This document shows, piece by piece, positions 1 through 49,229 of a stretch of DNA of 49,229 bases. Source of the stretch: Synechococcus sp. CCY 9618. Its GTDB lineage: Bacteria > Cyanobacteriota > Cyanobacteriia > PCC-6307 > Cyanobiaceae. Position numbers and translations under genes: made by a program. Where the stretch lies: NCBI RefSeq assembly GCF_019038415.1, contig NZ_JAFKRG010000059.1:1-49229 (forward strand), written 5' to 3'. The stretch's first letter is position 1; each line of letters starts with the position of its first letter. The notes under the pieces are model-generated. The model was not told where the DNA came from and ran no database searches. It was given only the letters and a program-made list of their open reading frames with translations.

Positions 1-150
1 GAGTTCCTGAATATTGAGCTCTTCTCATCGTTACCAGAGGCAAAAGTATTGGCAGAGCAGCACAGGATGGAGTACAACACCTACAGACCGCATTCGGGTC
101 TCCAGGGGCGTACGCCTATGGAAGTCCTCCAGCAATGGAAAGCGGCCTGA
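1..150 (+). CDS. IS3-family transposase (OrfB/integrase), C-terminal end only
   Basis: Frame 1 is open from the first base to the TGA at 148-150 and gives 49 residues. They match the tail of the IS3-family DDE integrase: a helix leading to EYNTYRPHSGLQGRTP, the hallmark just after the catalytic Glu, then a short QQWKAA end. The catalytic residues lie upstream of the window, so whether the full gene is intact cannot be judged. The protein would cut and join DNA ends of its own element. Its position next to several gene fragments fits a transposition hot spot. Confidence 0.85.
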   Translation, partial: EFLNIELFSSLPEAKVLAEQHRMEYNTYRPHSGLQGRTPMEVLQQWKAA

Positions 151-200
151 TCACCCCACCAGCTCTCATACGAACTGGAACACTGATGGGGGTCACGTCA
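151..200 (+). mobile_element. Possible right end of the IS3-family element
   Basis: The 50 bases after the transposase stop include CTGGAACACTGATGGGGGTC and end in ...CACGTCA. A GC-rich block finishing in CA close to the OrfB stop is where IS3 elements carry their right inverted repeat. The matching left end is outside the window, so the boundary is an inference. Confidence 0.3.
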
Positions 201-226
201 CAAATGCAATGAGTCAACGCGGCCGC

Positions 227-462
227 CTACGTAGTTGACATCAGGCACATTGAGGGTTGGGCTGTGTGGCCGATCTTTCGGATGAGCACCCGGCCCACCA
301 TGCGCTTCCCAGGATCCGCCGGGCCACGTCCTGCGCTGGGGCCGGACTGCGGCGGCCCAGCAGTTCCATGAGCATGAGGGGCTGGTCGATGGGGCTCATG
401 CGCATCCGCTCGGCGATCAACGCGCGCAGGCGCAGGAAGACAACAGAGGGGCTGGAGGCCAT
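227..462 (-). pseudogene. HNH-endonuclease-family N-terminal fragment, frameshifted
   Basis: From ATG at 460-462 the minus strand reads LRALIAERMRMSPIDQP, then MLMELLGRR and QDVARRIL. This resembles the N-terminal domain of a family of HNH endonucleases, usually with a Pro-Ile-x-Gln-Pro segment followed by an IAxxxL helix. Near 310-320 the sensible reading moves to the next frame, KRMVGRVLIRKIGHTAQPS, and ends at 227. The family normally has more residues between the two blocks, so a small deletion with a frameshift is likely. No HNH motif follows. The family assignment is from memory and moderate. Confidence 0.45.
250..324. repeat. ~75 bp dispersed repeat, copy A
   Basis: TTGAGGG followed by about 68 more bases recurs at 2753-2826 in the same orientation with about six substitutions and one gap. 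A 30-base core around CTGTGTGGCCGATCTTTCGG is identical in both. Both copies carry the same frame-disrupted HNH-family peptide on the minus strand (GR-V/M-LIRKIGHTAQPS), so the copies probably arose after the gene had already decayed. Confidence 0.75.
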
Positions 463-705
463 GGAGTGATGCTGGCGCCCCCTGGTTGTGCGGGTCGACG
501 GCAGGCTTGAAGTGCTTCGGCTGGCTGCAGCCCGCCCGGCTCCGAGCTCCCGTGTGCCGCCCGACTCCCCGCCTCACGCTCGCAGCAACCAAGGCCTCCG
601 GAGCTGCTGCGACACCCTTCCGGCTGAATGGCGTTCAGACCAGATCCCCGATGACCAGCACCAGTCCGCGGACTGAACAGGTGCTCAGCACCCTGCGGCT
701 CGATC

Positions 706-1018
706 GTGGCGTTCGATCTCGGCAGTGAGCACGTGTTGCTGATTTGTGATCAATCCCTCCCTGAACGGATCACGGCCAGGCCGGAGCCGGAGACGCAGTG
801 GATTCACTCCAATCAGAACAGCCAGTACCGGGCCTCCGACTGTCGCGACCTACTGAGGAAACGCGAGTTCGTCAGCAGCATGTCCCCTAAATTGCAGCTG
901 CTGGGACAACGCTGCGGGGGAAAGCCTTTTCTCCACCTCCAAAATGGAACTCAACCTTGATGACAATCGAGAAGTCCTGAGCTCACCTCAGCAGTTGCAG
1001 CTGGAGCTGGCTTTCTGA
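706..1018 (+). pseudogene. Degenerate IS3-family transposase fragment
   Basis: Reading from 706, the peptide IHSNQNSQYRASDCRDLL followed by FVSSMSPK aligns with the IS3 integrase core HSDRGSQY...SMSRKG. The catalytic Asp of HSD is Asn here. Near base 897 an extra base shifts the frame; in the new frame the family signature resumes as CWDNAAGESLFSTSK, DDNREVLSSPQQLQ and LELAF before a TGA at 1016-1018. The catalytic Glu is kept. The normal tail (YNxxRRHS) is missing. This is a dead copy distinct from the fragment at 1-150. Confidence 0.75.
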
Positions 1019-1212
1019 ATTGAGGGTTATTGCAATCGAAAGGGGGCCCCATTCAGCGTTTGGTTGCATCAGACTGATCGACGATCAGCAGCGGTTCATC
1101 AAAACCCCTACACACACTCCCGTTGAACTCTCGATCGTTCTCCACGACATCGAGAACAGCTTCTGTTGTGCTAAAAACCAAAGGCAGTTTCGAGGAGAAT
1201 ATCCAAGGAATG

Positions 1213-2184
1213 TCATGCGCTTGAGAGTGCTTCCGGCGAGGCTTGCTCAGGCGGGAATTGAACGCCTAAGGTCAACGTACTCTCAACGTTATTGATGATT
1301 GCACTGCAGATATCATCCAGTGGCAGGTCGTTGGCGTGGTAACCAAACGGGTTTTCCAGCTCACGTCCTACTTCTTCAACCCCTAGAAGCAAGAAGCTTA
1401 TGAAAGCCATCATTGGGATTGACCACCAAGCTATATCAGGCACGATTCGGAAAGGCAGGCCGATGCAATAAATCAAGATCAAGCGCTTGAGAAAAACTCT
1501 GTAGGCAATGGGTATGGGAGTGGTGATGATCCGTTCGCAGCCAGTTATCCCTTCAACGAGACTGCCGAGCATGGTATTGGCGGCCGTTAGTTGGTTGTCA
1601 TTGATGTTATCCAAGCTCAACTGCGTCTGCAAGTAGTGCCGTATCCAAAAGATAATGACGAGGGGCCGATGTTTTGAGATCTCAAGCTGCTGGGCTTGGA
1701 TCGGGGTGATCAGCGCTTTGAGTTCGTCACTCATGTCTTCATTGCGCAGATGCAGCCTGGTTGCGATCGCGAAGGCTGATAACAGCCTGATCATTGCCTG
1801 TTTCTCGCTGGAACTAGCTGCATTCGCAATGCCGACTTGCAGCTCCTGGGCTAAATTGCGAATGTTGACAACCAAGGCACCCCAGGCTTTTCTCCCCTCC
1901 CAGAAGCGGTCGTAGGAGGTGTTGGTACGAAAAACGACCAGCAAGCCAAGGACAAGGTTATAGATCACGTTGGTGGTGAGGTCTCCTAACTTTTCTAGAT
2001 AGATAGGGAAGCCAGAGGCGTGCAATCCTGATATGATTGTTGCCAAACCGCAGAAGACCAGAACGCGAGGAAGGACGGCTGGAAGAATTGAGCCTTGGAT
2101 TTGAGCTATTGTGCTTGCCCAATCTGCCTTACCAAGTTTTTCGTCTGTAATCATCATCGCGCTTCTCCATGCTTGATCAGGCAA
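1213..2184 (-). CDS. Bestrophin/UPF0187-family anion channel
   Basis: 323 residues. Family signatures include RTNTSYDRFWEGRKAWG near residue 90, hydrophobic segments near residues 35-55, 70-85, 230-250 and 255-275, and ENPFGYHANDLPLDDIC near residue 285. Bacterial bestrophins form pentameric anion-conducting channels in the membrane; in thylakoids of phototrophs some relatives carry bicarbonate or chloride. Start is ATG at 2184; a second in-frame Met at 2157 is possible. The gene is visibly richer in A+T than the rest of the window and is flanked by transposase and endonuclease debris, so recent acquisition is plausible. No frameshift is seen. Confidence 0.9.
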   Translation of the reverse strand: MPDQAWRSAMMITDEKLGKADWASTIAQIQGSILPAVLPRVLVFCGLATIISGLHASGFPIYLEKLGDLTTNVIYNLVLGLLVVFRTNTSYDRFWEGRKAWGALVVNIRNLAQELQVGIANAASSSEKQAMIRLLSAFAIATRLHLRNEDMSDELKALITPIQAQQLEISKHRPLVIIFWIRHYLQTQLSLDNINDNQLTAANTMLGSLVEGITGCERIITTPIPIAYRVFLKRLILIYCIGLPFRIVPDIAWWSIPMMAFISFLLLGVEEVGRELENPFGYHANDLPLDDICSAIINNVESTLTLGVQFPPEQASPEALSSA

Positions 2185-2752
2185 TCGAAGATCTCTTGAA
2201 AAACTGGAAAAGAATCCGCGGGAGAACTTGTGGGTGATAACATGCTAACCTCTCAACACGCTTCAACAAGGCTACTACAGCCTTGCCCAGTGCAGGTCAT
2301 TCCTGTTTTCTGCAGTTCTATCTAAGGCCCAAAACAACAGGCTTTCCTTCGCCTGAATGACCCAACCTCGGGGCTGAGAGTAAAAAGGTCTTTTGCTTTT
2401 TCAGGTAGCCATCTACTCTGAAGCCGTGGAAGGACTGCCTCGGCAAGGATCCTTGCAACGAAGATGATGCCCTGGGAAGTTGATAGTCCTCAAAAGCGTC
2501 CCGTGCAGATTTTGCTTCTGATCTGATGAATTCCCCCATCGCAGGCGGGGCTGGGTTCAGGCCATGGCCTGCGCGCGTTGGTTGCCTGTGCCCTGATCCG
2601 CCTCCATCACGTGAGGCAGGAGTTGCTGGCCCTGCGAGGATTCCGCGGGACGTCAACGGCCAGCTCCTGGCTGAGCGCCTGCAGCACAGCCTCAAGGACG
2701 TGGCCAGCCAGCTGGGCTGCTCCATCGAGGAGCTGATTGGCAGCCTGGATCT
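2185..2752. other. Gene-poor stretch upstream of the bestrophin gene
   Basis: About 570 bases without a convincing gene. The first ~150 bases are AT-rich and should hold the bestrophin promoter. On the plus strand the last ~120 bases read VNGQLLAERLQHSLKDVAS then QLGCSIEELIGSLDL with a stop at 2754-2756; this looks like a genuine amphipathic C-terminus, but upstream of it the frame reads as noise. It may be the tail of another decayed small gene. No function can be assigned. Confidence 0.4.
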
Positions 2753-2826
2753 TTGAGGGCTGGGCTGTGTGGCCGATCTTTCGGATGAGCATGCGGCCCA
2801 CCTCCGCTTCCCTGGATCCGCCGGGC
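2753..2826. repeat. ~75 bp dispersed repeat, copy B
   Basis: Second copy of the repeat at 250-324, same orientation. The minus strand again encodes VGRMLIRKIGHTAQPS. Sequence outside the shared block does not match, so the repeat unit is short and sharply bounded. Confidence 0.75.
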
Positions 2827-2937
2827 ACCGTGAAATCTCACCGGTTGCCTGAGGGCTTGCCCCAGGGGTAGTGGTCCCGTGGCCGCGTTGAACTGCGCAA
2901 GACAGGTGCCGTTCCCTTCAGTCTCGACCTCATCGGC

Positions 2938-3234
2938 GTGAGCCGGGACCTGCGTTACCGCTACCGCCTCTACAGGCGGCCCCATGCCTTGCTGGAGAGC
3001 GATCCGGCCGGCTGTTCAGGGCAGCCTGTGTTCCGGGGCACCAGGATTCTCGTGGCCGTGGCCGTGGCCGTGGCCGTGGTTGTGGAGCAGCTGCGCTCCG
3101 GCGTCAGCCGCAGCGAGCTGGCAGCAGACTTTCCCCAGCTCAGCCGCCAGGCCCTCGATGACGCGGAGATCCAGGCGCGCCTGCCCAAGCCTCCCGGCCG
3201 CCCTCGGCGCCCACTCGCCCTGCAACGCGGCTGA
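2938..3234 (+). CDS. DUF433-family antitoxin-like protein
   Basis: 98 residues from GTG at 2938. The core SDPAGCSGQPVFRGTRILV and the following helix EQLRSGVSRSELAADFPQLS are typical of DUF433, a small DNA-binding-type fold often paired with a PIN-like DUF5615 toxin encoded just downstream. That partner follows 11 bases later but is broken. Between the strand ending GTRILV and the helix the protein carries VAVAVAVAVVV, encoded by four perfect GTGGCC units plus GTGGTT; this lengthens the strand by about six residues compared with usual members and may impair folding. The N-terminus is uncertain because the first ~20 residues are not family-like. Confidence 0.6.
   Translation: MSRDLRYRYRLYRRPHALLESDPAGCSGQPVFRGTRILVAVAVAVAVVVEQLRSGVSRSELAADFPQLSRQALDDAEIQARLPKPPGRPRRPLALQRG
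3052..3081 (+). repeat. GTGGCC hexanucleotide microsatellite inside the DUF433 gene
   Basis: Four tandem GTGGCC units followed by GTGGTT and GTG. Because the unit is six bases, changes in copy number keep the reading frame and add or remove Val-Ala pairs. Slippage during replication is the simplest origin. Confidence 0.85.
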
Positions 3235-3245
3235 AGGACCATGGC

Positions 3246-3533
3246 TTGAGGCTGTTGATCGACGAAATTCTCAGTTCTCGTCTGGCCCGCTGGGCCACTT
3301 ATATGGCGCCAAGGATGACGCGGTCTTCCCCCATGCCCTGGCCCGCGGTCATGGAGGTGCACCCTGGCGTGATCGCTCTCAGGGAAGCTGGCTTGAGTGC
3401 CGAACAGCAGTGGCTCAGGGTCCAATCAGCTTTGCAGCTGATCCAACACGGGAACGACACTGATCTGATCAATCGCGTCATTGAGATCCAAGCCGAAGCC
3501 GTGCACGTGTGGCATGAGATGCCTGCCAGCTGA
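3246..3533 (+). pseudogene. DUF5615 (PIN-like) toxin, internally deleted and frameshifted
   Basis: A TTG at 3246 opens MRLLIDEILSSRLARWA, the DUF5615 N-terminus with the first acidic metal ligand. The next family-like segment, GAKDDAVFPHALAR, lies in another frame at about 3305-3350. The original frame resumes with MEVHPGVIALREAGLS and runs through QHGNDTDLINRVIEI to a TGA at 3531-3533. The central block with the remaining metal ligands and the DF motif, normally some 30 residues, is missing. A functional RNase is not expected. The intact C-terminus and the upstream DUF433 gene show this was once a type II toxin-antitoxin pair. Confidence 0.65.
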
Positions 3534-3538
3534 GTCAA

Positions 3539-3703
3539 TCACTGGCGGTGCAACTCACAGACCAGCAATGGCCATGGCTTGCCGGCGTTGCCGCGGTAGC
3601 AGAGCGCCTGCAGGTTGCTGAGGTCGTCGGCACCGCCGTGGTTTCTGGGCACGATCTGGTGCCCCTCCAGGGCCCGTTGGTGCTCTCGAGACCCGCAGCA
3701 CTC
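3539..3703 (-). pseudogene. HNH endonuclease core fragment
   Basis: On the minus strand a frame from about 3703 to the TGA at 3539-3541 reads REHQRALEGHQIVPRNHGG, then ADDLSNLQALCYRGNAGK. This is the HNH nuclease core (H-x-I-x-P then GG...NL..LC..CN). The last zinc or structural Cys of CxxCN is Gly here. An in-frame TGA sits just upstream and the protein ends abruptly after the motif, so it is a remnant. It may belong to the same family as the N-terminal fragments at 227-462 and 2753-2826, but the order on the strand is wrong for one split gene. Confidence 0.5.
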
Positions 3704-3720
3704 TCAGCGAAGCGCTGCGC

Positions 3721-3879
3721 CTACCCCACCCCACCGGATCCGAGCGAGCGCAGCATGGCCCATAGGCTGCCGCCGGCTTCGGGACGCTCCACTCCCCGGT
3801 TCACAAACCACATTGTGCCCGCCACGGCGTTGAGCGCCAGCACCAGCAGCCACAGCGTCCATCCTTCCGGCAGTTTCAT
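3721..3879 (-). CDS. Small putative membrane protein (52 aa)
   Basis: ATG at 3877-3879 to TAG at 3721-3723. The peptide begins MKLPEGWTLWLLVLALNAVA and continues GTMWFVNRGVERPEAGG, giving one hydrophobic helix of about 20 residues followed by a short polar tail. The composition and clean start after a charged residue favour a real small protein over chance. No Shine-Dalgarno is obvious. No family is recognised. It stands alone between the HNH remnant and the dCTP deaminase gene, which faces the other way. Confidence 0.45.
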   Translation of the reverse strand: MKLPEGWTLWLLVLALNAVAGTMWFVNRGVERPEAGGSLWAMLRSLGSGGVG

Positions 3880-3998
3880 GGCGATCGGTTCAGGCAACTG
3901 GGCCCATCATCCCCGCTCTGGCTTGACCACCATCAGCCCCCTGAGCCCCCGGCCCACCGCCTGAGACAATCCAAGGCCGCCCGCCCCCAGGCACAACC

Positions 3999-4523
3999 AT
4001 GGCCGTTCTCGGGAAAGAGGCGATCCTGCAGGCGATGGAGCAGGGCTCCATCACGATCACACCCTTCGATCCCGCGCGCCTGGGCCCGGCCTCCCTCGAC
4101 CTCACCCTCGCCCGCACCTTTCGCGTGTTCCGCAAGGTGCACCAGGTCATCGAGGTGCGCGAGCACACCGACTACCGGCAGCTCACCGAGAAGATCCAGG
4201 TGCCCCAGGGCGAGCACATCCTGATCATGCCGGGCGAGACGGTGCTGGGCATCACCCAGGAGCGGCTGCGCCTGGGCCCCGGTCTGTGCGGCTGGCTGGA
4301 GGGTCGCAGCCGTTTCGCGCGGCTGGGCCTGATGGTGCACATCAGCGCCCCGTTCATGGGGCCGGGGATCGACAGCCAGCAGGTGCTGGAGATGAGCAAC
4401 TTCGGCCCCGCTCCCCTGGCCGTCTATGCCGGCACAGCGATCTGCCAGTTCGTGTTCCAGAAGCTGCAGGGCAGCGAGAGCTACGCCGGCTGCTTCGCCG
4501 GCCAGACGGAAGACTCCTTCTGA
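3999..4523 (+). CDS. dcd: dCTP deaminase family protein
   Basis: 174 residues, close to the family norm. Segments match dCTP deaminase: PFDPARLGPASLDLTLA (the S-x-D-L element), PGETVLGITQERLRL, the GRSRFARLGLMVH block that binds triphosphate, and VLEMSNFG with the catalytic Glu. The enzyme converts dCTP to dUTP and ammonia to feed thymidylate synthesis. The usual IDPGFxG segment reads MGPGIDSQQ, a modest departure. The gene is intact although it sits in a zone of broken genes. Bifunctional deaminase/dUTPase forms exist in the family and cannot be excluded by eye. Confidence 0.85.
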   Translation: MAVLGKEAILQAMEQGSITITPFDPARLGPASLDLTLARTFRVFRKVHQVIEVREHTDYRQLTEKIQVPQGEHILIMPGETVLGITQERLRLGPGLCGWLEGRSRFARLGLMVHISAPFMGPGIDSQQVLEMSNFGPAPLAVYAGTAICQFVFQKLQGSESYAGCFAGQTEDSF

Positions 4524-4600
4524 CCATCCGCGCTGAGGGTGTTCTTGTGCCGCCCCGCCGTCGTTGGGCGTCTGCCCTTTTGTTGATACGCCTGATTCCC

Positions 4601-4741
4601 GTGGCCGTTACCCCTTCGCGCCAGACCCTGCGCCGCTGGGGCAACAGCTTCGGTGTTCGCCTGCCCGCAGCCATCGCCCGGGAGGCTCAGCTGGAGGAGG
4701 TGATGGCGATTGTGGGGCAGATCCTTGGGTTGGTGGTCTGA
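4601..4741 (+). pseudogene. Truncated MazE/AbrB-type antitoxin
   Basis: From GTG at 4601 the frame reads RQTLRRWGNSFGVRLPAAIA then REAQLEEVMAIVGQIL, ending at 4741 after 46 residues. RWGNSxGVRLP is the swapped-hairpin DNA-binding signature of MazE and related antitoxins. Normal proteins of this type run to 70-80 residues with a toxin-binding C-terminus; here the similarity stops after EAQL. No MazF-like toxin follows. It is probably a stub of a lost toxin-antitoxin locus. Confidence 0.5.
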
Positions 4742-4848
4742 GCCAGGGGCCTTGAGGCGAAACCGGTGGGCGCGAGGTCTCCTGGCGTCGACTGCCTCTC
4801 TGCCCAGCACCTATGGAGCAGAGGGCGTGAGCTCTCCGGCGATGGCGA

Positions 4849-5220
4849 TCAGAAAATCCCCAGGGTTTTCTTCTTGCAGTAGCCCGCACCGATGTTCATC
4901 CATCCCGAGAGACAGGGCTTTCCGTAGGTGGGCCTGACCTCGTAATAGATGGGCGAAAGGCAATGCTGCTTCAGGTCATTCACATACCCCAGCGGGCACT
5001 GGTCATTGCCCGGGAGTTTGGGAATCCTCTTCTGCGCCAGTGCCGGGCCCGGGGTCAGCACCGGCAGGGCCAGAACCACAGCGGCCAGGGCGAGGGATGG
5101 CGTCTGCACTGGGTGACCAAGCGATTGTTCAAACCCTAGGAGTTCGTCTCCGGTTGCTGGCCAGCCGGCGCCGGCCGCCACGCTCGGCCGTCGCCCCATC
5201 GGTGGTGCCTCGCTGATCAC
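4849..5220 (-). CDS. Putative exported cysteine-containing protein (unknown)
   Basis: 123 residues if started at GTG 5220. A hydrophobic stretch, LALAAVVLALPVLTPGPALA, ends in an ALA-Q signal-peptidase-like site, followed by a short mature domain with four Cys (QCPLGY, QHCLSP, KPCLSGW, GYCKKK) that could form two disulfides. The GTG start overlaps the stop of the frameshifted upstream gene as GTGA, which favours this start; an internal GTG at 5109 would place the signal sequence at the N-terminus. Several uncharacterised small cyanobacterial secreted proteins look like this. Function unknown. Confidence 0.5.
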   Translation of the reverse strand: MISEAPPMGRRPSVAAGAGWPATGDELLGFEQSLGHPVQTPSLALAAVVLALPVLTPGPALAQKRIPKLPGNDQCPLGYVNDLKQHCLSPIYYEVRPTYGKPCLSGWMNIGAGYCKKKTLGIF

Positions 5221-5607
5221 GGGGTCGGGATCCGAAACGGGAACAGCGGACCCCTGAGGTTCACCCGCAGGGACTCCTTGATCCGATTGATGTCGAGGAC
5301 GCCCCGTACCGGGAAGGGATCCTCGGCCTTCACGCGGAGCGAGGTGTTCACCCCATCCACCACCACCCGGGCGCTCACGGGCCCCCGGTGGAGACCAGGA
5401 TGGCTTCCGGGGCCATTACCGGGATCTCCTTGAAGGCTTCCACCCTGAGCGGAGGGTGGTGGGTTCGCTCACCCTGTCGATGTTGACGCTCCCGTCGATC
5501 CGCACCGTGATCGGGTGCTTCAGCAGCTGGCCGGCCCTCGTAACCAGCGCCACAGCCAGGCAGCGAACAAACCAACGGGTCCCGGATGATGGGCTGAGCT
5601 TCGACAC
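5217..5607 (-). pseudogene. Frameshifted conserved hypothetical protein with N-terminal membrane anchor
   Basis: Three consecutive frames join into one sensible product. GTG at 5607 opens MSKLSPSSGTRWFVRC and a hydrophobic anchor, then HPITVRIDGSVNIDRVSEP up to about 5460. The next frame continues with RVEAFKEIPVMAPEAILV to 5375. The third continues ARVVVDGVNTSLRVKAEDPF and VRGVLDINRIKESLRV to a stop at 5217. The repeated DGV/DGSV and INRI/IDRV blocks suggest internally repetitive beta structure. Two frameshifts make it a pseudogene; the third segment could also be read as a coupled 53-residue ORF starting GTGA at 5378. No function is assigned. Confidence 0.5.
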
Positions 5608-5646
5608 GCGTCACCCCTTCGATCGAGCCGTCGCGACACCCCGCCC

Positions 5647-7107
5647 ATGTCCCCTCAACCCCTGCCGCCGATCGCCGGCTGTGAAGCGGAGCTCCTGGCC
5701 CTGGTGCAGCAGACCGATCCGGTGTTCCTGCCCCGCACCAACCTCCGCCTGGATCGGATCCGTTCGGGCTTCGCCTGCGCGCTGCACATGCACCAGCCCA
5801 CGATTCCGGCCGGAGCCCATGGGGAACTCATCTCCCATCTTCAGTACATGCTGGAGCACCCGGAGGAAGGCGATAACCACAACGCCGAAGCCTTCGCCCA
5901 CTGCTACCGGCGCCTGGCTGACATCCTTCCCCAGCTGATGGCTGACGGCTGCAACCCCCGGATCATGCTGGATTACTCGGGCACCCTGCTCTGGGGGTTC
6001 CAGCAGATGGGCCGCCATGACATTCTCGACGCCCTGAAATTGCTCGCCTGTGATCGGGGTCTCCAGCCCCACGTGGAATGGCTCGGCAGCTTCTGGGGCC
6101 ATGCCGTGGCGCCCTCCACCCCCATCCCCGACCTGAAGCTGCACATCACCGCCTGGCAGCACCAGTTCGGGGCCCTCTTCGGCCGACAGGCCCTGCAGCG
6201 GGTCAAGGGCTTCTCGCCGCCGGAAATGCACCTGCCCAACCATCCCGACACCCTCTTCGCCTTCGTAGAGGCCCTGCGGGAGTGCGGCTACCGCTGGCTG
6301 CTGGTGCAGGAACACAGCGTCGAGAACCTCGACGGTTCACCCCTGCGCCAGGAGCAGAAGTTCATCCCCAACCAGCTCATCGCCCGCAGCTCCAGCGGCC
6401 AGACGGCCACCATCACCGTACTGATCAAGTCCCAGGGCTCCGACACCAAGCTGGTGGGCCAGATGCAGCCTTATCACGAGGCCCTGGGGCTGGGCCGCCA
6501 GCCGCTGGGGGCCACCACGGTTCCGGCCCTGGTCTGTCAGATCGCCGATGGCGAAAACGGGGGCGTGATGATGAACGAGTTCCCGCCGGCCTTTCTCCAG
6601 GCCCATCACACCATCGCCTCCCGGGGCGAGGACCCGGGCACGGTGGCCATCAACGGCACCGAATACCTCGAGCTGCTCGAGGCCGCCGGAGTGGACCCTG
6701 CGGACTTCCCCCAGATCCAGGCGGTGCAGCAGCACAAGCTGTGGCAGCGGATCGGCGCCGAGCCCACGCCGGAGGCCACCGAGGCGGCCATCGCCGCCCT
6801 CCAGGCGAGTGATCCGTCCTTCTCGATGGAAGGCGCCTCCTGGACCAACGACCTCAGCTGGGTGGAGGGCTACGCCAACGTCCTGGAGCCGATGAACCAG
6901 CTCAGCGCCCGCTTCCACCAGGTGTTCGATCCCCTGGTGGCCGCCGATCCCGCCGTCACCTGCAGCGAGACCTACCAGAACGCCCTGCTCCACCTGCTGC
7001 TGCTGGAAACCAGCTGCTTCCGCTACTGGGGCCAGGGCACCTGGACCGACCACGCCCGCGAGATCCACCGCCGCGGCGAGGCCGCCATCGCTCTCAGGGC
7101 AGGGTGA
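5647..7107 (+). CDS. Glycoside hydrolase family 57 protein
   Basis: 486 residues. The N-terminal LHMHQP is GH57 conserved region 1. LDYSGTLLWGFQQMG, EWLGSFWGHAVAP and KGFSPPEMHLPNHP follow in family order; the Glu of SPPEM is the likely catalytic nucleophile. Family members act on alpha-glucans (amylase, branching enzyme, 4-alpha-glucanotransferase) in the cytoplasm. The sequence does not resemble the longer GH57 branching enzymes closely enough to name a reaction. Start ATG 5647 follows a gene-free gap after the divergent pseudogene. It appears monocistronic; the next gene faces it. Confidence 0.85.
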   Translation: MSPQPLPPIAGCEAELLALVQQTDPVFLPRTNLRLDRIRSGFACALHMHQPTIPAGAHGELISHLQYMLEHPEEGDNHNAEAFAHCYRRLADILPQLMADGCNPRIMLDYSGTLLWGFQQMGRHDILDALKLLACDRGLQPHVEWLGSFWGHAVAPSTPIPDLKLHITAWQHQFGALFGRQALQRVKGFSPPEMHLPNHPDTLFAFVEALRECGYRWLLVQEHSVENLDGSPLRQEQKFIPNQLIARSSSGQTATITVLIKSQGSDTKLVGQMQPYHEALGLGRQPLGATTVPALVCQIADGENGGVMMNEFPPAFLQAHHTIASRGEDPGTVAINGTEYLELLEAAGVDPADFPQIQAVQQHKLWQRIGAEPTPEATEAAIAALQASDPSFSMEGASWTNDLSWVEGYANVLEPMNQLSARFHQVFDPLVAADPAVTCSETYQNALLHLLLLETSCFRYWGQGTWTDHAREIHRRGEAAIALRAG

Positions 7108-7243
7108 AGCCGGAGGTGTTGAGGTGCTTGAGATCCAGCATCACCACCGTGATCCACACCAGCAGGGCCATCCCGCCGATCGAACCCACCGCCACCAGCA
7201 GGCCGACAATCACCGACCGGGGGGGACTGCTGTCGTTCGGCAC
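7094..7243 (-). CDS. Small single-span membrane protein (49 aa)
   Basis: GTG at 7243 to TGA at 7094. The N-terminus VPNDSSPPRS is followed by one long hydrophobic helix, VIVGLLVAVGSIGGMALLVW then ITVVML, and the tail DLKHLNTSGFTLP. Its 3' end overlaps the end of the convergent GH57 gene by 14 bases. The layout, polar N-terminus plus single helix plus short polar tail, resembles small membrane proteins common in picocyanobacteria. No family is recognised. Confidence 0.55.
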   Translation of the reverse strand: MPNDSSPPRSVIVGLLVAVGSIGGMALLVWITVVMLDLKHLNTSGFTLP

Positions 7244-7346
7244 GGGCCCGTGGCATTGATCTGAACCATGTTCCCATGGCCGCCCCGCCCGTCGACAGCC
7301 GCAGGCCCCGCGGCCAGCATGACGGTCAGGGCCCTTCCCTTCCTCC

Positions 7347-8810
7347 GTGCCCCCAGCCATGGACAGCTTCGACGGCAAGATCATCGTCGGCAGTGAGGAG
7401 TGGTGCAGCTTCCCGGAGGCGGGCCTGCCGGCGATCAAGGCCCGGGTGGATTCCGGGGCGGCCACCTCCGCCCTCCATGCCACCAACATCGTTCCCTTCG
7501 AGCGCGACGGCCAGGGCTGGGTGAGCTTCGAGGTGCACCCGCTCCAGGGCGACCGCAGCCTGGTGGTGCGCCATGAGGCGCCGGTGCTGGCCAAGCGGGA
7601 GGTGCGCAACACCAGCGGCGTGCCCGAAAGCCGCTACGTGATCCGGGAGCGGCTGGTGCTGGGCGACCAGAGCTGGGAGGTGGAGCTCACCCTGGCCAAC
7701 CGCGATGCCATGGGCTACCGGATGCTGCTGGGCCGCCAGGCCATGGTGGGTCGCATCCTGGTGGACCCGGAGGGCAGCCAGCACCTGCGCTCCCTCAGCC
7801 CCGAGGAGAGCCGGGCCCTCTACGCCCATGCCCGCAAGCGCGACAGCGGCCTGCGCATCGTGGTGCTGGCCAGTGATCCCAACCTTTACAGCAACCGCCG
7901 CATCATCGAGGCGGGGGAGGAACGGGGCCACCACATGCAGTTCCTCAACATCCGCCAGTGCTACATCCGCCTCGATCCCCGCAATCCGGAGGTCCACTAC
8001 CGCGGCGGTGATGTGCTCGGCTCGGTGGATGCGGTCATCCCCCGCATCCGCCCCAGCGTCACCTTCTACGGCTGCGCCGTGACGCGCCAGTTCGAATCGA
8101 TGGGGGTCCAGTCGCTCAACAGCGCCCAGGCGATCACCGCCTCCCGCGACAAGCTCTTCGCCTCCCAGGAGTTCGTGCGCGCCGGCCTCAACACCCCGGT
8201 CACCGGTTTCGCCGATTCGCCGCTCGACACCGTCGACCTGATCCGCATGGTGGGCGGCGCCCCCCTGATCGTGAAGCTGCTGGAGGGAGCCCAGGGCAAG
8301 GGGGTGGTGCTGGCCGAGACCCAGAAGGCGGCCGAGAGTGTCATCAACGCCCTCCAGAGCCTCGACGCCAACCTGCTGGTGCAGGAGTTCATCAAGGAGG
8401 CGGGCGGCACCGACCTGCGCTGCTTCGTGGTGGGCGGCAAGGTGGTGGCCGCCATCGAGCGCCGGGCCGCTGAGGGGGAGTTCCGCGCCAACCTGCACCA
8501 GGGCGGCAGCGCCCGGATGGTGCAGCTCGATGCCCCGGAGAAGCAGATGGCCGTCAAGGCCTGCAAGGCCCTGGGGCTGGATGTGGCCGGGGTCGACATC
8601 CTGCGCTCCCACCGCGGCCCCCTGCTGCTGGAGGTGAACTCCAGCCCGGGGCTGGAGGGCATCGAAACGGCCACCGGCCTGGACCTGGCCGGCCGCATGA
8701 TTCAGAAGCTGGAGCGCAAGCTCGGCTGGGGCCGTCCGTCGGGGGAGGCCTTGCCCCAGGACGGATCTGCTGGCCCAACGGGCAGCGGCGCAACCCAGCG
8801 GCTGCGTTGA
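7347..8810 (+). CDS. rimK: RimB-like zinc/aspartic protease domain fused to RimK-type ATP-grasp ligase
   Basis: 487 residues with two domains. Residues ~10-150 match the RimK-associated retropepsin-like protease: KARVDSGAATSALHAT carries the catalytic D-S/T-G-A motif and GYRMLLGRQAM ends the domain. Residues ~165-465 are a RimK ATP-grasp ligase: SRDKLFASQEFVRAGL, the ATP loop LLEGAQGKGVVLAE, LVQEFIKEAGGTDLRCFVV and metal ligands in LLLEVNSSPGLEGIE. RimK adds glutamates to ribosomal protein S6 or to other acceptors; RimB trims such tails. Elsewhere these are separate adjacent genes. ATG 7359 is an alternative start. The target in this organism is unknown. Confidence 0.9.
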   Translation: MPPAMDSFDGKIIVGSEEWCSFPEAGLPAIKARVDSGAATSALHATNIVPFERDGQGWVSFEVHPLQGDRSLVVRHEAPVLAKREVRNTSGVPESRYVIRERLVLGDQSWEVELTLANRDAMGYRMLLGRQAMVGRILVDPEGSQHLRSLSPEESRALYAHARKRDSGLRIVVLASDPNLYSNRRIIEAGEERGHHMQFLNIRQCYIRLDPRNPEVHYRGGDVLGSVDAVIPRIRPSVTFYGCAVTRQFESMGVQSLNSAQAITASRDKLFASQEFVRAGLNTPVTGFADSPLDTVDLIRMVGGAPLIVKLLEGAQGKGVVLAETQKAAESVINALQSLDANLLVQEFIKEAGGTDLRCFVVGGKVVAAIERRAAEGEFRANLHQGGSARMVQLDAPEKQMAVKACKALGLDVAGVDILRSHRGPLLLEVNSSPGLEGIETATGLDLAGRMIQKLERKLGWGRPSGEALPQDGSAGPTGSGATQRLR

Positions 8811-9005
8811 TCACCCCCCCCCGGGACCGGCACTCTTCCGTCGGCTCTGTCGGCATTCAGGCACACGTTCTGGTGGCGGACTTCCAGGGCTCTTAGATTC
8901 AGCTCCAATGAACGATTCCTGGCCGGCTTTAGATACGGTCAGCGCTATCTTCCGGGGTCGAACCATCCACTGTCCCTGGGCCGGTCCATAACCAGAACAA
9001 TCATC

Positions 9006-9011
9006 AAGGAG
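9006..9011 (+). promoter_or_regulatory. Strong Shine-Dalgarno for the Coq4-like gene
   Basis: AAGGAG lies eight bases before the ATG at 9019. Clear ribosome sites are uncommon in this window, so this one fixes the start and suggests efficient translation. Confidence 0.7.
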
Positions 9012-9018
9012 CAGGGGG

Positions 9019-9474
9019 ATGCTGTCCACCTTCCAGGTTGAATCTTCGGATCACCTTGTTGATGCCCTCGCCGCCATGAAGGGCGACGCCAGCGATGCCA
9101 TTCCCTTTGTGGTGCGCTTGCTGGAGAATCCCGCCAGCCCCCTGGCGCTGCCGGGGATGATCGATCTCCACCGTCATGACTGCCTGCACCTGCTGCTCGG
9201 CAGGGGATTTTCGCTCGACGACGAGGCCTTCGTGGTGGGTTTCACGATGGGCAACGATCGGCGCACGAACGGCTTGCATCTCGCCATCTTCAAGGCCTGT
9301 TCCCTGCTGTTCTATCCGCGGCCCTACCGCTTTGATCCCAGCCATCTGCCATCGTTCGATGCCGGCGTGGTTCTGGGAAGACAGGCCAGGGTTCGCAACC
9401 TCAATCAGCTGGATTTCCGCTCCTGGGACCATCAGCCCCTGCAGGCCCTGAGGGAGTGGATCGGGATCGGCTGA
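9019..9474 (+). CDS. Coq4-family protein
   Basis: 151 residues. HDCLH followed by exactly eleven residues and Glu (HDCLHLLLGRGFSLDDE) reproduces the HDxxH-x11-E metal motif of Coq4. Coq4 organises ubiquinone synthesis in mitochondria; a Nostoc homologue has been crystallised with a bound prenyl-type lipid. Cyanobacteria make plastoquinone rather than ubiquinone, so the role here is open: binding of a prenyl lipid or a late quinone step is an inference. The remainder (VGFTMGNDRRTNGLHLAIFK, LLFYPRPYRFDP) fits the all-helical fold with a hydrophobic cavity. The gene stands alone, followed by an ABC ATPase gene 40 bases later. Confidence 0.7.
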   Translation: MLSTFQVESSDHLVDALAAMKGDASDAIPFVVRLLENPASPLALPGMIDLHRHDCLHLLLGRGFSLDDEAFVVGFTMGNDRRTNGLHLAIFKACSLLFYPRPYRFDPSHLPSFDAGVVLGRQARVRNLNQLDFRSWDHQPLQALREWIGIG

Positions 9475-9514
9475 GTCCTGCCTGCCGGGCCCGGGCCGCG
9501 ACGGGTCCGAGGCG

Positions 9515-10321
9515 ATGATGGCCGCCATGGCCGCGGCGATCCCCTACCTCGAGCTCGAGTCCGTGGAGGTCTGGCTGGGGCCCCGGCGGGTCTTCGACGA
9601 CCTTTCCCTGCGCCTGCACCCCGGCGAGCACACCGTGGTGCTCGGCCCCAACGGCTCCGGCAAGAGCTCCCTGGTGAAACTGCTCAGCCGCGAGCTCTAT
9701 CCGGTGGTGAAGCCGGGCTCGGGGCTGCGGATCTTCGGCAGCGAAACGGTCAACCTCTGGGACCTTCGCCGCCGCATCGGCCTGGTCTCCCAGGATCTGC
9801 AGGCCGGCTACGGGGGCCGGGTGCCCGCCGCCGATGTGGTGCTCTCCGGCTTCTTCGGCTCCGTGGGCATCGGCCGCAGCCAGGTGGCCAGTGCCGACCA
9901 GCACCGGCGGGTGGCGGCGCTGATGGCTCAGCTGGGCCTGGCCGATCTGGCGGAGCGCCCCTATGCCCAGCTCTCCGACGGCCAGCGGCGCCGCCTGCTG
10001 CTGGCGCGGGCCCTGGTGCATGACCCCGAGGTGCTGGTGCTGGATGAACCCACCAACGGCCTCGACCTGCGAGCGAAGCACCAGCTGCTGGCCATCCTGC
10101 GCGACCTGGCCCGCACCGGCACCACCCTGCTCCTGGTCACCCACCAGATCGAGGCGATCCTGCCGGAGATCGGCCGCTGCGTGCTGCTGCGCCAGGGCCG
10201 GGTGGTGGGCGACGGCCCCACCGACCAGTTGCTGCAGGATGCGCCCCTCAGCGCGCTGTTCGCCACCCCCCTGCAGGTATGCGAGGCGAACGGCTATCGC
10301 CAGGTGCTGCCGGCGGCCTGA
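9515..10321 (+). CDS. ABC transporter ATP-binding protein
   Basis: 268 residues, one nucleotide-binding domain. Walker A is GPNGSGKSS (about residue 46), the Q loop is GLVSQDLQ, the signature is LSDGQRRRLLLARAL, Walker B is EVLVLDEP and the switch His is in LLVTHQIE. The signature LSDGQ deviates slightly from LSGGQ, as in ModF-like or photorepair-protein-like ATPases. No permease or binding protein is adjacent, so either the membrane partner is encoded elsewhere or it is a non-transport ATPase. Several ATG codons crowd the start; 9527 is equally likely. Confidence 0.85.
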   Translation: MMAAMAAAIPYLELESVEVWLGPRRVFDDLSLRLHPGEHTVVLGPNGSGKSSLVKLLSRELYPVVKPGSGLRIFGSETVNLWDLRRRIGLVSQDLQAGYGGRVPAADVVLSGFFGSVGIGRSQVASADQHRRVAALMAQLGLADLAERPYAQLSDGQRRRLLLARALVHDPEVLVLDEPTNGLDLRAKHQLLAILRDLARTGTTLLLVTHQIEAILPEIGRCVLLRQGRVVGDGPTDQLLQDAPLSALFATPLQVCEANGYRQVLPAA

Positions 10322-10345
10322 GGCGGGCGCGCCCACAATGGGGCC

Positions 10346-10894
10346 ATGACCCAGGCCGCCTGTTCCCTCCGCACCCTGGCCGACTGCAGCCTGGCGATCG
10401 CGGCCTATCCCCCGTTCCTCTACGACGCCAGCGGTGGCGGCGCCGTGGGCCAGCTCGCGGCGGTCGATGCCGATGGCGAGCAGGCCCTGCACTTTGATCC
10501 GGCGGGCCTGCTGATCCCCTCCCTCTCCTGGCGCACCGGCCGCTTCCTCGGCCTGCCCATCCCCCCGGGCCTGGAGATCGCCATCATTCCGGAGCGGCTC
10601 GAGGGCTCCTTCCATGCCACGACGGGGGCCATGACCCTGCGCTTCGACGCCCGCTTCCGGCTCTCCGCCCTCGGCCTCTACCGGGCACCGGATCTGCTGG
10701 TGGCCACCACCCTCAGCACCGGCCCGGTGCAGGGCCGCCGCCACCGCGGCCAGGGCCGGCCCCTCGATGCCGCCGGGCGGATGGTGCTGGTGGGGGTGGC
10801 CCCGATCGCCCCCAGCGGTGATCCCCTGCTCGACCGTTTCCTGGGCCTGCCCGACGAGGCCCTGGCGCGCCTGTCCTGCCGTTTCACGGCCTGA
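10346..10894 (+). CDS. Conserved hypothetical protein (182 aa)
   Basis: 182 residues, soluble, no membrane helix or signal sequence. It is rich in beta-forming stretches (LLIPSLSWRTGRFLGLPIPP, GLEIAIIPERLEGSF, AMTLRFDARFRLSALGLYRA) like a lipid-binding or START-like sheet, and ends with LVGVAPIAPSGDPLLDRFLG. It starts 24 bases after the ABC ATPase gene and 50 bases before the PPC-glutaredoxin gene, all on the same strand, so co-transcription is likely. No family is recognised and no function is proposed. Confidence 0.7.
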   Translation: MTQAACSLRTLADCSLAIAAYPPFLYDASGGGAVGQLAAVDADGEQALHFDPAGLLIPSLSWRTGRFLGLPIPPGLEIAIIPERLEGSFHATTGAMTLRFDARFRLSALGLYRAPDLLVATTLSTGPVQGRRHRGQGRPLDAAGRMVLVGVAPIAPSGDPLLDRFLGLPDEALARLSCRFTA

Positions 10895-10944
10895 GGGCCG
10901 TCCGGCGCGGTTCTACCTTGACCCGTGCCGTCCCTCCCTTCGCC

Positions 10945-11544
10945 ATGCAACCGCTGTCGCTGCATCTCGGCCCGGGCAGTGATCTGCGCGCCAGCCTCGA
11001 GCAGGTGGCGATCGAGGCGAACGCCTCCGGTTTCGTGCTCGGCGTGGTGGGAGACCTCTCCCAGGCGGCCTTCCAGTGCCCGGGCCTGGCCGAGCCCACC
11101 GTGCTGCGGGGCCACCTGGAGATCATCACCCTGCAGGGCACCGTGGCGCCCCAGGGGGTGCACCTGCACCTGAGCCTGTCCGACGGCGAGTGTCAGGTGT
11201 GGGGCGGCCACCTGGAGCACGGCAGCCTGGTGCTGAAGGGTGCCGACCTGCTGGTGGGCGTCCTGGCGAGCGGTGCCGCCCCGGAGCCGGCTCCGGCCGC
11301 ACCCCGGGTGGAGATCGCGGTGCGCTCCGGTTGCCCCTACTCGGCCCGGGCCCTGCGCATGCTGCGCACCCTCGGCATCGCCCATGTCGTGCAGCGGGCT
11401 GATGGCGAGGCCGAGCGCCAGGCGATCGCCGGGCGCAGCGGCCGTGGCAGCCTGCCCCAGGTGTTCATCGATGGCCAGGCCATCGGCGGCTATGACGCCC
11501 TGGCCGAGCTGCACGGCCGCGGCGCCCTCGACCATCTGCGTTGA
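10945..11544 (+). CDS. PPC (DUF296) domain fused to glutaredoxin
   Basis: 199 residues from ATG 10945; a TTG at 10918 would add nine. Residues 1-105 are a PPC/DUF296 domain: LHLGPGSDLRASLEQ, LRGHLEIITLQGT, then GVHLHLSLSD and GGHLEHGS, whose histidines form the trimeric metal site of bacterial PPC proteins. After a Pro/Ala linker, residues ~120-199 are glutaredoxin: VEIAVRSGCPYSARALRMLR with a CPYS active site, the cis-Pro in GSLPQVFIDGQ and GGYDALAELH. Plant PPC proteins have AT-hooks; none is present. The fusion suggests a redox-linked role for the PPC trimer, which is an inference. Confidence 0.85.
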   Translation: MQPLSLHLGPGSDLRASLEQVAIEANASGFVLGVVGDLSQAAFQCPGLAEPTVLRGHLEIITLQGTVAPQGVHLHLSLSDGECQVWGGHLEHGSLVLKGADLLVGVLASGAAPEPAPAAPRVEIAVRSGCPYSARALRMLRTLGIAHVVQRADGEAERQAIAGRSGRGSLPQVFIDGQAIGGYDALAELHGRGALDHLR

Positions 11545-11623
11545 TCGCACCGCCATCCAGGTCCGGCGATGCCGCCAAGATCGGTGCCGGCCGCTTAACT
11601 TCAGGTGTCGAGAGAATTCCCCC

Positions 11624-11905
11624 ATGGCCGCCCGCCTCGCCATCGGCCCGGTGGATGTCAGTCCGGACGTGCGCGAGTGGGTGGACGCGGAAACCCTGCA
11701 GCGCCTGGTGGCACGCCACCGCCGCGGCGACTGGGGGAACGTGGATGCCCGTGATGCCCGCGACAACACCATGGCTGCCTATCGCCAGCAGGGATCGCTG
11801 CGCAGCGTCTTCGATCTGGGCCGGGGCCTGCAGGTGTGGATCCTCACCCACGATCTGGGCACCGACCGTCTGCACACCCTGGTGCTCCTGCCCGCCGACG
11901 ACTGA
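11624..11905 (+). CDS. Small protein of the plasmid-type RHxRGDWG family (unknown)
   Basis: 93 residues from ATG 11624. The block RHRRGDWGNVDARDARDN followed by LQVWILTHDLGTDRLHTLVL and a final LLPADD resembles small proteins common on plasmids and genomic islands, which read RHxxGDWGD...N...WIITE...TTVLLPEEY. Their function is not established. The gene stands 79 bases after the PPC-glutaredoxin gene. Length is normal for the group and no damage is seen. Confidence 0.65.
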   Translation: MAARLAIGPVDVSPDVREWVDAETLQRLVARHRRGDWGNVDARDARDNTMAAYRQQGSLRSVFDLGRGLQVWILTHDLGTDRLHTLVLLPADD

Positions 11906-12022
11906 CCCGTGGGGAGAGGGCCTGTCAGGGCAGGTGACGTTCCCTCCGGTCTGGCCCGGGCGGCTCCGCCGCCGCTCCTAGCCTGAGGCCAGGAACGGAT
12001 TGCCATCGAGGAGGCCACCGCC

Positions 12023-12487
12023 ATGACAACGATCGATGCCCCGCTGAAAGCGTCGATGATCGAGGCGCTGAATCGGATCCTCGAGCTCGAACTGGCCGGG
12101 GTGGTGAAGTACACCCACTACGCCCTGATGGTCTACGGCTACAACCGCATCCCCATCGTCTCCTGGCTGAAGGGGAACGCGGCGGAGGGCCTGACCCATG
12201 CCCAGAAGGCCGGGGAGATGGTCACCCTTCTCGGCGGCCACCCCTCACTGCGCATCGGCTCCCTGCTCGAGACCCACCAGCACGACATCGGCGGGATCCT
12301 GCGCGAGAGCCTGGAGCACGAACGGGCGGCCCTGGAGGCCTACTACGCCCTGCTGGCCCTGGCTGAGAACCATTCGGTGCTGATGGAGGAGTACGCCCGG
12401 GAGATGATCGTCCTGGAGGAGCTCCATCTCGACGAAGTCGACAAGATGCTCCGCCGGCCTGGCGATCTGGCGACGTTCCAGCCCTGA
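12023..12487 (+). CDS. Bacterioferritin-like (ferritin superfamily) protein
   Basis: 154 residues forming a four-helix bundle. Likely di-iron ligands fall in sequence order: LELELAGVVKYTHYAL (first Glu), EGLTHAQKAGEM (E..H), SLEHERAALEAYYALL (Glu) and EEYAREMIVLEELHLDEV (E..H). Bacterioferritins store iron as ferric oxide in a 24-mer; this one lacks an obvious haem Met at the usual place, so a small bacterioferritin-like or Dps-unrelated storage role is likely. It is preceded by a 117-base gap and appears to be its own unit. Confidence 0.75.
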   Translation: MTTIDAPLKASMIEALNRILELELAGVVKYTHYALMVYGYNRIPIVSWLKGNAAEGLTHAQKAGEMVTLLGGHPSLRIGSLLETHQHDIGGILRESLEHERAALEAYYALLALAENHSVLMEEYAREMIVLEELHLDEVDKMLRRPGDLATFQP

Positions 12488-12626
12488 GGGGTTGCGCTTC
12501 CCCCCCCGGCGGCAGTGCGGCTGGGGGCAGCGGTCTTAACATTCTTTTCGGCTGATTCTTTCCCTTCCCCATGGACTGAAGGGCGCTCGACCGGGATAGT
12601 GGATTCTGAGTCGCAGGAGCAGCGGA

Positions 12627-12899
12627 ATGAAGATCGAGCTCTCCCAGCCTTCCTCCCAGCGGGATTCACGCCAGGCGTCCGTCAGCCGGAGCGGTGAACT
12701 GGGATGGTCCTCCGCCGATGAGCTGGCCGCCCTCGAGGCCGTCTGGGACTGCCTCTGCCAGGAGTCGACGGCCCTCAGGCCCTCACCCCGGCTGCCGGAG
12801 CTGCCTCCTTCCGGTCCAGTCCGGCCCGTCAAGCAGCTTCCCAGCCGCCAGCGGCAGCCCCAGGGCCGCGGCGATGGCGTGGATCGCCTGGCCTCCTGA
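12627..12899 (+). CDS. Hypothetical protein (90 aa)
   Basis: 90 residues from ATG 12627. The first half is Ser/Gln rich with a helix SADELAALEAVWDCLCQES; the second half is Pro/Arg rich (SPRLPELPPSGPVRPVKQ). No transmembrane helix or recognised domain. Low complexity in the second half lowers confidence that the whole is translated. It lies between the ferritin-like gene and the rod-linker gene on the same strand. Confidence 0.4.
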   Translation: MKIELSQPSSQRDSRQASVSRSGELGWSSADELAALEAVWDCLCQESTALRPSPRLPELPPSGPVRPVKQLPSRQRQPQGRGDGVDRLAS

Positions 12900-13089
12900 A
12901 CGGTTCTTCTCTTTTCTCAATCCTTCGTTTGCAAGGGTGGTGAAGGAATGTATTGATCGGGCAGCTTGCACATAGCGGTGTAACGATCCCCGTGCGATTG
13001 ATGCGGATCGGGCAAGAATCGCGACCTGACATCCACCGGGATCCTGTCCAGGTGATGCTCCTCTCCCTGCCCTTCCCGCCCTTACCGCC
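12900..13089 (+). promoter_or_regulatory. Promoter and leader region of the rod-linker gene
   Basis: This 190-base gap is clearly AT-richer than the surrounding genes and has pyrimidine-rich runs (TTCTTCTCTTTTCTCAATCC). A TTGATC at about 12955 followed after 17-19 bases by TAGCGG/TGTAAC is a loose match to a sigma-70 promoter. Linker genes are highly expressed, so a strong promoter is expected here; the exact site is a guess. Confidence 0.3.
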
Positions 13090-14025
13090 ATGGCTCTGGT
13101 TCAAGCCCCTTCCCTCGGCATCGAACGTTTCGCCGATGACCGCAACAGGGAGAACTGGTCGAAGGCGTCTTCCCAGGACCGGGACGCCATCATTCGCCAG
13201 GTCTACCAGCAGGTGCTGGGCCAGCAGTACGTCATGCAGAGTGAGCGTCTGGCAGGGGCCGAATCGCTCTTCCGCAATGGCTACCTGTCCGTGCGTGAGT
13301 TCGTGCGCAGCCTGGCCAAGAGCGGTCTGTACCGCTCACGCTTCTTCGAATCCTGCAATCCCTACCGCTTCATTGAGCTCAATCACAAGCATCTTCTCGG
13401 CCGTGCACCCCACAACAAGGCGGAGATGCTCCACCACTTCACGATCCTGCAGGAGCAGGGCTACGACGCCGAGATCGATTCCTATATCGACAGCGACGAA
13501 TATCAGGAGCGCTTCGGCACCGATGTGGTGCCCTACCTCCATGGCTGGGACTATTCCGCCGGCCAGCAGGGGCAGCAGTTCTCCTGGCTGATGCAGCTGG
13601 CCGGCGGTGCGGCCGCTTCGGCGAAGGGCGATGGTGCCGGCACCCGCTTCAAGCTCGGTAAGGCCCTTCATCAGGACCGGGCCGTGACGGTATCGGTGCG
13701 CCGTCCCCGCTTCAGCGGCGAGTCCTTCTTCCGGGCCACCATGGGCCGGGGCGTGGCCGTCGCCGAGGGACCGGTGTCCGTGGCAGGCCAGCCCACCGAA
13801 CCCTCCCGCCGCCACCGGGCCGATGCGCTGGTGGTATCCGCGGGAGTGCGGGGCAGCAGCACCTCCAGCGGCCGGGTGGCCACCATCACCGCCACGGGGC
13901 TGGTCAACAACGCGGTGGTGCGCAGCGGCTCCTACGTGATGCGCGTGCCCTACAGCCGCATGAACGAGGCCCTGCAGCGGGTGCAGCGCCTCGGCGGGAG
14001 GGTGGTGCAGGTCAGCGTCAACTGA
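13090..14025 (+). CDS. Phycobilisome rod linker polypeptide (CpcC/CpeC type)
   Basis: 311 residues. Residues ~20-160 are the PBS linker domain: YQQVLGQQYVMQSERLAGAE, SVREFVRSLAKSGLYRSRFF, HKHLLGRAPHNKAEM and YDAEIDSYIDSDEYQERFG. A Gly/Ser-rich spacer follows, then a C-terminal CpcD-type domain (ATITATGLVNN, VMRVPYSRMNEALQRVQRLG). Rod linkers fill the hexamer cavity and join biliprotein discs on the thylakoid surface. Linker plus CpcD domain is the layout of CpcC and of phycoerythrin linkers CpeC/CpeE; the exact pigment partner cannot be told. It is far from the cpc genes at the end of the window. Confidence 0.9.
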   Translation: MALVQAPSLGIERFADDRNRENWSKASSQDRDAIIRQVYQQVLGQQYVMQSERLAGAESLFRNGYLSVREFVRSLAKSGLYRSRFFESCNPYRFIELNHKHLLGRAPHNKAEMLHHFTILQEQGYDAEIDSYIDSDEYQERFGTDVVPYLHGWDYSAGQQGQQFSWLMQLAGGAAASAKGDGAGTRFKLGKALHQDRAVTVSVRRPRFSGESFFRATMGRGVAVAEGPVSVAGQPTEPSRRHRADALVVSAGVRGSSTSSGRVATITATGLVNNAVVRSGSYVMRVPYSRMNEALQRVQRLGGRVVQVSVN

Positions 14026-14072
14026 TCCGGCGCCGAGGTCGCGCTATCGCACAGGCGGAGGAGCTCGGGGGG

Positions 14073-15665
14073 TCAGGGCCGAAGCTCCACCCCCCGACCG
14101 GCCAGCAGCTGGCGGCAGGCCATCAGGGCCGAAAGGCTGACCCCGGCCGTTCCCTCGCCGGGGTGGATGGCATCCCCGCAGAGCCACAGGCCCCGAAGGG
14201 GACTGCGGCTGGCCAGACCGAAGGGCCCGAAGCGGCTGGGATGCTGGCCCAGGCCGCCCACATAGCCCCAGGGCCGGCCGGTCCAGCCGGCGAAGCCGCG
14301 GGGGGTGGCCAGTTCGGCATGGAGCCAGTCGCCCGGATCCACCCCCAGCAGTTGCTCCAGCCCCCTCTGGATCGACGCCATCGCCTCGGCCTTGCGCTCC
14401 TGGTAGGCCGCCTCCTCGCCCCCGAACCAGGGCCGGGTCGGGGTGAACACACTGGCGATCACCGTGGCCCGCCCGGCCGGCGCCCGACCGTCGCCCTCCT
14501 GGCTCACCGACACGAACAGGGAGCCCGGCTCGGCAGCATCCAGCTGCAGATGGCTGGGCCCTCCCGCCGGCAGCCGTGTCCGCTCCACCGCCCCGTAGAA
14601 CACCAGGGCTCCGCTGGGTTCGTGCAGGTTGGCCAACCGCTGCCGGTAGCCGGCGGGCAGGCACTCCCCCAGCAGGGCCGGCAGGGTCTGGGGAGGCAGG
14701 CTGAGCACCACCTCGGAGGCCTCCAGGACGACGTCCGCTCCAGGAGCGGCACCCTTCCGCGCCGCCTTGCCATTGCGTCCCCCGTCGCGCCGCTGCCCGC
14801 TGATCCGCCAGGCACCCCCCGGCCCTGCGGGCGGGTGCAGCTGTTCGACGCGATGGCGCAGGCGCAGCCGGCCGCCGTGGCGGGTGAAGGCCTGTTCCAG
14901 GGCCTCGCTGAGGGCCTGCATCGACCCCTCCAGATGCCACAGCCCCAGGGGCTCCTGCACCATCGCCAGCACCGTGGCGCCGTAGAGGGCCGCGGTGCGA
15001 TCGGCCGGCTCCTGGGAATAGAGCTTCAGCTGCAGATCGAGAAAACGCCGCAGCCGCCGGTCGCCCCCGCAGCCCGTGAGAGTCAGCAGGTCGGCCACCG
15101 TGGCGGCGGTGAGCAGGCCGCTGGCCAGAGTGGCCGGCCCCAGGGCACTCAGCAGCTGACCCAGGTCCCACCAGTTGCGGGGCGGCAGCACCGGATCCCG
15201 CGAGGCGAAGGCCCAGTTGGCCTGGTGCACGGCGTCGCAGAGGGCCCAGAACCTCTCACTGCCAGGGAACTGCTGCAGCCGCTCCCGGCGCCAGCGCTCC
15301 GGATCACGCCAGATCCGCACCGGCTCGCTGCCGTCGGCCAGATCCACCACGCAGCCGGGATCGAGGGGCACGGCCGGCGGCGGTGCCACTCCCAGGTGGC
15401 GGAACAGGCGGGCATGGATGCCGGCGGGGCTGCCGTTGCCCTCCTCCAGCCCCGCCACCTGGGTGGCTCCCACATCGAACACATAGGGCCCGCGCCGGAA
15501 GGTGCCGGCGCAGCCGCCGCACTGGTGGTGGGCCTCGAGCAGCTCCACGCTCAGCCCCGCTTTCGCCAGCAGGGCCGCCGCCGTCAGGCCGGCGATGCCG
15601 GCACCGACGACGACCACATCAACCCTTGCCCCATCATCGGGATTCAACGCTGCCGTTGTGCTCAC
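14073..15665 (-). CDS. crtD: FAD-dependent carotenoid desaturase/isomerase family, probably CrtD
   Basis: 530 residues from GTG 15665. The N-terminal dinucleotide fold [20 protein letters not shown] and [15 protein letters not shown] are typical of the phytoene desaturase superfamily (CrtI, CrtH, CrtO, CrtD). The end [20 protein letters not shown] is the FAD-binding C-terminal motif. The sequence resembles the cyanobacterial C-3',4' desaturase CrtD used for myxol-type carotenoids more than prolycopene isomerase CrtH; that distinction is from memory. The open frame extends far upstream, but that part is the antisense of the kinase gene, so the GTG start is preferred. It is divergent from fructosamine kinase. 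Confidence 0.75.
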
Positions 15666-15749
15666 GACCCCATGCTGGCAGGGCCGGGAGGCCGGCCAGC
15701 GATCCACGGGTCGCCATAGGGTTGCAATCCCCGAACCAGCCCGGGACCG

Positions 15750-16697
15750 ATGGCCTCCCCTGACGCTCAGCCTGCCGACCCCCTCGCCTCCTGGCTGGGC
15801 GATCGGCTCGGGGTGGACCTGGTGGAGCGCCGCCCCGTCGGTGGAGGCTGCATCCACAGGGCCTGGTGTCTGCAGCTGGCTGACGGAACCCGGCTGTTCG
15901 CCAAGACCAACCAGGCCGCCGCCTTGCCGCTGCTGGAGGCGGAGGCCGAGGGCCTCCTGGCCCTGGCCGCAGCAACGGGTGAGGGGGGAGCGCCCCTGTT
16001 GCCCGTGCCGATGGTTCATGGGCGGATGGGCCCTGAGGCGGTCCTGGTGCTCTCCTGGATCGATCTGGATCGGGGCCGTTCTGCGGCGCAGCCGTCCCCC
16101 TGGCACCGGCTGGGGGCCGCCCTCGCCCGCCTGCACCGGCGCAGCCTGTCGCAGGCCTGCATCGCGGCCGACCGCCCCGGGGCCGCCTTCGGCTGGCCGA
16201 CGGACAACTTCATCGGCTCCGGCGTGCAGGCCAATGGCTGGGAGGAGGACTGGGGTCGGTTCTTCGTGGAGCGGCGCCTCGCTCCCCAGCTGGAGCGACT
16301 GGCCGCGACGGCAGGGAGGATGGAAGGTGCCGATGCCCTCCTGGCCCTGACCCCCGGCTGGCTGAACGGTCACGGGGCCCAGCCGTGCCTGGTGCATGGC
16401 GACCTCTGGAGCGGCAACGCCGCGCTCACCGTTTCAGGTGACGGCACCGTCTTCGATCCGGCGGTCTACCGAGGCGATCGGGAGGTGGACCTGGCCATGG
16501 CACGCCTGTTCGGCGGCTTTCCCGACGCCTTCTTCGCTGGCTATGAGCAGGAATGGCCACTTCCAGGCGACCATCCCCGTCGCTGCGCCCTCTACAACCT
16601 CTACCACCTGCTCAACCACGCCAACCTGTTCGGGGGCACCTACCGGGGCCAGTGCCAGGAGGCGATCCGCGCCCTGCTGGACCACTCCCCCGGCTGA
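15750..16697 (+). CDS. Fructosamine kinase family protein
   Basis: 315 residues. GGGCIHRAW near residue 33 is the nucleotide loop, LFAKTN holds the Lys, [13 protein letters not shown] near residue 215 is the catalytic HGD-x4-N block, and [16 protein letters not shown] carries the metal Asp. [14 protein letters not shown] is the conserved end of the fold. The enzyme phosphorylates ketoamine adducts on glycated proteins or amino acids so that they break down, a repair function plausible in a sugar-making phototroph. It is divergent from the desaturase gene across 84 bases. Confidence 0.9.
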
Positions 16698-16710
16698 CCC
16701 CAGGACCCGT

Positions 16711-17070
16711 TCAGCTCAGGTATTCCTTGCGCAGGCCCTTGATCTTCTCCATCACGGCCGAGCGCTTCTCGCCGGTGGTGAGGTTGTTCCAGCTCCAGCT
16801 GCCCACCACCACTAGGCCCAGCAGTTCCAGGAGGCCGGGAACAATCGGCAGCAGGTTGATGGTGTCGAGCACCCCCTTGATGAGGATCTGGGCCACGATG
16901 ACCGCCAGCAGCACTCCGGTGGCCTTGCCGATGCGGCCCATCTGGCTCCAGTCCACCTTGTCGAGGGTCTCGTTGACCTTGCCGATCACTTCGCTGTAGC
17001 GCTCGGTGAAATCAACGCTTTCCCCAGCGTTGCCGGTTTCGTCCTGCATCGGCTCCTTCACTTCAGTCAT
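16711..17070 (-). CDS. curT: CurT/CAAD-domain thylakoid curvature protein
   Basis: 119 residues from ATG 17070; an ATG at 17082 would add four. An acidic N-terminus (ETGNAGESVDFTERYSEV) and an amphipathic helix precede two hydrophobic helices (TGVLLAVIVAQILIKGVLD and LELLGLVVVGSWSW), ending NLTTGEKRSAVMEKIKGLRK. This is the CAAD/CURT1 fold that bends thylakoid membranes and, in Synechocystis, shapes thylakoid convergence zones. The same domain is also inserted in some cyanobacterial aminoacyl-tRNA synthetases. It is divergent from the JAMM gene 54 bases away. Confidence 0.85.
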   Translation of the reverse strand: MTEVKEPMQDETGNAGESVDFTERYSEVIGKVNETLDKVDWSQMGRIGKATGVLLAVIVAQILIKGVLDTINLLPIVPGLLELLGLVVVGSWSWNNLTTGEKRSAVMEKIKGLRKEYLS

Positions 17071-17124
17071 GGTGTCGATCATGGAGGACAGGTCCCCTGT
17101 CGTGATGACGCATAACGTACCGGT

Positions 17125-17586
17125 GTGAACGCTGACACGCCAGCGGAGCTGGGCATCGGTCGGCGGGCGCTGACGGTGCTGGAGGCGGTGCTGCAGGCGG
17201 CCGCTCCCCGGGAGGGCTGCGCCCTGCTGCTGGGTCGCCGTGATCCCTGGCGGATCGCTCAGGTCTGGCCCTGCCTGAATGTCTGGGATCCTCCGGCCGA
17301 GCGGATCCGTCGCTTCGCCCTCGACCCCCGCGAACAGCTGCAGGCGCAGAAGTGGGCCCGGGCCCGGGGCCTGGAGGTGCTGGGTTCGGCCCACAGCCAC
17401 CCGGCCACGGAGCCGCTGCCCTCGGCCCTCGATTGCGCCCTGGCCTTCGGTCCCACCCTGATGCTGATCCAGGGCCGGCCGGTCGATGGCGCCATCGCCG
17501 CGGCTGGAGCGGGCCCCGAGCTGGCCTGCTGGTGGCTGCCGGAGCAGGGCCCCCCCCGGCCGCTGGCGTGGAGAATGGACGATTGA
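17125..17586 (+). CDS. M67 (JAMM/MPN) metallopeptidase
   Basis: 153 residues from GTG 17125. PREGCALLLG provides the catalytic Glu near residue 30, and LGSAHSHPATEPLPSALDCA provides the zinc motif H-x-H-P-x6-7-S-x2-D near residues 91-107. Bacterial stand-alone JAMM proteins cleave C-terminal extensions from small ubiquitin-like sulfur carriers such as CysO or QbsE-type proteins. The next gene, 22 bases on, encodes the matching E1-like activating enzyme with a rhodanese domain, so the two probably act on the same carrier. No carrier gene (small protein ending GG) is visible nearby. Confidence 0.85.
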   Translation: MNADTPAELGIGRRALTVLEAVLQAAAPREGCALLLGRRDPWRIAQVWPCLNVWDPPAERIRRFALDPREQLQAQKWARARGLEVLGSAHSHPATEPLPSALDCALAFGPTLMLIQGRPVDGAIAAAGAGPELACWWLPEQGPPRPLAWRMDD

Positions 17587-17608
17587 TGCGTCGTGGGCCT
17601 CCGCCGCC

Positions 17609-18778
17609 ATGCTTCCTCCCGACACCAGCGCCGTCCAGCTCAGCCCCGATGAGGTGGTGCGCTTCTCCCGTCACCTGATCCTGCCGGAGATCGGCATGGA
17701 GGGGCAGAAGCGACTCAAGGCGGCTTCGGTGCTGTGCGTCGGCACCGGTGGCCTGGGTTCGCCCCTGCTCCTGTATCTGGCCGCCGCCGGCGTGGGCCGG
17801 CTCGGCATCGTCGACTTCGACGTGGTCGACCACAGCAACCTGCAGCGCCAGGTGATCCACGGCACCAGCTGGGTGGGCAAGCCCAAGATCGAATCCGCCA
17901 AGGCCCGGATCCTCGAGATCAATCCCCACTGCCAGGTGGATCTCTACGAAACGGCCCTCACCAGCGAGAACGCCCTCGAGATCATCGCCGGGTACGACAT
18001 CGTCTGCGACGGCACCGACAACTTCCCCACCCGCTACCTGGTCAACGACGCCTGCGTGCTGCTGGACAAGCCCAACGTCTACGGCTCGATCTTCCGCTTC
18101 GAGGGCCAGGCCACGGTGTTCAACTTCGAGGGCGGCCCCAACTACCGGGATCTGTTCCCCGAGCCGCCGCCGCCGGGGATGGTGCCCTCCTGCGCCGAAG
18201 GCGGCGTGGTGGGGGTGCTGCCCGGCATCATCGGCATGATCCAGGCCACCGAGGCGGTGAAGCTGATCACCGGCATCGGCACCAGCCTCAGCGGCCGCCT
18301 GCTGCTCTTCGATGCCCTGAAGATGAGCTTCCGGGAGCTGAAGCTGCGCCCCGATCCGGAGCGCCCCGTGATCGAGAAGCTGATCGACTACCAGGAGTTC
18401 TGCGGCGTGGGCGGTTCGGCCCCCGGCCAGGAGGAGGCTGGTTCTGTGCCCACCATCACCGTGGCCGACCTCAAGACCCTGATCGACGGTCGGATGGAGG
18501 ACCTGCTGCTGGTGGATGTGCGCAATCCCCAGGAGGCCGACATCGCCGTGATCCCGGGCTCGGTGCTGGTGCCCCTCGACCGCATCGAGAGCGGCGAGGC
18601 GATCGAGGATGTGCGCCGCCTCGCCGCCGGCAAGCAGCTCTATGTGCACTGCAAGCTCGGCGGCCGTTCCGCCAAGGCCCTGATCGCCCTGGGTCGCCAT
18701 GGCATCGAGGGGGTGAATGTGCAGGGCGGCATCGACGCCTGGAGCCAGGAGGTGGACCCTGCCGTTCCGCGCTACTGA
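17609..18778 (+). CDS. moeB: MoeB/ThiF-type adenylyltransferase with C-terminal rhodanese domain
   Basis: 389 residues from ATG 17609. Residues ~12-250 are the E1-like domain: FSRHLILPEIGMEGQ, the P-loop GTGGLGSPLLLYLAAAGVG, NLQRQVIHG with the catalytic Arg, and CDGTDNFPTRYLVND. VPSCAEGGVVGVLPG keeps one Cys where zinc-binding MoeB proteins have CxxC, so the zinc site seems lost. Residues ~280-385 are rhodanese with the active-site loop YVHCKLGGRSAKAL. The enzyme adenylates a sulfur carrier C-terminus and loads sulfur for molybdopterin, cysteine or thiolation pathways. It follows the JAMM gene and overlaps the channel frame. Confidence 0.9.
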   Translation: MLPPDTSAVQLSPDEVVRFSRHLILPEIGMEGQKRLKAASVLCVGTGGLGSPLLLYLAAAGVGRLGIVDFDVVDHSNLQRQVIHGTSWVGKPKIESAKARILEINPHCQVDLYETALTSENALEIIAGYDIVCDGTDNFPTRYLVNDACVLLDKPNVYGSIFRFEGQATVFNFEGGPNYRDLFPEPPPPGMVPSCAEGGVVGVLPGIIGMIQATEAVKLITGIGTSLSGRLLLFDALKMSFRELKLRPDPERPVIEKLIDYQEFCGVGGSAPGQEEAGSVPTITVADLKTLIDGRMEDLLLVDVRNPQEADIAVIPGSVLVPLDRIESGEAIEDVRRLAAGKQLYVHCKLGGRSAKALIALGRHGIEGVNVQGGIDAWSQEVDPAVPRY

Positions 18779-19613
18779 GCCCCTCTCCCCCGCCCATCGG
18801 CGCGGGCTGCAGCGCCGGCGGCAGGACGCCCAGCGGCTGATCGCCCTGGAGAGCAGGTTCCTGCCGCTCCTGCTGACGGCCGTGCTGCCGATCCTGCTGA
18901 TGCCCTTCACCGCCGACCGGGGCTGGCAGGGCCAGGTGTTGCTGGCTCTGGTCTTCGATCTGCTGATCCTGCAGTCGATCCGCACCCTGCCGGTGATCGG
19001 CGGGGTGCCCTTTGCTCCGCTGCGCCAGGGGCTGTACCGGGGGATCGGCCTGCTGGGGGGGCTCGGGCTCTGGGTGCCGGTGGCCTCGGGGGGATGGCCA
19101 GGCGGCGCGTTCCGCGTCGTCGAGATGGTCCTGCTGAGCCTGTTCTTCCTGATCACCTCCGTGCGGCTGGTGCGGCTGCTGGCCCGGGTGCCCCGGGTCA
19201 ACGTGCAGGTGATGGCCGGGGCGGCGGCGGGCTATCTGCACCTGGGGCTCACGGGGGGCGTGCTCGCCACCGCCACCCAGGTGCTGGTGCCGGGCAGCTT
19301 CAGCCTCGGCGCCGCCGCCAGTCACCAGCTGCTGCTCGACCGGCTCACCTACTTCAGCTTCGTCACCATCGCCGGGGTGGGCTACGGCGATGTGGTGCCG
19401 GCCAACCCGGTGGGCGAACGCTTCGTGATCCTCCTGAGTGTCTCCAGCACCCTCTACGTGGCCCTGCTGGTGGGGCTGCTGCTGGGGCGCTTCATCGCCT
19501 CCGAGGAGGTGGAGATGCTCGAGGACGGGGGCCTGGTGGAGGCAGCACCCGTGGAGGAGGCTCCGGGGACGGACGAGGGGGCCCTGCCTGGCCCGCCTCG
19601 GCGGCTTCAGTAG
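18717..19613 (+). CDS. Potassium-channel-like (Ion_trans_2) protein
   Basis: 298 residues. There are several hydrophobic helices (FLPLLLTAVLPILLMPF, VLLALVFDLLILQSI, LLGGLGLWVPVA, MVLLSLFFLITSV), then a pore region: TYFSFVTIAGVGYGDVVPAN with a GVGYGD selectivity filter, and a final helix VILLSVSSTLYVALLVGLLL. An acidic cytosolic tail follows. The filter fits K+ selectivity. The only ATG start lies 62 bases inside the MoeB gene, and no better start exists before the first helix, so translation may be coupled to MoeB or start at a rare codon. The gene converges on cobO, overlapping it by 7 bases. Confidence 0.8.
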   Translation: MCRAASTPGARRWTLPFRATEPLSPAHRRGLQRRRQDAQRLIALESRFLPLLLTAVLPILLMPFTADRGWQGQVLLALVFDLLILQSIRTLPVIGGVPFAPLRQGLYRGIGLLGGLGLWVPVASGGWPGGAFRVVEMVLLSLFFLITSVRLVRLLARVPRVNVQVMAGAAAGYLHLGLTGGVLATATQVLVPGSFSLGAAASHQLLLDRLTYFSFVTIAGVGYGDVVPANPVGERFVILLSVSSTLYVALLVGLLLGRFIASEEVEMLEDGGLVEAAPVEEAPGTDEGALPGPPRRLQ

Positions 19614-20770
19614 TCGACGCCGCGCTTGAGGTCCACGCCCCGTTCGGCGTAGTGCTTGTGGCACACCATCTCCGAGTGGACGCTGGCCAGATCGAAGTAC
19701 GCGGGCCGGGTCTTGCAGCGGCCCGTGATGATCACTTCGGTTTCGGTGGGCTTGCGCAGCAGGGTCTGCACGATCGGCTCCACCGGCAGCAGCTCCAGAT
19801 CCACCGTGGGATTGAGCTCGTCGAGGATCACGGTCTTGTAGAGGCCGCTGGCGATGGCCGCCCGGGCGATCTCCCAGGCCCGCTCCGCCTCCACATAGTC
19901 GATCGGCTGCTGCTGGCCGCGCCACACGATCGCATCGCGGCCGGAGCGCAGATGATCCACCAGGTGGGGGTAGCTCTCCCGCAGGGCGGCGATCGCCGCA
20001 TCCTCGGTGTAGCCGGCGCCGCCCTTGAGCCACTGCAGGATCAGCACCCGGTGGCTCTTGTCCTGGCTGATGCCCCGTCCGATGGCCTGCAGTCCCTTGC
20101 CCAGGGCACTGGTGGATTTTCCCTTGCCTTCACCGGTGTAGATCTCCAGCCCCTCCAGCCCCTGCTCCGGGCCGCTGTGGGCCCGCATCTCGGAGTGCAG
20201 ATCCGCCATCTGCACCAGCTGCCGCGGCGCCCCCCGGCCGGTGCAGATCACCTCCATGCCCGCCGGTTTGGTGGTGAGTGTGCGGACCACCTCCTCAGGG
20301 TCGAGCAGGCCCAGGTCGAGCACGGGGTTGAGCTCGTCGAGCACCACCACCGAATAGAGGTTGCTGGCGATGGCCCCCTTGGCGATGTCCCAGCCCCGCT
20401 GGGCCTCCTGGCGGTCGAAGCGGGTGGCCTCCTCGGCCGTGAAGAAATCGCCCCGGCCGGTACGCACCTGGTCGATCAGATGGGGAAAGCCCTGCTGCAG
20501 GGCCTCGATGGCACTGTCTTCGTCATAGGAGCGGCCGGGGCCCTTGAGGAAGCGCAGCAGCAGCACCCGGGTGCGCTTCTGCTCGCAGATGCCCAGGCCG
20601 ATGGTGCGGAGCACCACCCCCAGAGCCGCCTGGCTCTTGCCTTTGCCCTCCCCGTCGTAGACGTGCAGCTGACCGTGGGCCCGCTCATCGCTGCCGGCGG
20701 CGGTGCGGATGCCGATGCCCCGCCCGGTGCCGCGCTGGGGGGTCTGGGTGCTGCGGGCGGCGGGGGTCAT
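19607..20770 (-). CDS. cobO: Two-domain cob(I)alamin adenosyltransferase (CobO/BtuR type)
   Basis: 387 residues made of two similar halves. Each half has a GEGKGKS P-loop (VYDGEGKGKSQAALG at about 38; IYTGEGKGKSTSALG at about 212), a VLLLRFLKGPG/VLILQWLKGGAG strand, a VVLDELNPVLDLGLL/VILDELNPTVDLELL block and a TGRGAPRQL/TGRCKTRPA loop. CobO transfers the adenosyl group of ATP to reduced corrinoid in B12 synthesis. Single-domain CobO is about 190 residues and dimeric; here both protomers appear fused. The tail VHSEMVCHKHYAERGVDLKR is typical of the family. Start ATG 20770 has a short divergent gap to larE. Confidence 0.9.
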   Translation of the reverse strand: MTPAARSTQTPQRGTGRGIGIRTAAGSDERAHGQLHVYDGEGKGKSQAALGVVLRTIGLGICEQKRTRVLLLRFLKGPGRSYDEDSAIEALQQGFPHLIDQVRTGRGDFFTAEEATRFDRQEAQRGWDIAKGAIASNLYSVVVLDELNPVLDLGLLDPEEVVRTLTTKPAGMEVICTGRGAPRQLVQMADLHSEMRAHSGPEQGLEGLEIYTGEGKGKSTSALGKGLQAIGRGISQDKSHRVLILQWLKGGAGYTEDAAIAALRESYPHLVDHLRSGRDAIVWRGQQQPIDYVEAERAWEIARAAIASGLYKTVILDELNPTVDLELLPVEPIVQTLLRKPTETEVIITGRCKTRPAYFDLASVHSEMVCHKHYAERGVDLKRGVDY

Positions 20771-20841
20771 CGGCGGGCGGTGGGGAGCAGCTGCGGGCGG
20801 ATCTGGCCCGGATGCTACCCAGCCTTGCCAGGATCTCCGCC

Positions 20842-21708
20842 ATGACCGGACGCCCCCGCCTCACCCTGCTCGACGCTCTCCCGGCCCCACTGGAGCGGGG
20901 CCTGGAGGCCCTGTGCGGGCGGCTGGATGGCTTCGCCCGGGTGGTGGTGGCCTATTCCGGCGGCGTCGACAGCGCCCTGGTGGCGGCCCTGGCGGCCGAC
21001 CGGCTGGGAGCGCGCGCCCTGGCGATCACCGGCGTGTCGCCCGCCCTGGCCCCCCACCTGCGCCGGGAGGCCAGCGACCAGGCCCGCTGGCTGGGCCTGC
21101 GCCACCGGGAGCTGGCCACCGCGGAGCTGGCCGATCCCGCCTACACCAGCAACCCGGAGGACCGCTGCTACGCCTGCAAGCGGGAGCTGCATCGTCTGCT
21201 GGCCCCCATCGCTGCCGCCGCCGAGGGAGCCCAGGTGCTGGATGGGGTCAACCGCGACGACCTGGGCGATCACCGGCCGGGCATCCGCGCCGCCCGGGAG
21301 TTCGGCGTGCTCTCCCCCCTGGCCGAGGCCGGCATCGACAAGGCGGGGGTGCGCCAGCTCTCCCGCGCCCTGGGCCTGCCCTGGTGGGACAAGCCCGCCC
21401 AGCCCTGCCTCGCCTCCCGCTTCCCCTACGGCGAACCGATCAGTGCCCCCCGGCTGGCCCGGGTGGCCGCCGCCGAGGACTGGCTGCGCCAGCGGGGCTT
21501 CGCCGAGCTGCGGGTGCGCAGCCAGGGGGAAACCGCCCGCATCGAAATTCCCGCCGCCGTCCTGCCGGAGGCGCTGGAGCGGCTGGCGCTGGGAGCGCTG
21601 CGCCCGGACCTGGTGGCCTCCTTCAGGGGCCTGGGCTTCACGGCCGTGGCCCTCGATCTGGAGGGACTGGTGAGCGGCAAGCTGAACCGGGAGCTGCCTG
21701 TGGCCTGA
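20842..21708 (+). CDS. larE: LarE-like ATP-dependent sulfur transferase
   Basis: 288 residues from ATG 20842 (20812 possible). The PP-loop VAYSGGVDSALVAAL near residue 40 binds ATP, and GVNRDDLGDHRPG, WDKPAQPCLASRFPYGEPI and GETARIEI are LarE blocks. LarE supplies sulfur for the nickel-pincer nucleotide cofactor of lactate racemase. Here the Cys of PCLASR is joined by a CxxC in DRCYACKREL, the pattern of the iron-sulfur LarE type rather than the single-Cys sacrificial type; this is an inference from motifs. No larA, larB or larC is in the window, so the acceptor is unknown. The gene is divergent from cobO. Confidence 0.85.
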   Translation: MTGRPRLTLLDALPAPLERGLEALCGRLDGFARVVVAYSGGVDSALVAALAADRLGARALAITGVSPALAPHLRREASDQARWLGLRHRELATAELADPAYTSNPEDRCYACKRELHRLLAPIAAAAEGAQVLDGVNRDDLGDHRPGIRAAREFGVLSPLAEAGIDKAGVRQLSRALGLPWWDKPAQPCLASRFPYGEPISAPRLARVAAAEDWLRQRGFAELRVRSQGETARIEIPAAVLPEALERLALGALRPDLVASFRGLGFTAVALDLEGLVSGKLNRELPVA

Positions 21709-21749
21709 GGGTCCCGGCCGGCAGCCATGCACCGGCCGTGGGACGGCCC

Positions 21750-22229
21750 TCAGCCGGCGGCCAGAACTACCGGTTCCCGTCCCGTCTCACCGAGAGCCTC
21801 CGGTGTTTCCCGGCGGAAGCTGGTGAGCTTGTGTCGGCCGGCCCCCAGCTCCTCCCACAGCACCTGGCAGGCCCGTTCGGGCATGGTGTGGTCGCCACAG
21901 GTGAACACATCCACGGCGGCGTAGCCCGACTCGGGCCAGGTGTGGATCGAGATGTGGGATTCGGCCAGCAGGGCCAGGCCCGTGACGCCCTGGGGTTCGA
22001 AACGGTGGGTGATCAGGTTGAGCAGGGTGGCGCCAGCACGCTTGGCTGCTGTCGTGATGGTGTCCCTGAGGAAGGCTTCGTCGTCGAGCCGTGCGCAGTC
22101 GCAGTCGTAGAGCTCGAGGATGCAGTGTTTGCCTACCGCGTCGGTGATGTCGCCAGGGGCGGAAAGTGCAGGAGATGCGGCTTCCTTCCATCCCGGGTTG
22201 GGATGCAGGCTGGAGAGGCGCTGGTTCAT
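21750..22229 (-). CDS. speD: S-adenosylmethionine decarboxylase proenzyme
   Basis: 159 residues. [20 protein letters not shown] contains the Glu-Ser autocleavage site; the Ser becomes the pyruvoyl group of the alpha chain. [16 protein letters not shown] and [13 protein letters not shown] with the catalytic Cys follow the SpeD1/SpeH class. The enzyme provides decarboxylated SAM for spermidine or, in some cyanobacteria, for carboxyspermidine-independent routes. A ~30-residue N-terminal extension ([17 protein letters not shown]) precedes the usual start, so an internal start is possible. The adjacent recF gene is upstream on the same strand, 88 bases away. Confidence 0.9.
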
Positions 22230-22317
22230 CAGATCCGATCAAACAGGTCACACCATACGCGCCTGTGAGCGCGGTGGTGGTTCGCCAGTTCCCCTGCGGC
22301 ATCAGGGGGCTCGGGCT

Positions 22318-23421
22318 TCAACCCACCAGGGCGCCGCGGCGCAGTTCCACCACCTGGCCCTGGGCCTGCCAGCCGCTGCTGAAGGCCTCCAGGTGGGTGG
22401 CGCTCACCAGGCACTGGTGTCCCTCGCCCACCGCTTCGAGCAGCAGCTGCTGGCGCCCCGGATCGAGCTCGGCCAGTACGTCGTCGAGCAGCAGCAGGGG
22501 CGGCTGACCCACCACCTGGTTCACCAGGTCGAGCTCCCCCAGCTTCAGCGCGAGCACCAGCGTGCGCTGCTGGCCGGCGGAGCCGTAGCGCCGGGCCGGC
22601 TGACCCCCCAGCAGCAGCCCCACCTCGTCGCGATGGGGACCCACCTGGCACTGGCCCAGGCGCTCCTCCTGGGGGCGCTGCCGGCGCAGCTGGTCCGCCA
22701 GGGCCTCCCGCCAGGGCCCCTCCTCATCGCTGGCGTCGGCCACGGTGCCGCTGAGGTAATCGAGCCGCAGCGGTTCGGCCGCCCCGCCGATCCGCTGCTG
22801 CCAGGCCACGGCCAGGGGTTCGAGCCGCCAGAGGGCCCGCTGGCGCCGGCGGTGCAGGCGGGCACCGACCAGGGCCATCTGCTCGTCGAAGGCATCCAGG
22901 AGCTCCTGCTGCACTCCGGCGCCCAGGCCCCGGCGCAGCAGCTGGCTGCGCTGCCGCAGCAGCCGACCGTAACGGCTCAGCAGGGCGCCGTAGACGGGTT
23001 CGAGCTGCAGCACCACCCGGTCCAGCCACTGACGCCGCAGGGCGGGCTCCCCCCGCACCAGGTCCAGGTCGAGGGCGCTGAAGCCCACGCAGCGCAGGGG
23101 GCCGATCAGGTCGAGCTGGCGCTCCAGCACCTTGCCGTTGCGCAGGGCCTGGCGGCCGCCGCTGCGGCGGAGATGGAGCTGCAGGCTGTCCCCTTCGCCT
23201 GTGAGCGCGCTCAGCCGGCTGGCGGGCTGGCCGTGGGCGATCAGATCCCGGTCGACGCTGCAGCGGTGGGAGCGGAGGCTCGTGAGCAGCTCCACCGCCT
23301 CCAGCAGGTTCGACTTGCCCTGGCCGTTGCTGCCGATCACCAGCAGGCGGGGCGCCTCCAGCGTCAGCTCCAGCCCGTCGATGTTGCGGAAATGCCGGAG
23401 GTCCAGGCGGTGCAGCCGGAT
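22318..23421 (-). CDS. recF: DNA replication and repair protein RecF
   Basis: About 367 residues. [19 protein letters not shown] opens the protein, [19 protein letters not shown] is Walker [20 protein letters not shown] is the signature region and [20 protein letters not shown] is Walker B. RecF loads RecA at single-strand gaps with RecO and RecR. No ATG, GTG or TTG lies in frame between the homologous start and the far ATG at 23682, and that longer frame would run antisense through the tRNA-Arg gene. The start given is the ATC at 23421; CTG at 23415 is an alternative. Sequence similarity, not codon identity, sets this boundary. Confidence 0.85.
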
Positions 23422-23495
23422 GGTTCTGGGGCGGTCAGCCGCTAAGGTACCGCCATCGGAGGGAAGGATCCTGCGGGGCCCTGACTGCCGATGTT

Positions 23496-23569
23496 GGGCA
23501 TGTAGCTCAGTTGGATAGAGCGTCAGATTCCGGTTCTGAATGTCGGGGGTTCGAGTCCCTCCATGCTCG
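23496..23569 (+). tRNA. tRNA-Arg(CCG)
   Basis: Acceptor stem GGGCATG pairs with CATGCTC, the D arm is GCTCAGTTGGATAGAGC, the anticodon stem TCAGA/TCTGA encloses TTCCGGT with anticodon CCG, and the T arm is GGGGGTTCGAGTCCC. The discriminator is G and CCA is not encoded. It reads CGG codons, frequent in this GC-rich genome. It lies head to head with recF. Confidence 0.95.
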
Positions 23570-23629
23570 TCGGTCCAGCCCCACCTCCCCGGGGGATTTC
23601 TCCGGGAGGAACGGGGCGCGGCCGACCGT

Positions 23630-24160
23630 TCAGTCGGGCCGCAGGTCGAGCCCCATGGCCCGGATGCCACCGGGATCCACAACGAAGCCCACCCGCGTGA
23701 GGGCCTTGAGGGCTTCGGGGGGAGCGGAAAGCGAAATGCTGCAGCCGCTCAGCTCCCGCCGCAGACGGGCCAGGGCCGCCTGCACCAGTGCGCCGATCAC
23801 CTCATCGCGGCCGGGGTCGGCCGGATCGGCCACCAGGTCCCAGAGATTGGCGTTGAGGGCCTGGTCGCTGGTGGCTCGCACGAAGCCCACCAGGTGGCTG
23901 TGCGGATTGAGCACCACCAGGTGCCAGGCGCTGCAGGCCAGCACCCGCTGCCAGCGCTCCGGGCTGCGGGGGGGATCGCCGCAGGCCACCAGCAGCCGGT
24001 TGAGGCCCGCCGGTTCCGGATCGTGCTGGTGCAGCAGGGCGTAGCCCTCCCGCAGGCGGAGAGACGGTGACTGGCTGCGGAAGGGGATCAACAGGGAGTT
24101 CAGGGGTTCAGCCCGTGTTGCGCATGCCTGCGGCGATGCCATTGATGGTAAGCAGGGCAC
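23630..24160 (-). CDS. GNAT-family N-acetyltransferase
   Basis: Up to 176 residues. [20 protein letters not shown] is the central strand and acetyl-CoA region, [18 protein letters not shown]-like helix follows, and [19 protein letters not shown] ends with the [10 protein letters not shown] tail characteristic of a cyanobacterial GNAT subgroup. The substrate is unknown. The ATG at 24160 overlaps the end of ppc by 53 bases; a TTG near 24090 would reduce the overlap and agree better with family length. It is the last gene of the trpE-gshA-ppc run, followed by about 60 bases before the tRNA. Confidence 0.75.
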
Positions 24161-27140
24161 CGCGCAGCAGTTCGCTGCGGCTGTAGGTGCGGCCGTCGCT
24201 CCCTCCGGGGCCCTCGCCCGGTCCCTCGCTCATCGGCGGCTGGCGTTTCTGGTCCCGCAGCCGGCGCAGCAGCGCCACCTGCAGGTAGCCCAGGGGGATG
24301 ATCGTGCGGTTGCGCAGGTCAACCGACAGCTGCAGGGCCGGGTCGCCGTCGAGCAGGCGGCTGTGGTTGCTGATGCGCAGCACCAGGGCATGGGTGAGGG
24401 TGAACTCGTGGGCGATGGCCGCGAAGATCTGCTCGAAGGCGTCCCGGTTCTGGGGGCGGCCCAGGGAGGTGACGTAGTGGCCCGCCAGTTCCAGATCGAC
24501 CTTGGAGAGCGTCATCTCCACCTTGGAGATCAGCATGCGGAAGAAGGGCCAGCGCTGATAGAGCAGCTGCAGCAGTTCCATCTGCTCGCCGTCGGCATCG
24601 AGCTCGGCCTGCAGGGCGGTGCCCACCCCGTACCAGCTGGGCAGCAGGAAGCGACTCTGGGTCCAGCCGAACACCCAGGGAATCGCCCGCAGGCTGGAGA
24701 GATCCTTGGCGCCGCTCTTGCGCCGGGCCGGCCGGCTGGAGATCTGCAGCTTGCTGATCTCCTCGATCGGCGTCACCTGCTGGAAGAAGGCCACCAGGTC
24801 GGGGTTGTCATGCACCAGGGCGCGGTAGTGGTCGCGGGAGCGGGCCGCCAGCCGTTCCATCAGCACGTTCCAGGTGGGGGTGTCGTCCACGGGGGTGCTC
24901 ACCATGCTGTTCTGCAGCACCGCGGTGGTGACGGTTTCGAGGTTGTAGAGGGCCAGTTCCGGCAGGGAGTACTTGGACGCCAGCACCTCCCCCTGTTCGG
25001 TGATCTTGATCCGTCCCTTGAGGGTGCCGCTGGGCTGGGCCAGGATCGCCTGGTAGGCCGGCCCACCGCCGCGACCCACCGATCCGCCGCGGCCGTGGAA
25101 GATGCGCAGGGCCACGCCGTGGCCATCGGCAAGCGACTGCAGGGCGATCTGGGCCCGGTGGATCTCCCAGTTGCTGGAGAGGAAGCCGGAATCCTTGTTG
25201 CTGTCGGAGTAGCCGAGCATCACCTCCTGGAGGGGCTGGTCGCCGTCGCTGTTGCTGATCAGCAGCTGGCGGTAGAAGGGATCGGCGAACAGGCGCTCCA
25301 TCACCGCAGGGGCCCCCTGGAGATCCTCCACCGTCTCGAACAGGGGGATCACCAGCAGCGCGGATTTCTGGGCCATGGGATCCACCAGCCCAGCCTCCTT
25401 GGCCAGCAGCACCACCTCCAGCAGGTCGGACACCGTGTGACTCATGGAGATCACATAGGTGCGGCAGATACGGCGACCGAACTCCTGCTGCAACCGCTGC
25501 AGCATCCTGAACACGGCGAAGGTCTCGGCGGTGGGGGCGCTCCAGCGGGCCGCCGGCGGCAGCAGGGGCCGACGGGTCTTGAGCTCGCCCAGCAGCCACT
25601 CCACCCGCTGCTCCTCGTTCATCTCGCCGTAGGGCACCGGCAGCAGCAGATAGCGGCTGAGTTCGTCGATGGCGTCGCTGTGGCGGGTGCTCTCCTGACG
25701 GATGTCGAGGCTGGCCAGGGAGAAGGCGAAGATGTGCACCTGGCTGAGCAGGTCCTGCAGGGCTTCGCAGCTCAGGCCGGTGGCATCCAGGCTCTCCTTG
25801 ACCAGCTCCAGGTCGGTGCGGAATTCCTCCACCGAGCCGTAGTGGAGCTCCTGGGGCGGGGCCGGGTCCATCAGGCTGGTCAGGCCGGCTTCGTTGCCGG
25901 AGGAACCGTCGCAGGGGGATTCCCAGCCCGCATCGGCCAGCTGCTGGTTGCGCAGCTGGGTGAGCCGCAGCCGCTCGAGGGTGTAGCTGAGCTTGAGGCG
26001 GTAGGGCTCGAGCCGGTAGCGGGCGGCCCGTTCCTCGTAGATCTCCGGGAAGCGCAGGCGATCCATCTCCAGCGACTCCAGCAGGGGGGCGCTCACCTGG
26101 CTCCACTGCATCGAGATGCTGAGCTGGTCGCGCAGGATCGAGACCGACTGGACATAGCGGGCCAGCATCAGCTGCCGCTGGAAGCAGGCGGTGCGCCAGG
26201 TCACATCCGGCGTCACCGAGGGGTTGCCGTCCCGGTCGGATCCCACCCAGGAGCCGAAGGTGCAGAAGGCGTCCCGGGGGGGCTGCACGTCGGGATAGCT
26301 GGCCGCCAGGGCGGCGCGGATGCGCTGGCGCAGCTGGGGCAGGGCATCGAAGAGCACCTGCTGGAAGTAATGCAGCGCGTAGTCGACCTCATCGATCACC
26401 GACGGCTTGAACTGGTGCAGCTCATCGGTGCGCCACCACAGGCGGATCTCCTCCTCCAGCTGCTGGCGCAGCCGGTCGTTGTCGTCCGGGTTGCCCTGGC
26501 CGTTCACCTGCAGCTTCTGGATCAGTGCCGCCACCCGCCGCTGCTTGTGGCGCACGGTGTGGCGCACGATCTCGGTGGGGTGGGCGGTGAACACCAGGCG
26601 GATGTCGAGTTCCCCCAGCAGGGTCTCCAGCTGACCGGGCGGCACGTTGAGGGCGCGCAGGCGCTCGAACAGCTGGCGGAACGTGGCGGGATCGCTCTGG
26701 CTCGCCAGGGCCGGCAGGAAGGGATCGTTGCTGGCGGGGGAGGGGGCCCGCTTGATGCTCTCCAGGTAGCTGTCCTCCTCGATGTGCTGTTCGAGAATGT
26801 TGACCAGCTGGAAGTAGAGCGAGAAGGCCCGGGCCGCGGCGATCCCCTCGGCCAGGTCCATGGCCCTGATCAGCGCAATGATGCCGTCGGTGTCGACAGC
26901 GGTGGAGGCCTCCGGATCGAGCCCCGGGGCGATCGGACCGCTCAGCTGCTTGAGCTTCAGCAGACGCTCCACCTGCTCCGGCGGGCATTCGCTGCGCAGC
27001 ACGGTCTGCCACAGGTCCTCGACCAGTTCCAGCCGTTCGGTCAGCAGCCGGATCACCCCGGGAGAAGCCTCGGCGGGAACGACCGGGGGCTCGATCAGGG
27101 ATGGCCGCATGGGGGCGCTCGGGGCAGTGGTGAGATTCAT
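24108..27140 (-). CDS. ppc: Phosphoenolpyruvate carboxylase
   Basis: 1010 residues from ATG 27140, normal for cyanobacteria. [19 protein letters not shown] carries the catalytic His, [16 protein letters not shown] the Lys that binds [23 protein letters not shown] the mobile loop, and the chain ends [10 protein letters not shown] as in all bacterial enzymes. It forms oxaloacetate from PEP and bicarbonate for anaplerosis. ATGA overlap with the gshA stop shows translational coupling. The N-terminal ~30 residues are variable. The Ser phosphorylation site of plant enzymes is absent, as is usual in bacteria. Confidence 0.97.
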
Positions 27141-28296
27141 GATCCTCCAGGAGCCTGGGCCGCTTCTGTCGCCAGCCATGCGTCCAGCGCCTTCTCCCGC
27201 TTCCCGAGAGCCGCGGCCTCGCTGCCGATGATGGCACCGATGCTTTCCCCGTGCCCATGGCGGGCGAGCCATCCCATGGCCTGGTTGCCCTGGGCGAGCA
27301 GTCCTTCCAGCGGGGCCAGCCAGCGCTGCAGTCCCAGTTCCGCCGCCAGCGGTGCCATCGCTTCCAGCTCGCAGGCGATCCAGTCGCGGGCCACGACCGG
27401 TTCGCCGCTGCGCCAGTGGACCAGGTTCGCCTTCAGACTCGACCGTGCCGCCGCCTGGTCATTGGCATCGGCGAGGGCCTCCAGCTCGGCAGCGTCGAGG
27501 CGGCTGGCCCGCAGCGGATCGTGGCCCGCAGGATCGCTGAGGAGCTGATGGAGCCGCAGTTCCGCGAAGGCGGTGACCGCCAGCAGCAGCAGCGGGTCGG
27601 CGATCAGATCGCAGATGCGGATCTCCAGGCGGTTGAGGCCATGGGGCCGGTCGTCACCGTTGGGCCTGACCGACGTCCACAGATGGCGCACGTTGCGCAT
27701 GGCCCCGGCGGCCAGCCGCTCCTCCATCCAGCGGATGTAGTGGGCGTGATCGCTGAACAGGGGAACCCGGGGCGGGGTGAGCGGAAACTGGATCCAGCGC
27801 TGGGAGTGGGCACCGGTGGCCACCCCGTCCAGGAAGGGGGAACTGGCGCTGAGGGCCAGCAGCAGGGCCGCCTCGCAGCGCAGCAGCCGCAGGCCCGCGA
27901 ACAGGGCGTCCATGGCCGTCAGGCCCAGGTTGATGTGGACGCTGGCGGTCACCACCCGGGTGCCGTAAGTGGCCTCGATGTAGCCGTGGTACGGGTTGGC
28001 CGGATCGGAGCGCTCAAAGCGGCGGCTGTCCCCCAGGCTCAGGGTGCTGCCCGGCAGCAGGGTGAGTCCGCGGGGCTGGAGCCAGCGGCGCAGGCGCCGG
28101 CGCGGCTCCAGCAGCAGCTCCAGCTGGGCGGCGTAGCCCGCCTCGGGCGGGGTGACGTACTCCAGGTTGCGGTGGTCCGGTTCGGTCATGAAATCGCTCA
28201 GGGCCGCGGCCACCTCGCCCGAGCAGCCCACCACCGTGCCGTCGGCCCGGCCGGTGTACATCTCCACTTCGAAGCCCTTCAGCAGCAACGGACCGC

Positions 28297-28300
<4 letters not shown>
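27137..28300 (-). CDS. gshA: Glutamate-cysteine ligase, cyanobacterial type
   Basis: 387 residues. [16 protein letters not shown] starts the glutamate site, [18 protein letters not shown] and [14 protein letters not shown] follow, and [15 protein letters not shown] and [14 protein letters not shown] are conserved in the cyanobacterial/proteobacterial group of glutamate-cysteine ligases. It makes gamma-glutamylcysteine, the first and limiting step of glutathione synthesis. It overlaps trpE upstream (ATGA at 28297-28300) and ppc downstream (ATGA at 27137-27140), so the three are translated in tandem. Confidence 0.93.
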
Positions 28301-29865
<1,565 letters not shown>

Positions 29866-29879
29866 GGCGACAGGCAGGC

Positions 29880-29904
29880 AAAAAAAACGGGGCTCTCGGC
29901 CCCG
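29880..29904 (-). terminator. Rho-independent terminator after psaD
   Basis: On the minus strand CGGGGC, loop CGAGA, GCCCCG form a six-base-pair stem followed by eight T. It ends psaD transcription 26 bases after the stop and separates psaD from trpE. Confidence 0.85.
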
Positions 29905-29930
29905 CCGTTATAAGTGCTGGCCGGTGGGGC

Positions 29931-30362
29931 TCAGGCTTCGAAGGTCTCCTTGCCGCTGAACTTGAGGCTGGCGGGGTTGGGGTTGGCACCGATGCTGCGG
30001 GCCACGTGGCCGACCATCTCCCTGCCTTCGTTGACCTTCTCGGGGAAGACGCCGTCCTTGGGATGGAGGTACTCGGTGTCGCCGCCGGGGTAGATCCGGT
30101 AGATCTTGTAGTCCTCGATCCGGGGCTTGAACTTGGTGCGCAGCTGGGTGCCCAGGGCCAGGCACTGCTCCTTGCGGGCGAAATACATGAGGTTGTCGCC
30201 CTCGTGCATCTCGGCGGCACCGCCGGTGGGGAGTTCGAACACCTGGGCCTTGGAGCTGCTCCAGGTGATGGCGTACTTCTCCTCGGTTTCGGCGGAATTC
30301 AGCAAGCCACCGGTGCTGCCGATGGACTTCGGAAGTTGACCGTGGAGGGCCGTTTCGGGCAT
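29931..30362 (-). CDS. psaD: Photosystem I reaction centre subunit II
   Basis: 143 residues, full length. [20 protein letters not shown] starts the conserved core, and [35 protein letters not shown] and [19 protein letters not shown] follow as in all PsaD proteins. It sits on the stromal/cytoplasmic side of photosystem I and provides the docking site for ferredoxin. A strong terminator follows directly, so it is likely a single-gene unit. The upstream gap to the histidine kinase gene (108 bases) holds the promoter; CTAGCTT about 40 bases before the ATG is a possible -10. Confidence 0.98.
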
Positions 30363-30470
30363 GGCTCGCAGACCGTTTCAGCGGGAAGCTAGCACCGTGT
30401 TTTTGGCCATTCCGGGGTCTCCAGCGGAGTCTTCACACCCGTCAACAAACCCCCCCCACGCCCCTCGGCC

Positions 30471-31877
30471 TCAGCCGCTGCGTTCCGCGGCCGGGAAGAA
30501 GACCGTCAGGTTGCTGCCGCCCCGTTCCGTGAGCCGGCCTCCCAGGCGGTGAAAGAGGCGCTGGGTGGCCTGGCGGCTGAGCTGCAGGCTGCCGGTCTCG
30601 GGGTTCCAGCTGAGCACCGGTCCCACCGGGGTGGGAACGGCGGCGGCCAGGTCGTCGGCCACGCGGCTGTCGGGGTCGTCGCTGCTGAGCTGCAGTTTCA
30701 GCCGCGACCCTGCCGGCAGCAGCCGCAGCCGCACCTGGCTGCCGCTGGGCAGGCTGCGGCTGAAGCGGTCCATCAGACCCCCCAGCATGGTCTCCAGCTG
30801 GCTGGGGTCGCTCATCACCGGTGGCAGGTCGTCGGCGATCTCCATCAGCAGCTTCAGGTCCCGCCGGCCCAGCTGGCGCTGCCAGAGATCCTCCAGCTGG
30901 TGGAGCAGCCGGCTCAGATCCGTCCGGGCCAGTTCGCTTTCGCTCAGGGGCTGGCCGCTGCCGGGCTGCCGCTGCAGCTCCGCCGCCAGGAAGATCAGCC
31001 CGAAGCGGTCGATCTGTTCGCTGCACTCCCCGTCGATCTGCTCCAGCCGCTGGCGCACCACCGCCGGGAGGTCGGTGCGGCGCAGCAGGGAGCGGATCAG
31101 GGTGCGGATCGTGGCCAGGGGCGTGCGCACCTCATGGGTGAGGGCCTCCAGCAGGGCCAGTTCACTGCTCACCGCATCGTGGCTCTCGGCGGCCCGCTTC
31201 TCTCCGTGCACCAGGGGCTGCAGGGTGACGCTGGGGGCCATGGCGGCCAGCCGCTGGGCCAGCAGGGGCCAGAACCGGGTGCCCAGGTCCGGATCGTTGC
31301 TGAGCGGGCCCAGCAGCTGCAGCCGGCGTCGCAGCCCCAGGCTCGCGGCCGGATCGTCCTGGGCCAGGCGGCGATCGAGCATTTCCAGGGCCGCCGAGAG
31401 GATGGGGGCCTCGAACCGCACCACCAGCCGCCGTCCCTGGGGGGGGCCGTCGAGGGCCATCGCCACCTGCAGCACAGGGGTGATCAGCACCAGCAGGGGG
31501 TCGGTGCCATCGTCGTCCCGCAGGCTGAGGCGCCGGAAGCCCCCGGGCCGTCCCGCCGTTCCAGGGGGGGCGGGGCCGGGTGGACCGGGCAGGGGGGGCA
31601 TCCCGGGCAGCAAGGGCAGGCCCGCAGGCATCAGGTTGCCCACCTCGGCCGGCGTCCAGACCCAGCCGTCAAGCCACTCCAGCAGAGAGGGTTCGTAGAG
31701 GGCGGGCAGGGGAGCCGCCAGCCACACCCCCGGCTGGGGCGGGACGGCACCGAGGAGATCGTCCTGGATGATGGCCAGGGCGGCCCACCACAGGCGCCGC
31801 ACGCTGTCCTCATCCCCCCTGCCGGCCGGCGCACCCTCGGCCAGCAGCCGGCGCAGCCCCTCCAGACTCACCACCAT
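30471..31877 (-). CDS. Histidine kinase-like protein with degenerate ATP-binding domain
   Basis: 468 residues from ATG 31877. Residues ~1-240 form an uncharacterised sensor part with a Pro/Gly-rich segment. LLEALTHEVRTPLATIRTLI (near 275) is a normal H-box with the phospho-His. The ATPase half is eroded: the N-box position reads LETMLGGLMDRFSRSLP without the Asn, G1 reads SSDDPDSR instead of DxGxG, and G2 has no GxGxG before RLFHRLGGRLTERGGSN. Autophosphorylation may be lost or done by a partner. Its start overlaps the rodA stop by ten bases (ATGGTGGTGA), so it is coupled to a cell-wall gene. Confidence 0.8.
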   Translation of the reverse strand: MVVSLEGLRRLLAEGAPAGRGDEDSVRRLWWAALAIIQDDLLGAVPPQPGVWLAAPLPALYEPSLLEWLDGWVWTPAEVGNLMPAGLPLLPGMPPLPGPPGPAPPGTAGRPGGFRRLSLRDDDGTDPLLVLITPVLQVAMALDGPPQGRRLVVRFEAPILSAALEMLDRRLAQDDPAASLGLRRRLQLLGPLSNDPDLGTRFWPLLAQRLAAMAPSVTLQPLVHGEKRAAESHDAVSSELALLEALTHEVRTPLATIRTLIRSLLRRTDLPAVVRQRLEQIDGECSEQIDRFGLIFLAAELQRQPGSGQPLSESELARTDLSRLLHQLEDLWQRQLGRRDLKLLMEIADDLPPVMSDPSQLETMLGGLMDRFSRSLPSGSQVRLRLLPAGSRLKLQLSSDDPDSRVADDLAAAVPTPVGPVLSWNPETGSLQLSRQATQRLFHRLGGRLTERGGSNLTVFFPAAERSG

Positions 31878-33136
31878 TTGCGCAGGCTGCGGCTGCGCCG
31901 GGCTACCGAGGCGCAGAGACCGATGCTGATGCAGTTGACGAGCATGGCGGAGCGGCCGTAACTGAGCCATGGCAGCGGAATCCCCGTCACCGGCCCCAGG
32001 CCGATGGTCATGAAGATGTTGACCACCACGGCGAACATCAGCATGGCGCCGATGCCCACCACCAGCAGCGACTCCACGTCGGTGGCCGCATTGCTGGCGA
32101 TCTGCAGCAGCCGCCACACCAGCAGGGCAAAGCCCAGCACCACCAGCACCGAGCCCACGTAGCCCGTCTCCTCGCCCAAAGCGCTGAAGATGAAATCGGT
32201 GTGCTGCTCCGGAATGAAGCGCAGACGGGTGAGGGAGCCGTGCATCAGGCCCGTGCCCCAGAGGCCGCCCGAACCGATGCCCACCTTGCTCTGAAGCAGG
32301 TGATACCCCCCACCCAGGGGGTCCTTGGAGGGATCGAGGAAGAGCACCAGCCGGTCGCGCTGGTAGTCCTTGAGGCCGTGCATCCACAGCAGCGGGGTGA
32401 CCACCGCGAAGCCGCTCTCGACGGCGAGCACCACCACCAGGGCGATGCGTTTCCAGGGAAGGGAGCTCCAGGCCAGCCAGCCCATCAGGGGGATCCAGAC
32501 CAGCAGGCCCCAGGGCAGAACCCCCGCCACGATGGAGGTGATCACCGGGGAGAGCAGCAGCACCAGCCAGGCCAGGGGCATGCCGGCCCAGTACAGCATC
32601 ACCAGCAGCACGGCTCCGAACACCAGGGAGGTGCCCAGATCCGGCTGGATGAACACCAGAGCCCAGGGGGGCAGGATCAGCAGGATCGGGCGGACCAGGT
32701 CCACGGGCCGCTCCACCGGATAGCGGGAGAGAATCCCCGCCAGCAGGAGCACTGCGGCGAGCTTGGCGAATTCCGACGGCTGCACGTGGAAGCCGGCGAA
32801 GCTGATCCAGCGCTGGGCTCCGAGGGCGGAGGTGCCCACCACGCGCACGGCGATCAGACTGGCCATGGTGGCCAAATAGATCGGCCACTGGAAGCGTCGC
32901 AGCTGGTCCATGGGCAGCCGGGCCAGCAGCAGGCCGATGGCGAAGCCCACACCACCGGTGATCCAGTGCTGGTACCAGTCGGCATAGTCGGCCTGGCGCT
33001 GGGTGCTGGCGATCAGCACCCCGGCCAGCAGAGTCATGGCGATAGGGATGCCCCAGAGCACCGGGTCGAAGCCCAGGCCGCGCCGCTTGGTCCCCTTGGC
33101 GGCGAAGCCGGCTCGCCGAGGGCTGAGGACCGCCAT
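31868..33136 (-). CDS. rodA: Rod-shape-determining peptidoglycan polymerase RodA
   Basis: 422 residues with about ten membrane helices. LGAQRWISFAGFHVQPSEFA is the conserved glycan-binding loop, LVFIQPDLGTSLVFGAV and DRLVLFLDPSKDPLGGGYHL follow, and FIPEQHTDFIFSALGEETG plus GIPLPWLSYGRSAML complete the SEDS signature. RodA polymerises lipid II for side-wall growth with a class B penicillin-binding protein, not encoded here. A soluble N-terminal tail (MAVLSPRRAGFAAKGTKRRG) precedes helix 1. It starts 4 bases after mrp and overlaps the kinase gene. Confidence 0.95.
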   Translation of the reverse strand: MAVLSPRRAGFAAKGTKRRGLGFDPVLWGIPIAMTLLAGVLIASTQRQADYADWYQHWITGGVGFAIGLLLARLPMDQLRRFQWPIYLATMASLIAVRVVGTSALGAQRWISFAGFHVQPSEFAKLAAVLLLAGILSRYPVERPVDLVRPILLILPPWALVFIQPDLGTSLVFGAVLLVMLYWAGMPLAWLVLLLSPVITSIVAGVLPWGLLVWIPLMGWLAWSSLPWKRIALVVVLAVESGFAVVTPLLWMHGLKDYQRDRLVLFLDPSKDPLGGGYHLLQSKVGIGSGGLWGTGLMHGSLTRLRFIPEQHTDFIFSALGEETGYVGSVLVVLGFALLVWRLLQIASNAATDVESLLVVGIGAMLMFAVVVNIFMTIGLGPVTGIPLPWLSYGRSAMLVNCISIGLCASVARRSRSLRKWW

Positions 33137-33140
33137 CGCG

Positions 33141-34247
33141 TCAGGCGAGGGCCGGGCTGAGGGCGCAGCTGGCGATCAGCTGGCCGCTGAGCTCGGTGAA
33201 GGCACGGCCGCTGGCCGAACGCGGGGCGGCCAGCACCACCGGCAGGCCATTCTCGCCCCCTTCCAGAACGGGCATCTCCATCGGCAGCTGGGCCAGCAGG
33301 GGCACCCCCGCCTCATCGGCCAGCATCCGGCCGCCCCCGCTGCCGAAGAGGGCGTAACGGCGATCAGGCAGGTCGGGGGGGATGAAGGCGGTCATGTTCT
33401 CCACCACCCCAAGCACCGGCACGCCCATCTGCAGGAACATGGCCAGGCCGCGGCGGGCATCCTGCAGGGACACCTGCTGGGGCGTGGTGACGATGATGAC
33501 CCCGGCCATGGGCACGGCCTGGGCGAGGGTGAGCTGGGCATCGCCGGTGCCGGGGGGCAGGTCCACCACCAGCACGTCGCGCTCGCCCCAGTTCACCTGA
33601 TACAGAAACTGGCGGATGATGCCGTTGAGCATGGGGCCCCGCCAGACGACCGGCTGGTTCTCCTGGATCAGCAGGCCCATGGACACCATGGCGATGCCGC
33701 AGCTCTCGATCGGCTCGAGCACCTGCTCGCTGCCGCTGCCGCGCACCTCCGGACTGCGATCGGCCACCCCGAGCATGGTCGGGGCGTTGGGGCCGTAGAT
33801 GTCGGCATCCAGCAGGCCCACGCGCAGGCCCGCAGCGGCCAGGCCGCAGGCCAGGTTCACCGCAACCGTGCTCTTGCCCACGCCCCCCTTGCCGCTGCTG
33901 ACGGCGATGACCTGGCGCACACCGGGAATCCCCTGCCGTTCGGGCAGCTGCCCGCCGCCGGTCCCGTGGCCGGCGGCGCCGATGGGCCCCGACGAGGGGG
34001 CGGCGGCGGGCTGGGCCAGTTCGATCTGCACGTCATCGATCCCTTCGAGGGCCAGCAGGGAGTCGCGGGCTTCGGCGGCGATGCGCTCCCTCTGGCTGGC
34101 CGCGAAGCCGGGCAGAGCCAGCCGGAACACGGCCCGCTGCCCCTGCTGCCGCAGGTCGGTGATCCAGCCCAGCTCCAGCAGGCCGCGGCCGCTGCCGGCG
34201 TCGCGGAGCGGCTGCAGGGCCTGCTGGAGAAGGTCGGCACTGGCCAT
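33141..34247 (-). CDS. mrp: Mrp/NBP35-family iron-sulfur carrier ATPase
   Basis: 368 residues. An N-terminal DUF59-like domain (LLELGWITDLRQQGQRAVFR) is joined by a Gly/Pro linker to a deviant Walker A ATPase: VSSGKGGVGKSTVAVNLACG, LLDADIYGPNAPTMLG and VVDLPPGTGDAQLTLAQ. Family members carry 4Fe-4S clusters for delivery to target proteins. The C-terminal CxxC used by many relatives is replaced by RRYALFGSGGG, as in cyanobacterial homologues, so cluster binding must use other ligands. First gene of mrp-rodA-kinase, divergent from hemF. Confidence 0.95.
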   Translation of the reverse strand: MASADLLQQALQPLRDAGSGRGLLELGWITDLRQQGQRAVFRLALPGFAASQRERIAAEARDSLLALEGIDDVQIELAQPAAAPSSGPIGAAGHGTGGGQLPERQGIPGVRQVIAVSSGKGGVGKSTVAVNLACGLAAAGLRVGLLDADIYGPNAPTMLGVADRSPEVRGSGSEQVLEPIESCGIAMVSMGLLIQENQPVVWRGPMLNGIIRQFLYQVNWGERDVLVVDLPPGTGDAQLTLAQAVPMAGVIIVTTPQQVSLQDARRGLAMFLQMGVPVLGVVENMTAFIPPDLPDRRYALFGSGGGRMLADEAGVPLLAQLPMEMPVLEGGENGLPVVLAAPRSASGRAFTELSGQLIASCALSPALA

Positions 34248-34429
34248 TCGGCGGCGGCGAAGTCGGTACGAATGGCGATCCTAGGGGGGGCGTCCCAGAC
34301 CAGTCGGGACCCTGGCGACCCACGGCGGCAGCCGCGGCGGCCCGTGACAGAGGCTCTCGAACCCTTGTGAGCCGCCCCCGCGGGCTGAAATGGTGAGCCG
34401 ATGTTCCGCGTCCATCGCGCCGCCGTTCC

Positions 34430-35455
34430 ATGCAGATGCCACCCGCCGATTCCCGCAGCAGGGCCAGGGCCCTGCTGATGGGCCTGCAGGATTCGATCTG
34501 CGCCGGCCTGCAGGACCTCGATGGGGAGGGGCGCTTCGAGGAGCAGAGCTGGGAGCGGCCGGAGGGCGGTGGCGGTCGTTCCCGGGTGATGAAGGAGGGC
34601 CGGGTCTTCGAGCAGGGGGGCGTCAATTTCTCCGAGGTGGAGGGCGAGCGCCTGCCGCCTTCGATCCTCGGCCAGCGCCCCGAGGCGGAGGGCCACCGCT
34701 GGTTCGCCACCGGCACCTCGATGGTGCTGCACCCCCGCAATCCCTATGTGCCCACCGTCCACCTCAACTACCGCTATTTCGAGGCCGGCCCGGTGTGGTG
34801 GTTCGGCGGCGGAGCCGACCTCACTCCCTACTACCCCTTTCTGGAGGACGCCCGCCATTTCCATCGCACCCTCAAGGGAGCCTGCGATGGGGTGGATCCC
34901 TCCTATTACAAGGTGTTCAAGCCCTGGTGCGATGAATACTTCTTCCTGAAGCACCGGGATGAGACCCGGGGCGTGGGCGGCATCTTCTACGACTACCAGG
35001 ACCCCGGTGGGGTGCTCTACAAGGGCGGCGATCCGGAGGGTCCGGCGGCCACCGTCAGCGCCGCCATCGGCCCGGTGCTGCACGACTGGGAGCAGTTGTT
35101 CGCCCTGGCTTCCGCTTGCGGCCATGCCTTCCTGCCCAGCTATGGGCCGATCGTGGAACGCCGCCACGGCCTGCCCTGGGGGGAGGTGGAGCGCCAGTTC
35201 CAGCTCTACCGCCGCGGACGCTATGTGGAATTCAATCTGGTGTTCGACCGGGGCACGATCTTCGGTCTCCAGACCAACGGCCGCACCGAATCGATCCTGA
35301 TGTCGCTGCCGCCCCTGGTGCGCTGGGAGTATGGCTACACGGCGGCACCCGGCAGCCGGGAGGCCCTGCTCACCGACCTGTTCACTCGCCCTCAGAACTG
35401 GCTTGAAGACCCCTCGCTGGAGGAGCGCTGCCGACCCCACCAGGCGGTGGGCTGA
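34430..35455 (+). CDS. hemF: Oxygen-dependent coproporphyrinogen III oxidase
   Basis: 341 residues. [53 protein letters not shown] and [15 protein letters not shown] are the HemF hallmarks; [20 protein letters not shown] and [12 protein letters not shown] end the domain. It performs two oxidative decarboxylations to protoporphyrinogen IX for haem, chlorophyll and bilins. Start ATG 34430, 182 bases from the divergent mrp start. The last 74 bases overlap the convergent amidase gene. Confidence 0.97.
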
Positions 35456-36311
35456 GCGGCGGGGCCTCCGCGGTGGACTCGGTGGTGGTCTCGGTGGTGG
35501 CCGTCGTGGCGGGCTGCGCTCCGTTGCGGCCCAGGCCGAGCTCCAGGGCGCCCACGATCCGGGTGGCGATGTGCTGCAGGGTGGCGGCGCGGGTGGAGGG
35601 GTTGCGCAGGGCGCGCTCCAGGGTGCCCTCCAGCTTGCCCACCTCCAGCAGGGCGATGCCGCGCCGGGGCCCGCCCAGGCCATCGCGGAACCCCATCGGA
35701 TAGCCGCCGAATTCCTCGGCCAGGCTCTCGTCGAGGCGGCTGAAGGGCCGGTGCAGCGGCGGGATCAGCCCTGATCCGATTCCGGTGGGCCCCCAGGCAT
35801 CGAAGTGGATCTCGAGGGCGTAACCGCCCGCGGCGGCATGGAGGCGACCCACGCTCCAGTTGGTGCTCGGATGGTTGCCGTCGGCGATGCTGCGGAGGGG
35901 GGGCCGGTAGTAGCTGATCGGCAGCCCCCGCTGCTGGCCCAGGGCCACCACCAGCTCGGCGACGGCCATGTTCCAGTAGAGCTCGTCACTGATGCCCGGG
36001 AGCATCGGCGCCCCGCCGGCGGCCACGGTGGCGCCGCTGGTCCCCGAACCGCCGATGCCCTGGGAGTCGGCATGGCCGGCCAGCACCAGGATCGGAGTGT
36101 CGGGGGCGATGGGGCGGGTGCCGATCCAGTCCCGGGGCAGGCGGCTGCGGGGACCGGTGATCGGATCGACTGCGGGCCGGCGCAGGGTCGGGGTGGGGGA
36201 TGTTGCCATGGCTCCAGCGGCCTCGACGCTGTGGGCCGCCGGAGCCAGTGGGCCCAGGCTGCCGATCAGGACGGCAGGGCCCAGCAGCCGGGCCGCGAAA
36301 CGGGAGGGCAT
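35382..36311 (-). CDS. Exported N-acetylmuramoyl-L-alanine amidase-like protein
   Basis: 309 residues from ATG 36311, four bases after the preceding gene. [20 protein letters not shown] with PAAHSVEA is a signal peptide. The mature part has [17 protein letters not shown] (first His), [20 protein letters not shown] (second His) and [18 protein letters not shown] where amidase_3 enzymes carry the catalytic Glu. The match is distant but in order, so peptidoglycan amidase is the best guess. A Thr/Ala/Pro-rich low-complexity tail of ~50 residues ends the protein, and its coding part overlaps hemF by 74 bases. Confidence 0.65.
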
Positions 36312-36315
36312 GGGT

Positions 36316-36870
36316 TCAGATCGGCGAGGCGAGCAGGGAGCCATCGCTGGCCAGGCCGAGCCTGGGCCCCAGTTCCCGTTCGATGGCGATCAGCTCGTCG
36401 CGGTGGGCCCGCAGGCGCAGGGTGCTGCCGCCCCCTGCGCTGTCAGCGTTCATCAGCCGCAGCTCCAGGCTTTCCGGGCGGGCTGCCCGCCGGCGGTAGA
36501 TCAGGCCTGCCCCCGGGCCCACCAGGGCCAGCAACAGGGGCCACCAGCCCAGGACGGGAAGCACCTGGCGCAGCACCAGGCCCAGGCAGGCGGCCCCCAC
36601 GCTGCCGAGCAGGGAAAGGAGCACCGCCAGGGGCAGGCTGGAGCGGACCTGGCCGCGGAAGCGCAGCAGCTGGCGCTCGGGGTCCCCCGCTTCCGTCTGC
36701 CAGCCCCGGGCGGTGAGCCAGCCCGAGAGGCCTTCGAGCACCTGGACCGGCGGCTGGGGCGAATGCACCTCCACCACGGTGGTGCGGTCCTTGCTGGCCG
36801 CCCGCAGGAAGAACACCAGCCCGATGGCCATCAGCAGGGTGAGCAGGAGGGTCGAACACAGGGTGGGCAT
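36316..36870 (-). CDS. CCB2/CCB4-like cofactor assembly of complex C protein (DUF2930)
   Basis: 184 residues. The N-terminal helix TLCSTLLLTLLMAIGLVFFL is followed by RAASKDRTTVVEVHSPQPPV, then two helices (LAVLLSLLGSVGAACLGLVL, LPVLGWWPLLLALVGPGAG) and a soluble LRLRAHRDELIAIERELG tail. This is the pattern of the cyanobacterial and plastid CCB2/CCB4 family, which attaches the high-spin haem c(i) to cytochrome b6. It shares a probable transcript with the amidase gene four bases downstream. Assignment is by recall of family sequence and is fairly secure. Confidence 0.75.
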   Translation of the reverse strand: MPTLCSTLLLTLLMAIGLVFFLRAASKDRTTVVEVHSPQPPVQVLEGLSGWLTARGWQTEAGDPERQLLRFRGQVRSSLPLAVLLSLLGSVGAACLGLVLRQVLPVLGWWPLLLALVGPGAGLIYRRRAARPESLELRLMNADSAGGGSTLRLRAHRDELIAIERELGPRLGLASDGSLLASPI

Positions 36871-36972
36871 CGCAGCAAGGCCGATCGGTGATCCATTCTC
36901 ACCCACCCCCCGGGAGTGACAGAGCCGGCGGCTGCCGTGGGCCACGATGGCCCCAGTTCCCGATGCCCCGCG

Positions 36973-37638
36973 ATGGCCCAGTCCCCTTCCAACGGCAGTG
37001 CCAGTCCGGGGCCACCGGCCCGGTTCGCGGTCTTCGACGGCGACCTGGATGCCGCCTGGCAGGAGCTCTACGGGGCAGCCCGGGCCCTGGCCATCGACAC
37101 CGAGGCCATGGGGCTGATCCATGGCCGCGACCGTCTCTGTCTGGTGCAGATCTGCGATGACGATGACAACGTCTGCTGCATCCGGCTGGCGCGGGGCCAG
37201 GACGGCGCGCCGCGGCTGAAGGCCCTCTGCGAGAACCCCGCCATCGAGAAGGTTTTCCACTTCGCCCGCTTCGACGTCGCCGCCCTGGCCGAGAACCTCG
37301 GCATCGCCGTCGACCCGGTGTTCTGCACCAAGGTGGCCAGCCGCCTGGCCCGCACCTACGCGCCCCGCCACGGCCTCAAGGACGTGGTCAACGAGCTGGT
37401 GGGGGTGGAACTCGACAAGCAGGCCCAGAGCTCCGACTGGGGCCGGGTGGAGGAACTCAGCGATGCCCAGCTGGCCTATGCCGCCGGCGATGTGCGCTGG
37501 CTGCTGGCCGCCCGCGACCGGCTGGAGCTGATGCTGCGGCGGGAGGAGCGCTGGGAACTGGCCTGCCGCTGCTTCGCCTGCGTGCCGGTCTTCGCCGCCC
37601 TCGACCGGCAGCGGTTCACCCACGTCTTCGAGCACTGA
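36973..37638 (+). CDS. rnd: Ribonuclease D (3'-5' exonuclease domain)
   Basis: 221 residues from ATG 36973; the frame extends to 36916. The DEDDy residues are visible: AIDTEAMGL (D, E), FHFARFDVAALAENL (D) and QLAYAAGDVRWLL (Y, D). There is no HRDC domain, so it is the short cyanobacterial form. RNase D trims 3' ends of tRNA and other small RNAs. The gene is divergent from the CCB gene by about 100 bases and appears single. Confidence 0.9.
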   Translation: MAQSPSNGSASPGPPARFAVFDGDLDAAWQELYGAARALAIDTEAMGLIHGRDRLCLVQICDDDDNVCCIRLARGQDGAPRLKALCENPAIEKVFHFARFDVAALAENLGIAVDPVFCTKVASRLARTYAPRHGLKDVVNELVGVELDKQAQSSDWGRVEELSDAQLAYAAGDVRWLLAARDRLELMLRREERWELACRCFACVPVFAALDRQRFTHVFEH

Positions 37639-37675
37639 ACCCCTGGGGCCTGACCGGGCCGGGCGGGGATTCCCG

Positions 37676-37933
37676 TCAGTCCTCGATCATGAACAGGTCG
37701 TCCTCGCCCACCGAGCGCAGCTGACCATCGAACAGCTGGCCCCGGTCGAGGCCGCTGGCCCTGGTCTCATCCAGCAGCTTCTCCGCCAGGGCCACCTTGG
37801 CGGCGGTGTCCCTGAGGCCCTCCTGGGCCGCCAGGATCTCCACCCGCCGGCGGGCCGAGGCCAGGCTGACGCCCAGGTGGGTAGCCAGGCGACCACAGGC
37901 GGCGTTGAAGCTGCGGTCAGGGATGCCGGGCAT
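37676..37933 (-). CDS. Conserved hypothetical protein (85 aa)
   Basis: 85 residues, mainly helical: RSFNAACGRLATHLGVSLAS, RRRVEILAAQEGLRDTAAK, VALAEKLLDETRASG, then an acidic end GEDDLFMIED. The first half could be a helix-turn-helix-like element (LGVSLASARRRVEILA), but this is weak. It starts 33 bases after the LpxB-like gene on the same strand and is probably co-transcribed. It ends next to the convergent rnd gene. Function unknown. Confidence 0.7.
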   Translation of the reverse strand: MPGIPDRSFNAACGRLATHLGVSLASARRRVEILAAQEGLRDTAAKVALAEKLLDETRASGLDRGQLFDGQLRSVGEDDLFMIED

Positions 37934-37966
37934 GCGGGGCGGAAAGCGAAGGGGACCGTCGGCCCA

Positions 37967-39271
37967 TCATCCCCCGCTGGCCCGGGCCCCCCCTCGTCCC
38001 TGGCCTCCGCTGCCGCCCACGGCCTGCTTCAGCAGACGCGCCGCAATCAGGCTCGCCAGTCGATCGCTGGCTCCGGCGGGCCCCATCCGCCGCCGGCCGA
38101 TGCGGCCCAGCCGGGCCCGCTCCAGGTCGTCGTCGAGCAGGGCGATCAGCCGGTGGCGCAGTTCTTCCGGGCCATGGCAGGGCTGCACCGCCCCCCCCAG
38201 CAGCCGGCTCTGGCGCCGGGCGAAGCCCGCTTTGAACTGGGGCCCGGGCCCCGGCAGCGAGAGGGCAGGCACCCCCAGCCCCACCAGCTGCTCGGTGGCG
38301 GTGCCGGCGGTGGCCAGCCCCAGCTCCGCCAGTGGCGCCCAGGCGGCGAAGCGGCCCGGACCCACCAGCAGGTCAAGGGGCCCCCGCTGCCAGACGGCCG
38401 CAGCATCGCAGTCCTCCGGGACGTCACCGGGGACGAACCCCGCCGCCCTCAGAAGACCGGCCAGCTCCCCACCGCTGGGATGGGCGCCGGTGGCCAGCAG
38501 CAGGCTGATCGGTCGGCAGGGGTCAGCCGGCGGCAGGGCCGCCAGCAGGGCGCGCAGATTGCCCAGGGCCTCCGGCAGCCGGCTGCCCGGCAGCAGCAGC
38601 AACCGGCGGCGCCCCTGCAGCCAGGGGGGCAGGGGCGCCGCCGGGTCAAAGCCATCCATCATCGGATTGCCCAGCCAGGTGGCCCCCACCCCATGGCGCC
38701 GCAGTCCCCGGGCGGTGAGGCGATCCCGCACGGCCACCAGCCGGCAACGTCGATGGCCCATCAGGGCCCATTCCCAGGGATCCCATTCGCTGCCCTTGGC
38801 CCGGTGGTAGCCGTCGGCCAGCGGAGTGGGGCCCCATCCGGGCGGCGGTGGCGAGGCCCAGGTGTGGTCGCTCTTTGGGGTGCCCAGGAAACCGAAGGGG
38901 CCGCCGCCGGCCCAGGCCAGCAGCAGGGGAAGCAGGTCGCCCACCGCCAGGATCGGAAACCCGCGCCGGCCCCAGTGCCGCACGATCCGCCACTGCTGCC
39001 AGCTGAGCAGGGGCAGCCCGGCGGCCAGATCAGCCAGCAGCCCGCCGAGGCTCTGGTTGCTGAAGCCCCCACTGGGCAGCGGCAGCCGGGGCCCCACCCG
39101 CTGCAGCGTTCCGGCGGCCTCGGCGCCTGCGAAGGCCTGGCCGATCCCCACCAGGGGCAGCACCTGCACCTCCAGACCTGGCAGTTGCCGCCCAAGAGCC
39201 TCGATCAGCCGCAGGGCGATCAGATCCTCCCCGTGGCCGTTGCTCAGGACCAGCAGAGGGGGGGTGAACAT
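37967..39271 (-). CDS. Lipid-A-disaccharide synthase-related glycosyltransferase-like protein
   Basis: 434 residues from the ATG at about 39271. VLSNGHGEDLIALRLIEALG opens the protein, with LPLVGIGQAFAGA, LLLLPGSRLPEALGNLRALL and LGLATAGTATEQLVGLGVP in the C-terminal GT-B half, where LpxB binds UDP-sugar. The group is annotated as LpxB-related in cyanobacteria but lacks several true LpxB residues, so lipid A synthesis should not be assumed. The open frame upstream of the ATG is antisense to the tRNA-Cys gene. The Gly/Arg-rich last 20 residues look disordered. Confidence 0.8.
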   Translation of the reverse strand: MFTPPLLVLSNGHGEDLIALRLIEALGRQLPGLEVQVLPLVGIGQAFAGAEAAGTLQRVGPRLPLPSGGFSNQSLGGLLADLAAGLPLLSWQQWRIVRHWGRRGFPILAVGDLLPLLLAWAGGGPFGFLGTPKSDHTWASPPPPGWGPTPLADGYHRAKGSEWDPWEWALMGHRRCRLVAVRDRLTARGLRRHGVGATWLGNPMMDGFDPAAPLPPWLQGRRRLLLLPGSRLPEALGNLRALLAALPPADPCRPISLLLATGAHPSGGELAGLLRAAGFVPGDVPEDCDAAAVWQRGPLDLLVGPGRFAAWAPLAELGLATAGTATEQLVGLGVPALSLPGPGPQFKAGFARRQSRLLGGAVQPCHGPEELRHRLIALLDDDLERARLGRIGRRRMGPAGASDRLASLIAARLLKQAVGGSGGQGRGGARASGG

Positions 39272-39315
39272 GCCATGGCTGATACGATCCGCTGCGGGGA
39301 GTTTGCTCCCCGGCA

Positions 39316-39386
39316 GGCGGCATGGCCAAGTGGTAAGGCAGAGGATTGCAAATCCTTTATCCCCAGTTCGAATCTGGGTGCCGCCT
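39316..39386 (+). tRNA. tRNA-Cys(GCA)
   Basis: Acceptor GGCGGCA pairs with TGCCGCC, D arm GCCAAGTGGTAAGGC, anticodon stem GAGGA/TCCTT around TTGCAAA with anticodon GCA, T arm CCCAGTTCGAATCTGGG, discriminator T. CCA is not encoded. 71 bases, as usual for tRNA-Cys. Confidence 0.95.
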
Positions 39387-39470
39387 CTGCAACAACCGGC
39401 CCCGAGTCCTCTCCGTGTGAGACGCCCCCTTGCGGGGGGATGGAATTCTCCGGGCCGCCGTGGTGTCCCC

Positions 39471-39620
39471 ATGGCCGAGGAGAAACGGCTGGGATTCGAA
39501 TCAGCCTGGGCCGAACTTCCGCTTGCCGCGCAACCAGCCACCTCGCCATCTCCCGGTCCGATGGGCCGCGGCGGGGGACACGGCACGCGAAGGGGTGGCA
39601 GACTGCAGCAAACGTGCTGA
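39471..39620 (+). CDS. Possible small protein (49 aa)
   Basis: ATG 39471 to TGA 39618-39620. The N-terminus MAEEKRLGFESAWAELPLAA looks protein-like, the rest is Gly/Arg rich (GPMGRGGGHGTRRGGRLQ). Its TGA overlaps the next gene's ATG as TGATG, which favours translational coupling. No family is recognised. The low-complexity C-terminus and lack of a ribosome site keep confidence low. Confidence 0.3.
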   Translation: MAEEKRLGFESAWAELPLAAQPATSPSPGPMGRGGGHGTRRGGRLQQTC

Positions 39621-39817
39621 TGAGGTCAGTGGTGGCAGCCAACTCCGCGGAACAGCCGGATCCGTTTGAAGCGCTGCTGAGCGAAGAATGCCTCGACATG
39701 ATCGAAAAGATCCAGGCCTATCGCGAGCGTATCCAGCTTCCTTCCACTCCGAAGGCGATCCTCGAAGATGCGGTCATCGAGTACTACACCGCCCTGAAAA
39801 GAGCCGGCAACTGGTGA
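39620..39817 (+). CDS. Small hypothetical protein (65 aa)
   Basis: 65 residues from ATG 39620 (a GTG at 39614 is in frame). EQPDPFEALLSEECLDMIEK followed by IQAYRERIQLPSTPKAILED and AVIEYYTALKRAGNW gives two amphipathic helices. The short PSTPKAILEDAVIEYY end resembles ribbon-helix-helix or accessory proteins, but no family is certain. It follows the 49-residue frame and is followed by short tandem repeats. Confidence 0.5.
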   Translation: MRSVVAANSAEQPDPFEALLSEECLDMIEKIQAYRERIQLPSTPKAILEDAVIEYYTALKRAGNW

Positions 39818-39828
39818 TCCTCAGCGCA

Positions 39829-39870
39829 GATCTTCAAGCTCTGATCTTCAACATCTGATCTTCGACGCCT
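39829..39870. repeat. Three tandem 14-bp repeats
   Basis: GATCTTCAAGCTCT, GATCTTCAACATCT and GATCTTCGACGCCT stand head to tail just after a small gene. The first nine bases are identical in two units and differ once in the third. The block is non-coding as far as can be seen. Confidence 0.75.
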
Positions 39871-39930
39871 GGAACAGGGAACCTGCCGAGGTTGAGGATT
39901 CCCAGGGATTCCGGCATCGGGCCTGAGAGC

Positions 39931-40545
39931 TCAGCCTGTCTGGGGGGATGCCTCTCCGAGGATGAGCTCGGCGCGTTTCCTGTGCAGGGTCATCGAGGCT
40001 TCGGTCAGCACCACCCACTGGGCCAGGGTGGTGCAGCGCTCATCGAAGGGAGGCCGGTCGAGCCGAAGCGGCCGCCATCCTCCCGCTGTGATCTCCCGGT
40101 TGAGATCCGAGTGGGGCAGATCGTCATTGGTGATGATCAGCCAGCGGTACTTGGACTTGAAGTGGTTGAGATAGTCCTGCACCACCGGATTGGGGAGATG
40201 CTGCAGCACGTCCTTGACCAGCAGCAGATCCGCCGGCGGCAGACTGGCCAGGCCGTCGAAGATCTGGAAGCGGACCGTATCGCTGCCATGGTGATCACGG
40301 TTGCTGGCCACCACCGAATCGACGATGTCGATGCCCGTATAGGCGATGTCGCCCCAGTGGATCAGCCGGGAGAACTGCCAGTCGCCACAGCCGAAATCGA
40401 CGACGCTGCGGATGTCATTGAGCTGCAGGAAGCGATGCAGGGTGGCGATGTATTCGCCATTGAACTCAGGCCTGGACCCCTGACCCGATCCTCCTCCCCA
40501 CGTGTCGTGCTGATAGATGCGGGTGAAGGCGTCCTTTGTCGACAT
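39931..40545 (-). CDS. Class I SAM-dependent methyltransferase
   Basis: 204 residues. VVDFGCGDWQFSRLIHWGD is motif I, TGIDIVDSVVASNRDH motif II, and ADLLLVKDVLQHLPNPVVQD the post-I/III region of a Rossmann methyltransferase. The N-terminus FTRIYQHDTWGGGSGQGSRP resembles small methyltransferases found beside glycan and polysaccharide genes. The substrate is unknown. It is convergent with the small plus-strand genes and stands alone. Confidence 0.85.
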   Translation of the reverse strand: MSTKDAFTRIYQHDTWGGGSGQGSRPEFNGEYIATLHRFLQLNDIRSVVDFGCGDWQFSRLIHWGDIAYTGIDIVDSVVASNRDHHGSDTVRFQIFDGLASLPPADLLLVKDVLQHLPNPVVQDYLNHFKSKYRWLIITNDDLPHSDLNREITAGGWRPLRLDRPPFDERCTTLAQWVVLTEASMTLHRKRAELILGEASPQTG

Positions 40546-40647
40546 GCAGGCTGGTGTTCGGGGACTTCTGCGTCCATCGGCACTTGGAGCCCCGCAGGGA
40601 CATGGTCACCTTAGCGACGGTGCACGCCAGGTCCGCAGCAGTCCCGA

Positions 40648-40731
40648 TCAGGGCAGGACACCAAAGACCAGTGAGATGAGAGCGAAGCCAACAACGCCCA
40701 CGAGGGCCAACAGCGAGGCGGTCTGGGGCAC
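40648..40731 (-). CDS. Tiny single-span membrane peptide (27 aa)
   Basis: GTG at 40731 to TGA at 40648-40650. It encodes VPQTASLLALVGVVGFALIS then LVFGVLP, one membrane helix with almost no extra residues. GGGAGAGGG-like purines (GGGAGAGGG) precede the start, and TTTACTAT about 30 bases upstream is a fair -10. Size and composition resemble small photosystem or cytochrome b6f subunits, but it matches none that I can recall. A real but unnamed peptide is possible. Confidence 0.4.
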   Translation of the reverse strand: MPQTASLLALVGVVGFALISLVFGVLP

Positions 40732-40838
40732 GGCCCTCTCCCGGATGGGCCAATAGTAAAGAGAATCTTTAGGCGAGCGGTCTGTTCATGGTGATCGTTG
40801 CCGATTGTCATGTCGCCGTCGGCAGCCCTCCGGCCCTG

Positions 40839-41366
40839 TCAGGGTGAGGCTTCCGCCTGCCAGAGCTCCCCGGCCTGGCCGGTGGCTTCGCAACTGAACC
40901 TCCCGCTCTTCAGCAGGCAGTGCCCCCTGGCCAGCCGGGCCCGGGTCAGCGGCATCGCCGTCCCCATGGCGCCATAGCCCGACTGGCCCACGGCGCTCAC
41001 CCGCAGCAGCAGGGGCCAGCTCGGTTCGCAGCGGCTCTGGCGGCAGCTCAGTCCCGGCGAGCCCTCCTCCAGCACCCCGGCGAAGACCAACTGGCGATCA
41101 AGGAGGGACTCCCCGCTGCCGGGCTGCAGAAACCGCACGGTCAGCAGGCCCTCCATCTGCTGATCCAGCCTCAGCAGCCGGCAGGAGTCCGGAGGTGGTG
41201 CAGGCTTCGCGGGGGTCGTCATCAGGATGCGGCAACGCGCCAGCGGCCGCTGCCAGCGGCCGAAGTCCTCGCCCGGCAGCTGGCGGGCCTGCAGCGGCGC
41301 CACCAGCTGGCCGGCAGCCAGGCTCAGAACCAACCCGGTCCGGAAGGTCAGGGGAGACCGGAACAT
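40839..41366 (-). CDS. Putative exported protein (unknown, 175 aa)
   Basis: 175 residues from ATG 41366. MFRSPLTFRTGLVLSLAAGQ with LVAPLQA is a signal peptide. The mature protein has five or six Cys (ARCRILM, DSCRLLRL, LSCRQSRCEPS, GHCLLKSG, FSCEATG) and beta-rich stretches, suggesting a disulfide-bonded periplasmic domain. No family is recognised. The open frame extends upstream to 41588, but that part is antisense to the aldo/keto reductase promoter region and is not protein-like. Confidence 0.6.
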   Translation of the reverse strand: MFRSPLTFRTGLVLSLAAGQLVAPLQARQLPGEDFGRWQRPLARCRILMTTPAKPAPPPDSCRLLRLDQQMEGLLTVRFLQPGSGESLLDRQLVFAGVLEEGSPGLSCRQSRCEPSWPLLLRVSAVGQSGYGAMGTAMPLTRARLARGHCLLKSGRFSCEATGQAGELWQAEASP

Positions 41367-41602
41367 CAATAGCCCGAGTCGGCGACGCAGATGCCCTGGC
41401 AGCTGATCCCGTTGCTCGCGGTCCTGCCGCAATGGGAGCAGAGCACCCTTTCGGCAGGGGACGGCGGCGGCTCCGGCGATGGCTCGATCAGGGCCCCTTC
41501 GGAACGGGACGGCCGTGGATCGGCCGGGGGAATGGACATTGCTCGGCCCCGGACGGTGGATGGGGTCGATCATGGCAACCGACCCCACTCTGTGCGATCG
41601 CC

Positions 41603-42604
41603 GTGGCCGCTCCCTCCGTGCCCCTGCCCGCTGGTTCGACCCCGGGCGTCCCCGGGGTCGGGGTCGGCACCTGGGCCTGGGGAAACCGCTTCCTCTGGGG
41701 CTACGACCCTGGCCAGGATGAGGTGCTCGCCGCCTGCTTCCGCCGGGCGGTGGATCTGGGACTGACGCTCTTCGATACGGCCGATTCCTATGGCACCGGC
41801 CGCTTCGATGGGCGCAGCGAAGTGCTGCTGGGCCGGTTCGTCGATGCCCTGCCGCCGGTCCGGCGTCGCCCCCTCACCGTGGCCACCAAGCTGGCACCTT
41901 TCCCCTGGCGCCTCGGCCGACGGGGGTTCGAAGCGGCTTTCGAAGCCTCCCGCCGCCGCCTGCGCGGCCATCTCGACCGGGTGCAGCTGCACTGGAGCAC
42001 GGCCCGCTATGCCCCCTGGCAGGAGGGCCCTCTGCTGGAGGGACTCGCCGATCTGGAGCAGCAGGGCCAGGTGGGCAGTCTGGGGGTCTCGAATCTGGGG
42101 CCGCGCCGCCTTCGCGAGGTGCACCAGCGGCTGGCCGGGCGGGGGGTGCGGCTGGCCAGCCTCCAGGTCCAGCTCTCCCTGCTGGCCCCCGATGCGGTCG
42201 GAGAGGGAGGAGTGGCGTCGGTGTGCCGCGAGCTGGACATCGACCTGCTGGCCTACAGCCCGCTGGCCCTGGGTCTGCTGACCCAGCCCCCGGGGGCTGG
42301 CGGGCACCGCCCGGCAGGACCGAGGGGCCTGCTGTTCGATCGCCTGCGGCCTGGAATCCAGCCCCTGCTCAAGGTCATCGAGCGGATCGCCCAGGCCCGT
42401 GGGGCCCCCATGGCCGCGGTGGCGATCAACTGGTGCCGGGCCCATGGCGCCCTCCCCCTGGTAGGGATGCGCCGGGAGGCCCAGGCGGAGGAGGCCGCCG
42501 CGGCGGCAGGCTGGTGCCTGGCGGAAGAGGAACGGCAGGAGCTGGACCGGATGGCCCTGCAAGGGCGCTCGCGCATGCCCGCCAACCCCTTTCAGAGCGC
42601 CTGA
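41603..42604 (+). CDS. Aldo/keto reductase
   Basis: 333 residues from GTG 41603. The catalytic tetrad is complete: LTLFDTADSYGTGRFDGRSE (Asp and Tyr), LTVATKLAPFPWR (Lys) and LDRVQLHWST (His). GVSNLGPRRLREVHQRL and VAINWCRAHGALPLVGMRR complete the TIM-barrel NADPH site. Substrate unknown; the cyanobacterial relatives are often annotated as general aldehyde reductases. GTG is chosen because the upstream frame reads poorly. It faces the gene at 42610 with a five-base gap. Confidence 0.88.
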   Translation: MAAPSVPLPAGSTPGVPGVGVGTWAWGNRFLWGYDPGQDEVLAACFRRAVDLGLTLFDTADSYGTGRFDGRSEVLLGRFVDALPPVRRRPLTVATKLAPFPWRLGRRGFEAAFEASRRRLRGHLDRVQLHWSTARYAPWQEGPLLEGLADLEQQGQVGSLGVSNLGPRRLREVHQRLAGRGVRLASLQVQLSLLAPDAVGEGGVASVCRELDIDLLAYSPLALGLLTQPPGAGGHRPAGPRGLLFDRLRPGIQPLLKVIERIAQARGAPMAAVAINWCRAHGALPLVGMRREAQAEEAAAAAGWCLAEEERQELDRMALQGRSRMPANPFQSA

Positions 42605-42609
42605 AGGCG

Positions 42610-43272
42610 TCAGGCGCTGAGGACGGAGGCGGGGTCGGGGCTGAGAACCACCGGCAGGGCGGCTGGTCTGGGCTGCGGTGCCTCGGCACGCTGCAGCAGC
42701 CGGATCACCTGGGGATCGGCCGCTTCGGGCCCCAGGGCGCCCTCTTCACCGGGACCGCAGGCGGCGAGAGCCTCCTGGAGAAGGGAATCGAAGGTGGCCC
42801 CGGGCAGACGATGGCGGGCCAGCTCCAGGAAGGCACGGGCGAGGGATTCGCCGGCCGCCGCCCGCAGGGCCGGGTTGGAACGTCTCAGTTCCTGCTCCTG
42901 GGCGATGCAGCTGAGGAAGCGCTGGGTGATGTCGCGCTTGGTGGTGGCCCTGATCCGGGTGTCCTGGTCCGCCTCGCTGAGGAAGCCCTGGTCTTCCAGC
43001 TCCTGGAGGCGGCGATTGAGGCTGTCGAAGACGTCCTGGACCTCCCGGGCGATGTGGGTGAGCTGGCCGTCGGAGAGGCGGGGCAGGTCGGCCACATAGA
43101 CCTTGCCGTGGTCCCGGAGCGTCAGGAACGTCGGCCGCTGGCCGCCGGAGCTTTCCCTCTGGCCCGAGGAGCCCGCGTCCCGCAGCCGGGGACGGGGCTG
43201 CTGGGGGCGCTGGGGGGGAATCGGACCGGCGGAACTGCGGCGGCGGGTGATGCGTCGGGAGGTATCGAACAT
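42610..43272 (-). CDS. Conserved hypothetical protein (220 aa)
   Basis: 220 residues. A basic, Pro/Gln/Arg-rich N-terminus (SRRITRRRSSAGPIPPQRPQ) precedes a folded helical core: LRDHGKVYVADLPRLSDGQL, VQDVFDSLNRRLQELEDQGF, LSCIAQEQELRRSNPAL and AFLELARHRLPGATFDSLL. No membrane segment. It looks like a picocyanobacterial protein of unknown role. It is downstream of purM on the same strand, with a 95-base gap. Confidence 0.7.
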   Translation of the reverse strand: MFDTSRRITRRRSSAGPIPPQRPQQPRPRLRDAGSSGQRESSGGQRPTFLTLRDHGKVYVADLPRLSDGQLTHIAREVQDVFDSLNRRLQELEDQGFLSEADQDTRIRATTKRDITQRFLSCIAQEQELRRSNPALRAAAGESLARAFLELARHRLPGATFDSLLQEALAACGPGEEGALGPEAADPQVIRLLQRAEAPQPRPAALPVVLSPDPASVLSA

Positions 43273-43367
43273 CGGTTACGGAAACGTCTGGGCGGAGGAG
43301 AGCCTGGTGGTATCGGTCATCACGGATTTGACCCTAGGGAGAGCGACGTTGGGCGGCCAGAGCCGCA

Positions 43368-44402
43368 TCAGTACGGCAATCCGGCCAGGGGGCGATCTCC
43401 GGAAGCGCCTGCCGAGACCCTGCCGAGCTCCCAGGCCCGATGGCCCGACGTCCGGCAGCCGTCGATGATCGCAGCGGATGCCTCCGCTGGCGCCACCAGG
43501 CAGAAACCGACACCGAGATTAAAGGTGTTCCAGAGATCGGCCTCGGGCACCTGGCCCCGTTCCTGCAGCCAGCGGAACAGGGGCGGACGGGCCCAGCTGT
43601 CGGAGTTGATCTCGCCATGGACCCCCGCGGGCAGGCAGCGGGGAAGATTCTCCGGCAGACCGCCGCCGGTGATGTGCGCCATGGCGTGGAGGGGCAGCCC
43701 GGCGCGGTGCAGATCCTTCACCAGCGATGCATAGATGACGGTGGGAGTCAGCAGGGCCTCAATGAGGGGCTGGCTGGTCTCCGGAAGCGCCGTGCCGGCA
43801 TCGACGGCTTCGGCTTCCAGGATGCGCCGCACCAGGCTGAAGCCGTTGCTGTGCACCCCGCTGCTGGCCACCGCCACGATCCGATCGCCCGGAGCCACCC
43901 GCGTCCCGTCGATCCGTTCGTCCTCTTCCACCACCGCGACGCAGAACCCCGCCAGGTCGTAGCGGCCGGGACCGTAGAAGCCAGGCATCTCGGCTGTTTC
44001 GCCCCCCAGCAGGGCACAGCCGCTCTGGCGGCAGCCGGCGGCAATGCCCTCCACCACTTCGGCCATGGCCTCGGGCCCGAGCTTGCCTGTGGCGATGTAG
44101 TCAAGGAAGAAGAGGGGTTCGGCGCCGCTGGTGATGACGTCGTTGACGCACATCGCCACCAGATCAATCCCCACGCCGTGGTGAGCGCCATGGGCCTGGG
44201 CCAGCTCGAGCTTGGTTCCCACACCGTCAGCTCCCGCCACCAGCAGCGGGCGCCTCAGCCCTGCCGGCAGTCGGCACAGTCCGCCGAAGCCCCCCAGTCC
44301 GCCGAGCACCTCGGAACGGCGGGTCGTCTCGACGCTGGCACGGATGCGTTCCACGAAGGCACGGCCGGCGGCCACGTCCACACCGGCGGAGCGATAGTCC
44401 AT
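43368..44402 (-). CDS. purM: Phosphoribosylformylglycinamidine cyclo-ligase
   Basis: 344 residues from ATG 44402. [58 protein letters not shown] and [20 protein letters not shown] are the PurM signatures, ending with [20 protein letters not shown]. It is the fifth step of purine synthesis, closing the imidazole ring of AIR with ATP. The longer open frame upstream lacks similarity. A 430-base gap separates it from the divergent rlpA gene. Confidence 0.97.
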
Positions 44403-44835
44403 GGGGGCAGGGAGGCAGGGCAGCAACGATCCTGCATCGGCAGGGGCCCGTACGCGCCCGAGAGCGCCTCCGGGATGTAGACGATTGCCGGATTGGCCTG
44501 TCATCCAATCAGCCGGGCTTATGTCAGTCATCGAATCCGCTGATGTCTGGGTAGCGCCCTGGGGGCAGTCAGGCCAGTGGACGCCTGGAGGGGTGGCAAG
44601 GATGATGAAATCTGATCGTTCCAATCCCGTGCCCCGGGCACAATTTCAGCCCGCGCGCTTCGGATAACTTTCCCGGGTCGTCAATTCCTGTCAGGAACTC
44701 GTCAGGCCGATTCGATCTGATTTCACTTCATCCGTTGCTTTCCAAGTAACGCGTTGCCGTGACCGACCGAATGCAGCCGTCAGGGAAATCCCTAATTCCC
44801 TGCCATCTCTGCTCTGCCAACTTGTTTCGTCCGTC
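44403..44835. promoter_or_regulatory. Long intergenic region between purM and rlpA with palindromes
   Basis: About 430 bases without a gene, relatively AT-rich on the rlpA side. TTCCTGTCAGGAA at 44685-44697 is a perfect 13-base palindrome. At 44781-44802 CAGGGAA, eight bases, TTCCCTG form an inverted repeat with a nested AGGGAAATCCCT palindrome, 34 bases before the rlpA start. The second is well placed for a 5'UTR structure or operator. I looked for the c-di-AMP riboswitch that precedes rlpA-like genes elsewhere and did not find its core. Confidence 0.45.
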
Positions 44836-45336
44836 ATGCGTCGCACTCAACTCCTGGGCGCCGTCGCGCTCCTCCTCTCCAGCAGCATCGCTCCGGCCCA
44901 TGCCGGCTCCCTTTCTGCCCCTCAGGCGTCAGGGGGTTCCGTTGCCATCCGCACCGACGACATTCCCTCCAGCTGGGAACGGTTCGTTGATCAGATCCGT
45001 CCAGTGCCGCTGGCCAGCACCCTGCTTGCCTCCTCGAATGGCGGACAGGTCACCACCGGACGTGCCAGCTGGTATGGTCCCGGATTTTTCGGCAATCGCA
45101 CCGCCAGTGGCGAAGTGTTCAGGCCCGGCACCCTCACCGCCGCCCATCGCACCCTGCCCTTCGGCACCATGGTGAGGGTCACCAACCTCTGGAATGGTCG
45201 TTCGACCGTGGTCCGCATCAATGACCGTGGCCCTTTCCACGGCAGTCGGGTCATCGACCTGGCCCACGGGGCTGCCCGTGAACTGGGTCTCATGTCCAGT
45301 GGTGTGGCCGATGTGAAGCTCGAAGTTCTCCGCTGA
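44836..45336 (+). CDS. rlpA: RlpA-like double-psi beta-barrel protein
   Basis: 166 residues. MRRTQLLGAVALLLSSSIAP then AHAGS is a signal peptide. TTGRASWYGPGFFGNRTASG opens the double-psi barrel, with FRPGTLTAAHRTLPFGTMVR, VTNLWNGRSTVVRINDRGPF and RVIDLAHGAARELGL closing it; His and Asp in the AAHRTLPFG and NDRGPF blocks match RlpA catalytic positions. RlpA enzymes cleave naked glycan strands in the cell wall. There is no lipobox Cys and no SPOR domain, so it is a soluble periplasmic form. A strong terminator follows. Confidence 0.88.
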   Translation: MRRTQLLGAVALLLSSSIAPAHAGSLSAPQASGGSVAIRTDDIPSSWERFVDQIRPVPLASTLLASSNGGQVTTGRASWYGPGFFGNRTASGEVFRPGTLTAAHRTLPFGTMVRVTNLWNGRSTVVRINDRGPFHGSRVIDLAHGAARELGLMSSGVADVKLEVLR

Positions 45337-45376
45337 GCGTTTCGTAGCTCCAACGGCGACTGACGTCGACCTTCCA

Positions 45377-45408
45377 GGCCCATCCGCCAATCTGGCGGGT
45401 GGGCCTTT
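45377..45408 (+). terminator. Rho-independent terminator after rlpA
   Basis: GGCCCATCCGCCA (45377-45389), loop ATC, TGGCGGGTGGGCC (45393-45405) form a 13-base-pair stem with one G-T pair, followed by TTT. The stem contains the GTG at 45399 that could be mistaken for the panC start. Confidence 0.85.
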
Positions 45409-45419
45409 GTGATCTGCCG

Positions 45420-46988
45420 GTGCGACTGCTTCAGACCCGTGCCGAGCTGGCCGCCTGGCGTCAGGAACAGGTGGGCCGGCTGCTCCATTTCGTGCCCACC
45501 ATGGGCAGCCTGCATGGGGGACATCAGCAGCTGCTGCGCAGGGCTGCCGAACCGGTCTCGGCCAGCCGTCCGGCGGTGCTGCTGAGCGTGTTCGTCAATC
45601 CGCTGCAGTTCGCCCCCGGTGAGGACTTCGCGCGCTATCCCCGGGATCTGGCCGCCGATGCGGCCCTCGGGGAGGCTGCCGGCGCCTGTGCCCTCTTCGC
45701 CCCTGCCCCGGAGGAGCTGTTTCCCGGTGGCCCTGGGGAGCTGACCCGCGTGATTCCCCCGGTCTCCCTCCAGGAGACCCTCTGCGGCCCCGGTCGGCCC
45801 GGCCATTTCGAGGGAGTGGCGACCGTGGTCTGCCGGCTGCTGGCCCTGGTGCGACCCGACCGTCTGCTGCTCGGCGAGAAGGACTGGCAGCAGCTCACGA
45901 TCCTGCGTCGCGTGGTGGCCGACCTGGCCCTGCCGCTGACGGTGCAGGGTTGTGCCACCGTGCGGGAGGCCGATGGTCTCGCCTGCAGTTCTCGCCTTCG
46001 CTACCTGAGCGCCTGCGAGCGCCGGCAGGCATCCGCCGTGCGGGAGGCCCTGGCCTCCGCGTTCACCCTCTGGCGTGGAGGCACAGGCAGCGCCGCGGCA
46101 CTCACCGGGGCCGTTGGCCGGCATCTCGAGGCGGCCGGCCTGGCCGCGGAGTACGTGCAGCTGGTGCACCCCTCTACCCTGAGACCCGTCGCCGAGGCCG
46201 ATGGCCTGTCGCTGCTGGCCGTCGCCGCCCGGTGCGGCAACACCCGCCTGATCGACCATGTATTTCTGATGAACCGTGCACCGATCGTCGCCATCGATGG
46301 TCCCGCCGGAGCGGGGAAGAGCACCGTGACCCGTGCCTTCGCCAGGCGCCTGGGCCTGCTCTACCTCGACACCGGCGCCATGTACCGGGCCCTCACCTGG
46401 TGGGTTCGGGAGCGGGGCGTCGACCCCACTGATCCAGGCGCGGTGGCGCCGCTGCTGGAGGGCCTCGATCTTCAGCTGGTGATGGAGGCCGGCGGCGAGC
46501 AGCGGGTCCGGGTGAACGGCCATGAGGTGAGCGAAGCGATCCGCAGTCCGGAGGTGACCGCCCTGGTGTCCACCGTGGCCGCCCATGCCTGCGTGCGGGA
46601 GGCTCTCACCCGCCAGCAGCAGGCCATGGGACAGCAGGGGGGCCTGGTGGCCGAAGGGCGTGACATCGGCACGGCCGTCTTCCCGGATGCGGACTGCAAG
46701 GTGTTCCTCACCGCCACCGTGGCGGAGCGGGCCCGCCGGCGGTCAGTGGATCTGGCCCAGCGCGGCTTTGCGGTGCCGGACCTGGCAGATCTGGAGGCTC
46801 AGATCGCCGAGCGGGATCACCTCGATTCCAGCCGCCCCGTGGCGCCCCTGCGACAGGCGGCTGATGCGGTGGAGCTGGTCACCGACGGCCTGGGCATCGA
46901 CGCCGTCATCCAGCGCCTGGTGGATCTGTTCCGTGAACGGGTGCCGGAGGACGCCTGGCCCGGTCCCACGCCGATCCCGGTTCCCTAG
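45420..46988 (+). CDS. panC/cmk: Bifunctional pantoate-beta-alanine ligase / cytidylate kinase
   Basis: 522 residues from GTG 45420; a GTG at 45399 would add seven but lies in the terminator stem. Residues ~1-275 are PanC: HFVPTMGSLHGGHQQLLRRA (HxGH), SVFVNPLQFAPGEDFARYPR, LLLGEKDWQQL and SSRLRYLS. Residues ~290-515 are cytidylate kinase: IDGPAGAGKSTVTRAFARRL, YLDTGAMYRALTWW, AEGRDIGTAVFPDADCKVFL and RRRSVDLAQRG. The fusion is a cyanobacterial hallmark. It joins vitamin B5 synthesis to CMP/dCMP phosphorylation. Its last four bases overlap the convergent phosphatase gene. Confidence 0.97.
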   Translation: MRLLQTRAELAAWRQEQVGRLLHFVPTMGSLHGGHQQLLRRAAEPVSASRPAVLLSVFVNPLQFAPGEDFARYPRDLAADAALGEAAGACALFAPAPEELFPGGPGELTRVIPPVSLQETLCGPGRPGHFEGVATVVCRLLALVRPDRLLLGEKDWQQLTILRRVVADLALPLTVQGCATVREADGLACSSRLRYLSACERRQASAVREALASAFTLWRGGTGSAAALTGAVGRHLEAAGLAAEYVQLVHPSTLRPVAEADGLSLLAVAARCGNTRLIDHVFLMNRAPIVAIDGPAGAGKSTVTRAFARRLGLLYLDTGAMYRALTWWVRERGVDPTDPGAVAPLLEGLDLQLVMEAGGEQRVRVNGHEVSEAIRSPEVTALVSTVAAHACVREALTRQQQAMGQQGGLVAEGRDIGTAVFPDADCKVFLTATVAERARRRSVDLAQRGFAVPDLADLEAQIAERDHLDSSRPVAPLRQAADAVELVTDGLGIDAVIQRLVDLFRERVPEDAWPGPTPIPVP

Positions 46989-47503
46989 CCCCGGGGGCGC
47001 AGCACCTCAAGCAGCCCGGCGCAGGCGTCCTCCAGCAGGTCGAGCACCCGATCGAAACCCTCCTCGCCGCCGTAATACGGATCGGGCACCTCCTCCACGG
47101 AGAAGCGGCGGCAGTGGCTGGTCAGCGGGCCCACGCGGGCGGTGGTCTGGCCGGGCCGGGTGAGGGCGCGCACGGCCCTCAGGTTCTGGCGATCCATCGT
47201 CAGCACATGATCGAAGCGGGTCAGGTCGTCGGCGGTGATCTGGCGGGCCCGGCTGGGCAGCTCGATGCCCCGCTGGGCAGCGGCATGGCGCATGCGTGGG
47301 TCGGCCGGCCGGCCCACGTGCCAGTCGCCGGTGCCGGCGGAATCCACCAGGAAGGCGGGCCCCAGGCCCTCGCGCCCGATCAGATGCAGGAAGACGCCCT
47401 CGGCGGCCGGGGAACGGCAGATGTTGCCCAGGCAGACGAACAGGACGCTGATCGGGCGTTCCCCGTTCCCTCCGGGACTGGGGACCACGGACGGTTCGGT
47501 CAT
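46985..47503 (-). CDS. Low-molecular-weight protein tyrosine phosphatase
   Basis: 172 residues. VLFVCLGNICRSPAAEGVF contains the C-x5-R-S phosphate loop, DSAGTGDWHVGRPADPRM follows, and VEEVPDPYYGGEEGFDRVLD carries the general-acid Asp. It dephosphorylates tyrosine (often in polysaccharide export control) or arginine. The N-terminus MTEPSVVPSPGGNGERP is an extension. It overlaps cpcF by ATGA (47500-47503), so it is the third gene of cpcE-cpcF, an arrangement that may tie it to phycobilisome expression. Confidence 0.93.
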   Translation of the reverse strand: MTEPSVVPSPGGNGERPISVLFVCLGNICRSPAAEGVFLHLIGREGLGPAFLVDSAGTGDWHVGRPADPRMRHAAAQRGIELPSRARQITADDLTRFDHVLTMDRQNLRAVRALTRPGQTTARVGPLTSHCRRFSVEEVPDPYYGGEEGFDRVLDLLEDACAGLLEVLRPRG

Positions 47504-48153
47504 GGCTGCCCCAGCCGTTCGAGGGCCAGGGCGGCCCGCAGCCGCACCACCGGTGTCGGTTCCTGGTCCGGGTGGCCCAGAACCCGCAGGCTCCGCACGG
47601 CTCGCTCCCCGTGGGGATCATGCCGCTCCAGGGGGGCTCCGAGGGCCTCCAGGGCGACGGCCACCGCATAGCGCACCACCCACTCCCCGTCCGCACGGCC
47701 GCCCTCAAGGGCCAGCAGGCAGCGCTCCCGCACGCTGGCGCGCTCGGCGTGCGGCAGGTCCCCGAACCGCAGCTGACCCAGCCCCCGGGCGGCGGCGCGG
47801 CGCACGCTGGGGCCGATGTCCTGGCCGAGGGCCCCTTCCAGGAGGCTCAGGCCTCGCACGTCACCGATGCCGGCCAGGGCCCGCACGGCCCAGGCTCTGG
47901 CGCCGTAGTTGTGCTCATCCAGGCCCTGCAGCAGCGGCTCCACGGCGTCAGCGCCCACGGCGATCAGCCCGTCCACGGCCGCCACGGCGGCCCCGGGATT
48001 GTTGAAGCCCAGCACCTGCACCAGGCAGGTGATGCCGGCCGGATCGGCGCCGGGCGCGGCAGCCCCGGACAGGGCACGGGTGGCCTGCAGCAGGTCCTGG
48101 GCCGTGTCGGCCCGTTCCACCGCGTCCACCAGCTCCTGCAGCCCTTCCGTCAC
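47500..48153 (-). CDS. cpcF: Phycocyanin alpha-84 phycocyanobilin lyase subunit CpcF
   Basis: 217 residues built of HEAT-like repeats: NPGAAVAAVDGLIAVGADAV, NYGARAWAVRALAGIGDVRG, GPSVRRAAARGLGQL and EWVVRYAVAVALEALGAPLE. With CpcE it forms the heterodimeric lyase that attaches phycocyanobilin to Cys84 of the phycocyanin alpha chain and can also remove it. Length is normal. ATGA overlaps at both ends couple it to cpcE upstream and to the phosphatase downstream. Confidence 0.9.
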   Translation of the reverse strand: MTEGLQELVDAVERADTAQDLLQATRALSGAAAPGADPAGITCLVQVLGFNNPGAAVAAVDGLIAVGADAVEPLLQGLDEHNYGARAWAVRALAGIGDVRGLSLLEGALGQDIGPSVRRAAARGLGQLRFGDLPHAERASVRERCLLALEGGRADGEWVVRYAVAVALEALGAPLERHDPHGERAVRSLRVLGHPDQEPTPVVRLRAALALERLGQP

Positions 48154-49016
48154 AGCAGGTCGTCCATGACGGCCAGGACCCTCTCGGCTTCCGGTTCGCC
48201 GCTGCCCTGCTCCACCAGCCCCCGCAGGGCGATCAGCTTGAGGCTGTTTTCGGCCAGGGTGCGTCGGATGGGTTCGAGGGCCGGTCGCCAGCCCACGGCG
48301 CCCAGATCCATCAGGGCGGCCCGTCGCACCTGCAGCTGGGGATGGGCCAGCAGGTCCAGCAGCAGCTCCCCCCAGCGGGGCTCTGCCGTCAACTGGAGCA
48401 GGGCCCGGGCGGCGGCGGAACGGATCAGGGGCCTCTCGTGGCCGGTGAAGGGTTCGATCACCGTGGCCACCGGGGTGTTCTCGCCCGGAGGGAAGGCCAG
48501 GCCGATGTCGCCGAGGGCTTCGATCAGGGCCTCGCAGGGCTCACGCAGCTTGGGGCTGTTTTCCCTGGGAGCACCGGCGCCCTCGGGGCCGCTGGCCAGT
48601 CTCCGGCAGAGCGCGGCGACGGCGGCCTCGGCCTTCAGTTCACCCAGGGAGCGGGCCGCCGCCTCCCGCAGGCCGTCGTCCTCGTCCTCGAGGGCGGCCA
48701 GCAGGTCCGGAACGGCCCTGGGATCTCCGAGCTTGCCCAGGGCCCGGGCGGCGTTGCGGGCCACGGCGTTGTGCTCCACCCCGGCGCCCACCTGTCGGGG
48801 CTGGCGCTGCCGCAGAGCCAGCCGCAGCAGGGGCACGGCCTCGGGATGGCGGCTGCGCATGCGGCCGAGCCACCAGGCGGCGTAGTACTGATGCGACTGG
48901 TCCTCGCTCTGACGCAGCCGCCGCAGGGCCTCCGCCTCGCTGATCGGTTCGCCGGCGCCGGCGGGCAGGTCGGTGGAGGGATCGGCGACCGCCATCGCTG
49001 GAAGGGGAGTGGACAT
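48150..49016 (-). CDS. cpcE: Phycocyanin alpha-84 phycocyanobilin lyase subunit CpcE
   Basis: 288 residues from ATG 49016. ISEAEALRRLRQSEDQSHQY then YAAWWLGRMRSRHPEAVP is the CpcE start, followed by HEAT repeats (NAVARNAARALGKLGDPRAV, DDGLREAAARSLGELKAEAA, PLIRSAAARALLQL, LQVRRAALMDLGAVG). It partners CpcF. It lies 175 bases downstream of the cpcA stop, beyond a terminator, so its transcription is either by read-through from the very strong cpc promoter or by its own. The direction and order cpcA-cpcE-cpcF are typical. Confidence 0.92.
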   Translation of the reverse strand: MSTPLPAMAVADPSTDLPAGAGEPISEAEALRRLRQSEDQSHQYYAAWWLGRMRSRHPEAVPLLRLALRQRQPRQVGAGVEHNAVARNAARALGKLGDPRAVPDLLAALEDEDDGLREAAARSLGELKAEAAVAALCRRLASGPEGAGAPRENSPKLREPCEALIEALGDIGLAFPPGENTPVATVIEPFTGHERPLIRSAAARALLQLTAEPRWGELLLDLLAHPQLQVRRAALMDLGAVGWRPALEPIRRTLAENSLKLIALRGLVEQGSGEPEAERVLAVMDDLL

Positions 49017-49143
49017 CGCCAGATGATGTTGCCACCGGCCCCCGCTCCGGTGGCGCCACGGGCGGGGGGCCGTGACAATTCGCTCCACCCTTGGAGATGG
49101 ACTCCAGGGCCCGGGACCAAAGGCCAAGCCACAGCCACCCATG

Positions 49144-49167
49144 AAAAAAGGGCCCCTTGCGGGGCCC
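49144..49167 (-). terminator. Rho-independent terminator after cpcA
   Basis: On the minus strand GGGGCCC, loop GCAA, GGGCCCC-complement (7 bp) is followed by six T. It lies 25 bases after the cpcA stop and should limit read-through into cpcE, giving less lyase than phycocyanin. Confidence 0.85.
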
Positions 49168-49191
49168 CGGGTGACGACGAACCGACGCGAC

Positions 49192-49229
49192 TCAGACGAG
49201 GGCGTTGATGGCGTAGTCGATGTAGTTGT
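49192..49229 (-). CDS. cpcA: Phycocyanin alpha chain, C-terminal end only
   Basis: The last 12 codons before the TGA at 49192-49194 read NYIDYAINALV, the invariant C-terminus of phycocyanin alpha. The rest lies outside the window. Position upstream of cpcE-cpcF, the lyase for this subunit, agrees. An R-phycocyanin alpha chain (RpcA) would end similarly and cannot be excluded. Confidence 0.85.
   Translation of the reverse strand, partial: NYIDYAINALV

Follow-up and report, generated by a model that had tools for sequence, protein, structure and literature searches.

A widespread cyanobacterial histidine-kinase-like protein that has lost its ATPase motifs, a plausible member of the Hik2-Rre1 pathway

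Introduction

Among the signalling systems of cyanobacteria, those closest to the protein described here converge on the regulator Rre1 (Ycf29). Single changes of a glycine in the G1 or the G2 motif of the histidine kinase Hik2 (CSK) are reported to abolish its autophosphorylation (PMC4751278). The redox direction of Hik2 was called unresolved in a 2026 review (PMC13421787), and Rre1 itself has been called an orphan regulator (PMC9321951). A further protein, Hik34, is treated in a review according to which its loss raises heat-shock transcripts and its excess lowers them (PMC3264485), as a negative regulator or a phosphatase would do.

The window analysed here is a stretch of 49,229 nucleotides from Synechococcus sp. 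CCY 9618, and it contains a gene for a histidine-kinase-like protein in which the motifs of the ATPase domain are missing. On balance, we favour the reading that this protein is a conserved, ATPase-dead HisKA-fold member of the Hik2(CSK)-Rre1(Ycf29) pathway of cyanobacteria, and that it probably adjusts this pathway of stress and redox signalling, not the growth of the cell wall.

Results

The interval 30471-33136 comprises two genes, the kinase-like gene and rodA, which lie among the following features:

30471..31877, (-) strand: ATPase-dead histidine-kinase-like gene, 468 aa
31230..31877, (-) strand: presumed sensor domain at the N-terminus, alpha/beta, residues 1-216, model pLDDT 88.8
30963..31184, (-) strand: DHp helices, about residues 232-305, from the HisKA match and conserved columns
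within the DHp helices, (-) strand: phosphoacceptor His248, Glu249 and Thr252, from conserved columns
30486..30932, (-) strand: CA-like domain lacking the N, G1 and G2 motifs, about residues 316-464
31868..33136, (-) strand: rodA, TIGR02210 at 3.6e-109, 10-nt overlap with the kinase-like gene
33141..34247, (-) strand: mrp/apbC-like gene upstream of rodA, 4-nt gap
29931..30362, (-) strand: psaD, PF02531 at 2.4e-71, directly 3' of the kinase-like gene, 108-nt gap

The ATG of the kinase-like gene (31877-31875) precedes the rodA stop (31870-31868), and translation could also begin at a GTG codon, at 31874 or 31871. No known family was found for the N-terminal domain, and a fold search gave no confident PDB match, the best rows being TrmBL2 (Z 7.8, 121 aligned, rmsd 3.2, not confident). 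A DICT domain was ruled out, as profile comparison with DICT kinases aligned the DHp-CA part only and Pfam returned no DICT match. One scan with a single-protein query yielded no viral relatives. Promoter- or terminator-like sites were not found in 30300-34400, a scan that tells little because the expected counts are merely 0.1 and 0.8.

The 468-aa protein matches HisKA at 2.1e-6, better than the Pfam cut-off, and no other Pfam family at E<=10, hence neither GAF nor HATPase_c. All 50 members of the 80% non-redundant set of the window's order, on which the column counts for the order are based, likewise match HisKA, whereas the families listed for them at E<=1 do not include HATPase_c. The normal H-box that the original prediction had read from the letters is borne out by the columns of these members (H248 50/50, E249 49/50, T252 50/50), and both the phosphoacceptor His and the Thr at +4 are present in 35/35 members from outside the order. 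This outside set excludes L199, which is split in two ORFs, and L200-L205, ordinary kinases with intact motifs that were the top hits where a genome has no true member.

The ATPase domain, by comparison, was aligned by profile to a kinase family with intact motifs, so that G367 and R371 fall on the two N-box positions and T428-G-S-L-Q-L on GxGLGL. Within the order these non-motif residues are themselves conserved, namely G367 in 50/50, R371 in 49/50 (K once), T428 in 50/50, S430 in 47/50 and Q432 in 44/50. By pattern, the N-box and DxGxG each occur in 0/109 members (control kinases 16/17 and 14/17), and any GxGxG in 4/109 (controls 17/17). Outside the order, Asn occupies the second N-box column in 4/35 members and the first in 1/35, and Gly is found at two of the G2 columns in 3/35 and 2/35. 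The absence of the N-box Asn, DxGxG and GxGxG, first noted in this one sequence, thus extends across the family, and orthologues with an intact N-box or DxGxG, which would speak against it, did not turn up among the 109. The model of residues 225-465 has the DHp+CA fold (pLDDT 85.5), with DivL (Z 15.9, 221 aligned, rmsd 4.8) and HK853 (Z 15.5) as matches. The protein is therefore an ATPase-domain homologue without its motifs, and no misreading. An intact H-box next to a motif-less ATPase domain means that it is probably no autonomous kinase, in agreement with the earlier suggestion that it is not an active one.

The protein is perhaps Hik34 of Synechocystis (slr1285), a putative identity. We take hik34 of S. 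elongatus to be Synpcc7942_1517 and dxr to be Synpcc7942_1513, and the order dxr, pseudouridine synthase, His-phosphatase family gene and ATPase-dead gene at L171 would fit this spacing; reckoning chromosome distance from anchors that we likewise assume would instead put the locus number near 1592, unless there was an inversion. The tentative nature of this identity counts against one alternative, which we consider quite unlikely: the protein would still bind ATP, by some non-canonical mode, and actively phosphorylate Rre1, as the Hik34 literature would suggest. In its favour, the CA fold is retained in the model, HATPase_c gives a weak match under its cut-off in both outside members scanned (0.013 and 5.2e-4), and recombinant Synechocystis Hik34 is reported in a review to autophosphorylate in vitro at growth temperature (PMC3264485). 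However, N-box and DxGxG are missing from 109/109 members checked, and in Hik2 the loss of G1 or G2 glycines is enough to end autophosphorylation (PMC4751278).

The gene is not eroding. Matches to the protein were found in 289/299 genomes of the window's order (that of G120 reaching just 5.5e-6, and those of G271 and G253 scoring low, perhaps as fragments) and in 283/291 genomes of the class sample, where seven weak matches are doubtful (six from genus g50 and one from f30, with E values between 5e-11 and 1e-13) and the two of them that were read, G313 and G355, are ordinary kinases. Within the genus, dN/dS is 0.166 for the N-terminal, 0.065 for the DHp and 0.087 for the CA region (the last from 118 pairs of 16 loci), values that we prefer to the cruder ones across all 50 members with saturated dS (0.40, 0.17 and 0.33). 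The CA-like domain is thus under purifying selection, and distribution and dN/dS together rule out a pseudogene. The word "eroded" in the original prediction is misleading for a domain so constrained.

The overlap with rodA is real, but was observed in the window's order alone. There, rodA overlaps or abuts the gene in 115/126 loci, which include some genomes twice, and in 43/50 of the 80% non-redundant set; the exceptions among the 126 are L027, with no rodA match in the DNA examined, eight gaps of 78-117 nt that depend on the start codon chosen, and two larger ones. This contact had led to the proposal that the protein works as a scaffold or in phosphotransfer and is coupled to RodA and to growth of the side wall, which we now regard as highly improbable. 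Outside the order, a rodA match is absent from 36/36 loci (L164-L199, flanks about 1-4 kb), and inside it psaD, which encodes a photosystem I subunit, is linked at least as tightly, being found in the same orientation no more than 400 nt downstream in 126/126 loci. Furthermore, the protein has no membrane-like segment (0 windows of 19 residues reach hydropathy 1.6, against 85 windows for rodA as control). The mrp/apbC-like gene is on the same strand in 114/126 order loci and was not found in the DNA examined for the other 12. What recurs in other families is linkage to a kinase and a regulator of Rre1 type.

Specifically, in 14/60 outside genomes read, from three families (f13 6/6, f4 7/8, f29 1/1), the ATPase-dead gene is followed by a canonical kinase without sensor domain and then by an Rre1-type regulator; the fraction is no prevalence, because half of the 24 added genomes were chosen from f4 and f13. 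The LuxR end of the regulator is covered and Rre1-like in 8/14, the regulator runs off the locus in five, and in L339 its frame is broken. It is the genome's best match to Prochlorococcus Rre1 in G310, G301 and G351 (53-54%), and in G301 and G310 Hik2 is matched best by the operon kinase; in G351 the Hik2 query gave no match at 1e-15. The other 46/60 showed no Hik2-type kinase and regulator 3' of the gene, many on flanks of about 1.5 kb. This linkage was not seen in the window's order, and in the window's own genome (G000) the Hik2-like gene (G000:C19) and the Rre1-like gene lie on other contigs.

A likeness to Hik2 is also seen in the protein itself, as its first DHp helix is nearest to that of a Hik2-type kinase in 7/7 genomes, over 18 positions compared; in G327 an H-box was readable at just 9/17 HATPase_c places, and in G000 the lead of Hik2 over NblS is small (22 vs 17). 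Full-length Rre1 was found in 13/13 tested genomes having the protein, and three genomes without Rre1 are likewise without the protein. Five of the 21 tested genomes, four of genus g50 plus G358, carry Rre1 and are counted as lacking the protein (absence was called from the best match read in G313, G377 and G358, and from a weak hit alone in G331 and G357). Rre1 can therefore do without the protein, a point against the favoured reading.

The small complement of Prochlorococcus G001, which has the protein, bears on the possibility of a ChpT/Spo0B-like histidine phosphotransferase, passing phosphate from a receiver to another regulator without ATP. Such a role would agree with the invariant His of an ATPase-dead protein and with the anatomy shared with ChpT, a DHp domain with His plus an ATPase-like domain not using ATP (PMC3433190). 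Yet the four ATPase-bearing kinases of G001 are accompanied by six regulators, every one of whose receivers carries an output domain and none of which sits in a kinase, so that with neither a free receiver nor a hybrid kinase there is no classical relay there, and the donor receiver is missing unless a full regulator serves. HisKA being the sole Pfam match at E<=10 also speaks against this role, though a weak or absent family match does not exclude it, and overall we judge it unlikely. As a separate matter, the RpaB-like regulator L244 of Prochlorococcus at first seemed partnerless and was considered as a partner by elimination; of 21 genomes, only the window's (79%), G327 (68%) and G358 (62%) carry it at >=62% identity, which excludes it as a general partner.

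A DICT-HisKA-HATPase_c kinase raises the further question whether the protein is half of a split kinase, its His being phosphorylated in trans by a kinase without one. The DICT kinase has Gln where the phosphoacceptor His would be in 68/70 read and, among the matches listed, lies tail to tail with the gene within 2 kb in 11/85 genomes of seven families; in the same matches, the two genes are within 27 kb in 8 more genomes and on different contigs in 55/85. We nevertheless find this very unlikely, since at E<=1e-90 the DICT kinase occurs in 123/291 genomes and in none of the 36 sampled from the window's order, its first DHp helix scores 5-10 against the protein (four pairs) vs 20-37 for the Hik2-type operon helices (five pairs), tail-to-tail genes lack co-transcription, and one DICT kinase neighbour (L254) has its His.

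Discussion

Our preferred reading, membership in the Hik2-Rre1 pathway, would give the retained parts of the protein a use. The protein keeps a sensor-like N-terminus and the helices for dimerisation, together with the His that accepts phosphate and the Thr at +4, and its CA domain may have been reshaped toward some purpose other than ATP. Kinases of the HisKA class use the +4 Thr to dephosphorylate regulators. Most likely, the DHp helices would act on Rre1, and the protein could either drain phosphate from Rre1 or pair with Hik2 and set its kinase/phosphatase balance. Phosphatase activity or a heteromer with Hik2, like direct contact, the direction of the effect and the missing use of ATP, is what we infer from these comparisons. 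In the operon, where the partner kinase comes without a sensor domain, the protein would supply the sensor.

A bolder version, which we put forward only tentatively and think rather unlikely, would have the Rre1 pathway run by a divided histidine kinase, with a near-universal subunit that carries sensor and His but no ATPase, and a separate catalytic subunit. The latter would be the sensor-less DHp-CA kinase in Gloeobacter-like cyanobacteria plus two further families, and Hik2 in most cyanobacteria. More than a third of the genomes sampled would in addition use the DICT kinase, which, having lost its His, could phosphorylate in trans alone.

If membership in the Hik2-Rre1 pathway is true, the Rre1 proteostasis and redox pathway has an unrecognised third component, and of the five sensor kinases attributed to Prochlorococcus MED4 (PMC2663038) one would presumably be no kinase. 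The operon gives Rre1, labelled an orphan (PMC9321951), natural partners. The literature searched, mostly open-access with subscription work little covered, contained no mention of the operon or of the lost ATPase motifs.

With respect to known systems, DivL and RetS are among the best structural and profile matches of the protein. Both are atypical kinases acting on another kinase, and DivL is without a phosphoacceptor His, which the protein, unlike DivL, retains. In CheA3/CheA4 of Rhodobacter, one partner holds the His and the other the ATPase; the divided principle is shared, but these are CheA-type and not HisKA, and here it is just a lead from gene neighbours. Spo0B likewise combines DHp helices with an ATPase-like domain not using ATP. 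The same holds for ChpT of Caulobacter (PMC3433190). Both differ in that no matching Pfam family is found here, the phylum is another one, and G001 has no hybrid kinase upstream. Hik34, discussed in terms of a "Hik34-Rre1 module" of S. elongatus, resembles the protein in being soluble and said to work with Rre1, and differs from our ATPase-dead reading in being described as an autophosphorylating kinase (PMC3264485), a description that would count against that reading if the two proteins are one and the same. Hik2 (CSK) is described with a GAF sensor carrying an Fe-S cluster and an intact ATPase, for neither of which domains the protein has a match, but it is Hik2, of the Rre1 pathway (PMC4751278, PMC13421787), whose first DHp helix comes nearest to that of the protein.

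A kinase-like protein that lacks the ATP-binding motifs

The kinase-like gene of the window lies in the following arrangement.

31868-33136, minus strand: rodA
30471-31877, minus strand: kinase-like gene, 468 aa
29931-30362: psaD, downstream of the kinase-like gene (gap 108 nt)
upstream of rodA (gap 4 nt): mrp/apbC-like gene

The 3′ end of rodA contains the ATG of the kinase-like gene, and the overlap noted at first is confirmed (10 nt, 31868-31877). HisKA (2.1e-6) is the sole Pfam match of the protein at E<=10, and the gene is not one of the 11 places in this genome that match HATPase_c. A predicted model of the dimerising helices (DHp) and the ATPase-like domain (CA) retains both (pLDDT 85.5) and aligns with DivL (Z 15.9, 221 residues, rmsd 4.8) and HK853 (Z 15.5).

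Profile comparison with an intact-ATPase family places Gly367 and Arg371 at the N-box asparagines and Thr428-Gly-Ser-Leu-Gln-Leu at GxGLGL (G2). Among 50 members from the order PCC-6307 (80% non-redundant), these columns are near-invariant (G367 50/50, R371 49/50; T428 50/50, S430 47/50, Q432 44/50), and residues 400-417, where DxGxG is expected, are variable. Pattern searches of 109 members from inside and outside the order found DxGxG in none and the N-box in none. GxGxG occurs somewhere in four of the 109, all from the order, whose 50 aligned members carry Thr at the G2 column without exception. The same patterns detect DxGxG in 14/17, the N-box in 16/17 and GxGxG in 17/17 control kinases. 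Outside the order (n=35), the ATPase columns are more variable: the first N-box position is G in 25, S in 8, N in 1 and E in 1, the second R in 20, N in 4 and K in 3, and the three G2 columns are T in 34; S in 14, N in 7 and G in 3, besides others; and S in 31 and G in 2. Two outside members scanned matched HATPase_c below its cut-off. The phosphoacceptor His and the Thr at +4 from it are each present in 50/50 order and 35/35 outside members. The original prediction of a normal H-box followed by an ATPase domain without its motifs is thus borne out and, judged from these columns, kinase activity has probably been lost.

The domain had also been called eroded, which the following figures contradict. 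The protein is matched at 1e-5 in 289 of 299 order genomes (weakly in G120, with low scores in G253 and G271), the other ten being drafts of 86-96% listed completeness, and dN/dS, computed over 118-120 pairs among 16 loci of the genus, is 0.087 for CA, 0.065 for DHp and 0.166 for the N-terminus. A profile built from 50 members finds a match at 1e-10 in 283 of the 291 class-sample genomes; seven of these matches, in genus g50 and family f30, are weak, and the two of them that were read are both ordinary kinases.

Genomic neighbourhood

In the order, rodA overlaps or abuts the gene at 115 of 126 loci, lies 78-117 nt upstream at eight and farther away at two, and was not found in the flank examined at one. 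At all 126, psaD comes directly next, in the same orientation and no more than 400 nt away, so that the neighbourhood is as much photosystem I as cell wall. No rodA match was found in the flanks of 36 outside loci with the protein, whose range is therefore wider than its rodA neighbourhood. The protein has no 19-residue window with a mean hydropathy of >=1.6, a value reached by 85 windows in RodA as a control. Hence, of the first reading, the probable loss of kinase activity stands, but the tie to rodA and side-wall growth is unsupported.

A record titled Bifidobacterium breve MAG (L101) contains the cyanobacterial locus with rodA and the kinase-like gene and is probably a mislabelled bin.

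Likeness to Hik2 and co-occurrence with Rre1

First DHp helices were compared by their BLOSUM62 sum over the 18 residues that follow the H-box. In 7/7 genomes compared, the top score against the kinase-like protein went to the Hik2-type kinase, so labelled by H-box and likeness: 22 versus 17 for the next kinase in the window's genome (seven kinases read), 28 versus 2 in Prochlorococcus G001, 28 versus -2 in G007, 31 versus 0 in G009 and 28 versus -2 in G117 (four each), 22 versus 6 in G003 (three), and 31 versus 23 in G327, where the H-box is readable at 9/17 HATPase_c places. The Hik2-type gene at L241 has no NCBIfam match at 1e-20, and no curated model names these genes.

Full-length Rre1 is present in 13/13 tested genomes with the kinase-like protein. 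Among eight counted as lacking it (G331 and G357 from a weak match alone), five have Rre1 (four of g50, and G358), and in G385, G394 and G355 the query gives receiver-length matches only. The distribution of the protein is nested within the Rre1-bearing genomes, and Rre1 can exist without it.

Prochlorococcus G001 has six HATPase_c places, namely SasA-, NblS-, PhoR- and Hik2-type kinases (named by likeness, the SasA-type additionally by NCBIfam), gyrase B and a 634-aa ORF. PMC2663038 counts five sensor kinases in MED4, presumably the four G001-type kinases plus the kinase-like protein. All six G001 receivers are in proteins with an output domain, so that there is no donor there for a classical four-step relay.

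Two G001 regulators, L244:367-1134(-) and L246:661-1410(+), exceed the NCBIfam RpaB cut-off; the L244 type was found at >=62% identity only in G000, G327 and G358 among 21 genomes searched. By eye, the receiver of an OmpR-type regulator at L249:705-1445(+), which starts RVLVVEPHP, appears to have neither the acidic pair nor the phosphoacceptor Asp, and may be a pseudo-receiver retained in this minimal genome.

An operon outside the order

Of the 60 outside genomes read, 14 have a short canonical kinase and then a response regulator behind the gene, all on one strand. This figure is no prevalence, since 24 of the 60 (36 + 24) were chosen after the first two operon cases, half of them from the operon-bearing families f4 and f13. 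By family, the operon occurs in f13 (6/6), f4 (7/8) and the sole f29 genome (1/1).

L197:2165-3491, plus strand: Rre1/Ycf29-type regulator after sensor-less kinase and kinase-like gene (checked by Pfam)
L166:1479-3271, minus strand: Rre1/Ycf29-type regulator, likewise after sensor-less kinase and kinase-like gene (checked by Pfam)
L329, L342-L346: further loci with this regulator after both genes

The operon kinase (stop-to-stop ORFs of 213-350 aa) has the H-box HQ[LM]RNP or HE[MVL]RNP, and its helix scores 20-37 against the kinase-like protein in five pairs read, L339 being left out because the latter's H-box is unreadable there. Eight of the 14 loci include the regulator's LuxR end, which resembles Rre1; the regulator gene runs past the locus end in five f4 loci and its frame is broken in L339. 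With Prochlorococcus Rre1 (L247) as query, the operon regulators are the best match in G310, G301 and G351 (53-54%). In G310 and G301 the top match of the Hik2 query is the operon kinase, other kinases trailing more weakly; in G351 the query gives no match past 1e-15.

An Rre1-type regulator is here encoded with two kinase-type genes, yet Rre1 is termed an orphan in PMC9321951. At L337:2130-3650(+), a 507-aa ORF directly after the kinase-like gene has a receiver and, by eye, an EAL-like end.

A DICT kinase without its own histidine

A DICT-HisKA-HATPase_c kinase (for example L176:4646-6238, minus strand; family read at L253-L322) lies tail to tail with the kinase-like gene, less than 2 kb away, in at least 11 of 85 genomes with both placed, within 27 kb in at least eight more, and on a different contig in 55, all among the matches listed. 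In 70 kinases read, of 123 genomes, the phosphoacceptor position is Gln in 68, Glu in 1 and His in 1, and the ATPase motifs are retained (second N-box Asn 70/70, DxGxG 68/70, GxGxG 69/70; first N-box position Asn in 49, His in 17). Such complementary lesions in neighbours, one protein keeping the ATPase and the other the His, invite the idea of a split kinase with two halves. However, the DICT helix is less like that of the kinase-like protein (scores 5-10 in four pairs), and the idea gives no account of the window's order: at 1e-90 the DICT kinase is found in 123 of the 291 class genomes and in 0/36 of those from this order.

A proposed component of the Hik2-Rre1 system

The best reading of these sequence comparisons is that the kinase-like protein is an ATPase-dead component of the Hik2-Rre1 system, near-universal in cyanobacteria, where it might act as a phosphatase or within a heteromer. 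Its N-terminal domain (31230-31877) has a confident predicted fold (pLDDT 88.8), for which the fold search returned no confident PDB match, with weak TrmB/PLD-like rows.

As to a possible identity with Hik34, we take hik34 of S. elongatus to be Synpcc7942_1517 and dxr to be Synpcc7942_1513; at L171 the gene order is dxr, pseudouridine synthase, a histidine-phosphatase-family gene and the kinase-like gene. Hik2 is reported to phosphorylate Rre1 and RppA and to lose autophosphorylation upon G1/G2 glycine changes (PMC4751278), its redox direction is termed unresolved with Hik34 named a modulator (PMC13421787), and Rre1 works with Hik2 and Hik34 (PMC9321951). Heat-shock transcripts go up on Hik34 loss and down on Hik34 excess, and recombinant Hik34 is reported to autophosphorylate (PMC3264485). 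If the kinase-like protein is Hik34, these negative genetics would fit a phosphatase or inhibitor, but the reported autophosphorylation would contradict an ATPase-dead protein.

A known counterpart in architecture is ChpT, described in PMC3433190 as a DHp with its His plus an ATPase-like domain where ATP was not observed; the kinase-like protein likewise combines a His-bearing DHp with an ATPase-like domain.
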